Source: Nonomuraea thailandensis
Lineage (GTDB): Bacteria; Actinomycetota; Actinomycetes; Streptosporangiales; Streptosporangiaceae
Direction: 5' to 3'
DNA length: 64,000 bases
NCBI RefSeq assembly: GCF_024172165.1
Contig: NZ_JAMZEB010000002.1
Coordinates: forward strand, 3,493,501-3,557,500
Shown here in pieces: positions 1-64,000 of this stretch. A program made the position numbers and the translations under genes. The notes below the pieces were generated by a model. That model was not told the DNA's origin. It saw only the letters and a list, made by a program, of their open reading frames with translations, and made no database searches. Positions within the stretch are counted from its first letter, which is position 1. Each line of letters opens with the position of its first letter.

Positions 1-101
1 TGCCCGGGCTGGGCATCGACATGGTCTGGAACCCGCATCTGGGCGATCACCACTTCGTCGCCTGGCTGCGCCAGCTCCTGTTCGACGCCGCGCGGTCCTG
101 A
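1..101 (+). CDS. C-terminal end of a probable LysR-family regulator (partial)
   Basis: Only the last 32 codons are in the window, read in the frame that starts at base 3 and ends at TGA 99-101. The visible end reads PGLGIDMVWNPHLGDHH then FVAWLRQLLFDAARS. A hydrophobic strand followed by VW and a terminal W-L-R-x-L helix is how many LysR substrate-binding domains finish. The assignment rests on this short tail and is weak. The gene converges on the tetR-like gene on the other strand, with a gap of about 13 bases. Confidence 0.4.
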   Translation, partial: PGLGIDMVWNPHLGDHHFVAWLRQLLFDAARS

Positions 102-114
102 GGCGCGCGCCGGG

Positions 115-729
115 TCAGTGACGGCCGATCGTGCCGAACCAGCTTTCGGTGAGGACGTCCAGCATCTCGTCGCGCCCGACACCCCAACGCCCCGGGGTCC
201 AGTGCCGCGCGACATGGTCCAGCTCGGTGATCGCGATGACGCCGCGGAAGCGCCGGGTGCCGGCGGGGAACCGGCCGGCACGGTCGAGGCCGTCCTCGAT
301 GTCGCCGATGGCCTCGTTCAGCCATGCTTCGAGTAGCGCGCGGATCTCGGGATCGACGGCGGCGGCCTCGAAGGCGGCCGTGGTGTAGGGGCGGATCGCC
401 TCCCATCGTTCGGAGGTCGCGGCGAGCCAGGCGCGGATCCGCTCCCGTGAGCCGTCCTCGACCACGGCGACCAGCTCACGTTCGGTCGAGCCGTGCTCGG
501 CGGAGGGGACCCGGTCGAGCGCGGCGTTGAGCCGCTCAGAGACGAGGGCCTTCATCAGGTCGACCTTCGACGGGAAGTAGGCGTAAAAGGTCACCCGGGT
601 TGTCCCCGCCGCCGACGCGATGTCGTCGACCGTGGTCGCCGCGTAGCCCTTCGAGACGAACAACTCCACGCCGGAATCCAGCAGGAGCTTGCGCGTCATC
701 TCCTTCTGCGCCTCACGAAGCCTCGCCAT
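115..729 (-). CDS. TetR/AcrR-family transcriptional regulator
   Basis: A 204-residue protein of normal TetR length. The N-terminal helix-turn-helix (about residues 12-60) has the family pattern: LLLDSGVELFVSKGYAATTV, then DDIASAAGTTRVTFYAYFPS and K-x-D-L. The C-terminal half is a helical ligand-binding domain with no recognisable ligand. The gene is divergent from the MFS exporter, with 192 bases between the two start codons. This is the usual layout of a repressor that is released by the exporter's substrate, and it may also control the hydrolase genes downstream of the exporter. The GTCATATGAC palindrome in the shared promoter is a candidate operator. Confidence 0.9.
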   Translation of the reverse strand: MARLREAQKEMTRKLLLDSGVELFVSKGYAATTVDDIASAAGTTRVTFYAYFPSKVDLMKALVSERLNAALDRVPSAEHGSTERELVAVVEDGSRERIRAWLAATSERWEAIRPYTTAAFEAAAVDPEIRALLEAWLNEAIGDIEDGLDRAGRFPAGTRRFRGVIAITELDHVARHWTPGRWGVGRDEMLDVLTESWFGTIGRH

Positions 730-815
730 CCCGCCAGCCTAGAGCACCGCGATCGCGTTCCGTGCTGGGTGAGCATTCTCCATACGCAGCGCACAAACTC
801 TTGACGTGGTGTTAA

Positions 816-825
816 GTCATATGAC
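816..825. promoter_or_regulatory. Palindrome, candidate TetR operator in the divergent promoter
   Basis: GTCATATGAC is a perfect 10-base palindrome in the 192-base gap between the divergent tetR-like and MFS genes. A TTGACG hexamer that could serve as a -35 element for the MFS gene lies just upstream at 801-806. Symmetry does not extend beyond the core, so this is a candidate only. Confidence 0.4.
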
Positions 826-921
826 ACGTTGCACATCCGAGAGGTGATCGGGCTCATATCGGTGGCTCCCCCCTTGTGCGGAAGCAGCCGCCCCTGCCCG
901 TCGACGAGTAGGAATTCCGCA

Positions 922-2532
922 ATGACCCAGACCGTTGCGCGCAAGCAGGGCTACACCGCCACCGTGGTCGCCGGATGCTTCGCCGTACTTCTCGCTCAGG
1001 TGGCGTATTCGCTGCCCGGCGCGCTCAATGGCACGTTCCAGCAGGAGTTCCGGACCACCGGTGCGGAACTGACCTGGATCACCGCCGCCTTCGCGATCCC
1101 CATGGTCGTCTTCGAGCTGACCACCGGCGTGATCGGCGACCTGTTCGGCCGCAAGCGCCTGCTGCAGGCCGGTGCGTTGCTGACGGTCGCCGGCTCGATC
1201 GTCTGCTACGTCGCCGACACGGTCCACGTCCTGTGGGCCGGGCAGATCGTCGCCGGCCTCGGCGCGGCCGTCCTCTATCCGATCTCGCTCGCCATGCTGG
1301 CCGCGGTGAGCCCGTCGCAGGAGGCCCGCTCCAAGGCCATCGCGACCTGGGCCGGGTTCCTGTCGGTCGGCGCCGCGATTTCCCCGCTGATGGGCGGCTG
1401 GCTCGCGGCGGACGGAGACTGGCGGACCTCGTATCTCGTGGTGATCGCGTCCGCGGTCGTCTCGATCGCCCTCACTCAGCTCGCCGCGGACTCGTCGGCC
1501 CCGGAGGGCCGCAAGCTAGACGTGCCGGGGCAGGTCACACTGGCCCTCGGCCTGATCGCCGTCCTCTTCGCCGCCACCCAGGGCTCCGAGGCCGGCTTCG
1601 CCCGTCCCGAGATCATCGGGGCCTTCGCCGCGGGCGTCGTGCTCCTGGCCGCCTTTGTGGTCATCGAGCTGCGGGCCGACGTCCCGCTGCTGCACCTCAA
1701 GATCTTCGCCAACCGCTCCTACGCGATCGTCGCCATCGCGACGGTCATCGGGATGTTCGCCTTCCTCGCGACGTGCTACTCGATGAGCATCTGGCTCGGC
1801 GCCATCCAGCACCAGAGCGCACTCAAGATCGGCGTCCTGTTCCTCTTCATCCAGGCACCCGCGTTCGTGCTGGTGCCGGTCGTCTCCCACGTGATCAGGA
1901 ACTTCTCGCCGCGCTGGGTGCTCACCGTCGGCTTCGCCCTCATGGCCGTCAGCGGCATCTGGTGCTCGACGTTCGACATCCACGACCTGAGCTGGACGCG
2001 CTTCATCACGCCGATGCTGGCCCTCGGCGTCGGCTTCGCGCTGACGGTCGGCTCGATCACGGCGGTCGCGATCAACACGGTCCCGCTACGGCTGGCCGGC
2101 ATGGCCAGCGCCACCACCAATCTGCTGCGCGACTTCGGCTTCGCCCTCGGTCCTGTGCTCATCGCCGCGTTCGCGGTCAGCCGGGCGAACGGCGATCTTA
2201 CGGACGGCGTGGCCGCCGCCATCGGCGCGTCCGGGCTACAGCCGCCGTACACCGACATCGCGGGCGGGCTGGCGCACCAGGGCGGCGCGATGGCCGTGAA
2301 CTCCATGCCGGTCGTGCCCGGCGCGGGCCCGGACCTGCCCCCGGTGCCGATGCCAGAGAGTCTGCGCGCGCTGGCGTTCGAGTCGCTCGGGAACGCCTAC
2401 AGCCTCGCGTTCGTGGTCGCCGGGGTCTGCGCGGCCGTCGCCGCGGCCCTGACCCTGATCGGTTTGTACGGCTCGCAGCGTGCGGACGTCGAGGAGCCCC
2501 AGGCCGGAGAGCCGCTCATCACCGCCGGATAA
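922..2532 (+). CDS. MFS transporter, DHA2 (EmrB/QacA-like) type
   Basis: A 536-residue multi-spanning membrane protein whose length and hydrophobicity fit the 14-helix DHA2 drug:proton antiporters. Motif A appears as GDLFGRKR after the second helix, and a motif-C-like glycine/proline stretch (GAAISPLMGG) lies in helix 5. The open frame extends upstream to 829, but the ATG at 922 is preferred because it is preceded by GAGTAGGAA and begins MTQTVARKQG directly before the first hydrophobic helix. The gene is divergent from the TetR regulator and 49 bases upstream of the phosphotriesterase-like genes. It probably exports (or, less likely, imports) the compound handled by this cluster. Confidence 0.88.
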   Translation: MTQTVARKQGYTATVVAGCFAVLLAQVAYSLPGALNGTFQQEFRTTGAELTWITAAFAIPMVVFELTTGVIGDLFGRKRLLQAGALLTVAGSIVCYVADTVHVLWAGQIVAGLGAAVLYPISLAMLAAVSPSQEARSKAIATWAGFLSVGAAISPLMGGWLAADGDWRTSYLVVIASAVVSIALTQLAADSSAPEGRKLDVPGQVTLALGLIAVLFAATQGSEAGFARPEIIGAFAAGVVLLAAFVVIELRADVPLLHLKIFANRSYAIVAIATVIGMFAFLATCYSMSIWLGAIQHQSALKIGVLFLFIQAPAFVLVPVVSHVIRNFSPRWVLTVGFALMAVSGIWCSTFDIHDLSWTRFITPMLALGVGFALTVGSITAVAINTVPLRLAGMASATTNLLRDFGFALGPVLIAAFAVSRANGDLTDGVAAAIGASGLQPPYTDIAGGLAHQGGAMAVNSMPVVPGAGPDLPPVPMPESLRALAFESLGNAYSLAFVVAGVCAAVAAALTLIGLYGSQRADVEEPQAGEPLITAG

Positions 2533-2581
2533 TTGCTTTACATGTCGTACAGTGAACAGACATGATGGAAAGGAAGTATTG

Positions 2582-3598
2582 GTGAAAGGCGTGCGGACAG
2601 CCGCAAGCGGCATCGTCAACACTGTTCTCGGCCCCGTGCCCGCGCGGGAGCTGGGAGTGGTCGCGGTGCACGAGGCACTGCTGTCAGTGGTCCCCGGAGC
2701 GGAGTACGCGTTCGACGTCACCCTCGACCGTGCCGAGATCTTCGAGACCCTCGCCGGGAAGCTGAACGACTTCCGCGGCCACGGCGGCGGGACGATCGTC
2801 GACAGCACCGGCATGTTCCACGGCCGCGACGTGCGGCTGTACGAGGCACTCTCGCGTACGACCGGCGTGCACATCGTCGCCTCGACCGGCCAGGGCCCCG
2901 AGGAACTGCTCGGCGGCTACTTCCTGACACCGCAGACCAACCCTCCGACGCCCTGGCCGGCCGATAGATTCGCCGCCCTCTTCGCCAAGGAGATCACCGA
3001 GGGCATGGTCGTCCCCCGGGTCGAGCGGCGGGGCGCGGCGGGCCTCGTGGCCACCGGCGCCACCCGCGCGGGCATGACCGCGACCGACGAGAGCTTGTTC
3101 CGCGGCGCGGCCCGAGCCGCCCTGGCCACCGGCGTCCCGGTGTCGGTCCGCTACGGAAACAACGCCGTACGCGACCTCGACGTCTTCCTGGACGAGAAAC
3201 TGCCCGCCGGCCGCGTCGTCGTCGGCGGGTTGGACCGCAGGGACGCCGCCGAGGCCGGCGCGCCGTTCAAGGTCGCAGCCTGCGGCGCCTACGCCGCCCT
3301 CGACCACGTGGGCACCGAGGACGACGCCCACGTCACCGACGCCGAGCGCGCCGCACTGGTCGTCGCGCTGATCGAGGCCGGCCACGGCGACCGGATCCTG
3401 CTGTCGAGCAACGCGACCGGCGTCGCCAAGGGCCACCCGGCCAACGACGTGCACTACAGCCACGTGCTGGGCGTGTTCGTCCCCCTCCTCAAGGCGCGGG
3501 GGCTCGGCGACGAGGACGTCCGGCGAATCCTCGTGGACAACCCGCGCGACTTGCTGTCGGTGCGCCAGCCCAAGATCGTCGATCTTTCCGGAAGGTGA
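2582..3598 (+). CDS. Phosphotriesterase-family pseudoenzyme (metal ligands lost)
   Basis: A 338-residue protein from a GTG start after GGAAAGGAAG. It is clearly homologous to its downstream neighbour: both begin NTVLGP(V/I)PA, continue to VAVHE, and share the GGGT and GRDV segments. Phosphotriesterase-family enzymes hold two metals with an HxH pair, a carboxylated Lys, two further His and an Asp. Here the first motif is H30-E-A32 instead of HEH, the Lys position reads ATGATRAG, the TH position reads VSVRYGN, the next His position reads VVGGLDRRD and the Asp position reads LLSSNATG. The fold is retained but the metal site is gone, so hydrolase activity is unlikely. It may be a partner or regulatory subunit of the next protein. 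GTGA overlap couples it to that gene. Confidence 0.85.
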   Translation: MKGVRTAASGIVNTVLGPVPARELGVVAVHEALLSVVPGAEYAFDVTLDRAEIFETLAGKLNDFRGHGGGTIVDSTGMFHGRDVRLYEALSRTTGVHIVASTGQGPEELLGGYFLTPQTNPPTPWPADRFAALFAKEITEGMVVPRVERRGAAGLVATGATRAGMTATDESLFRGAARAALATGVPVSVRYGNNAVRDLDVFLDEKLPAGRVVVGGLDRRDAAEAGAPFKVAACGAYAALDHVGTEDDAHVTDAERAALVVALIEAGHGDRILLSSNATGVAKGHPANDVHYSHVLGVFVPLLKARGLGDEDVRRILVDNPRDLLSVRQPKIVDLSGR

Positions 3599-4557
3599 GT
3601 GTTGTGTCGAGAGTGAACACGGTCCTGGGCCCGATCCCGGCCGAAGAGCTGGGTCTCGTGGCCGTCCACGAGCACATCGGCTACGGCATGCCGGGCTCGG
3701 AGCTGGACACCACGTGGTGGAAGACGCCCGAGGAGCGGTACGCGGAGACCGTCCCGAAGCTGCGCCGCTTCCGCGAGTACGGCGGCGGCACGTTCGTGGA
3801 CGTGACCGGCATCTGCAACGGCCGCGACGTCGACTACTACAAGTCGCTGTCGGCCAAGACCGGCGTGCACATCGTCGCCTGCACCGGCTTCGTCGGCGGC
3901 GACACGGCGCTGCCGTTCTTCGCCCGGGCGAGCGTCGACTACCTGATGCGGCACTTCGTGCACGAGATCACGGCCGGGATCGGCGACACCGGCAGCCGCG
4001 CCGGCGTCATCAAGGTCGGCGTCAGCCGCGGCGGCCGCATGACCGAGCTGGACAAGCGCATCTACCGCGCCGCCGCCCGCGCGGCCGTGACGACCGGGGT
4101 GCCGATCCTGACCCACCTGGCGATCGACGCCGAGAACGCGATCGCCATCTTCACCGAGGAGGGCCTCTCACTCGACCGCGTCCTGTTCGGGCACGTCGAC
4201 GACGGCGTGAACGCCGACAAGACCCGCGACATCTGGATCGCCGAGCAGGGCGGCAGGCTCGGGTTCGACACCTTCGGCTACGAGACCGAACTTGAGGACC
4301 CACCGTTCTGGGCCCGGCCCCGCAAGGAGCGGCTGGACCACCTCCTGCGGTTCATCGGCCAGGGGCACCTGGACAAGGTGCTCGCCTCGGCCGACGCCAA
4401 CTGCAGCCCGCTGGGCTGGCCGGGCGTCAAGGGCCACACCGTCAACTACATCTTCGAAGACCTCATCCCCGACCTGCGCGCCGCCGGTCTCGACGAGCCC
4501 GCCATCACGACCCTCTTCGTCGACAACCCCGCCCACTTCCTATCGATCAAGAACTGA
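3595..4557 (+). CDS. Phosphotriesterase-family metal-dependent hydrolase (lactonase-like)
   Basis: A 320-residue TIM-barrel amidohydrolase-superfamily protein. The metal-binding set is intact: H25-E-H27 in VAVHEHIGYG, Lys in GVIKVGVSRG, His in PILTHLAID, His in VLFGHVDDG and Asp in VLASADANCS. Family members hydrolyse lactones or organophosphate esters; the natural substrate here is probably a lactone or ester, which is inference. The GTG start overlaps the stop of the preceding inactive paralogue by 4 bases, so the two are probably made in equal amounts. The FAD monooxygenase starts 14 bases downstream. Confidence 0.9.
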   Translation: MSVVSRVNTVLGPIPAEELGLVAVHEHIGYGMPGSELDTTWWKTPEERYAETVPKLRRFREYGGGTFVDVTGICNGRDVDYYKSLSAKTGVHIVACTGFVGGDTALPFFARASVDYLMRHFVHEITAGIGDTGSRAGVIKVGVSRGGRMTELDKRIYRAAARAAVTTGVPILTHLAIDAENAIAIFTEEGLSLDRVLFGHVDDGVNADKTRDIWIAEQGGRLGFDTFGYETELEDPPFWARPRKERLDHLLRFIGQGHLDKVLASADANCSPLGWPGVKGHTVNYIFEDLIPDLRAAGLDEPAITTLFVDNPAHFLSIKN

Positions 4558-4571
4558 CAAGGACCACGAGC

Positions 4572-5690
4572 ATGGACCCCTCCGAGCTGAAGAACGTGAA
4601 CATCGCCGTCGTCGGCGCGGGGTACGGCGGCGCCGCCGCGGCCAAGGCCCTGAGCCTCCTCGGCGCCACCGTCAACGTCTATGAGCAGGCGAGCCGGATC
4701 CGAGAGGTCGGCGCCGGCATCGGCCTGCGGCCGTCCACCATGGACCGCTTCCGCCGGTGGGGCGTCGGCGACACGATCGCGAAGGTGAGCTCGCCGAGCG
4801 ACTACTTCGAGATCCTCACCGCCACCGGTGACCCGATCACGAAGGAGGCGTGGCCGGAGATCGACGCCTTCGGCGAGAAGACCCGCCTGATCCACCGCGG
4901 GGACTTCATCGAAGCGCTCCTCGGCGTACTCCCCGACGGCATGGTGCACCTCGGTCACAAGCTGGAACGCGTCGAGGACGCGGGCGAGCAGGCCACCCTG
5001 ACCTTCACCAACGGCGAGTCGGTCACCGCCGACCTGGTGGTCGGCGCCGACGGCATCAAATCGGTCGTGCGCGACCAGCTGTTCGGCGGCAACCAGCCGG
5101 TGTTCTCCGGCGAGCACGCCTACCGCGCGGTCATCTCCGTCGACGACGCCTGCGGCACGGCTCCCGACGACAACCTGCGGATGTACATCGGCCGGGGCAC
5201 GAAGGTCTATCTCCTGCCGCTGCGCCACCGCCACCAGGTCTCCTTCGACATCACCGCCCTGTGCGCGGACGGCGCCTGGGCACCCGAGGTCACCAAGGAC
5301 GACCTGCTGAGGACCATCGAGGGTTTCGACGACCGGATCGTGGCCATCACCCGCGGCCTGGACATGGCCGCCGTCAACTGCCGCGCGGTCTACGACATCG
5401 ACCCGGTGGACACGTGGCACTCGGACTCCGTGGTCCTCCTGGGCGACGCGGCCCACTCGATGCTGCACCACCAGGGCCAGGGCGCGAATTCGGCGATCCT
5501 GGACGCCGGCGCCCTCGCCGACGCGCTCGAGGAAGCCGGCTCGGTCAAGGAGGCGCTGGCTCGCTACCAGGCCACCCGCAAGCCGGTGACCGACGAACTG
5601 CAGCGCATCTCGCGCCAGGGCTGGACCGAGGACGAGATCAACGACGCCTTCCCGGGCCAGAGGCCCGCGTCCCAGAGGCCGGAGGCCTGA
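4572..5690 (+). CDS. FAD-dependent aromatic-type monooxygenase (salicylate hydroxylase-like)
   Basis: A 372-residue class A flavoprotein monooxygenase. The N-terminal ADP-binding motif is VVGAGYGGAAAAKAL followed by the acidic end of strand 2 (VYEQ). The DG motif is VVGADGIKSVVRDQL, and the FAD ribityl motif is LLGDAAHSMLHHQGQGAN near residue 290. Enzymes of this family use NAD(P)H and O2 to hydroxylate aromatic rings (salicylate or 3-hydroxybenzoate hydroxylases) or related compounds. Length is typical. It lies between the phosphotriesterase-like hydrolase and the esterase, so it probably oxidises an intermediate of the same pathway. Its substrate cannot be read from sequence. Confidence 0.9.
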   Translation: MDPSELKNVNIAVVGAGYGGAAAAKALSLLGATVNVYEQASRIREVGAGIGLRPSTMDRFRRWGVGDTIAKVSSPSDYFEILTATGDPITKEAWPEIDAFGEKTRLIHRGDFIEALLGVLPDGMVHLGHKLERVEDAGEQATLTFTNGESVTADLVVGADGIKSVVRDQLFGGNQPVFSGEHAYRAVISVDDACGTAPDDNLRMYIGRGTKVYLLPLRHRHQVSFDITALCADGAWAPEVTKDDLLRTIEGFDDRIVAITRGLDMAAVNCRAVYDIDPVDTWHSDSVVLLGDAAHSMLHHQGQGANSAILDAGALADALEEAGSVKEALARYQATRKPVTDELQRISRQGWTEDEINDAFPGQRPASQRPEA

Positions 5691-5694
5691 CGCC

Positions 5695-6600
5695 ATGCCC
5701 CTGCACCCCGACATCGCCCGGGTCCTCGCCAGCCTGCCGGCGCCGCCGCCCGGCCCGCTGAACCCCGAGGCGATGCGCGCCGGCGAGGAGTCCCAGGTCC
5801 CGCCCCTAGCCGCCCGGCTGCCGCTGCGTTCGGTGACGGACACGATCGCGGACGAGATCCCCGTGCGCGTCTACACGCCGGTCGAGCCCGGCGCGGACGG
5901 CGTGCTGGTCTACTTCCACGGTGGCGCGTTCTTCCTCGGCAGCTTGGAGACCCACGATCACGTCGCGCGCTCACTGGCCCGGGAGAGCGGGCTCACGGTC
6001 GTCTCCGTCGGCTATCGCCGGGCACCCGAGCACGCCTTCCCCGCCGGTCTCGACGACTGCTACGCCGCCGTCCGGTGGGCTGCCGAACACCTCGCGCAGG
6101 ATGGCGCCCCGCTCGCCATCGCCGGTGACAGCTCCGGCGGAACGTTCGTCGCCGCGGTCGCTGCGATGGCCCACGACGACGGCTTCGACCGGATCACCCA
6201 TCAGGTGATGTTCTACCCGTCGCTCGACCTCGACTTCGACGTCGACCGCTACGTCTCGCTGCGCGAGAACGCCGTCGGGTACGGCCTGGAGACGGCGGCG
6301 CTGAAGCCGTTCAACGCCTTCTACCTCGACAGCGGCGCCGACCCCGCCGACCCGCTGGTCTCACCGATCAAGCGGGCCGACCTCACCGGCCTGCCGCCCG
6401 CGCTGATCGTGACCGCCGAGTACGACCCGATGCGCGACGAGGGCGAAGACTACGGACGACGGCTCAAGGAGGCCGGAGTCGCCGCCACGGTGAGCCGCTA
6501 CCCGGGCGCCGGCCACGGGTTCGTACAGCACTTCTCCTGGATCCCGGCCTACCACCGGGTCTTCGAGGAGACGGCCGCCTTCCTGAAAGGCGAAGCATGA
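5695..6600 (+). CDS. Alpha/beta hydrolase, HSL-family (family IV) esterase
   Basis: A 301-residue cytoplasmic esterase. Motifs of the hormone-sensitive-lipase family are complete: the oxyanion-hole HGGAFF after YF, the nucleophile elbow GDSSGG, the acidic residue in AEYDPMRDEG and the catalytic His in GAGHGF. It probably hydrolyses a short-chain ester. It starts 4 bases after the monooxygenase stop, and its own stop overlaps the start of the next gene (ATGA), so it belongs to the same transcript. No signal peptide is visible. Confidence 0.92.
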   Translation: MPLHPDIARVLASLPAPPPGPLNPEAMRAGEESQVPPLAARLPLRSVTDTIADEIPVRVYTPVEPGADGVLVYFHGGAFFLGSLETHDHVARSLARESGLTVVSVGYRRAPEHAFPAGLDDCYAAVRWAAEHLAQDGAPLAIAGDSSGGTFVAAVAAMAHDDGFDRITHQVMFYPSLDLDFDVDRYVSLRENAVGYGLETAALKPFNAFYLDSGADPADPLVSPIKRADLTGLPPALIVTAEYDPMRDEGEDYGRRLKEAGVAATVSRYPGAGHGFVQHFSWIPAYHRVFEETAAFLKGEA

Positions 6601-7544
6601 CGCGGGTGAACGTGCACCCCCTGGTCTCACCGTGGGGCCGGTTCGGTCTGTACAGCTTCTTCATCGACGCCCCCGAGCCCGCCATCGTCGACACCGGCAT
6701 CGCCTCCTCGCCCGCCGGGGGCATGGCCCCGGGGCTCGCGGCCATCGGCCGCCGCATCGAGGACGTGCGCTGGATCCTGCTGACCCACGGTCACATCGAC
6801 CACATCGGCGGCGCGCACGCCCTGTGGGAGCTCACCGGCCGACGCGCTCAGGTGGTCATCCACGAGGCCGATGCCCCGCTGCTGCGCTCGCGCCGGGCCC
6901 ACGTGGAGGAGTATCTGCACGGCCGGGCGCGGTATCTGAACGACCCGGAGGGCGCGACGAAGGTGGCGGCCGCGGCCGACACGGTCATCTCCGGCGAGAT
7001 GGAGCCGACCACGCTGGTCGAAGGTGGCGAGACGCTCTCACTCGGCGGTGACGTCACCGTCTCCGTCCACCCGGTCCCGGGCCACACACCCGGTTCCGTG
7101 GCCTACGTGATCGACGGGCAGCGCTCGGTGTTCGTCGGCGACGCCGTCCAGGTTCACGGGGCCGCCAACGGCTTCCCCGGCTACGCGGACCCGGACGCCT
7201 ACCGCGCGAGCCTGCGGTACCTGCGTGACGAGGTCCGCCCGCGGCACCTGTATCTCGGGCATCCGTACCGCCGCGCGGACGGTACGCCGTACGGGGTCGA
7301 GCTCGACAAGGACCAGGCAGGGGAAGCGCTCCAGGGCAGCCTGGACATGGAGGCGAGGGTCAGCGAAGCGGCCCGCCGCTGCCTCCAGGACGGTCCGCGG
7401 GAGACGGATTCGCCGTACTCCCCGTTCGCTCCGATCGCCGACGGGCTCGGTTACACCGGGGACCCCACGCTGGAGCCGTCGCCGTTCTTCACCACGATGC
7501 ACGGCTACCGTACGCATCTCATCAAGGAGGACGACCATGGCTGA
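6597..7544 (+). CDS. Metallo-beta-lactamase-fold hydrolase
   Basis: A 315-residue MBL-fold protein. The metal-binding HxHxDH motif is THGHIDHIGG, followed by GHTPGS with the next His, the bridging Asp in FVGDAV and the last His in LYLGHPYR. Members include lactonases, glyoxalase II-type thioesterases and other hydrolases; the motif set does not separate these. It overlaps the upstream esterase by 4 bases and the downstream CocE-type gene by 8 bases. A lactonase or thioesterase role in the same catabolic route is plausible but unproven. Confidence 0.9.
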   Translation: MTRVNVHPLVSPWGRFGLYSFFIDAPEPAIVDTGIASSPAGGMAPGLAAIGRRIEDVRWILLTHGHIDHIGGAHALWELTGRRAQVVIHEADAPLLRSRRAHVEEYLHGRARYLNDPEGATKVAAAADTVISGEMEPTTLVEGGETLSLGGDVTVSVHPVPGHTPGSVAYVIDGQRSVFVGDAVQVHGAANGFPGYADPDAYRASLRYLRDEVRPRHLYLGHPYRRADGTPYGVELDKDQAGEALQGSLDMEARVSEAARRCLQDGPRETDSPYSPFAPIADGLGYTGDPTLEPSPFFTTMHGYRTHLIKEDDHG

Positions 7545-9249
7545 CATCCAGACGATCCAGGCGGGCGAGCAGACGATCGCCGTCCGCAAGGACCTGCGGG
7601 TGCCGATGCGTGACGGCGTCCCCCTCGCCGTGGACGCCTACCATGGCGTCGGCGACAAGCCGCGGCCGGCACTGGTGGCGATGAGCGCCTACGGCAAGGA
7701 GTTGCAGGCCCTCGCCCTCACCACGCCGCCGCAGCGCCGTCCCAGCCCGATGTGGGACGGCTGCATCGAGGCCGGCGACATCACGCGTGTCGTCAAGGAG
7801 GACTACGTCCACGTCATCGGCGACATGCGCGGCACCGGCGACTCCGGCGGCGTGATGATCGGCAACTACAACGCCGGCGGAGTCCCTCAGGGCCAGGACC
7901 TGTACGACCTCATCGAATGGGTCGCCGCCCAGCCGTGGTGCGACGGAAACGTCGGCATGATCGGCATCTCCTACTTCGGGTCGATGCAGGTGCTCGCCGC
8001 GGCCGAGCGGCCGCCGCACCTGAAGGCGATCTTCGTCAGCGGTGGCCACTTCGACTTCTACCAGACCACCTACCACGGCGGCGTCATGTGGTTCATGCCG
8101 CGGGCCGCCCGCGAAGGGCGCGGCGGCGACTCCGGCATCGCGCACACGAACGTCAGGTCGCGCATGCAGGAGATCCACTCCCCGGAGGAGCTCAAGAAAC
8201 TGGTCGACGAGCGCCTCCAAGACCCCGACGTGGCCGCCTGGCCGAACCTCGTGCACGTGCTGAAATACCCCAAGAACCGCGAACTCTGGTTCGACATCGT
8301 GATGAACCACCTCGACGGGCCGTGGTACGAGGAGCGCAACCCCATCACGCTGGCACGGAACATCGACATCCCGGTCTACCTGCAGATCGACCAGGGACGC
8401 GGCTGGACGGTCGACGGCCACATCGAGCTGTTCGACGTGCTGACGGGCCCCAAGAAGCTGGACATCGGCTCCTACCCGCCGATGCAGTCGCGCCCCTGGA
8501 TCGAGGAGCACGACAAGATGTTTCGCTGGTACGACTACTGGCTCAAGGGTATCGACAACGGCATCATGGACGAGCCCGCCGTGAGCGTCTTCGTCGAGGG
8601 CTCGCGCCAGGTGGTCACCGCCGAGCAGTGGCCGCCGAAGAAGATCGACCACCGGCCGCTGTACCTGCGCCCGCGCCACAAGCTCTCCCCGGAGCCCGAG
8701 CTGATGGGCGCCGAGCACGCCGCCCCCGACGGCTTCTACCAGGCGCCGCTGACCGTGACCGACAAGGTGGAGATCGTCCGCTGGAGCACCGAGCCGTTCG
8801 AGGAGCCCACCGAGCTCATCGGCGCCGGAGCGGCCCATCTGTTCGCCGAGATCGACCAGAACGACACGAACTTCATCATGCGCCTATGGGACGTCGCCCC
8901 GAACGGCAACCGGCAACTGCTCACCACCGGCTTCCTCAAGGCCTCGCACCGCGAGCTGGACGCCCGGACGACCGAGGGTAACCCGTACCACCCACACACC
9001 CGCACCGTGCCGGTGGAACCGGGGAAGATCGAGGAGTACGTCCTGCGGCTCTACCCGTTCGCGGCGACGCTCACCCCCGGCCACCGGCTGGTGGCTGAGC
9101 TGTCCAACGACGAACCCCTGGCCGACGCACACAACGCCCTGCTGCCGCCGGACGCGTTCCACCTGCCGGTGGGCCGCCCCGTCACCCACAAGATCTATCG
9201 TGACGCCTCACACCCGTCGCGGCTCGTGTTGCCTTTCACCAAGAGGTAG
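7537..9249 (+). CDS. CocE/NonD-family serine hydrolase (X-Pro dipeptidyl-peptidase S15-like)
   Basis: A 570-residue protein. The start at ATG 7537 is preferred over the longer open frame from 7225 because it follows AAGGAGG and overlaps the previous gene by only 8 bases. The N-terminal alpha/beta-hydrolase domain has the oxyanion region GDMRGTGDSGG and the nucleophile motif GMIGISYFGSMQ. A cap region follows, then FRWYDYWLKGIDNG, and a C-terminal jelly-roll domain typical of the PepX C-terminal family with LRLYPFAATLTPGHRL. CocE and NonD hydrolyse esters (cocaine, nonactin). This is the last gene of the hydrolase run; an ester or amide substrate is likely. Confidence 0.88.
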   Translation: MADIQTIQAGEQTIAVRKDLRVPMRDGVPLAVDAYHGVGDKPRPALVAMSAYGKELQALALTTPPQRRPSPMWDGCIEAGDITRVVKEDYVHVIGDMRGTGDSGGVMIGNYNAGGVPQGQDLYDLIEWVAAQPWCDGNVGMIGISYFGSMQVLAAAERPPHLKAIFVSGGHFDFYQTTYHGGVMWFMPRAAREGRGGDSGIAHTNVRSRMQEIHSPEELKKLVDERLQDPDVAAWPNLVHVLKYPKNRELWFDIVMNHLDGPWYEERNPITLARNIDIPVYLQIDQGRGWTVDGHIELFDVLTGPKKLDIGSYPPMQSRPWIEEHDKMFRWYDYWLKGIDNGIMDEPAVSVFVEGSRQVVTAEQWPPKKIDHRPLYLRPRHKLSPEPELMGAEHAAPDGFYQAPLTVTDKVEIVRWSTEPFEEPTELIGAGAAHLFAEIDQNDTNFIMRLWDVAPNGNRQLLTTGFLKASHRELDARTTEGNPYHPHTRTVPVEPGKIEEYVLRLYPFAATLTPGHRLVAELSNDEPLADAHNALLPPDAFHLPVGRPVTHKIYRDASHPSRLVLPFTKR

Positions 9250-9299
9250 CCGGCGAGATCGTGTCGGAGTGCCGGTGCCCACGACGATGTCAGGCCACG

Positions 9300-9388
9300 G
9301 CCGCCTGGACGCCGGCGCGCCGACGGTGAGGCGCGAGTCGCCGTCGTGGGCGACGGAGCCCCCGTCGGCGCGCCGGCATCCAGGCGGC
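9300..9388. repeat. 27-bp near-perfect inverted repeat with internal hairpin
   Basis: The arms at 9300-9326 and 9362-9388 are reverse complements with one mismatch. The 35-base spacer contains a smaller inverted pair, GTCGCC and GGCGAC. The element sits between the convergent CocE-type and doxX-like genes. It would form a very strong hairpin in RNA from either strand, so it may be a bidirectional terminator, but the stem is long for that and a small mobile palindromic element is possible. There is no U-tract. Confidence 0.6.
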
Positions 9389-9467
9389 GCGTACGGGGCA
9401 GGGCCGAAGCGGTTCGAGGCGATCGTGCAGACCTGCGGACCTCGGCGGCTCAGCCCTTCATGCGGGG

Positions 9468-9884
9468 TTATGACGTGGCCGTTTTGTGCTTCCGGTTCAT
9501 CCAGAGCTTGTCGACGGCCAGGGCTCCGCCGCCGCTGAAGGTGAGGACGAGGGCGCCGACGAGAAGGGTGAGACAGAGCTCGCTCGCCTTCCATCCCTTG
9601 GGGCCCTGCACGAAGAAGATGGCGCCCATCATGTCGATGGCGAGCATGACGCCTACCAAGGGCAACCCGGCGCCGAGGATGATGGCAGCGCCCCCGACCA
9701 CTTCGAGGAGGAGCACCGCGGGCGCGGCGATCACGGCCAGCGGGATGCCGAGGGAGTCGAAGTAGTCGATGGTGCCGCCGACACCGCGCTCGTTGAGCTT
9801 CTCGAGCCCGTGGACGATGAAGATCGTCCCGATGGCTAGGCGGGCCAGAAGCAGGGAGACGGACCTTGCTTGGTCGAGCTTCAT
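9468..9884 (-). CDS. DoxX-family membrane protein
   Basis: A 138-residue protein with four predicted hydrophobic helices. The first carries the family-typical LLARLAIGTIFIVHGLEKL, followed by a short loop and ALLLLEVVGGAAIILG-like segments (here PAVLLLEVVGGAAIILGAG). The start at 9884 is chosen because AGGAGA lies 7 bases upstream; the frame remains open to 9968 without a better start. DoxX proteins are associated with redox and thiol stress in some actinobacteria, but most have no known role. The gene is monocistronic as far as the sequence shows and is not obviously linked to the hydrolase operon that converges on it. Confidence 0.85.
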   Translation of the reverse strand: MKLDQARSVSLLLARLAIGTIFIVHGLEKLNERGVGGTIDYFDSLGIPLAVIAAPAVLLLEVVGGAAIILGAGLPLVGVMLAIDMMGAIFFVQGPKGWKASELCLTLLVGALVLTFSGGGALAVDKLWMNRKHKTATS

Positions 9885-10126
9885 TGGCTTTCTCCTGATC
9901 GAGTCTTGCGGGTTGTCCGAAGTGAATCTGAGCGGGAGCGATGAAGGTGATGTGAGCACGCGGATCACTTACGTGCCCGCGACCTCCAGCCAGACGGCCC
10001 GCACAGGAACAAGAGCTCGGTAACCTCAACCCCGCCCGTGGCCGAAGGTCCAGGCTGCACGAGGTCAGCCCGAGTACGGTCCTGAATGCACCACAGGTGG
10101 AGGAGCCCCACGCCAGCGCGATCGAG

Positions 10127-11296
10127 CTAAGCGAACGTGATGCAGTCCGGATTCGGAACGGGCATGGATGTGCCGGTGCTGGTCAGCTTCCCGGATCGCG
10201 GGTCGATGCTGAACAGGTTGACGGTGCTGCTTGCCTGATTCGCTACGAGCATCCACCGGTTGCTGCGATGGATCGTGAAGCTCCACGGCGTCAGGCCGCC
10301 GCTGGGTATGCGCTGGACGACGGTGAGCCGGCCGGTTCGCCGGTCGGCCGCGAAGACGACGATGGCGTTCTCGCTGCCCCGGCTCGTGGCGTAGACGAAG
10401 CGGCCGTCGCGGCTCATGCCCAGTTCGCCCCCGCTCTTGACGCCGGTGTAGTCAGGCGCGACGACGGACAGGCTCTGGCCGAGCGTGAGCTGTCCTGTCC
10501 TGGCGTTCCAGTCGAGGACGTGAAGGTCCGCGGTCAGCTCGTTGAGCAGGTAGACGGTCCGGCCATGGGGATGGAACAGCACGCGTCTGGGGCCCGAACC
10601 CGGCTGCACCGCGTAGGGGAGCGGGCCGTCGGACAGCGCGCGGGTCCTGCGGTCGAAGCGGTGGACGAAGACGCGGTCCGCGCCGAGATCCGGGACCAAC
10701 GCGAATCGGCCGCTCGGATCCACGATCACGTGATGGGGGTGCGGGCTTGTCTGGCGCGGGTGGGGCCCGGAGCCGGTGTGCACCACGACGGAGGCCGGAG
10801 AGCCGATGCCGCCATCGTCGAGGATGGGCATGGCGACGGTCAGCCCCGCCGCGAAATGCGCCACCAGAACGGTGCCCGAGGGCCGGTCGATGCCGATGTA
10901 CGACAGGCCGCCGGGGGTGCCCGCGCTGTCGCTCGTCGCCTGACCGATCAGGTCGACGGCGCCGGTCGACCGGTTGACCCGGAACGCGGAGACCGTGCCG
11001 CCGGCGTCGCCGCTGCCGACGTAGAGAACCGGCATGGAGGGGTGTTTGACCTGCCAGCTCGAGTTCACCTGAGCCGCGACGCCGAACGAGGTCATGGTCC
11101 CGCCGACGGGATCGAACCGGGCGCCGGTCACCTGGGTGCCTCGCCACGTTCCGACGTAGAGGAGTTCCTGCTTCGAGTTCGAGGAAGCGTTCGCGCCCTG
11201 CGTGCCCAGGAGCACTGGCGCGGCGGCGGATGCCGCCAATACGCCCAGCACCTGTCTGCGGGCCGGTCGCCAATCCTCGTTTGCGGAGTCCGACAT
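10127..11296 (-). CDS. Tat-exported lactonase-family seven-bladed beta-propeller
   Basis: The open frame runs to 11419, but the ATG at 11296 (MSDSANEDWRPARRQVLGV) follows GAGAGG and places a twin-arginine signal correctly at the N-terminus: RRQVLGVLAASAAAPVLL then cleavage around ANA. The mature part has repeated blade motifs such as HHVIVDPSGRFALVPDLG, RRVLFHPHGRTVYLLNE and LGMSRDGRFVYATSRG. This is the pattern of the lactonase family (6-phosphogluconolactonase-like, PF10282). It is 389 residues long, close to family size. Export suggests an extracellular role, so it is unlikely to be the pentose-phosphate enzyme. It is divergent from the region 2 operon. Confidence 0.85.
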   Translation of the reverse strand: MSDSANEDWRPARRQVLGVLAASAAAPVLLGTQGANASSNSKQELLYVGTWRGTQVTGARFDPVGGTMTSFGVAAQVNSSWQVKHPSMPVLYVGSGDAGGTVSAFRVNRSTGAVDLIGQATSDSAGTPGGLSYIGIDRPSGTVLVAHFAAGLTVAMPILDDGGIGSPASVVVHTGSGPHPRQTSPHPHHVIVDPSGRFALVPDLGADRVFVHRFDRRTRALSDGPLPYAVQPGSGPRRVLFHPHGRTVYLLNELTADLHVLDWNARTGQLTLGQSLSVVAPDYTGVKSGGELGMSRDGRFVYATSRGSENAIVVFAADRRTGRLTVVQRIPSGGLTPWSFTIHRSNRWMLVANQASSTVNLFSIDPRSGKLTSTGTSMPVPNPDCITFA

Positions 11297-11752
11297 TGTT
11301 GCGCTGACCTCTCTGTTCGCGAACGAACACAGGCGAGCGACCAGCCGCGCCATCCAGATGAACGCCGAACACCAACCCCAGTGGGCCACAGTCTGTGACC
11401 GGACGCGGTTGTTCGTCAACCGCCTGGTGACTGTTCGCAGCGCAATCTCAGGTTCCGCGATCTGACGACTCCTGCGGAGCGGGCAGGGCCACGCAGGTGA
11501 GGCGGGGATTGTGGGACGACCATCACAACGGAATCGAAGGAGTTGCTGACCGTATCTTGCGGATACATGTCGCCGCTGTTACGTTTCGCTCATCGCTTGT
11601 CGGACAATCCAATGTGTCGAGCGACAGGCGAGAGACCACCGTGCGAACGCCAACGCACCCACCCCGAGCCAGATGTAGAGCGCGGATGCGCCACCCGGAC
11701 ACCCCCGCTCTGGCCTCCCCTACCCGTCCCCCAGGCGGTCAAGGAGCACACA
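11297..11752. promoter_or_regulatory. Divergent intergenic region between the propeller gene and the catabolic operon
   Basis: No convincing gene is seen in these 456 bases. They must hold the promoters of the propeller gene (minus) and of the long catabolic operon (plus). Two palindromes stand out: GTTCGCGAAC at 11316-11325, just upstream of the propeller start, and TTGTCGGACAA at 11597-11607, about 145 bases upstream of the ABC ATPase start. I could not place -35/-10 hexamers with confidence. Confidence 0.5.
11597..11607. promoter_or_regulatory. TTGTCGGACAA palindrome, candidate GntR/FCD operator
   Basis: TTGTC-G-GACAA is a perfect inverted repeat around one central base. Operators of FadR/FCD-type GntR regulators commonly have the form TNGTNNNACNA, and this site matches it. 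The operon it precedes encodes a GntR/FCD regulator at 21232-21927. The link is inference. Confidence 0.45.
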
Positions 11753-12532
11753 TTGTCCAACGATCAGCCAGACGCGCTCCGCTTGGAGGGCGTCACCCTA
11801 GAGTTTCCCGGTGCTCATCAGCCGGCCATCAAGGACGTGTCGTTCCAGGTCGGACGCGGCAAGTTCGTCGCCGTGATCGGGCCCAGCGGGTGCGGTAAGA
11901 GCACCATCCTCAACCTGGCCGCGGGGCTGCTGTCGCCGACGCAGGGCGAGGTCCACTTCGACGGCCGGCCGGTCACCGGGGTCAACTCCGAGGCCGCGTA
12001 CGTGACCCAGCAGGCAAACCTGCTGCCCTGGCTCAGCGTCAGGGGCAACATCGGCCTGGCGCTGAAGTTCCGCAAGGTTCCGAAAGAGGAGCGGAACGAG
12101 AAGATCGCTCACTGGGTGAACAGGGTCGGGCTCACCGGATTCGAGGACCACTTTCCCCGGGAGCTGTCCGGCGGCATGCAGAAACGCGTCGCGATCGCGC
12201 GAGCGCTGATCTACGAGCCCTCCATCGTGCTGATGGACGAGCCTTTCGGCCCGCTGGACGCCATCACCCGGCTCAAGCTCCAGCAGGACCTGCTCAACCT
12301 GTGGGAGAAGGAGAACGGCACGCTCGTCTTCGTCACTCACGACCTCAACGAGGCCATCTACCTCGCCGACGAGGTCATCGTGATGTCCGAGGGACCGGGC
12401 ACGATCCGCCGCGTGCTGCATGTGCCCTTCGAGCGCCCGCGCCAGATCAGCACCCTCGTCGAGTCACCGGAGTTCGCCGAGATCTACAACGACCTCTGGA
12501 GCCTGTTCAGGTCCGAGCACGCCACCGCATGA
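11753..12532 (+). CDS. ABC transporter ATP-binding protein, NitT/TauT (SsuB/TauB) type
   Basis: A 259-residue ABC ATPase. Walker A is GPSGCGKST, the Q-loop region reads YVTQQANLLPW, the signature is LSGGMQKR, Walker B is VLMDEPFG and the H-loop is VFVTHDLNEA. These details match importers of nitrate, taurine and sulfonates. The start is a TTG at 11753, which follows AAGGAG by 6 bases; there is no ATG or GTG in a suitable place and the frame upstream has no coding character. It energises the importer whose binding protein and permease are encoded about 9-11 kb downstream (21959-23886) at the other end of the same operon. Confidence 0.9.
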   Translation: MSNDQPDALRLEGVTLEFPGAHQPAIKDVSFQVGRGKFVAVIGPSGCGKSTILNLAAGLLSPTQGEVHFDGRPVTGVNSEAAYVTQQANLLPWLSVRGNIGLALKFRKVPKEERNEKIAHWVNRVGLTGFEDHFPRELSGGMQKRVAIARALIYEPSIVLMDEPFGPLDAITRLKLQQDLLNLWEKENGTLVFVTHDLNEAIYLADEVIVMSEGPGTIRRVLHVPFERPRQISTLVESPEFAEIYNDLWSLFRSEHATA

Positions 12533-12545
12533 AGAGGCGACAGCA

Positions 12546-13139
12546 TTGATATCGATCACAGAAGAGATCGCCGTTCCAAGTCCGCCGGCCCGCGTCTGGG
12601 AGGTCATCTCCAATCCCACGGAAGTCGTGTCCTGCATCAGCGGGGCCGAACTCGGGGCGGCTCACGACGACGGCTCGTTCGACGGGACGCTGGTCGTCAA
12701 GTTCGGGGCGGTGCGCGTCAAGTTCGCCGCCCGGGTCACGCTGGAGCTGACCGAGGATCAGCTCGAGGGCCGGTTGTCGGCGCGCGGCCGAGACGGCCAG
12801 CGGGCCACCCGCTTCACTGCGGAGGCTACGTTCCGGGTGATGCAGGGCGACGGTCCCGGCAAGGCTCGGGTGGCCGTGACCGGCGAGATCACCATCAACG
12901 GCAAGCTCGCCTCGCTGGTGGAGTCGGGTGCCGGGGCCGTGGTCGCGCGGATGACGAAGGAGTTCTCGGAGCAACTGGTCCAGCTGTGCGCCGGCCAGGC
13001 CGCCGTCGAGGCCGATACTGCCGCCGCGATCGCTGAGACACCGCGGCCCACCGGCCTGTTCGCCCGGCTGCGGGCCTGGTGGATGCGTCGCTTCACACAC
13101 CCCAGAAAGGCAGGCAATGCCCATGCCCAGGCTGAATAG
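12546..13139 (+). CDS. CoxG-like SRPBCC-family protein
   Basis: A 197-residue protein from a TTG start 13 bases after the ATPase gene (GAAGAGGCGACAGCA precedes it). The first 150 residues fit the SRPBCC lipid-binding fold of carbon monoxide dehydrogenase subunit G: ISITEEIAVPSPPARVWEVI, then CISGAEL and a GKLASLVESGAGAVVARM helix. The C-terminal tail contains an amphipathic, Trp-rich segment (LFARLRAWWMRRF), which could anchor the protein to the membrane as in CoxG. No CO dehydrogenase or molybdenum hydroxylase genes are in the window, so its role here, perhaps binding a hydrophobic substrate, is unknown. Confidence 0.8.
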   Translation: MISITEEIAVPSPPARVWEVISNPTEVVSCISGAELGAAHDDGSFDGTLVVKFGAVRVKFAARVTLELTEDQLEGRLSARGRDGQRATRFTAEATFRVMQGDGPGKARVAVTGEITINGKLASLVESGAGAVVARMTKEFSEQLVQLCAGQAAVEADTAAAIAETPRPTGLFARLRAWWMRRFTHPRKAGNAHAQAE

Positions 13140-13980
13140 GGTGATCAGCGGCTTGGCGGAGGGGAGGCACGTCTTCGCCTCCTTCGCCGCGGCCGACCCG
13201 TCGATCGCCGTCGAGTTCAGCACCACCGACTACGACGCCCTGGTCTTCGAGACCGAGCACAAGCCGTGGGACGCCATCGCGCTCCGGGACAGCCTGCAGT
13301 ACCTGCTGAACCGGCGCCAGATCTTCGGCGCGGACAGCCTCGCGGCCCCGATCGCCCCCCTCGTCAGGGTCCCGACCAACGGTGGCGAGAAGGCACAGTG
13401 GCACGCCAAACAGGCCTTGGACCTGGGCGCCTACGGCATCGTCTGGCCTCACGTCACGTCGGTGCGCGAGGCGTACAACGCGGTCGCGGCCTGCCGTTAC
13501 CCCCGGCTGCCTGACACCCCTCTCTACGAGCCTGCCGGCGTGCGCGGCGACAGCCCGGCCGCGGCGGCACGCTACTGGGGCGTCTCGGCCAAGGAGTACT
13601 ACGCCAGGAGCGACGTGTGGCCGCTCGACCCGGACGGCGAGATCCTGGTGGCGATCATGATCGAGAGCCGGCGTGGCGTCGAGAGCCTGCCGGACATCCT
13701 CGACCAGGTCCCGGGCATCGGCCTGGTCATCCCCGGCGAGGGCGATCTGAGCCAGGAGCTCGGCGTGCCCCGCCAGTACGACCATCCGCGCGTCGCGGAG
13801 TCCAAGCGCCGCATCCTCGAGGTCTGCACCGAGCGGGGGGTCGCCGTCGGTCATCCCCACGTCACGGCGGACAACGTCAAGCAGGTGCTGGACGACGGCT
13901 ACCGGTTCCTGATGACGGCCCCGGTGCGGTCGTATCCGGGCCTGGAACTGGGCCGGACGCTCACGAGGAGCATTTCGTGA
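13117..13980 (+). CDS. HpcH/HpaI-family class II aldolase
   Basis: A 287-residue TIM-barrel aldolase of the 2,4-dihydroxyhept-2-ene-1,7-dioate/citrate lyase family. Seen: FETEHKPWD at the usual (D/E)xEH site, PLVRVP with the substrate-binding Arg, LGAYGIVWPHV at the position of GAxGVIxPxV, and the metal ligands in IMIESRRG (Glu) and GEGDLSQELG (Asp). Such enzymes cleave 4-hydroxy-2-oxo acids to pyruvate plus an aldehyde or oxo acid. Next to a LigJ-like hydratase it could cleave 4-carboxy-4-hydroxy-2-oxoadipate or a similar product. It overlaps coxG-like by 23 bases and the next gene by GTGA. Confidence 0.85.
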   Translation: MPMPRLNRVISGLAEGRHVFASFAAADPSIAVEFSTTDYDALVFETEHKPWDAIALRDSLQYLLNRRQIFGADSLAAPIAPLVRVPTNGGEKAQWHAKQALDLGAYGIVWPHVTSVREAYNAVAACRYPRLPDTPLYEPAGVRGDSPAAAARYWGVSAKEYYARSDVWPLDPDGEILVAIMIESRRGVESLPDILDQVPGIGLVIPGEGDLSQELGVPRQYDHPRVAESKRRILEVCTERGVAVGHPHVTADNVKQVLDDGYRFLMTAPVRSYPGLELGRTLTRSIS

Positions 13981-14993
13981 TCATTGATTGTCACGGCCAT
14001 TTCACCACCGCCCCGCCGGCCCTCGGGCAGTGGCGGGAGCGGCAGATCCGAGCATTCGAGGACTCGGGCGCCCGCGTGTCGCCCGAGGAGCTCGTCATCA
14101 CCGACGACGAGATCAGAGCGGCCATCGAAGGGGGCCAGCTCAAGCTGCAACAGGAGCGCGGCACGGACCTGACCATCTTCTCACCCGGGGCGGGGAAGAT
14201 GGCACACCACTACGGCGACGAGCAGACCAGCCTCGACTGGTCCCGGGTGAGCAACGACCTGATCGCCCGCGTGTGCTCGCTCTTCCCCGGCAGGTTCATC
14301 GGGGCCTGCCAGCTCCCGCAGTCGCCCGGCGAAGGCCTGGCCGCTTCCATCGGCAACTGCGTCGAAGAGCTGGAGCGCTGCGTCGAGGAGCTGGGCTTCG
14401 TGGGCTGCCTGCTCAACCCGGATCCCTCCGACGGCTACTGGCAGGCGCCCCCCTTGACCGACCGGGTGTACTACCCGCTCTACGAGAAGCTGGTCGAGCT
14501 CGACGTACCGGCGATGATCCACGTCGCGATGTCGCGCAACCCCGCCCTGCAGGGCACCTGCGCGCACTATCTCAACGGCGACACCGCCGCGTTCATGCAG
14601 CTGTTGATGTCGGACTTGTTCGCTGATTTTCCGACTTTGAAGCTCGTTCTGCCGCATGGCGGCGGTGCCGTGCCCTATCACTGGGGCCGCTATCGCGGCT
14701 TCATGATCGATCAGGGCCGGCCACCGCTGGAAGAGGCGGTGCTGAACAACGTCTTCTTTGATACCTGCGTGTACCACAAGCGCGGGCTGGAACTGCTCCT
14801 CGACGTGATCCCGCAGGAGAACATCTTGTTCGCCTCCGAGATGATCGGCGCCGTCCGCTCGGTGGACCCCGAGACCGGACGGCGGTTCGACGACACCAAA
14901 CACCTCCTGGACTCCATCGGCACGGTGAGCGATGCCGTCTACGGCGACAACGCGCTGCGTGTGTTCGCAAGGCTCAAGGGGGCTCTGAAGTGA
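13977..14993 (+). CDS. LigJ-like 4-oxalomesaconate hydratase (amidohydrolase superfamily)
   Basis: A 338-residue protein from a GTG overlapping the aldolase stop. It begins MIIDCHGHFTTAPPALGQWR, very like LigJ of the protocatechuate 4,5-cleavage pathway (IIDCHGHYT...). It keeps HxH in the first strand and PAMIHVAMSRNP at the middle His. At the end it has ILFASEMIGAVRSVDP, with Glu where most amidohydrolases have the catalytic Asp. That Glu is a feature of LigJ. The reaction of LigJ is hydration of 4-oxalomesaconate to 4-carboxy-4-hydroxy-2-oxoadipate. The aldolase just upstream is a suitable next step. Exact substrate is inference. Confidence 0.85.
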   Translation: MIIDCHGHFTTAPPALGQWRERQIRAFEDSGARVSPEELVITDDEIRAAIEGGQLKLQQERGTDLTIFSPGAGKMAHHYGDEQTSLDWSRVSNDLIARVCSLFPGRFIGACQLPQSPGEGLAASIGNCVEELERCVEELGFVGCLLNPDPSDGYWQAPPLTDRVYYPLYEKLVELDVPAMIHVAMSRNPALQGTCAHYLNGDTAAFMQLLMSDLFADFPTLKLVLPHGGGAVPYHWGRYRGFMIDQGRPPLEEAVLNNVFFDTCVYHKRGLELLLDVIPQENILFASEMIGAVRSVDPETGRRFDDTKHLLDSIGTVSDAVYGDNALRVFARLKGALK

Positions 14994-16630
14994 AGGTTTA
15001 CCAAGCACTCGCCCAGGCGTTCGTCGCGGAGGGCACCAGCGACGTCTTCGGCATGATGGGCGATGCCAACATGCACTGGATGAACGCGCTCGCCCAGCGC
15101 GGCGTGCGCCTGTACGAGGTGCGGCACGAGGGCTCCGGCCTCGGCATGGCCGACGGGTGGGCGCGGGCGGCTGGCAGACCTGGCGTTGTCACGACGACCA
15201 GCGGGCCGGGCGTCGCGCAACTGGCCACCTCGATGATCTGCGCCAGCCGGGCGCGAACCCCGCTGGTGGCCTTCTGCGGTGAGACTCCCTGGGGTGACCA
15301 GGGCGCCGTGCAGTACCTGGACCAGCGGCGTTTCGCCGCCGCGATCGAGTGCGGGTTCGTCCACGTGTCCCGGGCCGACCTCGCGGCGGAAGCCGTGCAG
15401 AAGGCTTTCTACCTGGCCAGGACCGAGTCCCGCCCGATCATGCTGAGCGCGCCGATCGACGTGCAGAAGCAGGAGTGCGAGGAGCTCGACGACTACGTCC
15501 CCTCCACCGCCCTCATCCCGCAGGTGCGCACGCTGCCTGACCCCGCCGCCATCGAGCAGGCCCGCGACATCATCCGGTCGAGCAAGCGCGTGGTCATCAT
15601 CGCCGGCCGCGGCGCACGCCGCGCGGATGCGGGCCAGCAGATCCTGCGCCTGCAGCAGCAGACCGGCGCCCTGCTGGCCACCACCCTGCAGGCCAAGAAC
15701 TGGCTGTGCGGCGACACCGACTACCACGTCGGCATCGCCGGCCTGTACGGCAACAAGATCGCGATGGAGCTGCTGCAGGAGGCCGACTGCGTGATCGCGG
15801 TGGGCGCCAGCCTCAACCACTACACGATCGAGCACGGCTACCTGTTCCCCGACGCCCGCTACATTCAGATCGACACGGCGCCACACCTGGTCATGGGCAA
15901 CGGCGCGGTAGCCGACGCCTACATCAGGGCCGACGCGGTCACCGGCCTCACCCAGCTGAGCCAGCCGCTGGAAGGCCGGGCCGAGGGCTACCACACGGCA
16001 GAGGTGCTGCACAGGCTGACCGCTCCGCTGGTGGCCCCAGGGGAGTTCCGCGGCGAACCGGGCCGCATGGACCCGCGCGAGGTCATCCACGTCCTGGACG
16101 AGGAGATCCCCGGCGAGATCGGCCTGGTCCTGGGCAGCGGCCACCAGACCGACTTCGGCACCATGCTCTTCCAGCGCTCCCGCGAGGTCCTGTCGAACTA
16201 CGGCATGTTCGGCGCCATCGGTCAGGCCCCGCTGCTGACCATGGGCTCGATCGTGGCAGGCGGCAACCGGCCCGCGTTCGTGGTCGAGGGCGACGCCAGC
16301 TTCCTGATGCACCTGCCGGAGTTCGAGACGGCCTGCCGCTACGGTATCCCGATCCTGGTCGTCGTCATGAACGACGAGGGCCTGGGCGCCGAGTACCACA
16401 AGGCGGCCGCCTCCGGCCTGGACCCGGAGCTCGCGCTGATCCCCACCCCTGAGCTGGGTCCGGTCGCGGTGGCGCTCGGCGGTGGCGGCGCCACGGTCCG
16501 GAACGGGACCGAGCTGCGTGCCGCGCTCGCGGAGTATGTGAAGGCCCCGCGCCCGACCGTGATCGACGTGCGCATCACCCGCGAGGTGAGCGTGCCGTAC
16601 CGGCGCCTCCATTTCGGCGAGGACGTATGA
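14990..16630 (+). CDS. Thiamine-diphosphate-dependent enzyme (acetolactate synthase/benzoylformate decarboxylase-like)
   Basis: A 546-residue protein with the full three-domain ThDP layout. The N-terminal PYR domain has the catalytic Glu in YEVRHEGSG. A central Rossmann domain follows (about 195-330). The C-terminal PP domain carries the ThDP/Mg motif, starting at VEGDAS and ending about 28 residues later at VVVMNDEGLGAE. The family decarboxylates 2-oxo acids, sometimes with carboligation. In this operon it could decarboxylate a 2-oxo acid derived from the aldolase/hydratase steps. Overlaps both neighbours by 4 bases. Confidence 0.88.
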   Translation: MKVYQALAQAFVAEGTSDVFGMMGDANMHWMNALAQRGVRLYEVRHEGSGLGMADGWARAAGRPGVVTTTSGPGVAQLATSMICASRARTPLVAFCGETPWGDQGAVQYLDQRRFAAAIECGFVHVSRADLAAEAVQKAFYLARTESRPIMLSAPIDVQKQECEELDDYVPSTALIPQVRTLPDPAAIEQARDIIRSSKRVVIIAGRGARRADAGQQILRLQQQTGALLATTLQAKNWLCGDTDYHVGIAGLYGNKIAMELLQEADCVIAVGASLNHYTIEHGYLFPDARYIQIDTAPHLVMGNGAVADAYIRADAVTGLTQLSQPLEGRAEGYHTAEVLHRLTAPLVAPGEFRGEPGRMDPREVIHVLDEEIPGEIGLVLGSGHQTDFGTMLFQRSREVLSNYGMFGAIGQAPLLTMGSIVAGGNRPAFVVEGDASFLMHLPEFETACRYGIPILVVVMNDEGLGAEYHKAAASGLDPELALIPTPELGPVAVALGGGGATVRNGTELRAALAEYVKAPRPTVIDVRITREVSVPYRRLHFGEDV

Positions 16631-17415
16631 AACCGCTCACGGCCGTGCTCGGCCGGACCGTGGAAGACCTGCCCGGCTTCGAGTTCCCGCAGGTCAAGCC
16701 GCTCTACTCGGCCTTCGCCCGGATGGTCAGGAACCTCGAGTTCGACGTCTGCGAGCTGGCGCTCGCGACGTACCTGCAGGCGGTCGAGGCGGGCGTCCCG
16801 ATCACCCTGGTGCCTGTCGAGCTGGTCGGCAGCGCCCACCACCGCTCGCTCACCCGCCTGCCCGACGGTCCCGCCCTCACCCCTGAGGACCTGCCCGGCA
16901 AGCGGATCGGGGTGCGCTCCTACAGCCAGACCACCGGCCTGTGGGTGCGAGGAATCCTGCAGGAGGAGTACGGCATCGCCGCCTCGGAGGTCACCTGGGT
17001 CACCACGGAGGAACCCCACGTGGCGCAGTATCGGGAACCGGCGTACGTGACACGGTCCCCGGCCACACGGGTCGCCGACCTGCTACGCGATGGCGAGGTC
17101 GAGGCCGCGGTGCTCGGCCCTCGCGCGATCGGCGGGCAGGGCGAGGGCCTGGTTCCGATCATCCCCGACGCCGAGGCCGCCGAGCGGGCCTGGGCCGAGC
17201 GGCACGGTTTCAGCCCGATCAACCACCTGCTCGTGGTCCGCGACGAGGTGCTGCGTGCCGCACCGGACCAGGTCCGGGCGCTGGCGGACACGCTCGGGGC
17301 CGGATGGACCGACGAACTGCGCGCCTGCCTGGAGCTGGCTGCCGGCTACGCCCTGCAGCAGGAACTCCTCCGCGAGCCCGTCGACCTGGAGAAAGCGACC
17401 CGGAAATGGACGTGA
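16627..17415 (+). CDS. 4,5-dihydroxyphthalate decarboxylase (Pht5)-like protein, paralogue 1
   Basis: A 262-residue protein with the periplasmic-binding-protein-like fold but no signal peptide. The motif GVRSYSQTTGLWVRGILQEE (about residues 97-116) and the earlier LEFDVCELALATYLQA match Pht5 and related proteins, which are cytoplasmic members of the NMT1/SsuA-like fold. Pht5 removes a carboxylate from 4,5-dihydroxyphthalate to give protocatechuate. Two more paralogues follow at 18560 and 19399. Activity on an aromatic or unsaturated polycarboxylate is inferred; a non-enzymatic binding role cannot be excluded. The end overlaps the DUF3500 gene by 10 bases. Confidence 0.78.
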   Translation: MKPLTAVLGRTVEDLPGFEFPQVKPLYSAFARMVRNLEFDVCELALATYLQAVEAGVPITLVPVELVGSAHHRSLTRLPDGPALTPEDLPGKRIGVRSYSQTTGLWVRGILQEEYGIAASEVTWVTTEEPHVAQYREPAYVTRSPATRVADLLRDGEVEAAVLGPRAIGGQGEGLVPIIPDAEAAERAWAERHGFSPINHLLVVRDEVLRAAPDQVRALADTLGAGWTDELRACLELAAGYALQQELLREPVDLEKATRKWT

Positions 17416-18563
17416 TCGGATACAGGCAGCGGGGCGACGCCCCCGTGCGGCGCCCGGCCGAGTTCACACCGGACCTGCTCGAGAAGATCGAATGGCGCCG
17501 GCGCGCGGCCGACGAACCCTTCCGCGGGGTGGGCACCTCCGACGGTATCCGCTCGGGCCTGTTCCCACTGCGCGAGACCGGGCTTGACGTCGACGGCATC
17601 CGGCAGGCGGCGCTGGACTACCTGGCCGTGCTGGAGCCCGGGCAACGGGCGGAGGGCCGGTTCCGGATGGACGACGTGTCCTGGCGGCACTGGGCGAACG
17701 GTGTGCGCTACTTCCTGCGGCACGGGCTGTGCCTGGAGGATCTGGACCAGCGGCAGCGGGACAAGGCTCTCGCCCTGGTACGTACCAGCCTCAGCGCGTA
17801 CGGCTACACGCAGATCATCGACCTGATGCATCTGAACCTGACCATGGGCGAGCTGCGTGGCGAGGAGCATCTGCTCAACGAGTGGCTGTACTGGTTCAGC
17901 GTCTACGGCTCGCCCGAGAGCGGCCAGCCGTGGGGCTGGCAGCTCGACGGCCACCACATCTGCGTCAACGCCGTCATCGTCGGCGACCAGATGACCCTCA
18001 CCCCGACCTTCCTGGGCGCTGAACCAACGATGGCCGAGGACGGCCGGTACGCCGGAACCGCCGCCTTCCGCCGCGAGGAGGCCGTAGCCGCACGGCTGTT
18101 CACCAGCCTGACCGCCGAGCAGCGCAAGAGCGCGGTCTTCGCCGATGAGCTGCCGCCCGAGCTGTTCGCCGGCGCCTTCCGCGACAACTTCGAACTGAAC
18201 TACACCGGCCTGCCGCTGGGCGAGCTCACCGAGCCGCAGCGGCTGATCGCCACCGACCTGCTCGGCCTGTACGTGAACCGGGCCCGCGAGGACCACGCCC
18301 GTGCCCGCATGGAGGAGGTCCTGGCCCACGAGGCGGAGACGCACTTCGCCTGGGCTGGCGAACCGAACGGGGTGTTCTACTACCGCCTGCACAGCCCGGT
18401 GATCCTCATCGAGTTCGAGCACATGGCCGGCGTGATGTACGCCAACGACTACCCGACCCGCCGGCACATCCACACCGTGGTCCGTACGCCCAACGCGGGC
18501 GACTACGGCATCGACCTGCTGCGGCAGCACCACGAACGGTTCCACGTCAAGGAGAGCACGTGA
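17406..18563 (+). CDS. DUF3500-family protein
   Basis: A 385-residue protein beginning MDVIGYRQRG at an ATG that overlaps the upstream stop. The centre has the DUF3500 (PF12006) hallmark GWQLDGHHICVNAVIVGDQ followed by TLTPTFLGAEP, and the C-terminal part has VILIEFEHMAGV and HIHTVVRTPNAGDYG. The conserved His residues (DGHH, HIHTVVRTP) look like a metal or catalytic site. No biochemical role for the family is known to me. In this genome it sits between Pht5-like paralogues in a catabolic operon, which suggests an enzyme acting on the same substrate class. Confidence 0.85.
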   Translation: MDVIGYRQRGDAPVRRPAEFTPDLLEKIEWRRRAADEPFRGVGTSDGIRSGLFPLRETGLDVDGIRQAALDYLAVLEPGQRAEGRFRMDDVSWRHWANGVRYFLRHGLCLEDLDQRQRDKALALVRTSLSAYGYTQIIDLMHLNLTMGELRGEEHLLNEWLYWFSVYGSPESGQPWGWQLDGHHICVNAVIVGDQMTLTPTFLGAEPTMAEDGRYAGTAAFRREEAVAARLFTSLTAEQRKSAVFADELPPELFAGAFRDNFELNYTGLPLGELTEPQRLIATDLLGLYVNRAREDHARARMEEVLAHEAETHFAWAGEPNGVFYYRLHSPVILIEFEHMAGVMYANDYPTRRHIHTVVRTPNAGDYGIDLLRQHHERFHVKEST

Positions 18564-19402
18564 AGTTGGTTCTGGGTCGTGACGACCTCGCCGTCGCCGC
18601 GGCATCGGCCATCCGCGGGACCGGCACACAGGTGGAGCGGCTCGACGTTCGCCCGGTGCACAAGGCCGCGCGCGGCATGATCGGCCAGGGCTCGGTGGAC
18701 ATCTGCGAGCTGCCGATCGTGACGCTGCTGCAGGCCGTCGCGCACGACCACCCGGTGATCCTGCTGCCGGTCACCGTGCTCGCCCGCGCCCAGCACCAGA
18801 CCCTGGTGACCTGCGGCGACCTGACCGTCGAGAACGTCCAGGGCCGCAGCGTCGGTGTCCGCTCGTGGAGCCAGACCACCGGCGTGTGGATGCGCGGCAT
18901 CCTGGCCGAGGAGTACGGGGTCGACCTGCGCAGGGTCGACTGGGTGGTGTACGAGGGCGGCCACGTCGACGAGCACCACGACCCCTCCTGGGTACGGCGG
19001 GCGCCCGAGGGGGGTCGCCTGCAGGCGGACTTTCTCGACGGCTCCCTGGACTTCGGGATCATGGGCAACGAGCTGCCCACCGACCACCGCATCCGCACCG
19101 CCATCCCCGACGCCGCGCAGGCCGCCGCCGAGTGGACCGAGCGGAACGGCTTCCTTCCCCTCAACCACGTCGTCGGCGTCACGGAGAAGGCGGCGCGCGA
19201 GCACTCGGCCGCCGTCCTCGCCGCCTACGGCGCGATGCGGGAGATCACCAGCGACGCGGTGGGCTTCGAGGCGCTGCGCGCAGCCGTGACGAGGGTGGCG
19301 GCGTTCGCGCTGGAGCAGGAAGTTCTGCCTCGGCCGGTGGACTTCGACGAATGGGTGGCACGCTCCTGCGAGGCCCTCGGGGCAACGGAAGGCAGGCTAT
19401 GA
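18560..19402 (+). CDS. 4,5-dihydroxyphthalate decarboxylase (Pht5)-like protein, paralogue 2
   Basis: A 280-residue cytoplasmic protein from a GTG overlapping the DUF3500 stop. It shares with paralogue 1 the segments VDICELPIVTLLQA, GVRSWSQTTGVWMRGILAEE and FLPLNHVVGVTE, so it has the same fold. Differences in the N-terminal third and the GNELPTDHR segment suggest a different substrate or a separate subunit. Start choice is supported by the 4-base GTGA coupling. It is followed directly by a third paralogue. Confidence 0.78.
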   Translation: MKLVLGRDDLAVAAASAIRGTGTQVERLDVRPVHKAARGMIGQGSVDICELPIVTLLQAVAHDHPVILLPVTVLARAQHQTLVTCGDLTVENVQGRSVGVRSWSQTTGVWMRGILAEEYGVDLRRVDWVVYEGGHVDEHHDPSWVRRAPEGGRLQADFLDGSLDFGIMGNELPTDHRIRTAIPDAAQAAAEWTERNGFLPLNHVVGVTEKAAREHSAAVLAAYGAMREITSDAVGFEALRAAVTRVAAFALEQEVLPRPVDFDEWVARSCEALGATEGRL

Positions 19403-20328
19403 AGGTCGCTCTGGGGGACTACCCCCACGCGCAGCTGGAGCTGGACGGGTACGACGTCGAACCGGTGGAGGTGAAGCCGATCATAGCCGCCTACCGGCGG
19501 ATGATCCGCGACCTGGAGTTCGACGTGTGCGAGCTGGCGCCGGTGTCCTATCTGATGGCCCGCCAGGTGGGCGTGCCGCTCAGCGCGATCCCGGTCTTCC
19601 TCAACCGGCGCTTCCACCACGAGGACGTCCAGTGCGCCGCGAACTCGGGGATCCGGGTGCCGCGTGACCTGGAGGGACGGCGGGTCGGAGTCCGCGCGTA
19701 CTCGGTGAGCACCGGCGTGTGGGTGCGCGGCGTCCTCGCCGAGGAGTACGGCGTCGCCCACGAGAAGATCACGTGGGTGGTGGACGACGACGACCACGTC
19801 GAAGGCCGTGTCCCTGCGAACGTCGAGCGGGTCACCGACGGGCGTTCCCTGGGCGAGCTGCTGAGCGCCGGGGAGCTGGACGCCGCGCTCACCGGTAACG
19901 CCGGCACCGGCCGCGCGGGCGCACCGCGGACGGGCTGGACCTCTCACGGCGGCGTTACGGAAGGCTCCTACCCGCTCTTCCCCGACGCCGAGGTGCTCAG
20001 CGCCGACTGGTATGTCCGGACCGGCATCTACCCCCTCCATTCCGTGGTGGTGATCCGCTCGGAGCTGGTCGAACGCGACCCCGGCCTGCCGACCGCGCTG
20101 TACGCGGCGCTGGCCGAGAGCAAGCGGCAGAGCCAGGCGGCCTGGTCCGCGATCCCGCGACTGGCCCGCCAGGCGGAGCAGATCGGCGCGGACCCGATCC
20201 CGTACGGCATCGAGGCCAACGAGCCGAGCCTGAGGGCGCTCGTGCGCTTCTCCAGGGATCAGGGTCTGCTCGATCCTGACTTCCCCACCGACATCCATGA
20301 GCTGTTCGCGGAAGGAGACTACAGGTGA
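19399..20328 (+). CDS. 4,5-dihydroxyphthalate decarboxylase (Pht5)-like protein, paralogue 3
   Basis: A 309-residue member of the same family, starting at the ATG that overlaps the previous stop (MKVALGDYPHAQLELDGYDV). It has FDVCELAPVSYLMARQVGVP, then GVRAYSVSTGVWVRGVLAEE and YPLHSVVVIRSEL. It is the longest of the three and the closest to full-length Pht5 in size, with the typical C-terminal helices ending at DIHELFAEG. If only one paralogue is a decarboxylase, this is a good candidate on length alone; that is inference. Confidence 0.8.
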   Translation: MKVALGDYPHAQLELDGYDVEPVEVKPIIAAYRRMIRDLEFDVCELAPVSYLMARQVGVPLSAIPVFLNRRFHHEDVQCAANSGIRVPRDLEGRRVGVRAYSVSTGVWVRGVLAEEYGVAHEKITWVVDDDDHVEGRVPANVERVTDGRSLGELLSAGELDAALTGNAGTGRAGAPRTGWTSHGGVTEGSYPLFPDAEVLSADWYVRTGIYPLHSVVVIRSELVERDPGLPTALYAALAESKRQSQAAWSAIPRLARQAEQIGADPIPYGIEANEPSLRALVRFSRDQGLLDPDFPTDIHELFAEGDYR

Positions 20329-21176
20329 GCGTGATCGATACCCACTGCCACGTCATCTCGGATGACCTGAGCAGGTATCCGCGCGCGCCGATCGGCGGCA
20401 AGCAGTCGGACTGGGCCGAATCCCGGCCGGTCACCGCCGACGGCATGGTCGAGCGGATGGACGCGGCGGGCATCGGTCAGGCGGTGCTGGTCCAGGCCAC
20501 CACGAACTACGGCTACGACAACTCCTATGTCGTGGACAGCGCCCGGCAGCGCCCCGATCGCTTCGTGGCGGTGGGCACCTTCGACCCCCTGCGGCCGGAT
20601 GCCGCCGCCCGCCTGGCTGGGGCGATCGACGGTGGCCTGGCCGGGGTGCGGCTGTTCACCCACGGCAGCACGGTGCCCGTCCAGGGCGAGTGGTTCGCCG
20701 CACCTGAGACGTACGAATTCTGGGAGAAGGCAGGGGAGTTCGATGTCACCGTCTGCCTCCAGATGCGCCTCGGACCGGCCACCAGGCAACTGGAGGAGGT
20801 GCTGGAACGCTTCCCCGGCGTGCGGGTGCTTCTCGACCACATCGGCTACCCCGATATCGCCGCCTCACCCGCAGACGCGGGCAGCGAGGTGGCCGGGCTC
20901 GCCCGCCACCCCGGCCTGCACCTCAAGCTCACCCACCGCAACCTGGAGCGCCTCCAGGACGCGGGCAAAGAGGCGGCCGGCTTCCTGGAGCCGGTGATCG
21001 AGGCGTTCGGCGCCGGCCGGATCGCCTGGGGCTCGAACCTGCCGGCCGCCGAACAGCCGCTGCCGGAACTGCTGCGGCTCGCCGAGGAGATCCTCGCGGA
21101 CCTGCCGCAGACTGCCCGGGAGGAGATCTTCGCGGGCACGGCGAGGCGGCTGTATCCGAGCCTGGGCGCAGGCTGA
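20325..21176 (+). CDS. Amidohydrolase-2 family hydrolase (LigI-like lactonase superfamily)
   Basis: A 283-residue TIM-barrel amidohydrolase. The N-terminal metal motif is VIDTHCHVIS, the middle His is in VLLDHIGYPD, and the terminal strand reads IAWGSNLPAAEQP. Most relatives, including 2-pyrone-4,6-dicarboxylate lactonase LigI, have Asp in that last motif (GTDWP or GSDYP); here it is Asn. The family hydrolyses lactones such as 2-pyrone-4,6-dicarboxylate or decarboxylates related acids. The GTGA overlap ties it to the Pht5-like genes. A lactonase role fits the pathway but the Asn leaves activity open. Confidence 0.82.
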   Translation: MSVIDTHCHVISDDLSRYPRAPIGGKQSDWAESRPVTADGMVERMDAAGIGQAVLVQATTNYGYDNSYVVDSARQRPDRFVAVGTFDPLRPDAAARLAGAIDGGLAGVRLFTHGSTVPVQGEWFAAPETYEFWEKAGEFDVTVCLQMRLGPATRQLEEVLERFPGVRVLLDHIGYPDIAASPADAGSEVAGLARHPGLHLKLTHRNLERLQDAGKEAAGFLEPVIEAFGAGRIAWGSNLPAAEQPLPELLRLAEEILADLPQTAREEIFAGTARRLYPSLGAG

Positions 21177-21231
21177 CCCTTGAGCTGCTCTCCGGAGCAG
21201 TCGTCATCTCTCTTCTGGGATACAGGTGATC

Positions 21232-21927
21232 ATGGCAAATGGCAGCGGCCACGACCAGGCCGTGGAGACGCGCAACAGACACAGCCAGGCCTACGAGGGA
21301 CTGCGCTCACTGCTGTTGTCGGGTGACCTCGCACCGGGCACGCGGCTCACCGAGGCCGAGCTGACCGGGATGTTCAACGTCTCGCGCAGCACCATGCGCT
21401 CGGTGCTGGTCCAGCTGGCCCAGGAGGGCTACGTCACCAGCGAAGTCAACCGGGGGGTGCGGACGAGGAACTTCTCCCCCCAGGAGGCGGCCGACATCCT
21501 GGAGGCGCGCGAGGTGCTGGAGTCCGCGCTGGCAGGCAAGGCCGCCGAACGGGCCACCGAGGAGGAGATCCGCGAGCTGCGCGCCACGCTGGAGGCGATG
21601 GAGGACTGCAAGAGGCGCGGGGATCAGGCCGGGTACTCGCGAGGCAACCGCAGGTTCCACCAGCAGGTCAAGGAAGCCGCCCACCAGCAGACTCTGGCCC
21701 GGGCCTACGACACCCTGCTGTACCCGCTGGTCATGCGCCAATATCGCAACCTGTCCGCACAGCACCCGAGGACCGGGTCGCTGGAGGAGCATCAGGCGAT
21801 CCTCATGGCCATTGTCACCCGTAACCCGGAGGCGGCCGTAGCCGCGATGCGTCACCACGTCGCCTCCGCCCGGCGGGCCCTGCTGCTGCAGACGGCCGTC
21901 GGCCATGCCGGCACCCCTGCCGAATAG
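21232..21927 (+). CDS. GntR-family regulator, FadR/FCD subfamily
   Basis: About 231 residues from ATG 21232, preceded by ACAGGTGATC; an in-frame GTG at 21226 is an alternative. The N-terminal winged helix reads AYEGLRSLLLSGDLAPGTRL, then LTGMFNVSRSTMRSVLVQLA and a short wing (GYVTSEVNRGVRTR). The C-terminal all-helical FCD domain has metal-site-like His residues in EEHQAI and MRHHVASA. It lies inside the operon, between the last amidohydrolase and the binding protein, so it probably represses the operon and responds to a carboxylate substrate. Confidence 0.9.
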   Translation: MANGSGHDQAVETRNRHSQAYEGLRSLLLSGDLAPGTRLTEAELTGMFNVSRSTMRSVLVQLAQEGYVTSEVNRGVRTRNFSPQEAADILEAREVLESALAGKAAERATEEEIRELRATLEAMEDCKRRGDQAGYSRGNRRFHQQVKEAAHQQTLARAYDTLLYPLVMRQYRNLSAQHPRTGSLEEHQAILMAIVTRNPEAAVAAMRHHVASARRALLLQTAVGHAGTPAE

Positions 21928-21958
21928 ACCACCCCCCATGCACGTGTCAGGAGCCGAA

Positions 21959-23023
21959 ATGAGACAGCACGATACCCGCCGAGGCCTGCGCACTCTGGCG
22001 CTCACGGCCGCACTGTTTCTCAGTGCCGCAGTGACCGCCGCGTGCGGCGAGTCCGGCGGCCAGGGTGTTCACAGCACCGCGAGCGGCCTGAGCCAGGTCA
22101 CCGTCGGCAGCGGAGACAACATCATGGACCTGCCGATGAAGGTGGCCGAGGCCAAGGGTTACTTCAGCAAGCACGGGCTCCAGGTCACGTTCGTCTCGAC
22201 GAACGCCTCGACCGGCCCGGCTGCTCTCGAATCAGGCTCGGTGCAGTTCCTCAACTCCAGCCCGACAGGCTTCCTGTCCGCCCTGGCCAAGGGCGTTCCG
22301 CAGGTCGCCATCGCCGCCGACGGCCTGGGCAACCCGATCGCCATCGTCGTCAGCAAGAAGTTCGCCGACGCCAACAAGATCACTGCCGAGACCACGCCCG
22401 AGGAGGCGGCCAAGGCACTGGCCACCTCCACCGCCGGCGCCAGCTCGGCCAACACCAAGGCCCAGGCGAGCCAGTTCCTCAAGGCCCGCGGCGTCGACCC
22501 CACCAAGGTGAACTGGGTGCAGCTGCCGAGCCCGGCCGCGAACAAGGCCGCACTCAACAGCGGCCAGATCGACTGGTTCATGACCGGCCAGCCCACGCCA
22601 CTGGCCATCGAGCACGCCGGAGAGGGCATCGTGGTGGCCGACCCGCTGCGGGTCCCCGAGTGGTCTCCCGAACGCGCCGGCTACGGGGAGTTCGTAGTGG
22701 CGCGCAAGGACTACCTCGACAAGAACCCCGAGGTCGCCAAGAAGTTCGTCGCTGCGGTCCAGGAGGCCACGGCTTACATGAACGCGCACGTGGCCGACCA
22801 GGAACTGCTGGACATCGCCACCAAGGCGATGGAGGGCACCCCGGCCCCCGTGCTGCAGGCCGCACTGAAGCAGGTCGGCTGGCCGACCAGCGTCGCGATG
22901 AACGACGCGGAATGGAAGAAGACCCTGGACTTCATCAACGGGCTCGGCGTTCTCACCCAGACGATGTCCGTCACCGGGGATGACTGGAGCAACGCCTACG
23001 TGCCGTCGGGCGGAGGATCGTGA
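21959..23023 (+). CDS. ABC transporter substrate-binding lipoprotein, NitT/TauT type
   Basis: A 354-residue protein from ATG 21959, which is preceded by CAGGAG; earlier in-frame starts would put the lipoprotein signal too far in. The signal has RRGLRTLALTAALFLSAA and a lipobox VTAAC. The mature part resembles NMT1/SsuA-like binding proteins, with MDLPMKVAEAKGYFSKHGLQ and LESGSVQFLNSSPTGFLSAL. It captures the substrate outside the membrane for the importer formed with the permease at 23020 and the ATPase at 11753. It overlaps the permease gene by 4 bases. Confidence 0.9.
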   Translation: MRQHDTRRGLRTLALTAALFLSAAVTAACGESGGQGVHSTASGLSQVTVGSGDNIMDLPMKVAEAKGYFSKHGLQVTFVSTNASTGPAALESGSVQFLNSSPTGFLSALAKGVPQVAIAADGLGNPIAIVVSKKFADANKITAETTPEEAAKALATSTAGASSANTKAQASQFLKARGVDPTKVNWVQLPSPAANKAALNSGQIDWFMTGQPTPLAIEHAGEGIVVADPLRVPEWSPERAGYGEFVVARKDYLDKNPEVAKKFVAAVQEATAYMNAHVADQELLDIATKAMEGTPAPVLQAALKQVGWPTSVAMNDAEWKKTLDFINGLGVLTQTMSVTGDDWSNAYVPSGGGS

Positions 23024-23886
23024 TGGTGGCAACTACCGACAAGCCGGTGCGGAAGATGACCGCGGTCGTGGCCGCGACCAAGCGCAAGAGCGACCGGTGG
23101 CAGAGCCCGCTCACCCTGGTGGCGCTGCGCATCGGGGTGATCGCCGTCGTCCTGGCGCTCTGGCAGCTGCTGAGCGGGCCGGTCCTGCCCGAGTACGCGG
23201 TCAGCAAGCCCACCGACGTGGCGCAGGCCCTGGCCAGGCTACTCGGCTCGGAGGCCGGATGGATCGACATCAGGGCCACGTTGATCGAGGTGGTGGCGGG
23301 CTTCTCCATGGGCGTCACGCTCGGCACCGTGGTGGGCCTGGTGCTGGGCTCCTTCTCGCTGGCGGGCCGGGTGCTCGAGCCCCTCATCGCGGCCTTCAAC
23401 GGCATCCCGAAGATCGCGCTCGCGCCGCTGTTCCTGCTGTTCTTCGGCATCGGCCCCTGGTCGAAGATCACCATCGCGATGATCGGGCCGGCTTTTGTGA
23501 CCTTCTACAACATCTACCTCGGTCTGCGCCTGCGCGAGCGGGAGCTCATGGAGATCGTCCAGGTCATGGGCGGCCGCCGGCACCACCTGCTCACGTACGT
23601 GACGATCCCCACACTGGCCGCCCCGTTCTTCGCCGCGCTCAAGACCGGCGGCCCGCTGGCCATCCTCGGCGTCATCGGCGCCGAGTTCATCGCCTCCACC
23701 GAGGGCATCGGCCACGGGCTGTTCACCTCCGCGATGAATCTGGACGCGGCCGCCACCTTCGCCGGTCTGATCGTCCTGATCGTGATGACGCTCACGCTGA
23801 ACGGGCTGCTCACCTGGCTCGACAAGCTCGCCCTGAAACGCCTCGGGCTCATCGCCCGGCGCCGCCCGGCCGAGCAGCACGCCTGA
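23020..23886 (+). CDS. ABC transporter permease, NitT/TauT type
   Basis: A 288-residue membrane protein with about six hydrophobic helices after a basic cytoplasmic N-terminus. The BPD_transp_1 region carries EPLIAAFNGIPKIALAPLFL and, further on, the EAA-like coupling loop (IVQVMGGRRHHLLTYVTIPT), both typical of SsuC/TauC permeases. The start is GTG 23020 or the adjacent ATG 23023 after GGAGG. It pairs with the upstream lipoprotein and the ATPase at the front of the operon. Confidence 0.9.
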   Translation: MMVATTDKPVRKMTAVVAATKRKSDRWQSPLTLVALRIGVIAVVLALWQLLSGPVLPEYAVSKPTDVAQALARLLGSEAGWIDIRATLIEVVAGFSMGVTLGTVVGLVLGSFSLAGRVLEPLIAAFNGIPKIALAPLFLLFFGIGPWSKITIAMIGPAFVTFYNIYLGLRLRERELMEIVQVMGGRRHHLLTYVTIPTLAAPFFAALKTGGPLAILGVIGAEFIASTEGIGHGLFTSAMNLDAAATFAGLIVLIVMTLTLNGLLTWLDKLALKRLGLIARRRPAEQHA

Positions 23887-23979
23887 GCGCACCGACTCGC
23901 TTTTCACCGACTCTGTCCGGCGTGACACCTCGTCATGCCTGTTCAGCGCGCATCGAAACACGAAGAGAGGGCGTCAGCG

Positions 23980-25893
23980 ATGGAATCCGGAATGAAGAGG
24001 CGAACGTTTCTGGTGGCCGGGGCGGCCACCGTCGGCAGTGCTTTCCTGCCCAAGCCCTTCGCCGTGGCAGCCGCCACCGGCGACAAGAAGGGCGTGATGC
24101 TGATGAACCGGATCGGTCCCTCAGCGTCGCAGCTGTACATCTCCAACCTCGACGGTTCGAACGAGCGCCCGCTGCTGGGCAACGCGACCTTCGACTACCA
24201 CGCCAGCTTTGCCGCCAACGGCCAGTCGGTGGTCTTCACCTCCGAACGCAGGGGCGACGGCAACTCCAGCCTCTACCGGTCACGTATCGACGGAACGGGC
24301 ATCCAGCCGTTAGCGACCGGCCGGGCGGTCCACGACGCCGGCGTCCTGTCGCCCGACGGGACCAAGCTCGCCTTCGTCTCCACCCGGGAAGCCATCCCCG
24401 GCGACCACAAAACCCACATCTGGGTGCTCGACCTGCGCACCAACAAGCTGAAGAACCTGACCAACGCCCCGAACGTCGCCGGTGACCCCGCCTTGCCCGA
24501 TGGTCACTTCCGCCCCTCCTGGTCTCCCGACGGCCAGTGGATCGCCTTCTCCAGCGACCGCAACACGCCCTGGCGCGGGCATGACGACGGCCGGGGCTGG
24601 GAGCACACCCAGGAACTCAGCATCTACATCATCCGCGCCGACGGCACCGGCTTCCGCAAGGTCGCCACCAAGGAGGGCTACTGCCTCGGCTCGCCGAAGT
24701 GGTCGCCGGACGGCCGCCGGATCGTCTTCTACGAGATCACTACCGAGGGCACCTGGGGCGCCCATCGCCCCGAGTACATCGGAAGGGTCGAATCCCAGAT
24801 CGTCTCGGTCGACGTCGCGACCGGTGTGCGCGTCGAGCACACCTCCGGTCCCGGCCTGAAGCTCTCGCCCCAGTTCGTGAACGCCACCGAGATCGGCTAC
24901 CTCATCAAGGGCGGAGCCGACGAGGGCCTGGCCTACACCTCAGGCACGATCCCGGCCGTCAAGCGGCCCTGGGTGCGTTCGCCCGTCTGGTCGCCGGACG
25001 GCAAGTCAGTGATCTATGACAAGGTCGGCTGGTCGGTCCGCCCGCTCGACACGCCGCTCTTCAGCTGGGATTCGGACTGGGACTACCGCTTCTGCGACGT
25101 TTTCCCCGTCCTGTCCAACCAGGGCCGCCTCGCCTACACCGAAAAGCAGCTCGGTCACTCATCGATCGTCACCATGAACCCCGACGGCACGGACCAGCGC
25201 GTCGTCTTCGACTCCTACGGGCGGGGCCTGGACCCGTCGCTTGTCGCGCGCGGCCTGGCCGGCGCCTTCCGGCCCGCTTGGTCGCCCGACGGTGAGTGGA
25301 TCGCCTTCGGCCTGGGTGGCTGGTTCTTCATGCGCGCCACCAGCACGGCCGTGGTCGCGCGGGTGCGCGCCGACGGCTCGGAATGGGAGGTGCTCACCGA
25401 TGGCACCTCGCACGCCGGTTTTCCGAGCTATTCGCCCGACGGAAAGCAGCTCGTCTATCGCGTGTGGGGCGCGGAGAACAGGGGTCTGCGCATCCTTGAC
25501 CTTGAGACAAGAGTGACACGTGTCCTCACCACCGAGTACGACAACCTGCCCGACTGGTCGCCTGATGGGAAGCTCATCCTGTTCACCCGCAAGATGGACG
25601 CGGTCAATTTCGATGTGTGCACCATTCGTCCCGACGGTACGGGCCTGCGGGTCCTGACCGGCAGCAGCGGCGCGAACGAGGGCCACGCGGTCTGGAATCC
25701 CGACGGGCGCATCCTCTACAACAGCGGCATGTACGGCTTCCGCGAGGAAGCGGCACTGTACGACAACACCTTCCAGCCCTACGGCCAGATCTTCATCATG
25801 AATGCCGACGGCTCCGGCAAGAAGATGCTGACCGACAGCATCTGGGAGGACTCGATGCCGATCTACCTCCCCAACGAGGTTCTGTCTCGTTGA
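23980..25893 (+). CDS. Tat-exported TolB-like beta-propeller protein (PD40 repeats)
   Basis: A 637-residue protein from ATG 23980. The signal is twin-arginine: MKRRTFLVAGAATVGSAFLP and a cleavage region near AVAA. The rest is built of WD40-like PD40 repeats with the recurring motif WSPDG: FRPSWSPDGQWIAFSSDRN, PKWSPDGRRIVFYE, PVWSPDGKSVIYDK, RPAWSPDGEWIAFGL and PDWSPDGKLILFTR. TolB-type propellers bind partners or act as oligo-hydrolase relatives; no catalytic domain is attached here. It follows the permease by 93 bases, without overlap, so it may have its own expression. An exported partner in substrate handling is possible. Confidence 0.82.
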   Translation: MESGMKRRTFLVAGAATVGSAFLPKPFAVAAATGDKKGVMLMNRIGPSASQLYISNLDGSNERPLLGNATFDYHASFAANGQSVVFTSERRGDGNSSLYRSRIDGTGIQPLATGRAVHDAGVLSPDGTKLAFVSTREAIPGDHKTHIWVLDLRTNKLKNLTNAPNVAGDPALPDGHFRPSWSPDGQWIAFSSDRNTPWRGHDDGRGWEHTQELSIYIIRADGTGFRKVATKEGYCLGSPKWSPDGRRIVFYEITTEGTWGAHRPEYIGRVESQIVSVDVATGVRVEHTSGPGLKLSPQFVNATEIGYLIKGGADEGLAYTSGTIPAVKRPWVRSPVWSPDGKSVIYDKVGWSVRPLDTPLFSWDSDWDYRFCDVFPVLSNQGRLAYTEKQLGHSSIVTMNPDGTDQRVVFDSYGRGLDPSLVARGLAGAFRPAWSPDGEWIAFGLGGWFFMRATSTAVVARVRADGSEWEVLTDGTSHAGFPSYSPDGKQLVYRVWGAENRGLRILDLETRVTRVLTTEYDNLPDWSPDGKLILFTRKMDAVNFDVCTIRPDGTGLRVLTGSSGANEGHAVWNPDGRILYNSGMYGFREEAALYDNTFQPYGQIFIMNADGSGKKMLTDSIWEDSMPIYLPNEVLSR

Positions 25894-25904
25894 CCCAAGA
25901 AGGT

Positions 25905-25946
25905 CGCTGTGTTCTCCCTGCGGGCATGCCAGCGGAGAACACAGCG
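25905..25946. terminator. Strong hairpin after the catabolic operon
   Basis: CGCTGTGTTCTCC at 25905-25917 is exactly complementary to GGAGAACACAGCG at 25934-25946, with a 16-base loop. It begins 11 bases after the stop of the TolB-like gene and lacks a U-tract, as is common in actinobacteria. It also marks the edge of the mobile-element remnants. Confidence 0.65.
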
Positions 25947-25989
25947 ATCATGCGTTGCGGCGCCTGGACGTCACGGTTCCTCGCCCTGG

Positions 25990-26430
25990 CCATCACACCC
26001 CCGTCCCGACCGGCGCGGCACGACCGGCTGCCCCTCGCCCATGACTCCTCCGGTACGAGCCACGGCGCTTGATCGCTCTTCCTTTTGGACCCTTCAACGC
26101 CGCCGCGCGCGAGGTCCAGCGCTTCGGCCGCGCGCAGCCGACCGAGCAGCACCTCATTCGGCCGCTGCGGCACGCCGGCTTGTTGCACTCGGCCAGCCGC
26201 CGCCAGCACGTGATGCCCGAGCCGTAACCGCGTTCACGCGGCAGGTGCTCCCAGGCGATCCCGGTGTGCAGCACGAACAAGATGCCCTTGCAACGCCGGT
26301 CGGTCATCCAGTCGCGGCCATGGCGAGAGGAGAGGGTGGCCAAGCCGAAGCCGTGAGAGGTCAGCGACGAGCCGTGGGCGGTGATCGAGCCGCCTGTGCC
26401 GCAGCGTCGGCGCCGGTTCCGGCGAGGTCG
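25990..26430 (-). pseudogene. IS5-family transposase remnant
   Basis: On the minus strand RCKGILFVLHTGIAWEHLPR, then GSGITCWRRLAECNK, match the conserved N-terminal DUF4096 region of IS5-family transposases. The match then shifts frame to one reading EVLLGRLRAAEALDLARGGV, where intact copies have LDWSRAxxD. Later domains with the DDE catalytic residues are missing or scrambled. It is a decayed fragment with at least one frameshift and cannot encode an active transposase. It lies directly downstream of the hairpin that ends the catabolic operon. Confidence 0.75.
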
Positions 26431-26487
26431 GTGAGGCCATCCAGAATGGGTACGGCACTCACTGGGTCGTGGCACGCAGCCTGATGA

Positions 26488-27385
26488 GGTCGGCCTCCGA
26501 TTGATCTCGATGATCGGCAGCAGGGTGGTCTGGGCCGAGGCGTTGATTTGCCGAGGGGTGGGCCCGGCGGGGGTGGAAACGTCGGCGAGGTGACCGAGAA
26601 GCCGGTCAAGGGCAGCTTGGCCGTCGTCGACCGCGGCGCGTTCGTCGTCGGTGGGCGGGACGGCGGCGAGCATGCGCTGCAGGTTGTCCTTGGCCTCCAG
26701 CAGCAGAGCCTTGGAGGAGTCCTTCGGGGTGGAGAAGTCGCACTTGGCGCAGGCCATCCGGTGCGGGCACTCTTCAGAGCAGGTGTGATTGCAGAACCCG
26801 TGTCCCAGGTCGTAGTACTGCCACGGCTCTCCGGCGGCCACGGCTCCGCTCTCGACGGCGTCTCGGTCGATGAGCACCTCGACGGTGCGGACGTTGCGTT
26901 CGAAGTATCCGGCGTCGGTGCAGGCCCGCGTCAGCGTCGTCGGGGTGATCTTGGCGTTGTAGCTGGCGATGGTGGATCGGGCCCGGTGGCTGGTGATGTT
27001 CCCGCGGACGTCGGCGGCCGGGACGCCGGCCTTGCGGCAGAGCATGGGGGTGACGGTGTTGTTGATGTAGGAGATGCGGCGGGCCTGGAGGGAGAACAGC
27101 AGGTTCACCTGCTCGGCGGTGCGGCGGTCGACGAAGACTGGCTGGTCGGGGCGGACGACGTGCCAGGCGTCGATGGCCTGGCCGAGGATCGGATCGACAG
27201 GCTTGGTGAACGCGGTTCCGGTCTTGTGCGTGGGAACGTCCAGGAGGCAGACCGCGTCGCGAGCCAGGACCCGGCCGGAGTCGCCGCGGATCGGGGCGTC
27301 CTGGTGCTGCCAGCGGATGCATCCCAGGCGCAGCCGGCCGATCTCGTCGCTGCGCAGCCCGCTGAACAGCCAGGTCACCGTCGAA
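26488..27385 (-). pseudogene. Truncated tyrosine-recombinase (integrase) fragment
   Basis: Minus-strand reading from about 27385 gives the catalytic half of a large tyrosine recombinase: LFSGLRSDEIGRLRLGCIRW (first catalytic Arg), HKTGTAF (Lys), then NITSHRARSTIAS (HxxR). A Cys-rich tail follows, LGHGFCNHTCSEECPHRMAC, with further CAKCDF, and a coiled coil-like end. The N-terminal core-binding half is absent: at about 27380 the frame meets an unrelated plus-strand fragment. Large integrases with such Cys-rich tails occur on actinobacterial mobile elements. There is no plausible start codon at the junction, so it is taken as a remnant. Confidence 0.75.
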
Positions 27386-27685
27386 ACCCGCCTGGACATG
27401 GCCGCACGCGAACTGCGCACCCTGCGCCGCCAGCTCGCCGCCGCCCAGGCCGCCACCGGCATGGTGGTGCCCGCGCTGGCCGACGTCGACGGGCGGCCCG
27501 GCGTGCGGCTGCCCGCCGACACCATCGACGCCGTCACCGTGCAGGACGGCGTGGTACAGCTGCACCACGCCGACCGCGCCATCCCCCTCGGCGATGCCTC
27601 CCAGTCCCCGGCGCAGGCCCGCGCGCTGAGCGCCGCCCTCCAGGCGGTCACCGCCCTACCGCCCGACGCAGAGCATCCGAGCTGA
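27374..27685 (+). pseudogene. C-terminal fragment of an unrecognised coding sequence
   Basis: The plus-strand frame ending at the TGA before 27686 reads VETRLDMAARELRTLRRQLA, then GRPGVRLPADTIDAVTVQDG and ARALSAALQAVTALPP. It has strong codon-position GC bias and looks like the last 100 residues of a real protein (a helical segment followed by a small beta-rich region). Its beginning is cut off exactly where the integrase fragment on the other strand starts, which marks the insertion or deletion junction. I do not recognise the family. Confidence 0.5.
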
Positions 27686-28002
27686 GACGCAACCATCGCG
27701 ACCGGGTGACGACCTCACCCACCGTGACGCCCACCGTGACGCCCGGGCGCTTGTCGGCCAGGGCGATGACCGCAACTCGATCGGCTACCGCGCTCGAAGC
27801 CGCCGCGCTCGAGGCCGCCGCGCCGGTGCCCCGTGCACCCTCGGACAGATGCGTGAATCAGCCAGTTCCGGAGCACGCGCGCGCCGCGGCAGGGCCGCCT
27901 GCCCCTGCAGCAGCCGAGACCTCTCAGAATTCGAGGGGAAGGCGACGGCGGCCTTCGGACAACAAGTGGTGACCGCTGTACCGCCGACGACAAGGTTTGT
28001 GT
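27686..28002. other. Intergenic stretch before the sigma factor
   Basis: No gene is supported here. There is a 12-base tandem duplication (CACCGTGACGCC twice, about 27719-27742) and a GCC-rich run. The promoter of the sigma-factor gene should lie in the last 100 bases; I cannot assign hexamers. Confidence 0.4.
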
Positions 28003-28623
28003 ATGAAGGAGCCCGACGTGGCAGCTCCCCAGAGCGTCGTACCACCGTGGCAGGACGACGCCATGGCGATCAAGCGGTCTTGGGACGAGCCCGACTGTTT
28101 CGGAGCCGTCTTCGACGCCCACTACACGGAGATCCACCGCTACGCCTCACAGCGGCTCGGCCCGCACGCGGCCGACGACATCTGCGCCGAGACCTTCGTC
28201 CTGGCGTTCCGGCAACGTCATCGCTACGACGTGAGCCGCAGCAGCGCCCGGCCATGGCTCTACGGCATCGCGACCAACGTCATCAGCCGCCACCGGCGCG
28301 ATGAGGTTCGCCTCTTACGCGCCGTGAACCGGCTCCGCCCCGTATCGGAGTCCGCCGGCGGCCATGAGGACGCGGTGACCGAGAAGGTGAGCGCCGAGAG
28401 GCTGAAGGTGGCGCTGGCCAAGGCCATCGCCGCCCTCCCCGCCGATCAACGCGACGTGCTGCTGCTGGTGTCGCTGTCGGGGCTCAGCTACGAAGAGGCG
28501 GCGCAGGCTCTGGACGTGCCCTTCGGCACGGTCTCCTCGCGGCTGAACCGGGCCCGCAAGAAACTACGCAAGGCGCTGGGTGGGAGCAATCCCCTGCTGG
28601 ACGAGGAGGACATGCGTCGATGA
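28003..28623 (+). CDS. RNA polymerase sigma factor, ECF (sigma-70 family)
   Basis: About 206 residues. Region 2 is seen as FGAVFDAHYTEIHRYASQRL, ADDICAETFVLAF and RPWLYGIATNVISRHRR; region 4 as ALPADQRDVLLLVSLSGLSY, EEAAQALDVPFGTVSSRLNR and ARKKL. ATG 28003 (after ACAAGG) is chosen; TTG 27997 and ATG 28063 are alternatives. It overlaps the next gene by 4 bases (ATGA). ECF factors of this type followed by a CU044_5270 protein are a recurring actinobacterial pair, in which the second protein may act as anti-sigma or sensor. Confidence 0.92.
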   Translation: MKEPDVAAPQSVVPPWQDDAMAIKRSWDEPDCFGAVFDAHYTEIHRYASQRLGPHAADDICAETFVLAFRQRHRYDVSRSSARPWLYGIATNVISRHRRDEVRLLRAVNRLRPVSESAGGHEDAVTEKVSAERLKVALAKAIAALPADQRDVLLLVSLSGLSYEEAAQALDVPFGTVSSRLNRARKKLRKALGGSNPLLDEEDMRR

Positions 28624-29786
28624 ACGACCTGGATCTCGTACGCGGACTGTACGACGACGACCCGCCCCCGCCCACCCGCCAGGCGATGGCCCAGGCCCGG
28701 GCGCAGATGCTGAGCCAGGCCGGCACCGTACGCCGCCGCCCTCGCCGCGCTTGGCGCCTGCCGCTCGGCCTGGTGGCCGCCACGACGGTCGCGTCCGTGG
28801 TCGCGGGCATGGCGCTCGTCGCCCACGACCGCGCAGAACCGCAGAAGCCCGGAGGGACGAGCATGGGCGCGGCCCCTGTTCCTCAGCCCCTCACCTCACG
28901 CGACATGATGCTGGCGGCCGCCTCTCAGGCCGAACGGCAGCCACAGGGCCGCTACTGGTTCACGCACCAGCGGACCAGCCTGCCGTTGCTCGCGCTCGGC
29001 CGCACGGGCGGGTACGTCGTGGAAGAGCGATGGGACACCTTCGGGTGGACGGGACGCACCCGCGGCGACGGCCAGGCGTTCTATGGTCGTGACCTGGCCG
29101 GCAAGCCCCAGACCGACGCCGACGTCGAGGCCTGGCACGATGCGGGCTCACCCCGCAGCTGGCAGGTGCGCTCATCGGAAGTAACGCGGACGATCAGCAC
29201 CCGGTCAGGAGACTGGGACGCGGATCAGAACAAGCACCCAGGAGGCACCTTCAACATTCCAGGCGTCGGCGCGTTCACCTACGCGGAGCTCCAGACTCTC
29301 CCCACCGAGCCAGAGGACTTGCGGGAACTGCTGTGCGAGGGCAGAGTCAAGCTCACGCCGGAAGTGGCCGGGCAACTGCGCCGCGGCGGCGTCAGCGCGG
29401 CCCGCAAGCGCTGCGACGGCGCGTCCGGCGTGCTCGACAAGGTCTTCTTCGCTCTCAGCAACACCCCGATCCCTCCCGGCGTGCAAGCCGGTCTCATGCG
29501 CCTGCTCACCGACTACCCCGGTGTACGCCGGCTCGGCGCCGTTGCCGACCCGCTCGGCCGCCCCGGCGTCGCCCTCGCGGCCTCGTACCAAAGTCGCGAC
29601 GGCCGGGGGACGCTCCAGCGCGACCTGATCTTCGACCAGCGGACCGGCAGGGTTCTGGGCAGCAGGGACATCCTCCAGAAGCCCGGCCCTGACAGCCAGT
29701 CCTGGCAAGTCCCCGGCAGAGTTCTTCAGTACTGGCTGGTCGTGGACTCGGGCTGGACCGACACCAAGCCCAACCTGCCCGACTAG
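28620..29786 (+). CDS. CU044_5270-family membrane protein (partner of the ECF sigma factor)
   Basis: A 388-residue protein with a short cytoplasmic N-terminus (MNDLDLVRGLYDDDPPPPTR), a basic patch, one membrane helix (LPLGLVAATTVASVVAGMAL, about residues 48-67) and a large extracytoplasmic domain. The N-terminal pattern and the domain with WFTHQRTS and QSRDGRGTLQRDLIFDQRTG fit the CU044_5270 family. It is translationally coupled to the sigma gene. The topology is that of a membrane-bound anti-sigma factor or sensor, but no zinc-type anti-sigma motif is seen. Function is inferred from context. Confidence 0.8.
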   Translation: MNDLDLVRGLYDDDPPPPTRQAMAQARAQMLSQAGTVRRRPRRAWRLPLGLVAATTVASVVAGMALVAHDRAEPQKPGGTSMGAAPVPQPLTSRDMMLAAASQAERQPQGRYWFTHQRTSLPLLALGRTGGYVVEERWDTFGWTGRTRGDGQAFYGRDLAGKPQTDADVEAWHDAGSPRSWQVRSSEVTRTISTRSGDWDADQNKHPGGTFNIPGVGAFTYAELQTLPTEPEDLRELLCEGRVKLTPEVAGQLRRGGVSAARKRCDGASGVLDKVFFALSNTPIPPGVQAGLMRLLTDYPGVRRLGAVADPLGRPGVALAASYQSRDGRGTLQRDLIFDQRTGRVLGSRDILQKPGPDSQSWQVPGRVLQYWLVVDSGWTDTKPNLPD

Positions 29787-30058
29787 AGATGGGCGATCCC
29801 TAGCCGTCCCTGGTTCTGGCCCGTCATCAGTGATTCTTACCAAGCTGGGCCGTGCCGGAGATCGATGATCGCGCCGGTGCGGTGTTTCCCGTCTGTCTGG
29901 CCGCCGATGTGTCCGCGTCACCGGCACACCTTCCTCACCCCGGAAGAATGAAGGCAGCACCTAACATGCGCCTCTCACCTCACGAATCAGGGCAACCAGA
30001 AGGGATCCAGAAACCCCAGCTAGCAGCCGGGATCCTCCGACGGGAACATGTGCCAGCC

Positions 30059-30193
30059 CCAGGTGAATGGGGCCAGGTCTTCGGCGACGAAGTCCTGGCC
30101 ACCGCCATCCTCGACCGCCTGCTGCACCACTGCGAAGTCATCGCGATCAACGGCCCCAGTTACAGGCTCAAGAACCGCCTGGCCGCCGTCGAG
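30059..30193 (+). pseudogene. istB: IS21-family istB C-terminal fragment
   Basis: The plus strand encodes [20 protein letters not shown], then [20 protein letters not shown], which is the highly conserved C-terminal end of the IS21 helper ATPase IstB. Nothing of the AAA+ core (Walker A/B) or of IstA is present. It is an isolated relic of about 45 codons. Confidence 0.8.
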
Positions 30194-30216
30194 CCGAGAT
30201 CGCCGCAGTCACCTGA

Positions 30217-30627
30217 TCACCCCTGCTCTGCTCGATGCGACAACACCGAGCCGCAGGCTTGGGCAATGGCGGTCGGATCCCAATAGAAGGGACGGCACTC
30301 GAGCATGCGACCGTTCCGCACGGTGATCAGCTGCACGATCAGGGTCTCGATCTCCTGGCCCGTGGCCCGGGCGCGGAACCGCACCCGATTGCGCACCACC
30401 ACAGTGTCCCCGTCACCCCAGTGCTCCTGTTCCAGGAACTCCATCGATTCCCAGACCTCACTGAAGGCAGCCAAAAACTGCTCCATACCATCCCGGCCTC
30501 GCCACGTCCCCGTCCCCGTGAACGGCAGACCCGGAGCCTGGTACAGCACCACCTCCGGATCCAGGTATGCGGCGACCCGGACTTGGTTGCAGCCCCATCG
30601 CCACTCAACTACTCCTGAGGCTTGCAC
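30217..30627 (-). CDS. SnoaL/NTF2-like protein
   Basis: A 136-residue protein of the NTF2-like fold. The first strand region reads [20 protein letters not shown], then [20 protein letters not shown], and the barrel strands include [20 protein letters not shown] and the typical end [13 protein letters not shown]. The GTG start at 30627 gives [11 protein letters not shown]. This lacks the usual first helix, so the N-terminus may be slightly truncated or start elsewhere. Such proteins are small cyclases, isomerases or binding proteins; no specific role can be given. It lies among mobile-element debris. Confidence 0.65.
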
Positions 30628-30991
30628 ATTTACTCGTACTCAGTTCTGCACGTCAGGGAGTACGCCGACACCACACTCAGGCGGCGAAATGAGCAGAACA
30701 ATGGAATGCAGCCGAAAGTCCCTGTAGCGCCCCCACAACGCTTCACCGCGAGGGGGAACCCAAGGAGACCGCCCACCCCTCGCCTGGCCAGCTGCAGACA
30801 CAGGGCCTTGCTCCGGTCGGTGGGCCAGCAGCGCCCGCACTTCCTGGTCGCTGCCCCATACGGCCGAGCGGATGGTGCGGCGGTGAGGCATCCGTCTGGC
30901 ACGCGCGAAGAACTCGATCTGTGTCAGAAGCCGGGCCTGCGCGCTGCCGGGCTACGTTGCCTTCGTTACAAGAAGGGGGAAGGAGTTCTGC
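30628..30991. other. Intergenic stretch between the SnoaL-like and reductase-fold genes
   Basis: No supported gene. Open frames on both strands lack recognisable motifs and convincing starts. A good ribosome-binding sequence (GGGGGAAGGAG, 30976-30986) at the end serves the following gene. Confidence 0.4.
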
Positions 30992-31537
30992 ATGACGCCG
31001 AAACAGCCCAGGACCGAGCTCGACGCCCGCTACAGCTCGGCGCTGAACCCGCGCCCGGGCGCGGAGAACGTCACCGCCACCGACTGGGTCGAAGCCCAGC
31101 GCCAGCTGCGGGCCGCCGAGGTCTTCTGGATCACCACGATCCGGCCGGACGGCCGGCTGCATGTCACGCCGCTGATCGCCGCCTGGCACGACGGGGCGTT
31201 GCACTTCAGCACCGGGCCGGGCGAGCAGAAGGCGAAGAATCTGGCCCGCAATGCCCACTGCGCACTCACCACAGGGCACAACTCACTCTCCGAAGGCCTC
31301 GACATCGTGATCGAAGGCACGGCGGAGCGGGTGACGGATCCAGCGCGGCGGGACGAGGTCATCGCCGCGTTCGAGGCGCAGTACGGCGTCCACATCACCT
31401 CGCCGGAGGGGCCCTTCCACGGCTTCGGCGACAGCATCCGCAAGGGCAGGGACCTGCTGTTTGCGGTGGCACCCAGCACGGCGTACAGCTTCGGGCACGA
31501 TGGCCAGGTGTTCAGCCACACCCGCTACGCCTTCTAG
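30992..31537 (+). CDS. Pyridoxamine-5'-phosphate-oxidase-fold (split-barrel flavin/F420) protein
   Basis: A 181-residue protein with an excellent ribosome-binding site. The split-barrel motifs are EVFWITTIRPDGRLHVTPLI, ALHFSTGPGEQKAKNLARN and LDIVIEGTAERVTDPARRDE, typical of small actinobacterial enzymes that bind FMN, F420 or heme. Catalytic type cannot be decided from sequence. It is isolated from other genes and flanked by insertion-sequence relics. Probably a detoxifying reductase or oxidase. Confidence 0.8.
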   Translation: MTPKQPRTELDARYSSALNPRPGAENVTATDWVEAQRQLRAAEVFWITTIRPDGRLHVTPLIAAWHDGALHFSTGPGEQKAKNLARNAHCALTTGHNSLSEGLDIVIEGTAERVTDPARRDEVIAAFEAQYGVHITSPEGPFHGFGDSIRKGRDLLFAVAPSTAYSFGHDGQVFSHTRYAF

Positions 31538-31640
31538 TAGTACTTCGTTGGGTCGTCATGGCGGTTGTCGGTGGCAGGTGGGGCTCGGCCGCTCCAGGTG
31601 GCTGACAGCACCTGGAGCATGTACAGGATGTTGTAGGAAG

Positions 31641-31990
31641 TTAGGCCGCGCCGACCGCTTTTGGGCTGGTCAACGGCAGTTCAGTGAGGAACAGGTGGGC
31701 GGCTGGAACCAGGGTGACGTGGCGATGCCAACCGCTCCAGGAGCGTCACTCGAAGTGAGTCAGGCCCAGACCGGTCCTGAGCTCCCGGTACTCGTGCTCG
31801 ATGCGCCGGCGGATCTTGGCCAGGCGGACCAGTTCCCGCAGCCGGATGCCGGGCGGCAGGGTGGACAGCCAGTAGTCGGTGGGCTCGGGCTCGCCGAGTT
31901 GCGTCAGGTCGACCGCCTGGCCGACGAGGCACTTGGCAACCATGAGTCGATCGGCGTGCGTCAACAACGCGGGAGTCTGTGGCGGCGCCC
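31641..31990 (-). pseudogene. IS701-family transposase C-terminal fragment with internal stop
   Basis: Minus-strand reading gives LTHADRLMVAKCLVGQAVDL, DYWLSTLPPGIRLRELVRLA, then IEHEYRELRTGLGLTHFE, followed by TGA and, in the same frame, RSWSGWHRHVTLVPAAHLFL to a TAA at 31641-31643. Related transposases read HFEGRSWxGWHRHVT, so the TGA (31753-31755 region) replaces a GGA Gly codon by one base change. The N-terminal DDE portion is missing. This is a dead C-terminal remnant. Confidence 0.8.
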
Positions 31991-32027
31991 CCGGCTCCGG
32001 CCTCGTGGTGCGGCGCACAGCGTTCGA

Positions 32028-32438
32028 TCAGCTGAGATCTGCTCGATGGTGTCCTCCTGCCGGGCGGCGGTCGGGGAGTGCCGCCTCTTGCAGGCGTGCT
32101 TCGCGGTGCCGGCGCAGGCTGGTCACGCCGAGCCGGGCCCGCATCTCGGCGAGCAGCGCGCGGCCCTTGACCCCGCGTTCGTAGACGGATTCCCGCCGCA
32201 TGCCGAGGATCTTCGCCAGTTCTCCGAAGGAGTAGCCGCGGGGCTTTTCCTGGTTGAGGGCGATGGCGATGTTCATGGCGTCTCGCAGCTGTTCGCGCAA
32301 GGGCTCTACATGCACCAGGCCGACCGGGTCGTCGGAGAGCCGCTTGGCGAGTGCGTCCACCATGCGGTGCAGCATCGCGACATACTCTGCGGTCTCGACG
32401 ATACGGCGACGGTGCCGGCCGCCTGCGGAGGGCGTCAC
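32028..32438 (-). CDS. Small helix-turn-helix protein
   Basis: A 136-residue protein. The frame is open to 32750, but the upstream part is Pro/Arg-rich shadow; GTG 32438 has GGGAGG at good spacing. A helical N-terminus (ETAEYVAMLHRMVDALAKRL) is followed by an HTH-like region: LREQLRDAMNIAIALNQEKP, YSFGELAKILGMRRESVYER and GVKGRALLAEMRARLG. The second part resembles region-4-like or small repressor HTH domains. I do not recognise a named family. It abuts the IS701 relic, and its last codons may have been altered by that insertion. Confidence 0.6.
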   Translation of the reverse strand: MTPSAGGRHRRRIVETAEYVAMLHRMVDALAKRLSDDPVGLVHVEPLREQLRDAMNIAIALNQEKPRGYSFGELAKILGMRRESVYERGVKGRALLAEMRARLGVTSLRRHREARLQEAALPDRRPAGGHHRADLS

Positions 32439-32790
32439 CGTGCCGCCCTCCCTGCCCCGGCTGCCCGGCAGGAGTCGCCGCCACCGGCTGATGATGTGGG
32501 GAGGAGGCTCTCGTGGGTAACAGTGGCCGCGGTACTCGGAGATTGGGTGAGAGCGGTCGCCGAACTGAGACGTGTCGAGAGGGTAGCGCTGTGTGTCTAC
32601 AGGCAGGGGTGATCGATGCGGTGGCCGGGGCCTCGGCCGGGTGGGACGGATCGGGGCACTGCCGGCGGGGAAGGGGGCGTGATCAGCTCGAACAAGGAAG
32701 CCGGGGGAGACCGCAGGGAGACCGGAAGAAGCGAACGGGCCCGGTTTCATGCGGAAACCTCGGCATGGCGCGACCCGGTCGAATCCTGCT
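32439..32790. other. Intergenic stretch upstream of the small HTH gene
   Basis: No gene is supported. It should contain the promoter of the minus-strand HTH gene. Long open frames on the minus strand here have biased, low-complexity translations (Pro/Arg/Ser) and no domain. Confidence 0.4.
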
Positions 32791-32817
32791 GAGCTGCGTT
32801 CTCGGCCGATGGCGGCA

Positions 32818-33091
32818 TCAGCTGCACCTGTCGCTCGGCGAGCGGGACCACCTGTTCCGCCTCGCCGGGCACAACCCGCCGGCGAGGTGAGCGTTCGGCG
32901 ACCACCTCAGCCCCGGCCTACCGACCCCGCCGCCCGTCGGCTCCACGCGCCGGCCGAACACGCGTTCCTCACGCGGATGTACGTCTCGGGGCTGCCCGAG
33001 ATCGCTGCTCGTCTACACCGCCATCCCCGGCAGCGAGAGCTACGAGAAGCTGCAGTTGCTGTCCGTCATCGGTGCCCAGCCGCTGCGCTGA
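32818..33091 (+). pseudogene. Broken XRE/MmyB-type regulator
   Basis: Plus-strand pieces of a MmyB-like regulator are in order but most of the gene is gone. First comes the segment after the HTH, QLHLSLGERDHLFRLAGHNP, then an in-frame TGA at 32888-32890, then DHLSPGLPT (intact copies have HVSPGL). After a large deletion comes the C-terminal end LLVYTAIPGSESYEKLQLLS ending at TGA 33089-33091. The ligand-binding domain and the XRE helix-turn-helix are missing. Confidence 0.7.
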
Positions 33092-33120
33092 GCCCCGACC
33101 AGCGGCTGCGCTGAGCCCCG
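33082..33120 (+). repeat. Tandem 16-bp repeat at the 3' end of the broken regulator
   Basis: GCTGCGCTGAGCCCCG occurs at 33082-33097 and again at 33105-33120, 23 bases apart. Each copy contains the gene's terminal codons and TGA. Further degenerate copies (CGCAGCCGCTGCGCC) follow. It looks like slippage duplication of the gene end. Confidence 0.7.
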
Positions 33121-33222
33121 CGCAGCCGCTGCGCCCCGCCTCGCGCAGACGCTGTACTGAGCGCCGCGCACCCGGAAGAGGCGTTTCCGCTTCGTGATCT
33201 GGATGCAGGATGATCACGCCTC

Positions 33223-34047
33223 ATGAAGCAGACGATCATCGGCGTCGCCGCCGGCGCCGCCCTCCTCTTGACCGCCACGCCCGCCGTGGCCGCCCCCAAG
33301 GACCCGCTCGCGGCGCTGCGGGCCCAGCTCGCCGCGGGCAAGGGCGTGTCGTTCTCGTTCCGTACGTACGGCGACACCTCCCTCTACACCCAGACCGGCC
33401 GCCTGCAGTTCGGCAAGAAGGGCATCGCGGCCTCCGACGTCACCGGAAAGCTCGCCTCGCGCGACGACGAGAAGCCGGCCGACGATTTCGGCGGCGGCGA
33501 GGACTCGAGCGCCGCGGCCACCGCCTTGGGCAAGCCGGAGCGCACGATCCGCATCGGCCGGACGTCCTACATCAGCGGCGGCCCGATGAGCGCGGGCCTG
33601 CCCGAGGGCAAGACGTGGTACAAGCAGTCGCCCGGCTGGACGAGTGGCATGACCGCCTACTTCGGCGGCTTCGTGAACGCGGCCGACCCGAGCACGCTGA
33701 AGGTGCTGCTGGCACGCTCCAAGCGGAGCGGGTCGACGTACAAGGGGTCGATGACCGTCACGGACCTGCTGAAGGCCTCCGACTGGTCCCGCGCCACCAT
33801 GTGGTGGAAGCTCGACTCCGGCGTGAAGGTGAACTGGACGCTCGCCGTCAGCTCCTCGGGCCTGCCGGTCAAGCTGACCACGCGGCTGGAGAGCAAGAAG
33901 GCCGGCGTCAGCAAGACCGCGATGGAGATGCGCTACACCAGGTGGGGCGCCAAGGTCTCGATCAAGGCCCCGGCCGCGAGCGCGGTGACCACCAAGCTCG
34001 ACGCGGACAACGCCACAGTCCAGCTCCCTCCGGCGCCCAAGCGCTGA
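33223..34047 (+). CDS. Secreted protein of unknown function
   Basis: A 274-residue protein with a Sec signal peptide (MKQTIIGVAAGAALLLTATP, cleavage near AVAA). The mature part is rich in beta-strand patterns: VSFSFRTYGDTSLYTQTGRL, IRIGRTSYISGGPM, TWYKQSPGWTSGMTAYFGGF and MEMRYTRWGAKVSIKAP. The arrangement resembles the LolA/LppX-like fold seen in many actinobacterial exported proteins, though no Cys for lipidation is present. I cannot name a substrate. It lies 98 bases upstream of the secreted protease gene, on the same strand. Confidence 0.75.
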   Translation: MKQTIIGVAAGAALLLTATPAVAAPKDPLAALRAQLAAGKGVSFSFRTYGDTSLYTQTGRLQFGKKGIAASDVTGKLASRDDEKPADDFGGGEDSSAAATALGKPERTIRIGRTSYISGGPMSAGLPEGKTWYKQSPGWTSGMTAYFGGFVNAADPSTLKVLLARSKRSGSTYKGSMTVTDLLKASDWSRATMWWKLDSGVKVNWTLAVSSSGLPVKLTTRLESKKAGVSKTAMEMRYTRWGAKVSIKAPAASAVTTKLDADNATVQLPPAPKR

Positions 34048-34145
34048 TCACGACCCGGCCGGCGATTGAGTACGCCCTACTCATGCGCCGTGGCCGCCCG
34101 CCCTCCACCCTGTAGGCCCAGCAGCACCGACGCAGGGAGCGGAAG

Positions 34146-37062
34146 ATGGGCAACCGGGCACGATGGGGCAGGACGCTGGTCGCCGCGGCGATGGTGGCGG
34201 CGGGCACGGTGATAGGCATGGCGGGCCTGTCCAGCGAGTACGGCGGAGCGCCGGCGGCCGAGGCGCGCGCCGGCGCTCCGGCCACGCAGGAGGTGGTCCT
34301 GCGCATCATGTCGGTCGAGTGCGCGTCGGCCTGCGACGGCACGGGCATCGAGGCCGCGGGCATGGGCAAGCCCGACTTCTTCGCCAACCTGCACATCGGC
34401 GAGGAGTCGATGACCACGCCCGTCGTGGAGGACACGGCGCAGGTGTTCGTCCCGGCGGGCTGGACGCTGAAGGCGCAGGTGTCCACCTCCTTACCCTCGG
34501 TCGACCTCGCCGTCCGCATCCTGGAGGACGACCCGCCCTCGGATCCCAACGGCGACGACGTGGCCGACGCCTCGCGCAGGAGCGGCGACACCGCGGCCCG
34601 CTTCACGCTCGACCTGGTCGACGGGTCGCTGTCGGGCGACCTCACCGACCCGGTGGGGTGCACGCTGGGCGGCGGTGACGGGCATCCCGTCCAGGTCTGC
34701 TACAACGTCCAGCCCTACTCGTTCCAGGACGGCGACAACGACGGCTTCACCGACTACGCCGAGCACCGCGGCCTGGACTTCGACGACGACGGCACCATCG
34801 ACCTGCACCTGGAGCGGTGGGCCGATCCGCGGCGGCGCGACGTCTTCGTCGAGATCGACTGGATGGCCGGCCTCAGGCCCCAGCCGGGTGTGCTGGCTGC
34901 CGTCGAGGGCGTGTTCGACAGGGCCCCGGTCACGAACCAGGCGACGGGGGCGCAGGGCCTGGCGTTGCACCTGATCGAGGACGAGGAGCTGGCGTACAGC
35001 GAGTCGTTGTGGTTCGAGGACGAGCGTTTCCCCGAGCCCGCCGACGACTTCGACGACCTCAAGCTGGGCAGGGCCGACCGGACCTGTGCGCACGGCGGCG
35101 AGGACGGTCACTTCGGCATCCCCGCCGACCGCGCCGGTCCGCAGTGCGACCAGATCCTGCTGTTCAAGCGGCTGCACTTCCGCTACGGCATCTTCATCAA
35201 CGGCCTGAGCCCGGCGCAGGTGCCGGGGCCCGACGGGACCATGGTGCCCAACACCGTCTCCGGCAGGGCCGAGCTGCACGATCGGGGCGGCAACGACTTC
35301 GTCGTCTCGCTCGGCCGGCTCGCCGCCGCGGAGGACCTGAACAGGTACGGCGGCCGCGACGACGCCGAGCAGTCCACGCTCCTGCACGAGCTCGGGCACA
35401 CCTTCGGGCTCGGGCACGGCGGGCGTACCGACAACGGCAGCGTGGACGACGTCAACTGCAAGCCTCACTACCTGAGCGTCATGAACTATCCGCACCAGTT
35501 CGCCACCGTGGCCTCCCTTCCCGCCGACCAGCACCTCGACCCGAACCGCCCGCTGGACTACCAGCGGCTGGACGGCGTCCGGACGCTCAACGAGGCGGCG
35601 CTGGACGAGACCACGGCGCCGGGCGTGGCCGGCGCGGGCTCGCGGCGCGTCATCTGGGGCGGCAACGGCGCCGGCCGCTGGTTCCACGGCCCCGCCGACG
35701 AGCGCCTCAACTGGAAGGCGGACTTCCTGCCCGACGGCAAGCCCAAGCTGGAGCCGTCGGTCGCGGTCGACCTCAACCACCTGACCAACTTCGTCGGATG
35801 CGACGACCCTTCACCCGGGCAGATGCTGGTCAGCAACCCCGACTGGGACCGGCTGATCTACAACTTCAGCAACAGCCCCTACTTCTCCGACGGCGTGCAC
35901 GGGCCCGCCCCCGACGAGATCGACGCCGTGGACCTGCGCGGGCTGGCGGCAGCCGACCTCGGCGTGGCCAAGACCGTGGACAGGCGCGACGCCGTCCCGG
36001 GAGACGAGCTCACCTACACGATCACCGCGCGGAACGCCGGACCGGGCACCGCCACGGCCGTCTCCCTCACGGACACCCCGCCCACGGGCGCGGACGTCAC
36101 GCGTGTGCTGCCCGACCTGCCGGCCGGGCAGCACACGCAGGAGACCGTCACCGCCACGGTTCCGTGCACGGTCACCGACGGGCAGACGCTGACCAACCAC
36201 GTGACGGTCACCGGCCGCGACTCCTCCGGCCGGCCGGAACCCGCATGGCTGCTCGCGGACAACACCGCCACCGCCACCACCACCGCGCACGTGCCCGGCA
36301 TGGAAGCCGAGGTGGAGGGGACGAGCGAGGCCGGCGCGGGCGAGGCGCTCACCTACACCGTCACCTACCGCAACACCGGCTCCGCCCCGGCCACGGGGGT
36401 GGCCGTCGAGCTCCAGACGCCCGACGGGGTGTCGCCGCGCACGCTGCGCCAGGACGTGGGAACCGTCGCCCCCGGCGCGTCGGGGACCGCGCGGTTCACC
36501 GTCCGCACGAGCCTGCTGACCGTCGGCGGGACCGCGATCACGGTGCGGGCCTCGGCCGCGTACGGCGGCGCGGGCGGCTGCCTCTACCCCGCCGCCACGG
36601 CCACGGCGACCCACCACGGTCACCGAGCAGCCGCCCGGCCGCGACCCCCGCCCGCCCACGGTGTGGCTGCTGCACAGCGGCCAGTGGCCGGCCGAACTGC
36701 TGGCCCAGGTGCAGGCCACCGACACCCGCTTCGACGGCGCCGACGGCTCGGCCCCCGACGGGATGCTGTCGGCGGCCGAGGCCCGCAAGGTGCTGCAGCT
36801 GCCGGTGGCGCCGCCCGCCCTGCTGCGGGCCGAACTGCTGGCGCTCTACCTGAACCTGGGGGACCGGCGCCTCAACGCCTCGACCCGGATCGAGTCGCTG
36901 ACCGCGCAGCAACTGGGGACCAGGACCGTGGGCGCCGCAGCCAGGCACGCCCAGGCGACGCTGGAACTGCCGGCGACCCCCGCGAACCTGCTCCGCTACA
37001 CCACGGCACACGTCCTGCTGACCTCGATCAACCTCAACGTCAGCCCGCGCTACGACCGGTGA
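34146..37062 (+). CDS. Secreted metzincin metalloprotease with DUF11 repeats, frameshifted near the 3' end
   Basis: About 971 residues if one frameshift is corrected. The N-terminus has a signal-like helix (TLVAAAMVAAGTVIGMAGL). Aspartate-rich Ca-binding repeats (DGDNDGFTDYAEHRG, DFDDDGTIDL) follow around residues 198-220. The zinc site is HELGHTFGLGHGG (His414) with the Met-turn SVMNYPHQF, so it is a metzincin. Two DUF11/CARDB-like domains follow (VPGDELTYTITARNAGPGTA; GEALTYTVTYRNTGSAPATG). At 36610-36612 a run of three C appears to hold one extra base; in the original frame translation becomes His/Arg/Pro-rich. In the next frame it continues as VTEQPPGRDPRPPTVWLLHS to TGA 37060-37062. Whether this is mutation or sequencing error cannot be decided here. 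Confidence 0.82.
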
Positions 37063-37082
37063 CGCACCGGCGGCCGGGCCAC

Positions 37083-37110
37083 GCGGGCGCTCCCGTACGG
37101 GGGCGCCCGC
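37083..37110. terminator. Bidirectional terminator between convergent genes
   Basis: GCGGGCGCTCCC at 37083-37094 pairs with GGGGGCGCCCGC at 37099-37110 around the loop GTAC. The stem is 12 bp with one G-U/T mismatch. It sits between the convergent protease and ThrE-type genes and can serve both strands. Confidence 0.8.
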
Positions 37111-37132
37111 GGCACGTCCCCGGATGCGGACG

Positions 37133-38407
37133 TCAGGACCGCCTGGTGCGGCGCCCAGGGCCGCGGCCGCCGAGCGCGCGCAGCACGTTCATGCCCAGGA
37201 TCACCCCGGCGCCGATGGCCAGAGCGGCCGACAGGGCCTCGATGAGGTAGTGCGTGCCGCCGGTCACGTCACCGAGGTTCAGCTTCAGCATGCCGCGGAA
37301 CAGCGCCGAGCCCGGGAGCAGCGGTCCGATCGCCGGGATCACGAACACCATGGGCGGTACCCGTACCCGGTCGGCGTACACCGAGCCCAGCAGCCCGATG
37401 GCGGCGGCCGCCACCGCGGTGGCGAGCACCGCCGGCCATCCCAGCCAGCGGAGGCCGACGTAGACGCTCCAGATGACCAGGCCGCCGACGGCCGCCGGAG
37501 GGATGAGCCTGGGCGGCACCCGCAGCGCCAGGGCGAACGTCAGCCCGAGCATGAGCGCCCCGAGCAGCTGCGGCGCCGCCAGCGACAGCGGCGCCGTGGG
37601 CGCGTTCTGCACGGTGATCGGCACGTCGGCCCGGACGGCGAAGGTGAGGACGAAGCCGATGCCCGACAGGACGGCCGTCACGACGAACACCACCTCCGCC
37701 AGCCGCGCGGTGGCGGTGACGTACTCGCCGGCGATGCCGTCCTGCACGCAGGCGACCAGCGACCGGCCGGGCAGCAACGCGATCACCGCTCCGACGACGA
37801 TCGCCGAGGCCTGGACGGGTACCGGCTGCCAGATCATGAGGACCGCGGTCGCGGTCCCCACGGCCGAGGCCACGGCCGTGCGGAAGAACTCGGCGACGCC
37901 CCGCCTGGCGAGCCAGGTGCCGGCGCGGTCACCGAGCAGGGTGGCGACGAACGCGGCCAGCGTCACCACCGGGCCACCGCCGGTCAGGACCGCTGCCGAG
38001 GCGGCGACCAGCGCGGGCGCCGTGGCCGCCATCCAGGGCGGATGGACCGGCGCCGGTCTGTCGATCCTCCGCAGGCGACGGCGTGCCTCTGTCGGCGCCA
38101 GCTCCCGCGCCGTGATCTCGGCGACCAGGTCGTGCAGCTCGACCAGGTGGGCGAAGTCGGGTTCGCGCCTGCGCACTCGCCTCTCGGCGGTGACCGGCGG
38201 GCTGCCGTCGTCCGGGACGTTCGACAGCGTCAACGCCGACAGGTTCACGTCGACCTCGATGCGGCGCACCCCGTAGGCGCGGGCGACGGCGCGCATGGCG
38301 TTCGTCACGTTCTCGGTGCCTTCTCCGCTGGCGAGCATCAGCTCGCCGACGCGCAGGGTCAGGCTGATCGCGCGGTTGGCGTCAGCGTCCGGGGCGGGCT
38401 CGTTCAC
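37133..38407 (-). CDS. Threonine/serine exporter family protein (ThrE-like)
   Basis: A 424-residue membrane protein. The N-terminal ThrE domain begins ISLTLRVGELMLASGEGTEN, then VRRIEVDVNLSALTLSN, and is followed by about ten hydrophobic helices in two halves, as in single-chain ThrE. The second half corresponds to the ThrB-type domain (GSVYADRVRVPPMVFVIPAI, LPGSALFRGMLKL). The family exports L-threonine and L-serine in Corynebacterium. It is 32 bases downstream of the arginine deiminase gene on the same strand, so it may be read from the same transcript. Confidence 0.88.
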   Translation of the reverse strand: MNEPAPDADANRAISLTLRVGELMLASGEGTENVTNAMRAVARAYGVRRIEVDVNLSALTLSNVPDDGSPPVTAERRVRRREPDFAHLVELHDLVAEITARELAPTEARRRLRRIDRPAPVHPPWMAATAPALVAASAAVLTGGGPVVTLAAFVATLLGDRAGTWLARRGVAEFFRTAVASAVGTATAVLMIWQPVPVQASAIVVGAVIALLPGRSLVACVQDGIAGEYVTATARLAEVVFVVTAVLSGIGFVLTFAVRADVPITVQNAPTAPLSLAAPQLLGALMLGLTFALALRVPPRLIPPAAVGGLVIWSVYVGLRWLGWPAVLATAVAAAAIGLLGSVYADRVRVPPMVFVIPAIGPLLPGSALFRGMLKLNLGDVTGGTHYLIEALSAALAIGAGVILGMNVLRALGGRGPGRRTRRS

Positions 38408-38439
38408 GCGCCGAACTCATCCATCCGTGGCCGCGGCGT

Positions 38440-39699
38440 TCAGACGGGATCGCGCTGGATGGGGCAGGTCATGCAATGGGTGCCGCCGCGGCCCTTGCCG
38501 AGCTCGAAGCCCTCGATCTCGATCACCTCCACGCCGTGCTCCCGCAGCTTGCGGTTGGTGAACTGGTTCTTGTGGTAGCCGACGACCACGCCCGGGGCCA
38601 GGGCGAAGAAGTTGTTGCCGGAGTCCCATTGCTCGCGGGCCTGCTGGTAGTCGTCACCGCCGGTGGGCACGATGTCCAGGCGCGGGACGCGCAGCGCGTC
38701 CCGCAGGGCCTGCAGCAGGCCCGGCTCGCGGTGCACGTCCAGGGTGCCGCTCTTGTCGCCCGGCCGCAGGCTGTAGGCGACCGCGGCCTCCAGGAACGGC
38801 GGGTAGGCGCTGGCCTTGTCGGCGTCCAGGAAGGTGAAGACGGTGTCCAGGTGCATGTAGGAGCGGGCCTTGGGCACCTCGATGGCGATCACCCGCTCGG
38901 CGGCCCCCGCGGTGAACAGCGACAGGGCCAGGTGCTCGATGGTGCGCGGGTTGGTGCGCTCGCTGATCCCGATCGCCACCGTGGCGTTGCCGATGGGCAT
39001 CATGTCACCGCCTTCCATGGCGGCGTTGCCGTAGGACTCCTCGTTGAAGCGGTCGTCCTCGCCCGCGTAGGGGTACCAGTAGGCGAAGTCCTCGCCGGCG
39101 AACATGGGATGGTGGTGGTAGATGGTGGACTGGTTCATCGTCTCCAGCAGCCGGACATGGAAGTACATCGGGTTGAGCGACACGCCGCCGTACAGCCAGG
39201 CCGCGGGGTCGCGCTGGTAGAGCGAGTTGGGCAGCGCGGGCAGGATGAACTCGCGGGGGTGGCAGGAGGCGGCCACCAGCGAGTGGCCGTCCAGCTCCGC
39301 CACCCCGAACTCCTCCTTGGTCAGGCCGCCGATGAGGTGCGTGGCGAGCTTGTCCCCGCTCCAGCCGGCCAGGGTCTCGCGGACGCCGTCCACCAGGGCC
39401 GGGCCGACGGTCAGGTGGGTGACGGCGTGCTCGACGGCGCGCTGCTTGGCCTCGAAGCTCGCATCCAGCGCCTGCGCGAGCAGCTCGTGGTGGTGGTACA
39501 CCTCGATCCCGCGTTCACGCATCACCTGGACGAAGGCGTCGTGCTCGGCCTGCGCCTGCTCCACCCACAGGATGTCGTCGAACAGCAGCTCGTCATTGTT
39601 GGACGGGGTGAGCCTGCGCAGGCTCAGGTCCGGCCGGTGGACGATGACCTTGCGCAGGGTGCCCACCTCGGAGTGCACCCCGTAGGGCTGGTCGGTCAT
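38440..39699 (-). CDS. arcA: Arginine deiminase
   Basis: A 419-residue enzyme converting L-arginine to L-citrulline and ammonia. The N-terminus has [20 protein letters not shown] and [19 protein letters not shown]. The catalytic core shows [19 protein letters not shown] and [13 protein letters not shown], and the nucleophilic Cys is in the terminal motif [14 protein letters not shown]. All known catalytic residues (Asp, Glu, His, Cys) appear present, and length is normal. It follows the arcD gene by 29 bases. No ornithine transcarbamylase or carbamate kinase gene is in the window, so the classic ATP-forming ADI pathway is not complete here. Confidence 0.95.
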
Positions 39700-39728
39700 G
39701 GGCGGTCGTCCTCTCTGTGTGAACGGGC

Positions 39729-41174
39729 CTAGATGGTGATGCGGCCGGTGACCAGGCCGGCGATGCCGGCGACTGCTCCGGCGGCCACGACGGCGAACAG
39801 GATCAGCTCAGCGGGGGAGAAGGGACGCAGGCCGCGCTCCCGGCGGGTCAGGACGAACAGGATCGTGCCGGGGGCGTAGACAATGCACGACAGCAGCAGG
39901 AACTTCAGCCCGGCCGCGACGAGGAGGAAGGCGGTGTAGAAGGTGGCCAGTGCCGCGATCGTCAGGTCCCTGCCCCGGCCCGCGGGGGTGTCGTCGTAGG
40001 TCTCGCCGGTGACGGCCAGGCGCAGCGCGTACCCGGCGGCGAGCAGGTACGGGACCAGCGACAGCGCGCTGGTCAGCTTCAGCGTGAAGGTGAAGGCGTC
40101 GTCGGAGAACAAGGTGACGAACAGCACGGCGGTGATGAGCGCGCTGGTCATGACGAGCGCGGTGACCGGCACGTTGCGCTGGTTCTCGCGGGCGAGGAAG
40201 GCGGGCATGTCCTGGTCCTTGGCGGCCACGAACAGCACCTCGGCGGCCATCAGCGTCCACGCCAGGTACGCACCCAGCACCGACACGATCAGACCGACCC
40301 CGATGAGCCCCGCGCCCCAAACGCCGACCACGGACTCCAGCACACCGCCCATGGACGGCTGGCGCAGCCCGGCCAGCCCGGCCTTGGGCAGCACGCCGTA
40401 GGAGAGAATGCTCACCGAGGCGAACAGCGCCAGCACGGCCAGGAAGCCCAGCACGGTGGCCCGGCCCACGTCCGCGCGCCGGCGGGCGTAGCGGGAGTAG
40501 ACGCTGGCCCCCTCCACGCCCAGGAACACGAACACCGTCACCAGCATCGTCGCCCGGATCTGCTCGAACAGCGCTCCGGGCGTGCGCGCCGCGCCGGCCC
40601 ACAGGTTCGCGCCGAACACGTCCGCGCGCAGCGCGACGGCCACGATCACGACGAACAGCAGGATCGGCAGGAGCTTGGCGACCGTGACGATCTGGTTGAT
40701 CTTCGCCGCCTCCCGTACACCGCGCAGGATCATGACGTGGAAGGCCCACACTCCGACCGTGGAGACCGCCACCGCCACGATCGTCGCGCCTTCACCGAAG
40801 ACCGGAACCACCAAGCCGACGGTGGACTTGATCAGCACCCAGTAGGTGACGTTGCCGACACAGGCACTGGCCCAGTAACCGAAGGCAGAGAAGAACCCGG
40901 GGTACTGACCGAAACCCTCCTTGGCGTAGGCGTACACGCCGGCGTCCAGGTGCGGTTTGCGCATCGCCAGCGTCTGGAAGACGAAGGCGAGCATCAGCAT
41001 GCCCGCCCCGGCGATCAGCCAGGCGCCGATCGCGCCGAGCACGCCGGTGGCCTGGGCGAAGTTGCGCGGCAGCGAGAACACGCCGGCGCCGACCATCGAT
41101 CCGACCACCATCGCGGTCAGGACCGGCAGCGACATCTTCCGCGCGCCCTCGGTGTGCGTGCTGGTCTGGCTCAC
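39729..41174 (-). CDS. arcD: Arginine/ornithine (or citrulline) antiporter, APA family
   Basis: A 481-residue amino-acid/polyamine antiporter with 12 or more hydrophobic helices. The first helices read [20 protein letters not shown] and [20 protein letters not shown], followed by [20 protein letters not shown], which closely follows ArcD-type basic amino-acid antiporters. It probably brings in arginine in exchange for ornithine or citrulline. Its start overlaps the stop of nhaC (ATGA) and it lies directly upstream of arcA, so the three form one operon. Confidence 0.9.
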
Positions 41175-42691
41175 GGTTCCGGCCGGCCCTTCACGCCCTG
41201 CTCCGGGGCCACGTCACCGGAGATCCGCTCGATCTTGAAGCCGGTGATGCCGTACACCACGCTGAGCAGCGGGCTGATGATGTTGAAGAAGCAGAACGGC
41301 AGGTAGGCCAGGGTCGGCACGCCCAGCACCGCGCCCAGGAACGCCCCGCAGGAGTTCCAGGGCACCAGCGGCGAGGTGACCGTCCCGCTGTCGGCGGCCA
41401 GCCGCGACAGGTTCGTCGGCGCCAGGCCACGCCGGGCGAACTCGGCCCGGAAGATCCGGGTCGGCAGCACCAGCGCGATGTACTGGTCGCCGGCGATGAC
41501 GTTGAGGCTGAAGGCACTCGCGAAAACCGTCACGAACAACCGGCCGGTGCTCCTGGCCGCCCGCGTCATCGGCTCGATGAGCCGGTTGAGCAGCCCGAAC
41601 TCCTCCAGCAGGGTGCCGAACGTGACCGCACCGATGATCAGCCACAGGGTGGGCAGCATGCTGTCCATCCCGCCGCGCGACAGCAGCCGGTCCACGTCGG
41701 CCAGGCCCGAGCTCTTCTCGAACCCGTTCGCCATGGCCCGCCAGACCGCCTTGATCCCGGCGGCGACCGGGTTCAGTGCGGGCTCCGCGACGAACGCGCG
41801 GATCACCGCGGGCTGGGTGAAGATGCCCACGATCCCGGCGAAGATCGCCGCCGCCATGAGCGCCAGCGTCGGCGGCACCTTGCGGACCGACAGCACGACC
41901 AGCAGCAGCAGCGGCAGCAGGTTCAGCGGCGTGATCCAGTAGAGGTCGCCGAGGGAGGCCAGCTCGCCGGCGGTGTCGCCGAGGTCCGTCGCGGCGGGCC
42001 CCCACAACTGCCCGATCAGCAGGAACAGCACGAAGGCGATCACGAAGGCCGGGATGGACGTCCACGCCTGGCGCTTGACGTGCTCGTACACGTTCACCCG
42101 GACCATCTGCGCGGTCAGCACGGTGGTCTCCGACAGCGGCGACAGCTTGTCTCCCAGATACGCGCCCGAGATCACCGCCCCCGCGGTGATCGGCGCCGAC
42201 ACCCCCAGCATGGTGGCGATCCCCACCAGCCCGACCCCGACCGTCGCCGCCGTGGTCCAGGAGCTGCCGATCGACATGGCCACGAGGCCGCAGATCAGCG
42301 CGGTGGCGGCGTAGTACCATCCGGGCGACAGCACCTGGATCCCGTAGTAGACCAGGGTCGGGATCGTTCCCGACATGTTCCAGGTGCCGATCAGCGCGCC
42401 CACCGCCAGCAGGATGAAGACCGCGCTGGTGATCGACGACAGCGCCCGCTGCCCGCTGGCCTCGACCTCCTCCCAGCGGTGCCCGTTCTTCAGCACCACC
42501 AGCATCGCGACCAGCGCGCACAGCACCAGCGCGACCTGGATCGGCCCGTCGAGGGCGTCCAGGCCGAACAACACCAGCGAGCCGCCGACCAGCACCACCA
42601 GCGTGACCAGGACGACGACCAGATCGGCGGCCGACGGCGCGCGCGCCCCTCCGCTCTCGCTCCGCCGCTCGCCTTCTTCCACGCTGTCACC
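41171..42691 (-). CDS. nhaC: Na+/H+ antiporter, NhaC family
   Basis: About 506 residues from ATG 42691; an in-frame GTG at 42724 is an alternative and neither has a strong ribosome-binding site. There are about 11-12 hydrophobic helices. Signature segments include SIGSSWTTAATVGVGLVGIA, ISGAYLGDKLSPLSETTVLT and ADSGTVTSPLVPWNSCGAFL, all characteristic of NhaC. The protein exchanges Na+ for H+. Being first in the arginine deiminase operon suggests a combined role in pH and ion balance, since deiminase activity releases ammonia. Confidence 0.88.
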   Translation of the reverse strand, partial: GDSVEEGERRSESGGARAPSAADLVVVLVTLVVLVGGSLVLFGLDALDGPIQVALVLCALVAMLVVLKNGHRWEEVEASGQRALSSITSAVFILLAVGALIGTWNMSGTIPTLVYYGIQVLSPGWYYAATALICGLVAMSIGSSWTTAATVGVGLVGIATMLGVSAPITAGAVISGAYLGDKLSPLSETTVLTAQMVRVNVYEHVKRQAWTSIPAFVIAFVLFLLIGQLWGPAATDLGDTAGELASLGDLYWITPLNLLPLLLLVVLSVRKVPPTLALMAAAIFAGIVGIFTQPAVIRAFVAEPALNPVAAGIKAVWRAMANGFEKSSGLADVDRLLSRGGMDSMLPTLWLIIGAVTFGTLLEEFGLLNRLIEPMTRAARSTGRLFVTVFASAFSLNVIAGDQYIALVLPTRIFRAEFARRGLAPTNLSRLAADSGTVTSPLVPWNSCGAFLGAVLGVPTLAYLPFCFFNIISPLLSVVYGITGFKIERISGDVAPEQGVKGRPEP

Positions 42692-42724
42692 CATCGCGCA
42701 TCCGGCGCCCCATCGACTCGCCAC

Positions 42725-43062
42725 CCCACGGCAACGGCGATGATCACATCAGGCTTCCGCCGTTGTGCCTGCGAGTTACCCGCGATATGTCCCCAGAATT
42801 GCTACAACCAGGTCAAATTCCACCCATGCCATGAGGTGGCGCGCCATCGCCGATCCCCGCGAGGGGGGAGTGTTCGCCCGCCTCGCCCCCTGGCCCAGCT
42901 GGTTCGCCGGAGACCTCCGCACCCGCCGCGGGCAGCGGCTCGTTCGCGACGTTCTGGGTGCTGCCCGGCGGATTCCTCGTGGTGATGGTGCTGCTCGGGC
43001 TGCTGGTGTCACGGGCAGGGCGTCAGGGGCAGCTCGTTCCCGGGCATGCGGGCCGGGGGATG
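42725..43062. other. Intergenic region between nhaC and pucR
   Basis: These 338 bases should contain the promoter of the nhaC-arcD-arcA operon and the end of the pucR transcript. The plus strand around 42925-43010 would encode one hydrophobic helix (FWVLPGGFLVVMVLLGLLVS) in an open frame without a good start or ribosome-binding site. It may be a relic of a small membrane protein; I do not call a gene. Confidence 0.4.
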
Positions 43063-44697
43063 CTAGCGGGGTGCCAGGATGCGCAGCTGCAGCATCGCCG
43101 CGAAGCGCTGCTCCGGGTCCTCCAGGTCGATCTCGCCCACCTCGGCGACCCGCCTGAGCCGGTAACGCAGCGTGTTGGGATGGATGAAGAGGGCGGCGGC
43201 CGCCTTGCCCACGTCGCCGAGCGCGTCCAGCCAGGCCTCCAGCGACTGGACGAGCCCGGCGTTGTTGCACTCGTCGTACTCCATCAGGCGCGCGATCGCC
43301 CCGACCGGCCGCTCGCCGCGCGCCGCCGCGAGGTCGCGCAGCTCCAGGACCAGCGCGAGCGTCTGGACGTCGTCGAGGCGGGCCACCCGGAGCGCCGTGT
43401 GGCCCTCCCGCATCACCCGGAGCACCCGGTCGGCCTGCGCCTTCCCGCCGACGATGCCGCCGATGTCCGGCCCTGCCGGGGCGACCGCGACGATCGCGGG
43501 AAGGCTGCCGCCGACCCGATCCACGAAGTCGGAGGCCAGGCGCACGGCCCGCTGTTCCGGGCTGCTGGTCGCGACGATCACGGGCAGCAGGCCGTACACG
43601 GTGCCGCCGACGGCCGCCACGGCGGCGGACGGCACCGCCGCCGACAGGTGGACCGACAGGGCGTCCGCGAGCCGTTCGAGCTCGGCGGCCCTGCCGTGGT
43701 CGGCCCAGGCGTGCTCGTCGCCGGTGAGCAGGGCCGCGCTCACGATGACGAGGGTGCGGCCGGACAGGCCGAGCCGGGCCAGCGCGTCCCGCGCGCCCGC
43801 CCCGCCCTCCAGGACCGTCGCCATCAGGTCGGCGCGCAGCCGCCGCCGGACGTCGGCGCCGGCGCGGATGCGCAGCAGGTGCAGCGCCACCAGTTTCGAG
43901 GCGTCGAGCAGGGCGTTCGTCCGCTCGCTGTCGAGGTCGCCGTCCATGGCGGCCCAGATCGAGCCGAGGATCTCGTCGCCGGCCCGGACCGCGATGGCCA
44001 CGCGCTGCACCGTCATCCCGTCGTAGCCGAGATCCTGCGGCGTGACGACGACCGGCCGCTGGTAGCGGTAGAGGTCGCGGAAGACGCCCAGCTCGGTCAG
44101 GCGGGTGGCGTACCGTTCGGGGACCTGCCGGCCGATGACCGTCTCGACGCGGGAGGCGTCGGCCTCGTCCTGCCGGCCGGAGAAGGCGAGCACGCGGGAG
44201 TTGCGGTCCTCGATGGTGATGGGGGCGTCGAGGAGCGCGGCCACGGCGTTGGCCACCGCGAACAGGTCGCCGGACGGGAGCCCGCCCAGCGACTCGTGCT
44301 CGTGCTCACCGATGTCGCCCTCGGCGAGCATCGACCGGATGAGCGCGGTGATCTGCGCCCACGTGGCGCCCCGGCGCAGGCCGATCAGCGCCACGCCGCT
44401 CCGGGCGACCGCGTCGCGTACCTGCGGGGTCAGGGCGACCGGCGCCCGGACGACCAGGCCCACCGCGTCGTGGTCGCCGAGGGCGCCCAGGAGCCGGGGC
44501 AGCGTGTCGCCGGACGGGTCGACGCCGATGCCGAGCACCAGCGAGCGCGGCCCGAGCACGGGCTCGTCGAGCGGGTCGTAGATGACGAGGCCGCTGATCT
44601 CCTCGCGCTGGTCGACGTCACCGGCGACCAGTTCGAGCAGGGTGGCCCCCAGGTCGTCCAAGACCCTGCCGAGGCTGGCACGGGGACGCTGGCTCAC
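43063..44697 (-). CDS. PucR-family transcriptional regulator
   Basis: A 544-residue protein from GTG 44697 (the same frame is open much further upstream but only as shadow of the racemase gene). The C-terminal PucR helix-turn-helix (PF13556) reads LDALGDVGKAAAALFIHPNT, then LRYRLRRVAEVGEIDLEDPE. A GGDEF-like central part (about 290-400) and a purine-catabolism-type N-terminus are recognisable. PucR-type regulators are usually activators of catabolic genes for purines, amino acids or related nitrogen compounds. It is the last gene in the direction of the D-amino-acid operon, separated from it by 47 bases, and is its likely regulator. Confidence 0.88.
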   Translation of the reverse strand: MSQRPRASLGRVLDDLGATLLELVAGDVDQREEISGLVIYDPLDEPVLGPRSLVLGIGVDPSGDTLPRLLGALGDHDAVGLVVRAPVALTPQVRDAVARSGVALIGLRRGATWAQITALIRSMLAEGDIGEHEHESLGGLPSGDLFAVANAVAALLDAPITIEDRNSRVLAFSGRQDEADASRVETVIGRQVPERYATRLTELGVFRDLYRYQRPVVVTPQDLGYDGMTVQRVAIAVRAGDEILGSIWAAMDGDLDSERTNALLDASKLVALHLLRIRAGADVRRRLRADLMATVLEGGAGARDALARLGLSGRTLVIVSAALLTGDEHAWADHGRAAELERLADALSVHLSAAVPSAAVAAVGGTVYGLLPVIVATSSPEQRAVRLASDFVDRVGGSLPAIVAVAPAGPDIGGIVGGKAQADRVLRVMREGHTALRVARLDDVQTLALVLELRDLAAARGERPVGAIARLMEYDECNNAGLVQSLEAWLDALGDVGKAAAALFIHPNTLRYRLRRVAEVGEIDLEDPEQRFAAMLQLRILAPR

Positions 44698-44731
44698 GCC
44701 CCGCAGTATAGGAGCCCCGGGCGTACGGTCC

Positions 44732-44746
44732 GATCGTCCGACGATC
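44732..44746. promoter_or_regulatory. 15-bp palindrome upstream of pucR
   Basis: GATCGTC-C-GACGATC is a perfect palindrome around one central base, 35 bases upstream of the pucR start. The overlapping GTCCGATCG (44728-44736) is the reverse complement of the CGATCGGAC found twice upstream of the D-peptide operon. It is a candidate PucR autoregulatory site. Confidence 0.5.
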
Positions 44747-45869
44747 AGAGGACGAGCCACTCGACGGACCTGGTCACCGCTTCGAGCGCCTCGGGGATCG
44801 GCGTGACCCCGAGCCCGGGGCCGGTGGGCACGGCGATGTGGCCGTCGTCCAGGACGATCGGCTCGGTGATGTCGGTGCGGTAGAAGCGGTCGGAGGCCGA
44901 GACGTCGCCCGGCAGCGTGAATCCGGGCAGGCCGGCCAGGGCGACGTTGGCGGCGCGGCCGAGCCCCGTCTCCAGCATGCCGCCGCACCAGACCGGCAGC
45001 CCGTTCGCCACGGCCAGGTCGTGGATCCGCCGGGCCTCCAGGTAGCCGCCGACGCGGCCGGGCTTGATGTTGATGATCTGGCAGGCGCCCAGTCTGATCG
45101 CCGCGGCGGCGGTCTGCGCCGAGACGATGGACTCGTCGAGACAGATCGGCGTGGCCACCTGCCGCGCCAGCGCGGCGTGACCGAGGACGTCCTCCTCCTC
45201 CAGCGGCTGCTCGATCAGGAGCAGGCCGAACTCGTCGAGCCTGGCCAGGTGGCGGGCGTCGCGCAGCGTGTAGGCGGTGTTGGCGTCGACCTGGAGCAGC
45301 ACGTCCGCGCCGAAGCGCTCGCGTACGGCGGCCACCGGGGCCAGGTCCCAGCCCGGCTGGATCTTCAGCTTGATGCGCACGTACCCGGCGTCCAGGTAGC
45401 CCTCGACGACCGTCAGGAGCTGCGGGATCGAGTCGTGGATGCCGACCGACACCCCGCTGGGGACGCGGTCGCGGACGGCGCCCAGCTCGCGGCCGAACGA
45501 GCGGCCGAGCGCGCGCAGCTCCGCGTCGAGCACCGCCATCTCCAGAGCGGCCTTGGCCATCCGGTGCCCCTTGACCGGGTGCGCGAGACCGGCGATCGCG
45601 GCGGCTCCCGAGCGCGCGATCGCGGCCTGGCCCTCCGGGGAGGAGAGCCTCGGGAGCAGGTGGTGGCGGAGCACGTCCACCTGGGAGCCGAGGTACTCGC
45701 TGGAGTAGAGCGGGTCGGCCAGGGCGACGCACTCGCCCCAGCCCTCGGCCTCGTCCGTGACGGCCTTGAGGAGGAGGACGTCCCGCTCGGTCTGCGTGCC
45801 GAACGAGGTCCGGAACGGCGACACGAGCGGCATCGAGACGCGGCGAAGTTCGATTCCCCGCAGCTTCAT
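44745..45869 (-). CDS. N-succinylamino-acid racemase / o-succinylbenzoate synthase-family enolase
   Basis: A 374-residue enolase-superfamily protein. N-terminal capping domain: LVSPFRTSFGTQTERDVLLL. Barrel: VSVGIHDSIPQLL, the acid/base Lys pair in YVRIKLKIQPGWD, metal ligands in LLQVDANTAY (Asp), LLIEQPLEEED (Glu) and ICLDES (Asp), and the second catalytic Lys in IINIKPGRVGG. This set and the VSVGI segment fit the NSAR/OSBS subgroup. No other menaquinone gene is near, but a GNAT acyltransferase and an M20 deacylase are, so racemisation of N-succinyl amino acids is the better reading. It overlaps the GNAT gene by ATGA. Confidence 0.9.
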   Translation of the reverse strand: MKLRGIELRRVSMPLVSPFRTSFGTQTERDVLLLKAVTDEAEGWGECVALADPLYSSEYLGSQVDVLRHHLLPRLSSPEGQAAIARSGAAAIAGLAHPVKGHRMAKAALEMAVLDAELRALGRSFGRELGAVRDRVPSGVSVGIHDSIPQLLTVVEGYLDAGYVRIKLKIQPGWDLAPVAAVRERFGADVLLQVDANTAYTLRDARHLARLDEFGLLLIEQPLEEEDVLGHAALARQVATPICLDESIVSAQTAAAAIRLGACQIINIKPGRVGGYLEARRIHDLAVANGLPVWCGGMLETGLGRAANVALAGLPGFTLPGDVSASDRFYRTDITEPIVLDDGHIAVPTGPGLGVTPIPEALEAVTRSVEWLVL

Positions 45870-46714
45870 GGGGTTCTCCGGATCTGGTCGGTGTCAGGGA
45901 GGTCTGGCCGGACGAGGTAGCCGTGCTCGCGGTCGAAGTCGACGACGCGGCCACCGGCGGCCATCAGCGGCTCCAGCTCGTCCCGGAGCCGGTGGCGCCA
46001 GCCCCGGGCGGCGGCCGCGTCGTGGACGCGCAGTGCCTCGATGTCGGCCGGCGCCGCGACCCGGCGGCTCGACGGGCCGCCGGCCGGCCGTTCGCAGGGC
46101 GTTCCCGAGCAGGCGGCGCGGACCCGCGGCGAGAGCAGCTCCCAGCGCACCAGGAGCCGGTCGGTGTCGTCGCCGCCGTTGATCGCGTCGTGCATCGCGC
46201 CGTAGAAGTTGGGCAGGTACTCCACCGGCAGCGCGCCCAGCTTGACGATGTTGAAGTAGGCGTTGCGGCTGACCAGCGGGTCGAAGGTCCACTCGACCGC
46301 GACGATGCCGCGGGCGAGGGCCCACGCGCGCTGGTGCAGCTTGAGCGCCATCCCGATGCCGCGGCCGGCCAGCCCCGGCGCCACCCCGGCGATGTGGCTG
46401 TGCAGGGTGCGGGCCGCCGGCTCCTCGTGGAAGCCGATGCAGACGCCGATCAGCCGGTCCCCGTCGTACGCGCCGGCGACGTAGTTGCCGGCCTTGGTCA
46501 GCGCCCGCAGGAACTCCACCGTGATCAGGGGGTTCTCGGGGCGGCCCCAGATCTCGACGAGCAGGGCGATCACGGCGTGGGCCTCGTCGAGCTCCCGCAG
46601 CTCCCGGACCGCCACGCCCGCCTGCGCGGCCCATCGCGCCGCGTCCCGCGCCGCCAGGCCGACGGCGGAGGCCTCGATGCCCAGGCTCCGCCCTTCATGG
46701 GCCTCGATGCTCAT
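45866..46714 (-). CDS. GNAT acyltransferase (probable amino-acid N-succinyltransferase)
   Basis: A 282-residue GNAT protein. The acyl-CoA-binding part is HSHIAGVAPGLAGRGIGMAL, then KLHQRAWALARGIVAVEWTF, DPLVSRNAYFNIVKLGALP. The last of these is the usual region after the A motif. GNAT proteins next to NSAR genes in Geobacillus are known to transfer succinyl from succinyl-CoA to D-amino acids. The 4-base overlaps with the M20 gene upstream and the NSAR gene downstream support that pathway. Substrate is inferred from context. Confidence 0.85.
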   Translation of the reverse strand: MSIEAHEGRSLGIEASAVGLAARDAARWAAQAGVAVRELRELDEAHAVIALLVEIWGRPENPLITVEFLRALTKAGNYVAGAYDGDRLIGVCIGFHEEPAARTLHSHIAGVAPGLAGRGIGMALKLHQRAWALARGIVAVEWTFDPLVSRNAYFNIVKLGALPVEYLPNFYGAMHDAINGGDDTDRLLVRWELLSPRVRAACSGTPCERPAGGPSSRRVAAPADIEALRVHDAAAARGWRHRLRDELEPLMAAGGRVVDFDREHGYLVRPDLPDTDQIRRTP

Positions 46715-47835
46715 GCCTGCTCCTCCAGGAGTTCGGCGATCAGCTCGCGCAGCAGCACCGTACGGTCGAGCAGCCGGCCGACGACGACGTGCTCGTGGTC
46801 GGCGTGGGCGCCGCCGCCCACCGCGCCCAGGCCGTCGAGCGTCGGGGTGCCCGCGCCCGCGGTGAAGTTGCCGTCCGAGGCGCCGCCGACGGCGGTGCCG
46901 GTGACCGGCGGCAGGCCGAGCCGGGCCCCGACGGCCGCCGCCCGCTCGAACAGCGCCCGGCTCGCCGCCTCCTCCAGCGGCGGCCGGTTGACCCCGCCCG
47001 CGATCTCGACCACGGCGCCGGGCGCGGCCGGCGTCAGCGCGCGCAGCGCCCGGTCCACCCGCGACTGCTCGGCGTGGGTCCAGGCCCGCACGTCGACCGC
47101 GAACGAGCCGTACGCGGGCACCGTGTTCGACGTCGTGCCCGAGCTCATCACGGTCGGGGTGACCGTCGTGCCGGCCGCCGGATCGCCCAGGGCGTCCACC
47201 GCGATGGCCAGGCGGGCCAGCTCCATCGTGGCGTTGACGCCCTTGTCCGGCTCCAGCCCGGCGTGGGCCGCCCGGCCGGTGACGCGGACCTCGTACAGCG
47301 ACACGCCCTTGCGGCCCACCTTGAGCGCGCCGCCGTCGGCCGACGCCTCCAGCACGAGCGCCGCCCGGGACCGGCGGGCCTCCTCCTCGATCAGCGCGCG
47401 CGAGCTCGGCGAGCCGATCTCCTCGTCCCCGGTCACCAGCAGGGTGACGCCGGTCCGCACCGGCAGGTCGGCGACGGCGTGGACGGCCATGACGAGCCCG
47501 GCGAGCATGTCGAAGCAGCCGGGGCCGCGCACCACGCCGCCGGCGAGCTCGTACGGGCGGGCCGCCAGGGTGCCGAGCGGCCAGACCGTGTCGTGGTGGG
47601 CCAGGAGCAGCACCTGGCGGTCGCCGTCACCGAAGCGCCACCGCAGGTGCGAGCACCCGTCGACGGTGATCCGCTCCGGCTCGGCGCCGAGCCGGCCGGC
47701 CCCGATGCGGGCCACGAGGCCGGCCGACCTGGCGACCGCGGCGTGGTCAGAGGAGGGCGACTCGCACGCGACGAGCTCTTCGAGGTCGGCGAGCAGCGCC
47801 TGGAGGCTGAGGGAGCCGCGCGAGGTGACCGGCAC
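46711..47835 (-). CDS. M20-family peptidase/deacylase (probable N-succinyl-L-amino-acid desuccinylase)
   Basis: A 374-residue zinc hydrolase from GTG 47835, two bases after the upstream stop. Metal and catalytic residues: LLAHHDTVWPLG (His and Asp), GCFDMLAGLV (Asp bridging), TGDEEIGS (catalytic Glu and metal Glu), LEASADGG and a terminal GAHADHEHVV (His). The dimerisation/lid domain (RKGVSLYEVRVTGRAAHAG onwards) is present. M20 enzymes remove acyl groups from N-acyl amino acids. With the GNAT and NSAR proteins it would release L-amino acids in the last step. Confidence 0.9.
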   Translation of the reverse strand: MPVTSRGSLSLQALLADLEELVACESPSSDHAAVARSAGLVARIGAGRLGAEPERITVDGCSHLRWRFGDGDRQVLLLAHHDTVWPLGTLAARPYELAGGVVRGPGCFDMLAGLVMAVHAVADLPVRTGVTLLVTGDEEIGSPSSRALIEEEARRSRAALVLEASADGGALKVGRKGVSLYEVRVTGRAAHAGLEPDKGVNATMELARLAIAVDALGDPAAGTTVTPTVMSSGTTSNTVPAYGSFAVDVRAWTHAEQSRVDRALRALTPAAPGAVVEIAGGVNRPPLEEAASRALFERAAAVGARLGLPPVTGTAVGGASDGNFTAGAGTPTLDGLGAVGGGAHADHEHVVVGRLLDRTVLLRELIAELLEEQA

Positions 47836-47837
47836 GG

Positions 47838-49226
47838 TCAGCCGAGCTTCCTGGGGGTCGCGCGAGCGCCGTAGTGGACGTACTCCTCGCCGGTGGGCAG
47901 CGAGTAGAACGTCACCGGAGCCCACGACTCCATGCCCTCGGGGCGGACGGCGTACATGCCCGGCGAGACCGGGATCAGCTCGTACGTCTCCACCTGCTCG
48001 CCTTCGAGCTCGGCCAGGGGACCCATCAGCGTGGTGCGCAGGGTCGGCTTGCCGTCCTCCTCGAACACCTCCATGCGCACCGACTCGCGCTCGTAGGTGC
48101 CCGCGTACGGCGTCAGGTCCGTCGTCACCGGCTCGGCCGGCGGCTCGAACGGCGCGGGCAGCCGCACCCCGGCGAGCTCGCTGAAGATCTCGTCGTAGAG
48201 CCCGGCGTAGAGGTCGCGGGTGCTGCCGCCGTTGGTGAGGAGCGCCACCGCGAGGCCGGCCTCCGGCAGGACGCGCAGGAACGCCGCCTGGCCGATGGTG
48301 TTGCCGTCGTGGCCGTGGGCCCGGTGGCCGTTCCAGTCGCAGCGGAACCAGCCGAGGCCCCACGAGTCGCCGAGCAGGTGCTTCTCGGGGCAGTCGGTCT
48401 GGTACGCCGACATCGCCGCGGTGCTCTCCTCGCCCAGCACGCGGGTGCCGCCGGCGGCGAGCCCGCCGGCCAGGTGCATCCGGGCGAAGGCCAGCACGTC
48501 GGTGACGGTGGAGGTGATCAGGCCCGCCGGGCCGACCGAGCGCGGCAGCCCCCACACCGGCGCGACCACGGGCTCCTCGCCGCCCTTGACATGGCCCATG
48601 GCGTGCGCGAAGACCATCGCCTCCTCCGGCAGGGTGGTGGTGTGGGTCAGGCCGAGCGGGACGAAGAGCTTGTCCTTGATCGCCTGGTCCCAGGTCTTGC
48701 CGGTGACGACCTCGATGATCCGGCCGAGCAGGGAGTATCCCGCGTTGCAGTAGGACCAGGTGGCGCCGATGGGGTGGTTCTGCGCGGTGTCGGCCAGCAG
48801 CGCGACGTACTTCTCCAGCGCGTCGTCGCCCCGGCCGGTGTCGGTGAACAGGTCGCCGTCGATGCCGCTGGTGTGGGTGAGCAGGTGCCAGACGGTCACG
48901 GCTGCCGTGATCTCCGGGTCGCGCAGCGCGAACCCGGGGAGGATCTTGGCCACGGGCGTGTCGAGGGCGAACCGGCCCTCGTCCACGAGCTGCATGATCA
49001 CGGTCGCGGTCCACACCTTGGAGATCGAGCCGATCTGCCAGACCGAGTCGGTGCCGGCGGGCTGGCCGGTGCCGGCGTGCAGCACGCCCGTGGCGGCGGT
49101 GACGAGCTCGTCGCCGCCGTCGGCGCCGAGCCGGAGTATGCCGAGCTGGGCGCCGGGGACGCCGTGCTTCCTCGCGAGCTCGTCGAGGCGGCTCTGCCAG
49201 TGGGCCTGGTCGATGGCGCTGGTCAT
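47838..49226 (-). CDS. Serine hydrolase, beta-lactamase/D-aminopeptidase-like (S12), copy 1
   Basis: A 462-residue penicillin-recognising-enzyme-fold hydrolase without a clear signal peptide. The SxxK motif is in WQIGSISKVWTATV, the YxN motif in WSYCNAGYSLLG and the third motif in AHGHDGNTIG. A C-terminal beta-barrel-like domain follows (TDLTPYAGTYERESVRMEVF). S12 relatives include D-aminopeptidases, D-esterases and D-Ala-D-Ala carboxypeptidases that act on D-residues. In this operon it probably hydrolyses imported D-peptides. It overlaps the ABC ATPase gene upstream by 4 bases. Confidence 0.88.
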   Translation of the reverse strand: MTSAIDQAHWQSRLDELARKHGVPGAQLGILRLGADGGDELVTAATGVLHAGTGQPAGTDSVWQIGSISKVWTATVIMQLVDEGRFALDTPVAKILPGFALRDPEITAAVTVWHLLTHTSGIDGDLFTDTGRGDDALEKYVALLADTAQNHPIGATWSYCNAGYSLLGRIIEVVTGKTWDQAIKDKLFVPLGLTHTTTLPEEAMVFAHAMGHVKGGEEPVVAPVWGLPRSVGPAGLITSTVTDVLAFARMHLAGGLAAGGTRVLGEESTAAMSAYQTDCPEKHLLGDSWGLGWFRCDWNGHRAHGHDGNTIGQAAFLRVLPEAGLAVALLTNGGSTRDLYAGLYDEIFSELAGVRLPAPFEPPAEPVTTDLTPYAGTYERESVRMEVFEEDGKPTLRTTLMGPLAELEGEQVETYELIPVSPGMYAVRPEGMESWAPVTFYSLPTGEEYVHYGARATPRKLG

Positions 49227-50011
49227 GTCTGCTCCTTCAGGATCGGGGTGGGAGGCGTGGTGCCTGTGTCCCTGGATGTCCGGTGCGCCGCTCCGGGGAG
49301 TGCGGCGAGGAGATGGCGGGTGTACTCGTGCCGTGGCGTGCCGAGCACCTGCGCGGTGGGCCCGTGCTCGACGATCTCCCCGTTGTGCATCACGGCCACG
49401 CGGTCGGCGACGTAGCGCACCACCGCCAGGTTGTGGGAGATGAACAGCATGGACAGGCCCAGGTCGCGCCGCATGTCGCGGACGAGGTTGAGCACGGCCC
49501 CCTGGACGGAGACGTCGAGCGCCGAGGTGATCTCGTCGGCGAGGATCACCTCGGGCCGGGCGGCGAGCGCCCTGGCCAGCGCGACGCGCTGACGCTGCCC
49601 GCCGGAGAGCCGCCCGGGCAGGTCGCCGGCCCGGGCCGCGTCCAGGTGGACTAGCGCGAGCAGGCGCGCGATCTCCGCCTGGCGGGCCTGCCTGCCGAGG
49701 CGTTGCGGCATGGCCTCGGCGATGCTCTCGCCGACGGTCATGCGGGGGTCGAGCGAGGAGTACGGGTCCTGGAAGACCATCTGCACCGGGCGCACGCGGC
49801 CCTGCCCGGGCACCGGCCGGCCGTCCAGCAGGATCCGGCCGCCGGTCACGGGCGCCAGGCCGACCGCCGCCCGTGCCATGGTGGACTTGCCCGAGCCGGA
49901 CTCGCCGACGAGGCCGACGATCTCGCCGTCGCCGACCTCCAGGCTGACGTCCCTGAGCACGGTGTGCGAGCCGTACCGTACGCGGACGTCGTGGAAGCCG
50001 AGGACGCTCAC
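49223..50011 (-). CDS. Oligopeptide/dipeptide ABC transporter ATP-binding protein (DppF/OppF-like)
   Basis: A 262-residue ATPase from GTG 50011 (GTGA overlap with the preceding gene). Walker A is GESGSGKST, the Q-loop is MVFQDPYSSLDPRMTVGE, the signature is LSGGQRQRVALARAL, and Walker B is ILADEITSALD. The short DppF-type C-terminal region is present without the Cys-rich OppD tail. It is the second ATPase of the dipeptide importer; the first is fused to a permease (next gene upstream). Confidence 0.92.
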   Translation of the reverse strand: MSVLGFHDVRVRYGSHTVLRDVSLEVGDGEIVGLVGESGSGKSTMARAAVGLAPVTGGRILLDGRPVPGQGRVRPVQMVFQDPYSSLDPRMTVGESIAEAMPQRLGRQARQAEIARLLALVHLDAARAGDLPGRLSGGQRQRVALARALAARPEVILADEITSALDVSVQGAVLNLVRDMRRDLGLSMLFISHNLAVVRYVADRVAVMHNGEIVEHGPTAQVLGTPRHEYTRHLLAALPGAAHRTSRDTGTTPPTPILKEQT

Positions 50012-51912
50012 GCGCTCACCTCCTCGGTGCGGGCGGGAAGGGGCTGCCCGGCCTTGTGGCAGGCCACCCGGTTGCCCGCCGGGTCGGCCTCCAGCACGGG
50101 CTCGACCGACCTGCAGTGGTCGTCGGCGAGCGGGCAGCGGGCCGCGAAGGCGCAGCCGGCCGGCACGTGCGCGGGATCGACCGGCAGCCCCGGGATGACG
50201 GAGAGCGGCCGGGTGAGGTCGGTCTCCATGTCCGGCACGGCCGCGACGAGGGCCCGCGTGTACGGGTGCCGGGCCAGCGTCCGCAGGTCCTGCGCGGGCA
50301 GCTCCTCGACGATGCGGCCGGCGTACATGACCAGGACCCGGTCGCACACGTCGGTCACGACCGAGACGTCGTGGCTGATGAGCAGGAGGGCGGCGCCGGT
50401 GTCGCGGCGCACCTCGGCGAGCAGGTCGAGGACCTGCTGCTGGACCGTGACGTCGAGCGCGGTGGTCGGCTCGTCGGCGATGATGAGCCGCGGCGTGCCC
50501 ATGAGACCCATGCCGATCATCGCCCGCTGGCGCATGCCTCCGGAGAACTCGAAGGGGTGCTGCCTGGCGCGCCGCCCGGGCTCGCGGATCCTGACCGCGC
50601 GCAGGCGGTCCACCGCGCGGGCGAAGGCCGCCCGGCGGCTCAGGCCCTGGTGGAAGCGGCTCACCTCGGCCAGTTGCGACCCCACCCGGTGCGTCGGGTT
50701 GAAGGACGTCATCGGGTCCTGGAACACCACGGCCAGCGACGTGCCGAGCCGCTTGCGCAGGGCCGCGGAGTCGCCGGCCGCCAGGAGATCCTCCCCGGCG
50801 AAGGCCAGGTGGCCCGCCTCGACGCGGATCGGCTCCTCGATGAGCCTGGCCACCGCCAGAGCCGTCATCGACTTGCCCGACCCGGACTCGCCGACGACGC
50901 CGACGGCCTCGCCCTCCCGGACGGCGAACGTGACGCCGCGCACCGCGCGGATCGGATTCCCCGCGCCGGCGGGGATCGTCACCCGCAGGTCGTCCACCGA
51001 CAGGACGGCGCCCTCGGCGGGCGCCGTCGCGGCGGGCGCGCGGGTCCCGGCGGCGGTGGTGGTCCCGGCGCGGCCCCGGCGGGCGGCGCCGGTGGCCGCG
51101 CCGAGGCCGAAGGCGGTCGCCAGGGCCTCCCCGGTGAGGTTGAACGCCAGCCCCGCGACGATGACGGCGAAGCCGGGCCCGAGCGCGGCGAGGGGGTTGG
51201 TGTAGATGCCGTTGAGCCCGTCCTGCATGAGCTTGCCCCAGTCGTAGGACGGGGCCTGGACGCCCAGTCCCAGGAACGAGAGCCCGGCGAACGACAGCAG
51301 CACCCCGCCGGCGCTCATCGTCGCGTTGACGATGAGCGGCTCGGCGATGTTCGGCAGCACGTGGCGGCGCAGGATGCGAAGCCGGCTCACGCCCGCGATC
51401 CGGGCCGCGGCGACGTAGTCCCGTTCCGAGACGCCGGCGATGAGCGTGTGGCACAGCCGCGCGAACGACGGCGCCCCCGCGAGCCCCACCGCGAGCGCCG
51501 CGCCGCTCTCGCCGACGCCGAAGACGACGGCGAAGAAGAGCACGAGCAGCAGCCCGGGGAAGGCCACCAGCACGTTGACGGCCCACGTGACGAGGCGGCC
51601 CAGCCGCGGCCCGGCCAGCATCGGCGCGGCCCCCAGGACGAGGCCCAGCACGATGCTGATCGCCGTCGCCCCGAGCGCCAGCACGATGGAGAGCCGGGTG
51701 GCTACGAGCACCCGGTAGAACAGGTCCCGGCCGAGGTTGTCGGTGCCGATCCAGTGCTCGGCCGACGGGCCGGCGAGCAGGTTGCCCGTGTCGACGACCG
51801 TCGCCCGCTCGCCCCACAGGATCGGCCCGAGCAGGGCCACCGACAGGACGACGACCAGCAGGCCGAGCCCGGCCAGCCCGACGGGACGGCGCAGAAGGTG
51901 TGCCGCGCGCAT
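50008..51912 (-). CDS. Fused dipeptide ABC permease (DppC-like) and ATPase (DppD-like)
   Basis: A 634-residue fusion. Residues 1-270 form a DppC-type permease: signal-anchor helix (VGLAGLGLLVVVLSVALLGP), HWIGTDNLGRDLFYRVLVAT, the EAA loop DYVAAARIAGVSRLRILRRH and FLGLGVQAPSYDWG. An Ala/Gly/Thr-rich linker of about 40 residues follows. From about 300 to the end there is a DppD-type ATPase: Walker A GESGSGKS, signature FSGGMRQRAMIG, Walker B LIIADEPTTALD, and the OppD-type Cys-rich tail CAFAARCPLADDHC. Such fusions occur in actinobacteria. With DppB and the binding protein it completes one importer. Confidence 0.9.
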   Translation of the reverse strand: MRAAHLLRRPVGLAGLGLLVVVLSVALLGPILWGERATVVDTGNLLAGPSAEHWIGTDNLGRDLFYRVLVATRLSIVLALGATAISIVLGLVLGAAPMLAGPRLGRLVTWAVNVLVAFPGLLLVLFFAVVFGVGESGAALAVGLAGAPSFARLCHTLIAGVSERDYVAAARIAGVSRLRILRRHVLPNIAEPLIVNATMSAGGVLLSFAGLSFLGLGVQAPSYDWGKLMQDGLNGIYTNPLAALGPGFAVIVAGLAFNLTGEALATAFGLGAATGAARRGRAGTTTAAGTRAPAATAPAEGAVLSVDDLRVTIPAGAGNPIRAVRGVTFAVREGEAVGVVGESGSGKSMTALAVARLIEEPIRVEAGHLAFAGEDLLAAGDSAALRKRLGTSLAVVFQDPMTSFNPTHRVGSQLAEVSRFHQGLSRRAAFARAVDRLRAVRIREPGRRARQHPFEFSGGMRQRAMIGMGLMGTPRLIIADEPTTALDVTVQQQVLDLLAEVRRDTGAALLLISHDVSVVTDVCDRVLVMYAGRIVEELPAQDLRTLARHPYTRALVAAVPDMETDLTRPLSVIPGLPVDPAHVPAGCAFAARCPLADDHCRSVEPVLEADPAGNRVACHKAGQPLPARTEEVSA

Positions 51913-51913
51913 C

Positions 51914-52924
51914 TCAGGCGGCTCCGATCGTCGAGCGGGGGTCGAGCAGCGCGAGCAGCACGTCGACGAGGGTGTTGATGAGCAGGACCCCGACGCCGTA
52001 GACCAGGACGGTGCCCTGCACCAGGGGATAGTCCTTGGCGACGATCGAGGAGACGATCGTGGAGCCGAGGCCGGGCCAGGCGAAGACGTTCTCCACGAGC
52101 ACCGTCCCGGCCACGAGGGAGCTCAGCAGCATGCCGCCGAGCGTCAGGCTCGCCGTCACGGCGTTCGGCAGGGCGTGCACGAGCTGCACCCGCACGGGGG
52201 TGAGCCGCTTGGCCCGCGCCGTCCGGATGTAGTCGGCCTCCATCACGGCCAGCATCTCGACGCGCACGATGCGCGAGAGCACCGCGGCGGGGCCGATCGC
52301 CAGCGCGAGCGTCGGCAGCACGTAGGAGTTCCAGTCGTCGAGGCCCGCCACCGGGAAGAGCCTGGTCTGCACCGCCAGCAGGTAGACGAGCCCGACGGCG
52401 AGCAGGAAGTCGGGGATCGCGCTCAGCACGACGCTCGTTCCCGTGAACGCCAGCTCCGTACGCCGGCCCTTCCCGCGCCGCGTGATCACGGCCATCACCA
52501 CGCCCACCGGCACGGCGACGAGCAGCGACAGGACGAACGCGGCCACGGCGAGCTGCACCGTCGCCGGCAGCCGCTGGCCGATCATCTCGCTCACGGGGAG
52601 CCTGCTGGTGATCGAGACGCCCAGGTCGCCCTGGAGCAGGCGCCCGAGGAAGCCGGCGTACTGCTGCCAGAGCGGGTCGAGCAGCCCGAGCTCCTCCTTC
52701 GTGGCCTGCACCAGGTCCGCGGGGGCGGTCGGCCCGAGCGCGGCCCGCACCGGATCGCCCGGGACCAGGTGGATCATCAGGAACGAGGCGGTCACCAGGA
52801 CCCAGAGGGCCAGCAGCAGCCGTCTCGCCCGCCGCAGCGCGAAGCGGAACCACGGGTGCGACCACAGCCCGGCCGCCCTGCTCGCGAGGCCGGGCGGGAC
52901 GGCCGCCGGCGTTGAGCTCTTCAT
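51914..52924 (-). CDS. Dipeptide ABC transporter permease (DppB-like)
   Basis: A 336-residue permease, one base upstream of the fused gene. The N-terminal helix and the loop LVPGDPVRAALGPTA are typical of DppB/OppB. The EAA coupling loop is MEADYIRTARAKRLTPVRVQ and the end reads DVLLALLDPRST. About six hydrophobic helices are visible. It forms the channel with the DppC half of the fusion. Confidence 0.92.
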   Translation of the reverse strand: MKSSTPAAVPPGLASRAAGLWSHPWFRFALRRARRLLLALWVLVTASFLMIHLVPGDPVRAALGPTAPADLVQATKEELGLLDPLWQQYAGFLGRLLQGDLGVSITSRLPVSEMIGQRLPATVQLAVAAFVLSLLVAVPVGVVMAVITRRGKGRRTELAFTGTSVVLSAIPDFLLAVGLVYLLAVQTRLFPVAGLDDWNSYVLPTLALAIGPAAVLSRIVRVEMLAVMEADYIRTARAKRLTPVRVQLVHALPNAVTASLTLGGMLLSSLVAGTVLVENVFAWPGLGSTIVSSIVAKDYPLVQGTVLVYGVGVLLINTLVDVLLALLDPRSTIGAA

Positions 52925-52928
52925 ATCG

Positions 52929-54530
52929 TCAGCCGAGCATCCGGATGCTGGTCGGGACGATGCTGCCGATGATGGAGAGCTTCGCGCCCTTGACGAACGT
53001 CGGGACCACGTTGTTGGCGAACGGCACCACGTCGGCCGCCTTGTAGAGCGCCTGCTCGGCGGCGAACCAGTCCTTGCAGCCCTCGGAGCCGTTGGCGCTC
53101 ATCCCCTTGGTGGCGTGGGCGAGGTAGTCGGCGTTGTCGATGGAGGCGAAGTTGGTGCCCTTCGGGGCGGTGGTGCCGGAGACGAACGGCATGACCTGGT
53201 CGGGGGTGCTGACGTTGAGCGGCATCCAGACGATGTCCCAGGCGCCGGTGCCGAAGACCGCGCCGGACGCCTCGGTCTGGGTCTGCTGCTTGGCCGTGAC
53301 CTCGACCCCTGCCGCCTTCCACGCCGCCACCGCGAGCTCGGCCGCGGCGCCACCGCCGGTGCCGAGCGAGTTCGGGTAGATGAAGGTGAGCGAGAGCTTC
53401 TTGCCGTCCTTGGCGCGGATGCCGTCCGGCCCCTTCGTCCAGCCGGCGGCGTCGAGGGCGGCCCCGGCGGCGGCGACGTCGAAGGACGGCACGTGGCCGG
53501 TCACGGCGTCGCCGACGCAGCCGAGCGGCTCCAGGGCGGCGAGCTGGGTCGGCGGCGCGCCCTTGCCGGAGGTCAGCGCGATCTGGAGCTGCTTGAGGTC
53601 GAGCGCCTGGGTCAGCGCCATGCGCACGGCCGGGTCGGCGGTGGCGTGGCCGTCGCCCTGGTTGTACCACTGCTCGCCGATCAGCGCCTGCATGCCCACG
53701 GACTCCAGGCCCGCCCTGGCCAGGCGGTCGGCGTCCGGGCCGGTGATCTGGACGGCGCTGATGGTGCCGGCCAGCAGCTCGTTGGCGGAGGTGGTCTCAT
53801 TCGCGACGATCTTGACGACCACCTTGGCCGGCATGCCCGCCTCGGCCGTGGTGGCGCCGCCGGGGCCCCACGTGTAGCCCTTGCGCAGCTCGTAGGTGTA
53901 GCGGGTCGACGGGACCGCCTCGGTGAGGACGTACGGGCCGGTGCCGTTCGTCCCGGCCTTGAGGGTGGAGCGGTCCTTCATGCCGGCGTCGCACACCATC
54001 GGCAGGTTCGCCAGCGAGGTCAGCACGAAGGGGGCCGGCGTGGCGAGCTTGAGGGTGACCGTCGAGCCCGAGGCGGAGGCGGTCGTTCCCGCCGGGATGA
54101 AGACGCCCAGGAACGGGCTCTTGTTGTCCGGGTTCACCACGTACGTGATGTTGTCGACCACGGTCTTCGCCGTGAACGCCGTGCCGTCGGCGCAGGTGAT
54201 CCCGTCCTTGAGCTGGAGGGTGATCGTGCTGCCGTCGACGGTCCACGACGCGGCGAGCTGCGGCTGGATCGAGCCGTCCGCCGCGACCGACACCAGGTTG
54301 TCGTAGGCGTACTGCGTCAGGCCGAACAGGGCGCTGGTCGCCGATCCCTGCGGGTCGAGGGCGCCCGGGTCCGAGGCGAGGTTGAGCGTGAACGTCTTGC
54401 CGCCGGCGTAGGCGGCGGAGGCGCCCGGCGCGGCGGTGCCGGGCGCGCCGCTGCCGCAGGCGGCCAGGCCGAGCGAGCCGGTCAGCGTCAAGGCGAGCGC
54501 CGCGAGGGCCCTCGTGCGGGTGGGGGTCAT
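52929..54530 (-). CDS. Peptide ABC transporter substrate-binding lipoprotein (family 5)
   Basis: A 533-residue family 5 solute-binding protein. Signal: RTRALAALALTLTGSLGLAA followed by the lipobox Cys (LAAC at about residue 25). The mature N-terminus, KTFTLNLASDPGALDPQGSA, and later WTVDGSTITLQLKDGITCAD, are typical of DppA/OppA-like proteins. Ligand specificity cannot be read, but operon partners suggest D-amino-acid-containing di- or oligopeptides. The gene follows the first S12 hydrolase gene by 37 bases. Confidence 0.9.
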   Translation of the reverse strand: MTPTRTRALAALALTLTGSLGLAACGSGAPGTAAPGASAAYAGGKTFTLNLASDPGALDPQGSATSALFGLTQYAYDNLVSVAADGSIQPQLAASWTVDGSTITLQLKDGITCADGTAFTAKTVVDNITYVVNPDNKSPFLGVFIPAGTTASASGSTVTLKLATPAPFVLTSLANLPMVCDAGMKDRSTLKAGTNGTGPYVLTEAVPSTRYTYELRKGYTWGPGGATTAEAGMPAKVVVKIVANETTSANELLAGTISAVQITGPDADRLARAGLESVGMQALIGEQWYNQGDGHATADPAVRMALTQALDLKQLQIALTSGKGAPPTQLAALEPLGCVGDAVTGHVPSFDVAAAGAALDAAGWTKGPDGIRAKDGKKLSLTFIYPNSLGTGGGAAAELAVAAWKAAGVEVTAKQQTQTEASGAVFGTGAWDIVWMPLNVSTPDQVMPFVSGTTAPKGTNFASIDNADYLAHATKGMSANGSEGCKDWFAAEQALYKAADVVPFANNVVPTFVKGAKLSIIGSIVPTSIRMLG

Positions 54531-54567
54531 GCGGGGTCCTTATTCCGGAGGGTGTGAGCGGGAGATC

Positions 54568-55947
54568 TCAGGCGCGGGCGACCACACGGCCGTAGTGCAC
54601 GTACTTCGCCAGGCCCGCGTCGTCGCGGCCGATGAAGGCGAAGACCAGGTGGATGCCTTGGGTCGGTTCGAGCGAGATCAGCGAGTCACCCTCGAAGGCC
54701 ACGAGCTGAGCGCGCATCGGCTTCCCGCCGATCTCGGCGATGATGTCCTTGGGCACCCGGTCGAGCCAGATCGCGCCGTCGGCGTCCTGGCTGACGGTGA
54801 TGTCGTAGATCGTGTCGGAGTAGCGGCCCAGGTAGGGGGCCGGGTCGATCGTCCCGGGCTCGGCCGGCGGCACGGGGCGGCCCGGCAGGGCGACGCCGGT
54901 GAGCTCCTTGAGCAGGTGCGCCAGCACGTCGGTGAAGATGCCGAAGACGTCGCCGCCGTTGGTCAGCAGCGCGATCGCCACGCCGTGCTCGGGCGCGACC
55001 CGCAGGAAGGCCGCCTGGCCGATCGTCCCGCCGTCGTGGCCGACGACGGTGTGCCCGTCGTGCTCCTCGATCTCCCAGCCGAGCCCCCACGCGGTGCCCA
55101 TGCCGGCGAGCCGGGGCAGCTTCACCTGCGGCTGCCACATGGCGGCCACGGTGCCGGGCCGCAGCACGGCGGAGCCGTCCGGCGCGGCGCCGCCGGCCAG
55201 GTGCATGGCGACGAAGGAGAGCAGGTCGCGCGGGGTCATGGCGAGCATCGAGCCGGCCGGGGCGTTGGAGCGGGCCAGCGCCCAGACCGGCGCCGCAACC
55301 GGCTCGCCGTCCTCGCCCGGCACGTGGCCGACGGCGGCGCGGTGCAGGATCGCCTCGTACGGGCTCGGCGCGACGTGCGTGAGCCCGAGCGGCGCGACCA
55401 GCCGCTCGGCCAGCACCTCGTCGAACGGCTTGCCGCGCAGCACCTCGACCAGGCGGCCGAGCACCACGAAGCCGGTGTTGTTGTAGGAGAACACCTCGCC
55501 CGGCGCGAAGAGCTGCGGGATGTCGTGGATCGAGGCGAGGTACTTCTCGACCGCGTCGTCACCCCGCCCGGTGTCGGTGAAGATGTCGCCCTCGAAGCCC
55601 GCGACGTGGCACAGCAACTGCCGGGTGGTGATCGCGGAGGCCGCGGCCTCGTCGCCGACGCGGAACTCCGGCAGGTACGTCCGCAACGGCGCGTCCAGGT
55701 CGACCAGGCCCTCGTCGGCGAGCTGCATGACCAGCGCGCTGGTCCACAGCTTGGTGATCGAGCCGATCTGGAAGAGCGAGTCGGTGGTCACCTCGACGCC
55801 GGTGGCCCTGCTCAGGACACCGCCGGCGGCGGTGAGCACCTGGCCCTGGGTGAGAACGGCGACCGAGGCGCCCGGCACCCCGCGCTCGGCCACGATCTGC
55901 GCGAAGTGTTCGTCAAGCCAGCTCTGCACACTTTCCGGCGACATCAT
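54568..55947 (-). CDS. Serine hydrolase, beta-lactamase/D-aminopeptidase-like (S12), copy 2
   Basis: A 459-residue paralogue of the enzyme at 47838-49226, and the first gene of the operon. SxxK is in FQIGSITKLWTSALVMQLAD, YxN in FSYNNTGFVVLG and the third motif in VVGHDGGTIGQAAF. The C-terminal domain (TIDPAPYLGRYSDTIYDITV) is like that of copy 1. No signal peptide is visible, so it probably acts on imported material. The start is ATG 55947 or the next ATG 55944; a ribosome-binding site is not evident. Having two divergent copies in one operon suggests two peptide or ester specificities. Confidence 0.88.
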   Translation of the reverse strand: MMSPESVQSWLDEHFAQIVAERGVPGASVAVLTQGQVLTAAGGVLSRATGVEVTTDSLFQIGSITKLWTSALVMQLADEGLVDLDAPLRTYLPEFRVGDEAAASAITTRQLLCHVAGFEGDIFTDTGRGDDAVEKYLASIHDIPQLFAPGEVFSYNNTGFVVLGRLVEVLRGKPFDEVLAERLVAPLGLTHVAPSPYEAILHRAAVGHVPGEDGEPVAAPVWALARSNAPAGSMLAMTPRDLLSFVAMHLAGGAAPDGSAVLRPGTVAAMWQPQVKLPRLAGMGTAWGLGWEIEEHDGHTVVGHDGGTIGQAAFLRVAPEHGVAIALLTNGGDVFGIFTDVLAHLLKELTGVALPGRPVPPAEPGTIDPAPYLGRYSDTIYDITVSQDADGAIWLDRVPKDIIAEIGGKPMRAQLVAFEGDSLISLEPTQGIHLVFAFIGRDDAGLAKYVHYGRVVARA

Positions 55948-55988
55948 GCGGCTGAGGCTAGAAGGCGACCCCCGTCGCCGTACTCAGC

Positions 55989-56032
55989 CGATCGGACAAC
56001 CCGGCCTGGCGAGGTTTGTGCGATCGGACAAC
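55989..56032. promoter_or_regulatory. Two CGATCGGACAAC boxes upstream of the D-peptide operon
   Basis: CGATCGGACAAC occurs at 55989-56000 and 56021-56032, 32 bases apart (about three helical turns). The second box lies in a 16-base near-palindrome, TTGTGCGATCGGACAA (56016-56031). The same CGATCGGAC appears in reverse complement just upstream of pucR. These are candidate PucR binding sites for the operon promoter. Confidence 0.55.
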
Positions 56033-56150
56033 AGTCTCTGGCCGTCGTCAAGGTTCACGGTGATCTGGACATGCTCTCAACCCTTAGCCGCTCGCTCGCG
56101 CGGGTACCCCGTTCCGCGCATAGAATCGCATGGCTGGGCCCGCGCCAGGA

Positions 56151-57419
56151 TCAGCCGTTGGCCTTCCGCCAGGCGGAATGGTGGAGTCGGGCCTTACCCA
56201 GCGCCCAGGTCCGTGCGGTGGCAGGAGTCTTGTCCTCCCGCAGGCCCTCCAGCGTTCGGAGCATGCCCTCGGCGAAGGTGCGGCCGAGAGGGGTGCACCC
56301 GCCGGCCGCCAGCAATTGCTGAGTGACCACGAACGTGACCTCTCGCCAACGAGCGAAACGCGCCGCCGCAATCAGGCTGCCGGTCCGCTGCCACTCATGA
56401 CGCCAGAACAAGGCGATGCCCAGATGCGCATACGCGCCGTGGAACAGACTGAGGAACGGGCGCGGGTCGGGGCGCCAAGGAGCGTAGAAGAGGCCATGGG
56501 CGCCGGGACGTACCAAAGTGAACATCGTCATCAGTGCGTTCAGTTTCAGATGCTGCGTTTCGTGCACGAAGGTTTCCGCCGCCTGTGTGCCGTCCTGGGG
56601 GAGCGATAGCGCCACGCAGCCGAAAGCGGCCCGGCAACTGGCGCTCGCGTGCCCGCCGACCCGGGATTTCACCGGCGTGAGCACCTTTATGGCTGCGAAC
56701 ACCTCTGCCGCAGCCGCGGGATGATGAGCCGACAGGAGATCGGCACCCTCGCGCAGCCTCGACTGCCACGTGCCGAAGTCACGGGGCTGAACGGTCGCCC
56801 GCTGCCCGGGCTGGAAGGGGAACCCCGTGGCGTCGGTGTCGTCGAAGCGCACCTCCCAGGCGCCCTCACCGAGGGCCAGGTTGCGGATGTGCCTGCGGCC
56901 GGGAACCAGTCCGCCGGTGAAGGTAAGTGCTCCATCCCGGGCTCGAAGGACGTACGGGGTGCGATCCGCGGCACCAGGCACATCGTAGACTCCGTAGGAG
57001 GGGACGGCCAGGGTGTCACGCTCGGTGAGCGTGGCGAGGGTGAGTTCGGTCCGGGCCCGCCTGGCGGCCGCCAGCGCCAGCACCGCCAGCCTCTCCGGCC
57101 GGCCCTTCCGTGGATCCCCGGATCGCAGGGCATCAAGGGTCGCATGACCCCACAGCCCGACTGAGGGGTACCCGAGTACGCTCTTCACACACCCGTAGTG
57201 GTCGCGGCCCGACTCGATCAGCGCCGCGTAGCCTTCCGCCGCAACGCTCTTCTGGTCGCAGCTCGGCAGATCGTCGACCGCTTCGGCGATCCCACGGAAG
57301 AGCAGCAACTGTTTACTGAACTCGGCCGCGGCCAGCACCTCGACAGCCGTTGCGCCCCCTCCACCGTGACTCAGCTCGAGAAAGCTTTTCCGAGCGAGAG
57401 TGTGCAGGCCCGGCCTCAT
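56151..57419 (-). CDS. HExxH-motif peptide-modification protein (aKG-HExxH-type beta-hydroxylase)
   Basis: A 422-residue protein. The HExxH motif is in ETFVHETQHLKLNALM (His286, Glu287, His290), followed by LFYAPWRPDPRPFLSLFHGA and YAHLGIALFWRHEW, with a further His as possible third ligand. This is the pattern of the HExxH peptide-modification family found beside FxSxx-COOH and other RiPP genes, whose characterised members are iron/2-oxoglutarate peptide beta-hydroxylases. In many FxS clusters this domain is fused to FxsB in an inactivated form; here it is separate and the motif is intact. ATGA overlap couples it to the radical SAM gene upstream. Confidence 0.85.
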   Translation of the reverse strand: MRPGLHTLARKSFLELSHGGGGATAVEVLAAAEFSKQLLLFRGIAEAVDDLPSCDQKSVAAEGYAALIESGRDHYGCVKSVLGYPSVGLWGHATLDALRSGDPRKGRPERLAVLALAAARRARTELTLATLTERDTLAVPSYGVYDVPGAADRTPYVLRARDGALTFTGGLVPGRRHIRNLALGEGAWEVRFDDTDATGFPFQPGQRATVQPRDFGTWQSRLREGADLLSAHHPAAAAEVFAAIKVLTPVKSRVGGHASASCRAAFGCVALSLPQDGTQAAETFVHETQHLKLNALMTMFTLVRPGAHGLFYAPWRPDPRPFLSLFHGAYAHLGIALFWRHEWQRTGSLIAAARFARWREVTFVVTQQLLAAGGCTPLGRTFAEGMLRTLEGLREDKTPATARTWALGKARLHHSAWRKANG

Positions 57420-58657
57420 GCCGGTACCGCGCTTGATCTCGCGAGATCCGTGCCGACACGGGCCTTGATGTGGTGAATCAAGCGATAGAGATCTGGACAG
57501 TACACGGATGGATTCGCAAACCCCGCCCCCTCTTTATATCGGTGTGGATAGAAACCGCCCCCGCAGATCCACCGGAGGGTGCAGGAACGGCAGAGAGGAG
57601 CCAATGCCGCCAAGCCCAATTGCTGGGCCACCACCTGTCGCTCACGTAAGGCCGCATCGAAGGGATCGCGCAAGACATTGCGACCCGACCGTTTCACGCC
57701 AGGCCGGGACGTCTTGAGCACATCCCCCTGTTCGATGCCGCCATCGGTCTCCACGATGACGGTCCGATGGGGAGCGAGGCCCACTCCTTGGGCGGCGGCA
57801 CGTCCGCCGAGGAGCAGATTCACGATACCGGCCAGGAATCGCACGGTCACGGTCGTTCGGGTTCCCCCGTACCACAATTCGAAGATTTCGATGAGCCAAT
57901 CGGCGTAAGGTGTCGCAGGATCACCTTGCACGCGGCCGGGCGGGGGAACAGACCAGTGACCGTGCGGCAGGAGGAAATCGACCATGGGCGGGTCGTATTC
58001 GAGCAGTCCCTTGTACACGCTGGTCGCGTCGGTCCGCGGATCGATGACACAGAGCAGCCCGCCGAAAAGGTGCCGGTAGGACGGTGAAATCAGTCTGCGG
58101 ATTCCAGCCGCCACGAGGTCGTGGCTGCCCCCACCGTTCGGCGTCCGGCGATGACGGTTGTGCGCCGTCGCATCACCGTCCAGACTCACTCCCACCCGCA
58201 CGTCGTTGCGCTTGAACAACTGCAGGTACGGCTCGTGCAATCTCATGCCGTTGGTCTGGACGGTCATTTCCACATGTGCAAGATCGCCTGTCGCCCGCCT
58301 GATCAGCTCGATGATCTGAGCCAGGTCATGTGGCGTGCGAAGCAGCGGCTCGCCTCCGTGCAAGACGACCCTGACGTGTGTCAGGCGATGTCTCTCGGCA
58401 TGCTCGGCGATGCGTGCGGCGGCACGTGCGGCGACGGTGAGCGACATGATGCGGGGCTGGGTCCGCCAGCGTTGGTCGGCGGATCGATAGACATAGCAGT
58501 AATCGCATGCCAGATCGCACCGGCCATGTACTTTGAGTACGAATTCCTGGAACGGCGTGGGCCGCCAGCCGGTTGCCAGTAACGCGTCAATGTCAAGGTT
58601 CTCCGGCCAGTTGTCCGGTGTCTTGGAGCCGGCTCGCTGATCGCGGGCACCGCCCAT
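57416..58657 (-). CDS. fxsB: FxsB-family radical SAM/SPASM peptide maturase
   Basis: A 413-residue radical SAM enzyme. The cluster motif is C47-x3-C51-x2-C54 in HGRCDLACDYCYVYRSAD, followed by the SAM-binding GGEPLL. The segments PTPFQEFVLKVHGRCDLACD and VQTNGMRLHE are typical of FxsB. A SPASM-type C-terminus has Cys356, Cys359, Cys365 and Cys387 (CRSCTLRWICGGGFYPHRYK). The enzyme class forms three-residue cyclophane crosslinks in FxSxx-COOH peptides. The precursor gene starts about 195 bases away on the opposite strand, so they share an intergenic promoter region. Confidence 0.92.
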   Translation of the reverse strand: MGGARDQRAGSKTPDNWPENLDIDALLATGWRPTPFQEFVLKVHGRCDLACDYCYVYRSADQRWRTQPRIMSLTVAARAAARIAEHAERHRLTHVRVVLHGGEPLLRTPHDLAQIIELIRRATGDLAHVEMTVQTNGMRLHEPYLQLFKRNDVRVGVSLDGDATAHNRHRRTPNGGGSHDLVAAGIRRLISPSYRHLFGGLLCVIDPRTDATSVYKGLLEYDPPMVDFLLPHGHWSVPPPGRVQGDPATPYADWLIEIFELWYGGTRTTVTVRFLAGIVNLLLGGRAAAQGVGLAPHRTVIVETDGGIEQGDVLKTSRPGVKRSGRNVLRDPFDAALRERQVVAQQLGLAALAPLCRSCTLRWICGGGFYPHRYKEGAGFANPSVYCPDLYRLIHHIKARVGTDLARSSAVPA

Positions 58658-58852
58658 CGGATCTCCCGGGAATCAAGTTGGGTAAGTGATGCGATGCATT
58701 GCTCTGGCGGCGATAACAATAGTTCAGCTGGTCGTCGGTATCGAGTCGTGTAACATCGTTGTAGCGGTCGAGGGCCGGGCAGTGCCGGAGACGTTCGTAA
58801 GAGTTACTGCCGTCGCCCTTTGGTCTCACACCGGGGACGGGCGGCGGATCCC

Positions 58853-59023
58853 ATGACGGAGGACAGCGATGACCTGGTCGCCGAACTGCCAGATATCTCC
58901 AGCCTCGACCTCGATCAAGTCGCGTCACTGGCGAACCCCATGCTGGCCATGCTGTTGAGCCGGTTCCTGGCCGACCGATCCGGTTCGGACGCCCAGTGGG
59001 TCGGCTTCCAGGACGGATCCTAG
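58853..59023 (+). CDS. fxsA: FxsA-like RiPP precursor peptide, variant C-terminus FQDGS
   Basis: A 56-residue peptide from ATG 58853 (GGCGGATC upstream; a TTG 33 bases earlier is less likely). The leader reads MTEDSDDLVAELPDISSLDL, then DQVASLANPMLAMLLSRFLA, which has the length, acidic character and L-D/L-x-x-L spacing of FxsA leaders. The core ends W-V-G-F-Q-D-G-S. Canonical members end F-x-S-x-x; here position 3 is Asp. A Phe-Gln-Asp unit still fits the aromatic-X-X pattern of a three-residue cyclophane, with the crosslink expected at Asp beta-carbon. That is inference from the family. Confidence 0.85.
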   Translation: MTEDSDDLVAELPDISSLDLDQVASLANPMLAMLLSRFLADRSGSDAQWVGFQDGS

Positions 59024-59122
59024 ACAGGTGCCAGGGCACAGCCTGATCATCATGGACGGAGCGTATTCGGGGGTGCCGCCGAAGCCGGTCCCCTGATCAC
59101 CATACCGTCACGTGCTCGACTG

Positions 59123-59152
59123 TTTCTTTCCGGCTGAGGCCTTACCTATACT
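59123..59152 (+). promoter_or_regulatory. Candidate promoter of the fxsT gene
   Basis: TATACT at 59147-59152 is a good -10 hexamer and TTTCTT at 59123-59128 a weak -35, with 18 bases between. It lies in the 211-base gap between the precursor and fxsT genes, about 83 bases upstream of the fxsT start. The region is richer in A and T than its surroundings. Confidence 0.35.
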
Positions 59153-59234
59153 TCGGATGCCAGGGTGACCGCGCAGCTTCTGCGCCTCTTTCTCTGATAT
59201 TGGGCAGGGGCCGCGGTGGCGGAGACGGAGCGCG

Positions 59235-62200
59235 ATGACGAAGCCTGCCGAGGTACCTCACGTCCAGCGAGTGATCGCTTTTCACGCGCGACGCGACGGA
59301 TGCGGGCGATCGATGACGCTGTGCAATGTCGCACTCATCCTCGCCGCGGACGGGTACAGAGTGTTGGTCGTTGATGTCACCACTGGTGAGCCCGGGGTCA
59401 GCGCCTTTCTTCAGCAGTACACGCCTCCCGGAGAGATCGGCACCGGACGGGCCGTTTCGCTCGCACTGAGCTTGAGCGGCGGCATTCACGTGCGGCGGGT
59501 CGTGTGGCAGAGCGACGCCTGCCATGCGAGCACACTGCGAGCAGAGTGTGCGGCATATGACTACGTCCTGGTGGACGTTCCTCGATCCACTGCCGACGAC
59601 GTTCGCAGTTTCACCGCGGCGCTCTGCGACAGTGTCGTGCTGTGCTTCCCGCCGACGCCGCGCGCCTTGGAAGAGGCCGGCGAAGAGCTGACCTGGTTCG
59701 AGAGGGCATCCGTTGGTCGTATCGTGCCCGTCCTGATGAGGGTGGACCCCAGCGCGGGTGACGGCCTGGCTGAGGTGCGGCAGGTTGCGAAGAGCCGCTT
59801 CGGTATCGCGGGTGCCTGCCTGGAGATTCCTTACCGGGCAGAGTACTCGGCTTCGGAAGGGCTCGCCGTGCTGCTGGAACCTCCTGGAGCACCCCAGGAA
59901 CTGCGGGCCGCCTACGAAAGACTAGCCAGCTCGCTCACCGGCAGCGAGAGCCTGGCCACGAGGCAGATCACCATCGTCTACGCTTCCCGGCGGCGGATCT
60001 GGGCGGAGTGGCTCGGCGCCCTCTGCGCTCGGTATGGAGTGAGCACCCAGCTGGTGGCCCAGTACAAGATCGGCCGTGCTCCTATCCCGGTGGACCAGCA
60101 GGTGCTCGTGATCCACTCGGACGACCTCGATGCCATGGCCGTTCGCCAGTTCGGGGAGCAGGGAACGGTCCTAGTCCGGACGGACGACGAACCTGTTCCG
60201 GCGGAACTGGCCCGCCTGCCCGCCTTGGATCTCCATCAGACGGAGGAGAAGGACGCCCCCGCCCTGCTCGCCTCGGTGCTCGGTCTGGGGCCTCTGCCTC
60301 TGCTCGTGGACTCGGAGGGCGGCCCGCCGAGGTATCCCAGTGCCGCCCAGCCGCCGATCGGGCTGACGCTTGATCACCGCTTCGAGGGACGCGATGAGCT
60401 GCTGGAAGAGTTGCGTGTCGCCCTTGCGCCGGCGAGCAGCTGCTATGTCGCGCTCAGCGGCCCCGGGGGCATCGGCAAAACCCAGAGCGCGCTTGAGTTC
60501 GTGCAGCGTTTCCATTCCTCCTACGACGTGGTGGTCTGGATCAACGCCATGCAGTACCTCGGCTTCCGCACGGGTCTGACCAGGCTGGCGAAGAGGTTGA
60601 AACTGCACACCTTCGTTGATCTGCAGGAGGCGGTGAGCCAGGAGTTGGCGTCGGGAACCGGCCGCCGGTGGCTGGTCGTCTGTGACGGAGTACGTGATCC
60701 AGAGGAGTTGATGAGGGCACTGCCGCTGCCGGAGGCGGCTACCGGAAGTGTCGGTCACGTTCTCGTCACTGGACGAACGGCGCAATGGCCCGAGCCCTTC
60801 CACACCATCTCCATCGACGCGATGAGCCTGGCTGACGCCGTCTCGCTGTTACGGACGAGACTCGCCACGTTGACCGACAGAGCCGCGCAACGCGTCGCTG
60901 AGACGGTCGAACGTCTGCCACTGGCGCTCGATCTCGCGGGTGCTTGGCTCGCCGCCCGTAGCCGTCAGAGCACCGGTCGCGCCCGGGACAGCATGTCGGC
61001 GCCGGTCGGCACCGGTGAGGCGGAAGAACGCATCGTCGAAGACTTCATCGAGCACTTTGAGGAGCGGAGACTCCAGCACATCGCCCGGTACGGACAGCAA
61101 CCGTCCGTCTATCACACCCTGGCAGACCTGGCGCTGCTTGAGCTGGCCGACGGCCCAGCAGGCGCTGCCGGCGTCTGGCTGGTCGAGGTGTTCGCCTTCC
61201 TGTCGTCGAGGGGGGTTCAGCCGGCTCTCCTGCGCTCGCCGCACATGACGGTGGAGATGCAGAAGGTCGACCGGCGGCTCGCCGAGGCGTCGTTCGTCGA
61301 CGTCGCGCTGCGGGAAGCGGACCGTTACGGCCTGATCCGCGCCGAGCTGGGGCGCGCTGAAGAGCGCATCCGCATGCAACCGATCCTGCGGGAAACGGTG
61401 ACCGAACGGTTGGGTCTGCAAGGAACGCTCGAACTGCGACGCCTCGAGGTAGCGCGCGTCCTGGCGCGGACGGCTCCTCGCTACATGGAGAACATGGACG
61501 CCGACACCAAGGGAGTGTTCGAGGAGCTCGACCGCCATCTGGGCACCTTGAACGTGCTGGCCGCTCCCATGCCGGAAGACGTGTGGCGCTGGGCGTTGGC
61601 CCAGCTCAAGTTCCGGTTGCTCGACAACCACCACGATTCGGTACGGCGGGTTCTCCGCCATGCGGAAGTGGGTCGGCGGGTGCTCGAATCCGAGGACGGG
61701 CGGCGGATGCTGGGCGCCTCGGAAAGCGAGCTCCACGCGGAGCTGCGTGCGGAGTTGCTGCTGATCCAGGCTCGAGCTCACCTGCGGCTGGGACAGGGCC
61801 GCAGGACGGTCGAGCTCGGGAGCGCCGCGTTGGAGGAGCTCGTCCGCGTGCACGGTCCACTGCATCCCGTTGTGCTGGAAGGCACCGGCGCCGTCGCGTA
61901 CGGGCTGCGTTCGACCGGCGACTTCGAACTGTCCTACGACAAGTCCGCCTCAGCGCTGCAGGGTCTGAGAAAACTGTTCGGCGCCAACCATCCGGCAGTC
62001 GGGAGGGCGATGAACAACCACGCTCTCGCCGCGGGCCTGATGGGGCATTACACGGAAGCCGTGCGGCTGGCCGAAGAGCGAATCGCCCGCCGGTCACGAC
62101 TGCACGATGACAATGATCCATTCGTCCTCGGCACTGCCTGCAACCTGGCCTACTTCCTGCGTGAGCTGGGAGAGCACGAGAATGCCAGAGTTCGTCTGCT

Positions 62201-62840
62201 GGACGTCCTGAAACGGTTGCAGTATGTCTCCGATCCGGCTCATACGGAGAGGATCTCCGCGCGGCTCGGTCTCCATGTGATAAAGCGCCGGATGGGAGGT
62301 GTCGACGATCTGGTCCTGGAGGGTCGCCGGCTCCTCACAGAAGCCATCCTAGCGTTCGGTGAATCCGGCGCGCTGACCCTCTGCTGTGAAGTGAGTCTCG
62401 GTGCCGACCTCTTCGCCGTGGGCCGGTACCCGGACGCAGTCGCACACGCAGGGCAGGCTCTGGGGCATCTGCAGGAAGAGTTGGGCGCCGACCATCCCTT
62501 CACGCAGGTCTGCCGGGGCAACCTGGGTGTCTATCTGCGCATGGTCGATCAGATCGAGGAGGCATTCGAGCATGGCTTCGTAGCCGTGCGCACCCTCTTG
62601 GACAAAGTGGGTGATTTGCACCCTTTGTATCTGGCGGTGGCGGCCAACCATTCCGGCACACTCGTGCAACTGGATCGGCGTGAAGAAGCCTTTGAGCTGG
62701 AAAACGATATTTTGGATGGCCTAACCTTGGTGTACGGGGATGGGCATCCTCGAACCGAGGCCGTAGCGATCAATCTCGATGTCACACGTCTGCGCCAAGA
62801 GGACAACAGGCAGGTCATCGACATAGAAATACCAGGCTAG
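59235..62840 (+). CDS. fxsT: FxsT-like multidomain protein: MinD-like, NB-ARC and TPR
   Basis: A 1201-residue protein. Residues about 14-235 form a MinD/ParA-like domain (VIAFHARRDGCGRSMTLCNV), in which the deviant Walker motif lacks the first Lys. A short alpha/beta domain follows (240-345, TIVYASRRRIWAEWLGALCA), TIR-like in pattern. From 385 to about 650 there is an NB-ARC/STAND NTPase: FEGRDELLEEL, Walker A GPGGIGKT (409-416), WLVVCDG, then LPLALDLAGAWLA. The C-terminal half is tetratricopeptide repeats (ELHAELRAELLLIQARAHLR; FGANHPAVGRAMNNHALAAG; ADHPFTQVCRGNLGVYL). This is the layout of FxSxx-COOH system TPR proteins. Its role is unknown; a STAND-type sensor or regulator is likely. Confidence 0.85.
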   Translation: MTKPAEVPHVQRVIAFHARRDGCGRSMTLCNVALILAADGYRVLVVDVTTGEPGVSAFLQQYTPPGEIGTGRAVSLALSLSGGIHVRRVVWQSDACHASTLRAECAAYDYVLVDVPRSTADDVRSFTAALCDSVVLCFPPTPRALEEAGEELTWFERASVGRIVPVLMRVDPSAGDGLAEVRQVAKSRFGIAGACLEIPYRAEYSASEGLAVLLEPPGAPQELRAAYERLASSLTGSESLATRQITIVYASRRRIWAEWLGALCARYGVSTQLVAQYKIGRAPIPVDQQVLVIHSDDLDAMAVRQFGEQGTVLVRTDDEPVPAELARLPALDLHQTEEKDAPALLASVLGLGPLPLLVDSEGGPPRYPSAAQPPIGLTLDHRFEGRDELLEELRVALAPASSCYVALSGPGGIGKTQSALEFVQRFHSSYDVVVWINAMQYLGFRTGLTRLAKRLKLHTFVDLQEAVSQELASGTGRRWLVVCDGVRDPEELMRALPLPEAATGSVGHVLVTGRTAQWPEPFHTISIDAMSLADAVSLLRTRLATLTDRAAQRVAETVERLPLALDLAGAWLAARSRQSTGRARDSMSAPVGTGEAEERIVEDFIEHFEERRLQHIARYGQQPSVYHTLADLALLELADGPAGAAGVWLVEVFAFLSSRGVQPALLRSPHMTVEMQKVDRRLAEASFVDVALREADRYGLIRAELGRAEERIRMQPILRETVTERLGLQGTLELRRLEVARVLARTAPRYMENMDADTKGVFEELDRHLGTLNVLAAPMPEDVWRWALAQLKFRLLDNHHDSVRRVLRHAEVGRRVLESEDGRRMLGASESELHAELRAELLLIQARAHLRLGQGRRTVELGSAALEELVRVHGPLHPVVLEGTGAVAYGLRSTGDFELSYDKSASALQGLRKLFGANHPAVGRAMNNHALAAGLMGHYTEAVRLAEERIARRSRLHDDNDPFVLGTACNLAYFLRELGEHENARVRLLDVLKRLQYVSDPAHTERISARLGLHVIKRRMGGVDDLVLEGRRLLTEAILAFGESGALTLCCEVSLGADLFAVGRYPDAVAHAGQALGHLQEELGADHPFTQVCRGNLGVYLRMVDQIEEAFEHGFVAVRTLLDKVGDLHPLYLAVAANHSGTLVQLDRREEAFELENDILDGLTLVYGDGHPRTEAVAINLDVTRLRQEDNRQVIDIEIPG

Positions 62841-62855
62841 CTAGGGGCGGAGACC

Positions 62856-63869
62856 ATGGGTCTTTCCGGGAAAGATCGGGACGCCGGTGCGGCTTTCTCC
62901 GCTGCGGAGCAGCACCCGCTGAAAGACCGTCTCACCGTCAACAGGGCAGGTCATGCGAAGGCGCCCGCCTACAGCGAGCTCCTCCGGCTCTGCCTGGACT
63001 CCATGATCGATATTTCTGGCCCGCACTGTCTCATGTATTTCAATGGAGGATTCCGGGACTTCACCATTGATCTGTTCGACCACCCCGAGGTGTCCGATCC
63101 AGATGCCGCGGGCACGCTGCGGGAGAAGTGTGTCCGCGCTTTTCGCCGGTTCATTTTGGTTTACGAGCGCATGGAGTGGCTGCTGGATCCGCTGCGGACC
63201 GGTGGACTCATCCGAATCGCGCTCCGGACCGGCACGGGCCTGATCGTCTGTGGCCGGGTCCGCGCCGAGGAGTACATCGTTGGGATGTCTTCCCCTGTCC
63301 GCGCACCGGATCGCGTCGACTGGCGGTTGTGCGAACTCATCACCGCGATCCGGACCGGGTTGTACGAATTACCCGATGAGAACCCCGGTGGATATCACGG
63401 ACGGCGGAGCGAGAGCGCCCAGTCGGCCGAGATCACCTTCCGCCGGGCTCCGGATGCCTCACCGTCCGTTCAGGAACTGCTCAAGGAGCAGCTCAATGTG
63501 AACGACCTGCATTATGTTGCTCTGATCCGCGACCGGCAGCCCGTCATGGAAGCCGACGTGTTCAACAGTTCGGCGGTCTCACATCTGTTCAACAGCATCA
63601 CGACCGCCCACCGGAGAACCCTCTACGGTGAGTTCGCCCACCGAGGCCGTGGCGACCTGGCTCACCTGCACCGGGCCGTCCGTGACATCATCGGTGGCCC
63701 GGCCGAGAGAGTCGTGCTCGATCTCGAATCCGGAGCGATCTACGTCGAGCGACTGGGCAGCTCGAACGACCTGCTGCTCGGGGTCACCTTGGAGCAGTCC
63801 GCGGTCGAATCGTGTGACGGGCGCATCGCGCGTCTCAGAGGGCAGTTGAAGGACACGCCGGAAACGTAG
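62856..63869 (+). CDS. Unrecognised protein linked to the FxS system
   Basis: A 337-residue protein starting 15 bases after fxsT, with GGGCGGAG before the ATG. No family is recognised. Two halves can be seen. The first (about 40-180) has LCLDSMIDISGPHCLMYFNG and ALRTGTGLIVCGRVRAEEYI, an alpha/beta pattern. After a disordered linker, the second half has LNVNDLHYVALIRDRQPVME, then LHRAVRDIIGGPAERVVLDL and ESGAIYVERLGSSNDLLLGV, which resembles a Roadblock/LC7-like fold. Close spacing implies co-expression with fxsT. It could be a partner of the NTPase; no catalytic motif is seen. Confidence 0.7.
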   Translation: MGLSGKDRDAGAAFSAAEQHPLKDRLTVNRAGHAKAPAYSELLRLCLDSMIDISGPHCLMYFNGGFRDFTIDLFDHPEVSDPDAAGTLREKCVRAFRRFILVYERMEWLLDPLRTGGLIRIALRTGTGLIVCGRVRAEEYIVGMSSPVRAPDRVDWRLCELITAIRTGLYELPDENPGGYHGRRSESAQSAEITFRRAPDASPSVQELLKEQLNVNDLHYVALIRDRQPVMEADVFNSSAVSHLFNSITTAHRRTLYGEFAHRGRGDLAHLHRAVRDIIGGPAERVVLDLESGAIYVERLGSSNDLLLGVTLEQSAVESCDGRIARLRGQLKDTPET

Positions 63870-63895
63870 TTCGGCGTCTCCGCCCCTCATCCGGC

Positions 63896-64000
63896 CTACT
63901 CCGAGGGGAAACCCAGGTGGCGGGTCATGTGCTCCTGCACGCGTGAGCCGAGCCCGGTCACCAGCCGCTCGAGATCCCTGATCACCTCGAACCTGAGCCC
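63896..64000 (-). CDS. C-terminal end of a minus-strand gene (partial)
   Basis: The last 34 or so codons of a gene whose start lies beyond the window. It ends LRFEVIRDLERLVTGLGSRV, then QEHMTRHLGFPSE and TAG at 63896-63898. The tail is helical with no motif that identifies a family. It is convergent with the preceding gene, with 26 bases between the stops, so it is probably a separate unit. Confidence 0.5.
   Translation of the reverse strand, partial: GLRFEVIRDLERLVTGLGSRVQEHMTRHLGFPSE

Follow-up and report, generated by a model that had tools for sequence, protein, structure and literature searches.

Enzymes of the type to which FxsB belongs are reported to follow a ring-to-i+2 rule, and the links named for them in the available portion of PMC11002830 are Trp-Arg and Trp-Asn (XncB), Trp-Asn and Trp-Asp (OscB), Phe-Asn (XncB or OscB), Phe-Ser (MscB, IPR026335, characterised for this link), Tyr-Asp (YxdB), His-Ala (HaaB), and both Tyr-Arg and His-Arg (YhhB). 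That portion names neither Phe-to-Asp nor His-to-Asp cyclophanes. According to the excerpt available of PMC12636437, the HExxH enzyme ChlH acts after ring closure, hydroxylating Asp and His on the finished cyclophane. A role of such peptides as signals or toxins has been predicted for related systems in the section of PMC7159879 on standalone systems. Here we describe a cassette of this kind from Nonomuraea thailandensis, in which the third core residue of the precursor is Asp.

FxsA-like precursor and cassette genes

The window, that is the whole stretch of 64,000 nucleotides analysed, carries the following features.

58853..59023, + strand: FxsA-like precursor, 56 aa, MTEDSDDLVAELPDISSLDLDQVASLANPMLAMLLSRFLADRSGSDAQWVGFQDGS; ATG at 58853, stop ending at 59023 (from ORF and profile)
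58997..59005, + strand: W49-V50-G51 codons of the precursor core, invariant in three genera
59006..59014, + strand: F52-Q53-D54 codons, predicted cyclophane unit with a putative crosslink; Q and D invariant in three genera, F replaced by H in one ortholog
57416..58657, - strand: FxsB-type radical SAM/SPASM peptide maturase, 413 aa (TIGR04269, 434.2 bits, cut-off 370)
56151..57419, - strand: aKG-HExxH peptide beta-hydroxylase, 422 aa, motif HETQH (TIGR04267, 156.1 bits, cut-off 40)
59235..62840, + strand: FxsT-like protein, 1201 aa (NF040586, 479.2 bits, cut-off 300; Pfam; conserved layout)
62856..63869, + strand: 337-aa protein, conserved partner downstream of the FxsT-like gene, predicted Roadblock/LC7-like fold

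An ORF ending in FQDGS had been proposed at 58853-59023 in a preliminary description; it lies at these coordinates and has 56 codons. The leader covers about residues 1-48 and is followed by the core W49-V-G-F52-Q53-D54 and by G-S56, the C-terminus being WVGFQDGS. Asp had rightly been recognised as the third core residue of a tail read F-Q-D-G-S; Trp49, placed four residues before the Phe, in fact lies three residues before Phe52.

The precursor is encoded beside an FxsB maturase gene (fxsB, 57416-58657(-)), which lies on the opposite strand, 195 bases from the precursor ORF, and whose product is a member of TIGR04269 over the cut-off, with C47, C51 and C54 forming the CxxxCxxC motif. We take IPR026335 to be the FxsB entry. 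The closest solved relative of the window FxsB by sequence is ChlB (PDB 9gm3, E 2e-67), and the YhhB maturase model NF041707 gave 340.1 bits, below its cut-off of 445. The HExxH gene overlaps the end of fxsB. Its product belongs to TIGR04267, H286, E287 and H290 are invariant in 91 of 91 rows, and its first solved relative is PDB 22nu (E 2.6e-35), an entry whose deposited name is radical SAM core domain-containing protein, the second being ChlH (8s5f, E 1.9e-4). Farther along this strand, past the HExxH gene (49223-55947 (-)), are what we presume, by eye from their motifs, to be dipeptide-type ABC transporter genes and a gene for a hydrolase of the beta-lactamase fold.

The FxsT-like protein, a member of NF040586 (FxSxx-system TPR protein), comprises a MinD/ParA-like N-terminus, a weak TIR-like part, an NB-ARC-type NTPase and TPRs. 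The MinD/ParA-like N-terminus (59235-60380 (+)) has an altered P-loop, RRDGCGRS (RRDGVGRT in the ortholog L011), and the TIR_2 match in the N-terminus, ahead of the NB-ARC part, is weak (E 0.058). The FxsB, HExxH and FxsT genes, all over curated cut-offs, agree with the FxS-type genome context claimed earlier. The 337-aa protein had no match in Pfam or NCBIfam. Its model from four sequences (pLDDT 69, pTM 0.76; residues 1-37 and 49-84 poor) matched structures of the Roadblock/LC7 type along some 130 residues (best match E 4.9e-4, probability 1.00), MglB being among the matches with E about 0.01, and a Roadblock/LC7-like fold is predicted from this model.

A leave-clade-out precursor profile, made from 81 non-redundant precursors with the three sequences of the window clade excluded, ranked the window precursor first among the 915 window ORFs (28.9 bits, E 3.7e-8; runner-up 10.0 bits, E 0.03), with a mild circularity in that the 81 precursors had been collected with a profile partly seeded by the window clade. 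Devoid of its last nine residues, the precursor still scored 22.5 bits with this profile, and in the shuffled-precursor control 189 of 200 shuffles were reported, with a top score of 5.5 bits. The TIGR04268 (FxSxx-COOH) model, with a cut-off of 28 bits, gave no match at E<=10 with the window peptide and no match with the L049 ortholog; the L011 ortholog passed it with 38.2 bits, a result separate from the home-built profile. Since the FxS-ending peptides L008, L014 (25.8 bits) and L019 (16.1 bits) also fall below this cut-off, TIGR04268 misses true members and is not decisive. With Asp in third place, the window peptide lacks the canonical C-terminal F-x-S-x-x, and the YxD-tail RiPP model NF041709 gave it 13.5 bits (E 0.056) against a cut-off of 55. 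The earlier view of the leader as FxS-type is supported by the leave-clade-out profile and by the L011 ortholog passing TIGR04268. Judged by leader sequence and context, the window precursor is FxsA-like, and not a canonical FxSxx-COOH peptide. A nearby canonical FxSxx precursor, the finding that the preliminary description held would contradict it, was looked for with precursor profiles and not found; other window ORFs matched these profiles at chance level only (E 0.03 and worse), and L009, which extends 12.5 kb beyond the window end, gave no precursor-profile match at E<=5.

Orthologs and variation at the third core residue

A sequence search of 296 genomes of the phylum with the single precursor returned only the window precursor itself, and tblastn of a plasmid collection gave no match. 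Because a single precursor is too short and diverged, relatives were then traced through fxsB. The FxsB proteins nearest to that of the window are those of L011/L048 (67% identity) and L049 (65%), the three orthologous loci representing three genera. Both ortholog precursors adjoin fxsB in divergent orientation, that of L011 ending in EPRWVGHQDST and that of L049 in DPFWVGFQDGP. The alignment of the three sequences has 15 invariant columns out of 56, with 10 in the 48-column leader as against 5 of 6 in W49-D54 (hypergeometric 0.0039 for this region, which was picked after inspection; the last eight columns taken as the region give 0.026). Thus, the core W-V-G-[F/H]-Q-D is retained across three genera while the leader drifts.

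When 341 family genomes were searched with the ortholog alignment, three strong matches (E about 1e-30) were obtained, all of them rows of the model, the next match having E 1.4e-6. Some match at E<=0.1 was present in 95 of the 341; part of these are other FxsA-like peptides and part, lying inside long frames, are probably due to chance. This search scored at most 19 candidates per genome, so that some WVG[F/H]QD precursors may be missed. A search of 394 class genomes gave matches at E<=0.001 in 8, and Asp stood at the third core position in none of the five loci that were new.

We paired 109 FxsB rows (two of less than 300 residues having been dropped) with the nearest precursor, which gave 100 pairs, of which 97 were assigned a core by eye; L054, L034 and L039 were excluded from the assignment, their motif being unclear or multiple. 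A regular expression for the core was rejected, as it misassigned several rows, and was replaced by assignment by eye. In this sample, which is biased towards relatives of the window FxsB, the third core residue was S in 62 of the 97 pairs, N in 17, A in 8, D in 5, Q in 3 and T in 2 (S 54, N 16, A 8, D 5, Q 3 and T 2 when counted by the 88 distinct tails). The ring residue was F in 88 pairs, H in 7 and Y in 2, and the commonest middle residue was Gln (31/97). FxD is rare within a family that is variable at the third core residue. The five Asp cases are the window, the L011 and L049 orthologs, L149 and Streptomyces L038 (YED). The other three FxsB systems of the window's genome have the cores FQQ, FDN and FDS. 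It had been claimed that the peptide would extend the substrate range of FxsB; any such extension is milder than claimed, since S, N, A, D, Q and T all occur as third residue in the 97 pairs and Tyr-Asp, Trp-Asp, Phe-Asn and Phe-Ser links are reported for the enzyme type in the available part of PMC11002830.

Several other precursors were seen on the way. L149 (5678-5965 (-)) is a second FxD lineage with the canonical layout, its tail ...VVAGFQD having Asp as the C-terminal residue. Streptomyces L046 (HYEDAP) reached only E 0.056 with the precursor profile and remained unpaired, and it matched the YxD model at E 2.1e-9, below the cut-off. A related precursor of G410 (L119:1468-1683 (+)) has the core LFVGFQN, a form close to WVGFQD, and passes TIGR04268 with 33.1 bits.

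It is very improbable that Asp is a decayed or non-functional variant in a peptide no longer crosslinked. Asn is common at the third place (17/97) and is converted to Asp by one base change in its codon, and the FxD form is rare; but Q-D is invariant in three genera though their FxsB proteins are only 65-67% identical to that of the window, and the FxsB and HExxH enzymes keep their motifs. The observation at 58853-59023 is sound as that of a rare, apparently maintained variant of the known FxsB-system peptide type.

A quick maximum-likelihood tree was made from 108 FxsB rows (L043, the outgroup's twin, excluded), and in it the FxsB of the window and those of its two orthologous loci formed one clade (SH-aLRT support 100), nested in a clade of 15 rows (97). 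Wider DNA was compared for 14 of these 15 rows, together with L146 of G410, which has the core FVGFQN and lies outside the clade. These 15 loci all have the precursor, a long FxsT and the 337-aa gene running in one direction and fxsB in the other, and the HExxH gene lies beside fxsB in 13, L097 being at a contig edge and L083 giving no match. In seven other loci (L079, L080, L088, L006, L007, L008 and L149) the FxsT open frame has 860-892 residues, as compared to 1203-1255 in the clade layout, the FxsT match to the window protein starts no earlier than residue 380, and the precursor is located on the far side of FxsT; L007 had no HExxH match. The precursor is within 400 bases of fxsB in 28 of the 109 rows. 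Some of these (L164, L179, L029, L031, L032 and Streptomyces loci) fall outside the clade, so that closeness to fxsB does not by itself mark the clade. Within the 15-row clade, L054, L057, L060 and L073 have precursors with unusual SNDY or STDY motifs and further acidic tails.

Clade-specific changes in FxsB were considered, and rejected, as a sign of co-adaptation to Asp. E290Q, T324S, R345Q and N/T234H are common to the three FxsB and absent in 101 comparison rows. However, in a control count of shared changes at near-invariant sites the window clade has four, as compared with 6, 4, 3, 3, 2, 2, 2, 1, 0, 0 and 0 in the other 11 clades with a stem of 0.2 or more; these changes were not counted as evidence, because similar numbers occur in other long-stem clades and there is no excess over some of them. 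Shared by the Asp-type lineages and less frequent in other rows were a few mild differences (V43, R96, V214, L347).

Predicted modification and role of the peptide

We consider it likely that the precursor is the substrate of the divergently encoded FxsB, that it becomes a Phe-Gln-Asp cyclophane, probably hydroxylated, and that the product has a role in a conflict system. FxsB would recognise the leader and use its 5'-deoxyadenosyl radical to abstract a hydrogen at Cbeta of Asp54; bonding of this carbon to the ring of residue 52 (Phe, or His in one ortholog) would close a three-residue Phe-Gln-Asp cyclophane with a change of -2 Da. The HExxH enzyme would then probably hydroxylate a residue of the ringed core, namely Asp54, Gln53 or the aromatic residue (+16 Da), and the processed C-terminal peptide would most likely act with the adjacent NB-ARC/TPR protein as a conflict-system signal or toxin. 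Asp is favoured as the crosslink partner because Q-D is kept in three genera. The cyclophane reading is supported by FxsB and HExxH proteins which are over their cut-offs with motifs intact and have ChlB/ChlH among their solved relatives, as well as by the leave-clade-out profile, the largely invariant core and the shared layout (14 of 14 clade rows), and the replacement of F by H at the ring position is in keeping with HaaB and YhhB, relatives that use His according to the available portion of PMC11002830. By analogy, a Phe-Asp or His-Asp link would be a natural extension of the reported links. Counting against this explanation, the window peptide has neither a TIGR04268 match nor an FxSxx motif, only three strong WVG[F/H]QD matches were found in 341 family genomes with at most 19 candidates scored in each, and the FxsB changes of the clade do not show co-adaptation to Asp.

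Modification of Trp49 had also been suggested, with the remark that WVG has Gly in third place. The Trp is indeed conserved, but W-V-G as a standard three-residue cyclophane was rejected, since Gly51 has no Cbeta. An aromatic residue three places before the ring residue is present in 11 of 96 assigned precursors (FVGFQN, FLGHNS and FVQHQS among them), which together with the conserved Trp49 points to recognition or to a second link. The main modification might even lie at Trp49, as a Trp-to-Asp or Trp-to-Gln macrocycle or a bicycle fused with Phe52, Phe/His52 being a spacer. The three genera share an unchanged W-V-G but differ at the ring position (F or H), and L119 (FVGFQN), L120 (FLGHNS) and L115/L121 (FVQHQS) have an aromatic residue at the same place. 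Such a Trp-centred modification is nevertheless quite unlikely, as 85 of the 96 assigned precursors have no aromatic residue there, Gly51 cannot be the Cbeta partner, and the reported rule is i to i+2 (available portion of PMC11002830).

FxsB may crosslink the core as above while Gln53, not Asp, is the site of cleavage or hydroxylation by the HExxH enzyme, so that the core is released or trimmed; we hold this to be possible, although on the unlikely side. Gln53 is invariant in the clade, Gln being the commonest middle residue (31/97), and two enzymes of the HExxH type, PflC and PosC, hydroxylate Gln residues with oxidative cleavage of the backbone according to the available part of PMC12636437. 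Moreover, a zincin-like metallopeptidase is predicted to free the C-terminal peptide in the section of PMC7159879 on standalone systems, which we would equate with the HExxH protein. Against this, the residues hydroxylated by ChlH, an HExxH enzyme that has been characterised and has a radical SAM partner, are Asp and His (same part of PMC12636437).

A more far-reaching version of the preferred cyclophane reading, which we regard as unlikely, is that WVG[F/H]QD is a dedicated signal, in which a Phe-Asp or His-Asp cyclophane is accompanied by Trp49 as a recognition or second crosslink site. Such a ligand would switch the MinD/TIR-like/NB-ARC/TPR protein together with its Roadblock-like partner in an NLR-like conflict system, core and sensor co-diversifying.

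If the predicted link forms, FxsB-family enzymes would accept a carboxylate residue at the crosslinked Cbeta, with Phe or His as the ring partner. One genome with four FxsB systems having Q, N, S and D as third residue would be a convenient set for determinants of enzyme specificity, and the conserved cassette is a clean case for testing what such peptides do.

Comparison with known systems

Among the matches listed, an FxD core was not named in the titles and abstract openings of the FxsB, triceptide and cyclophane literature, which leaves its absence unproven; nor is it named in the portion available of the section of PMC7159879 on standalone systems. The word 'roadblock' is absent from the main text of that paper. 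The layout of the window cassette is known in outline, because the same section describes standalone peptide-processing systems with an AP-ATPase and an inactive MinD/ParA-like domain, the same kind of cassette in actinobacteria.

ChlB/ChlH of Chlorogloeopsis, a fused radical SAM and aKG-HExxH enzyme, contains the closest solved relative of the window FxsB; as far as the available description goes it makes several cyclophanes, whereas the window has separate genes and one predicted ring. The YxD-tail cyclophane RiPPs (NF041709; YxdB, Tyr-Asp) have Asp as crosslink partner in the third position, as predicted for the window, but with Tyr in place of Phe/His, and the window peptide scores 13.5 bits against their cut-off of 55. 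The FxSxx-COOH triceptide systems (FxsA TIGR04268, FxsB TIGR04269) share with the window an FxsB over the cut-off, the same leader family, and HExxH and FxsT partners. In contrast to them, the window has Asp as third core residue, F or H as the ring residue and a Trp three places before it; its precursor adjoins fxsB in divergent orientation, whereas theirs lies about 3-5 kb off beyond fxsT; and its FxsT is longer and is followed by the Roadblock-like protein. The novelty is Asp with interchangeable Phe/His, a fixed Trp and a Roadblock-like cassette partner, in a triceptide variant whose general peptide type is known.
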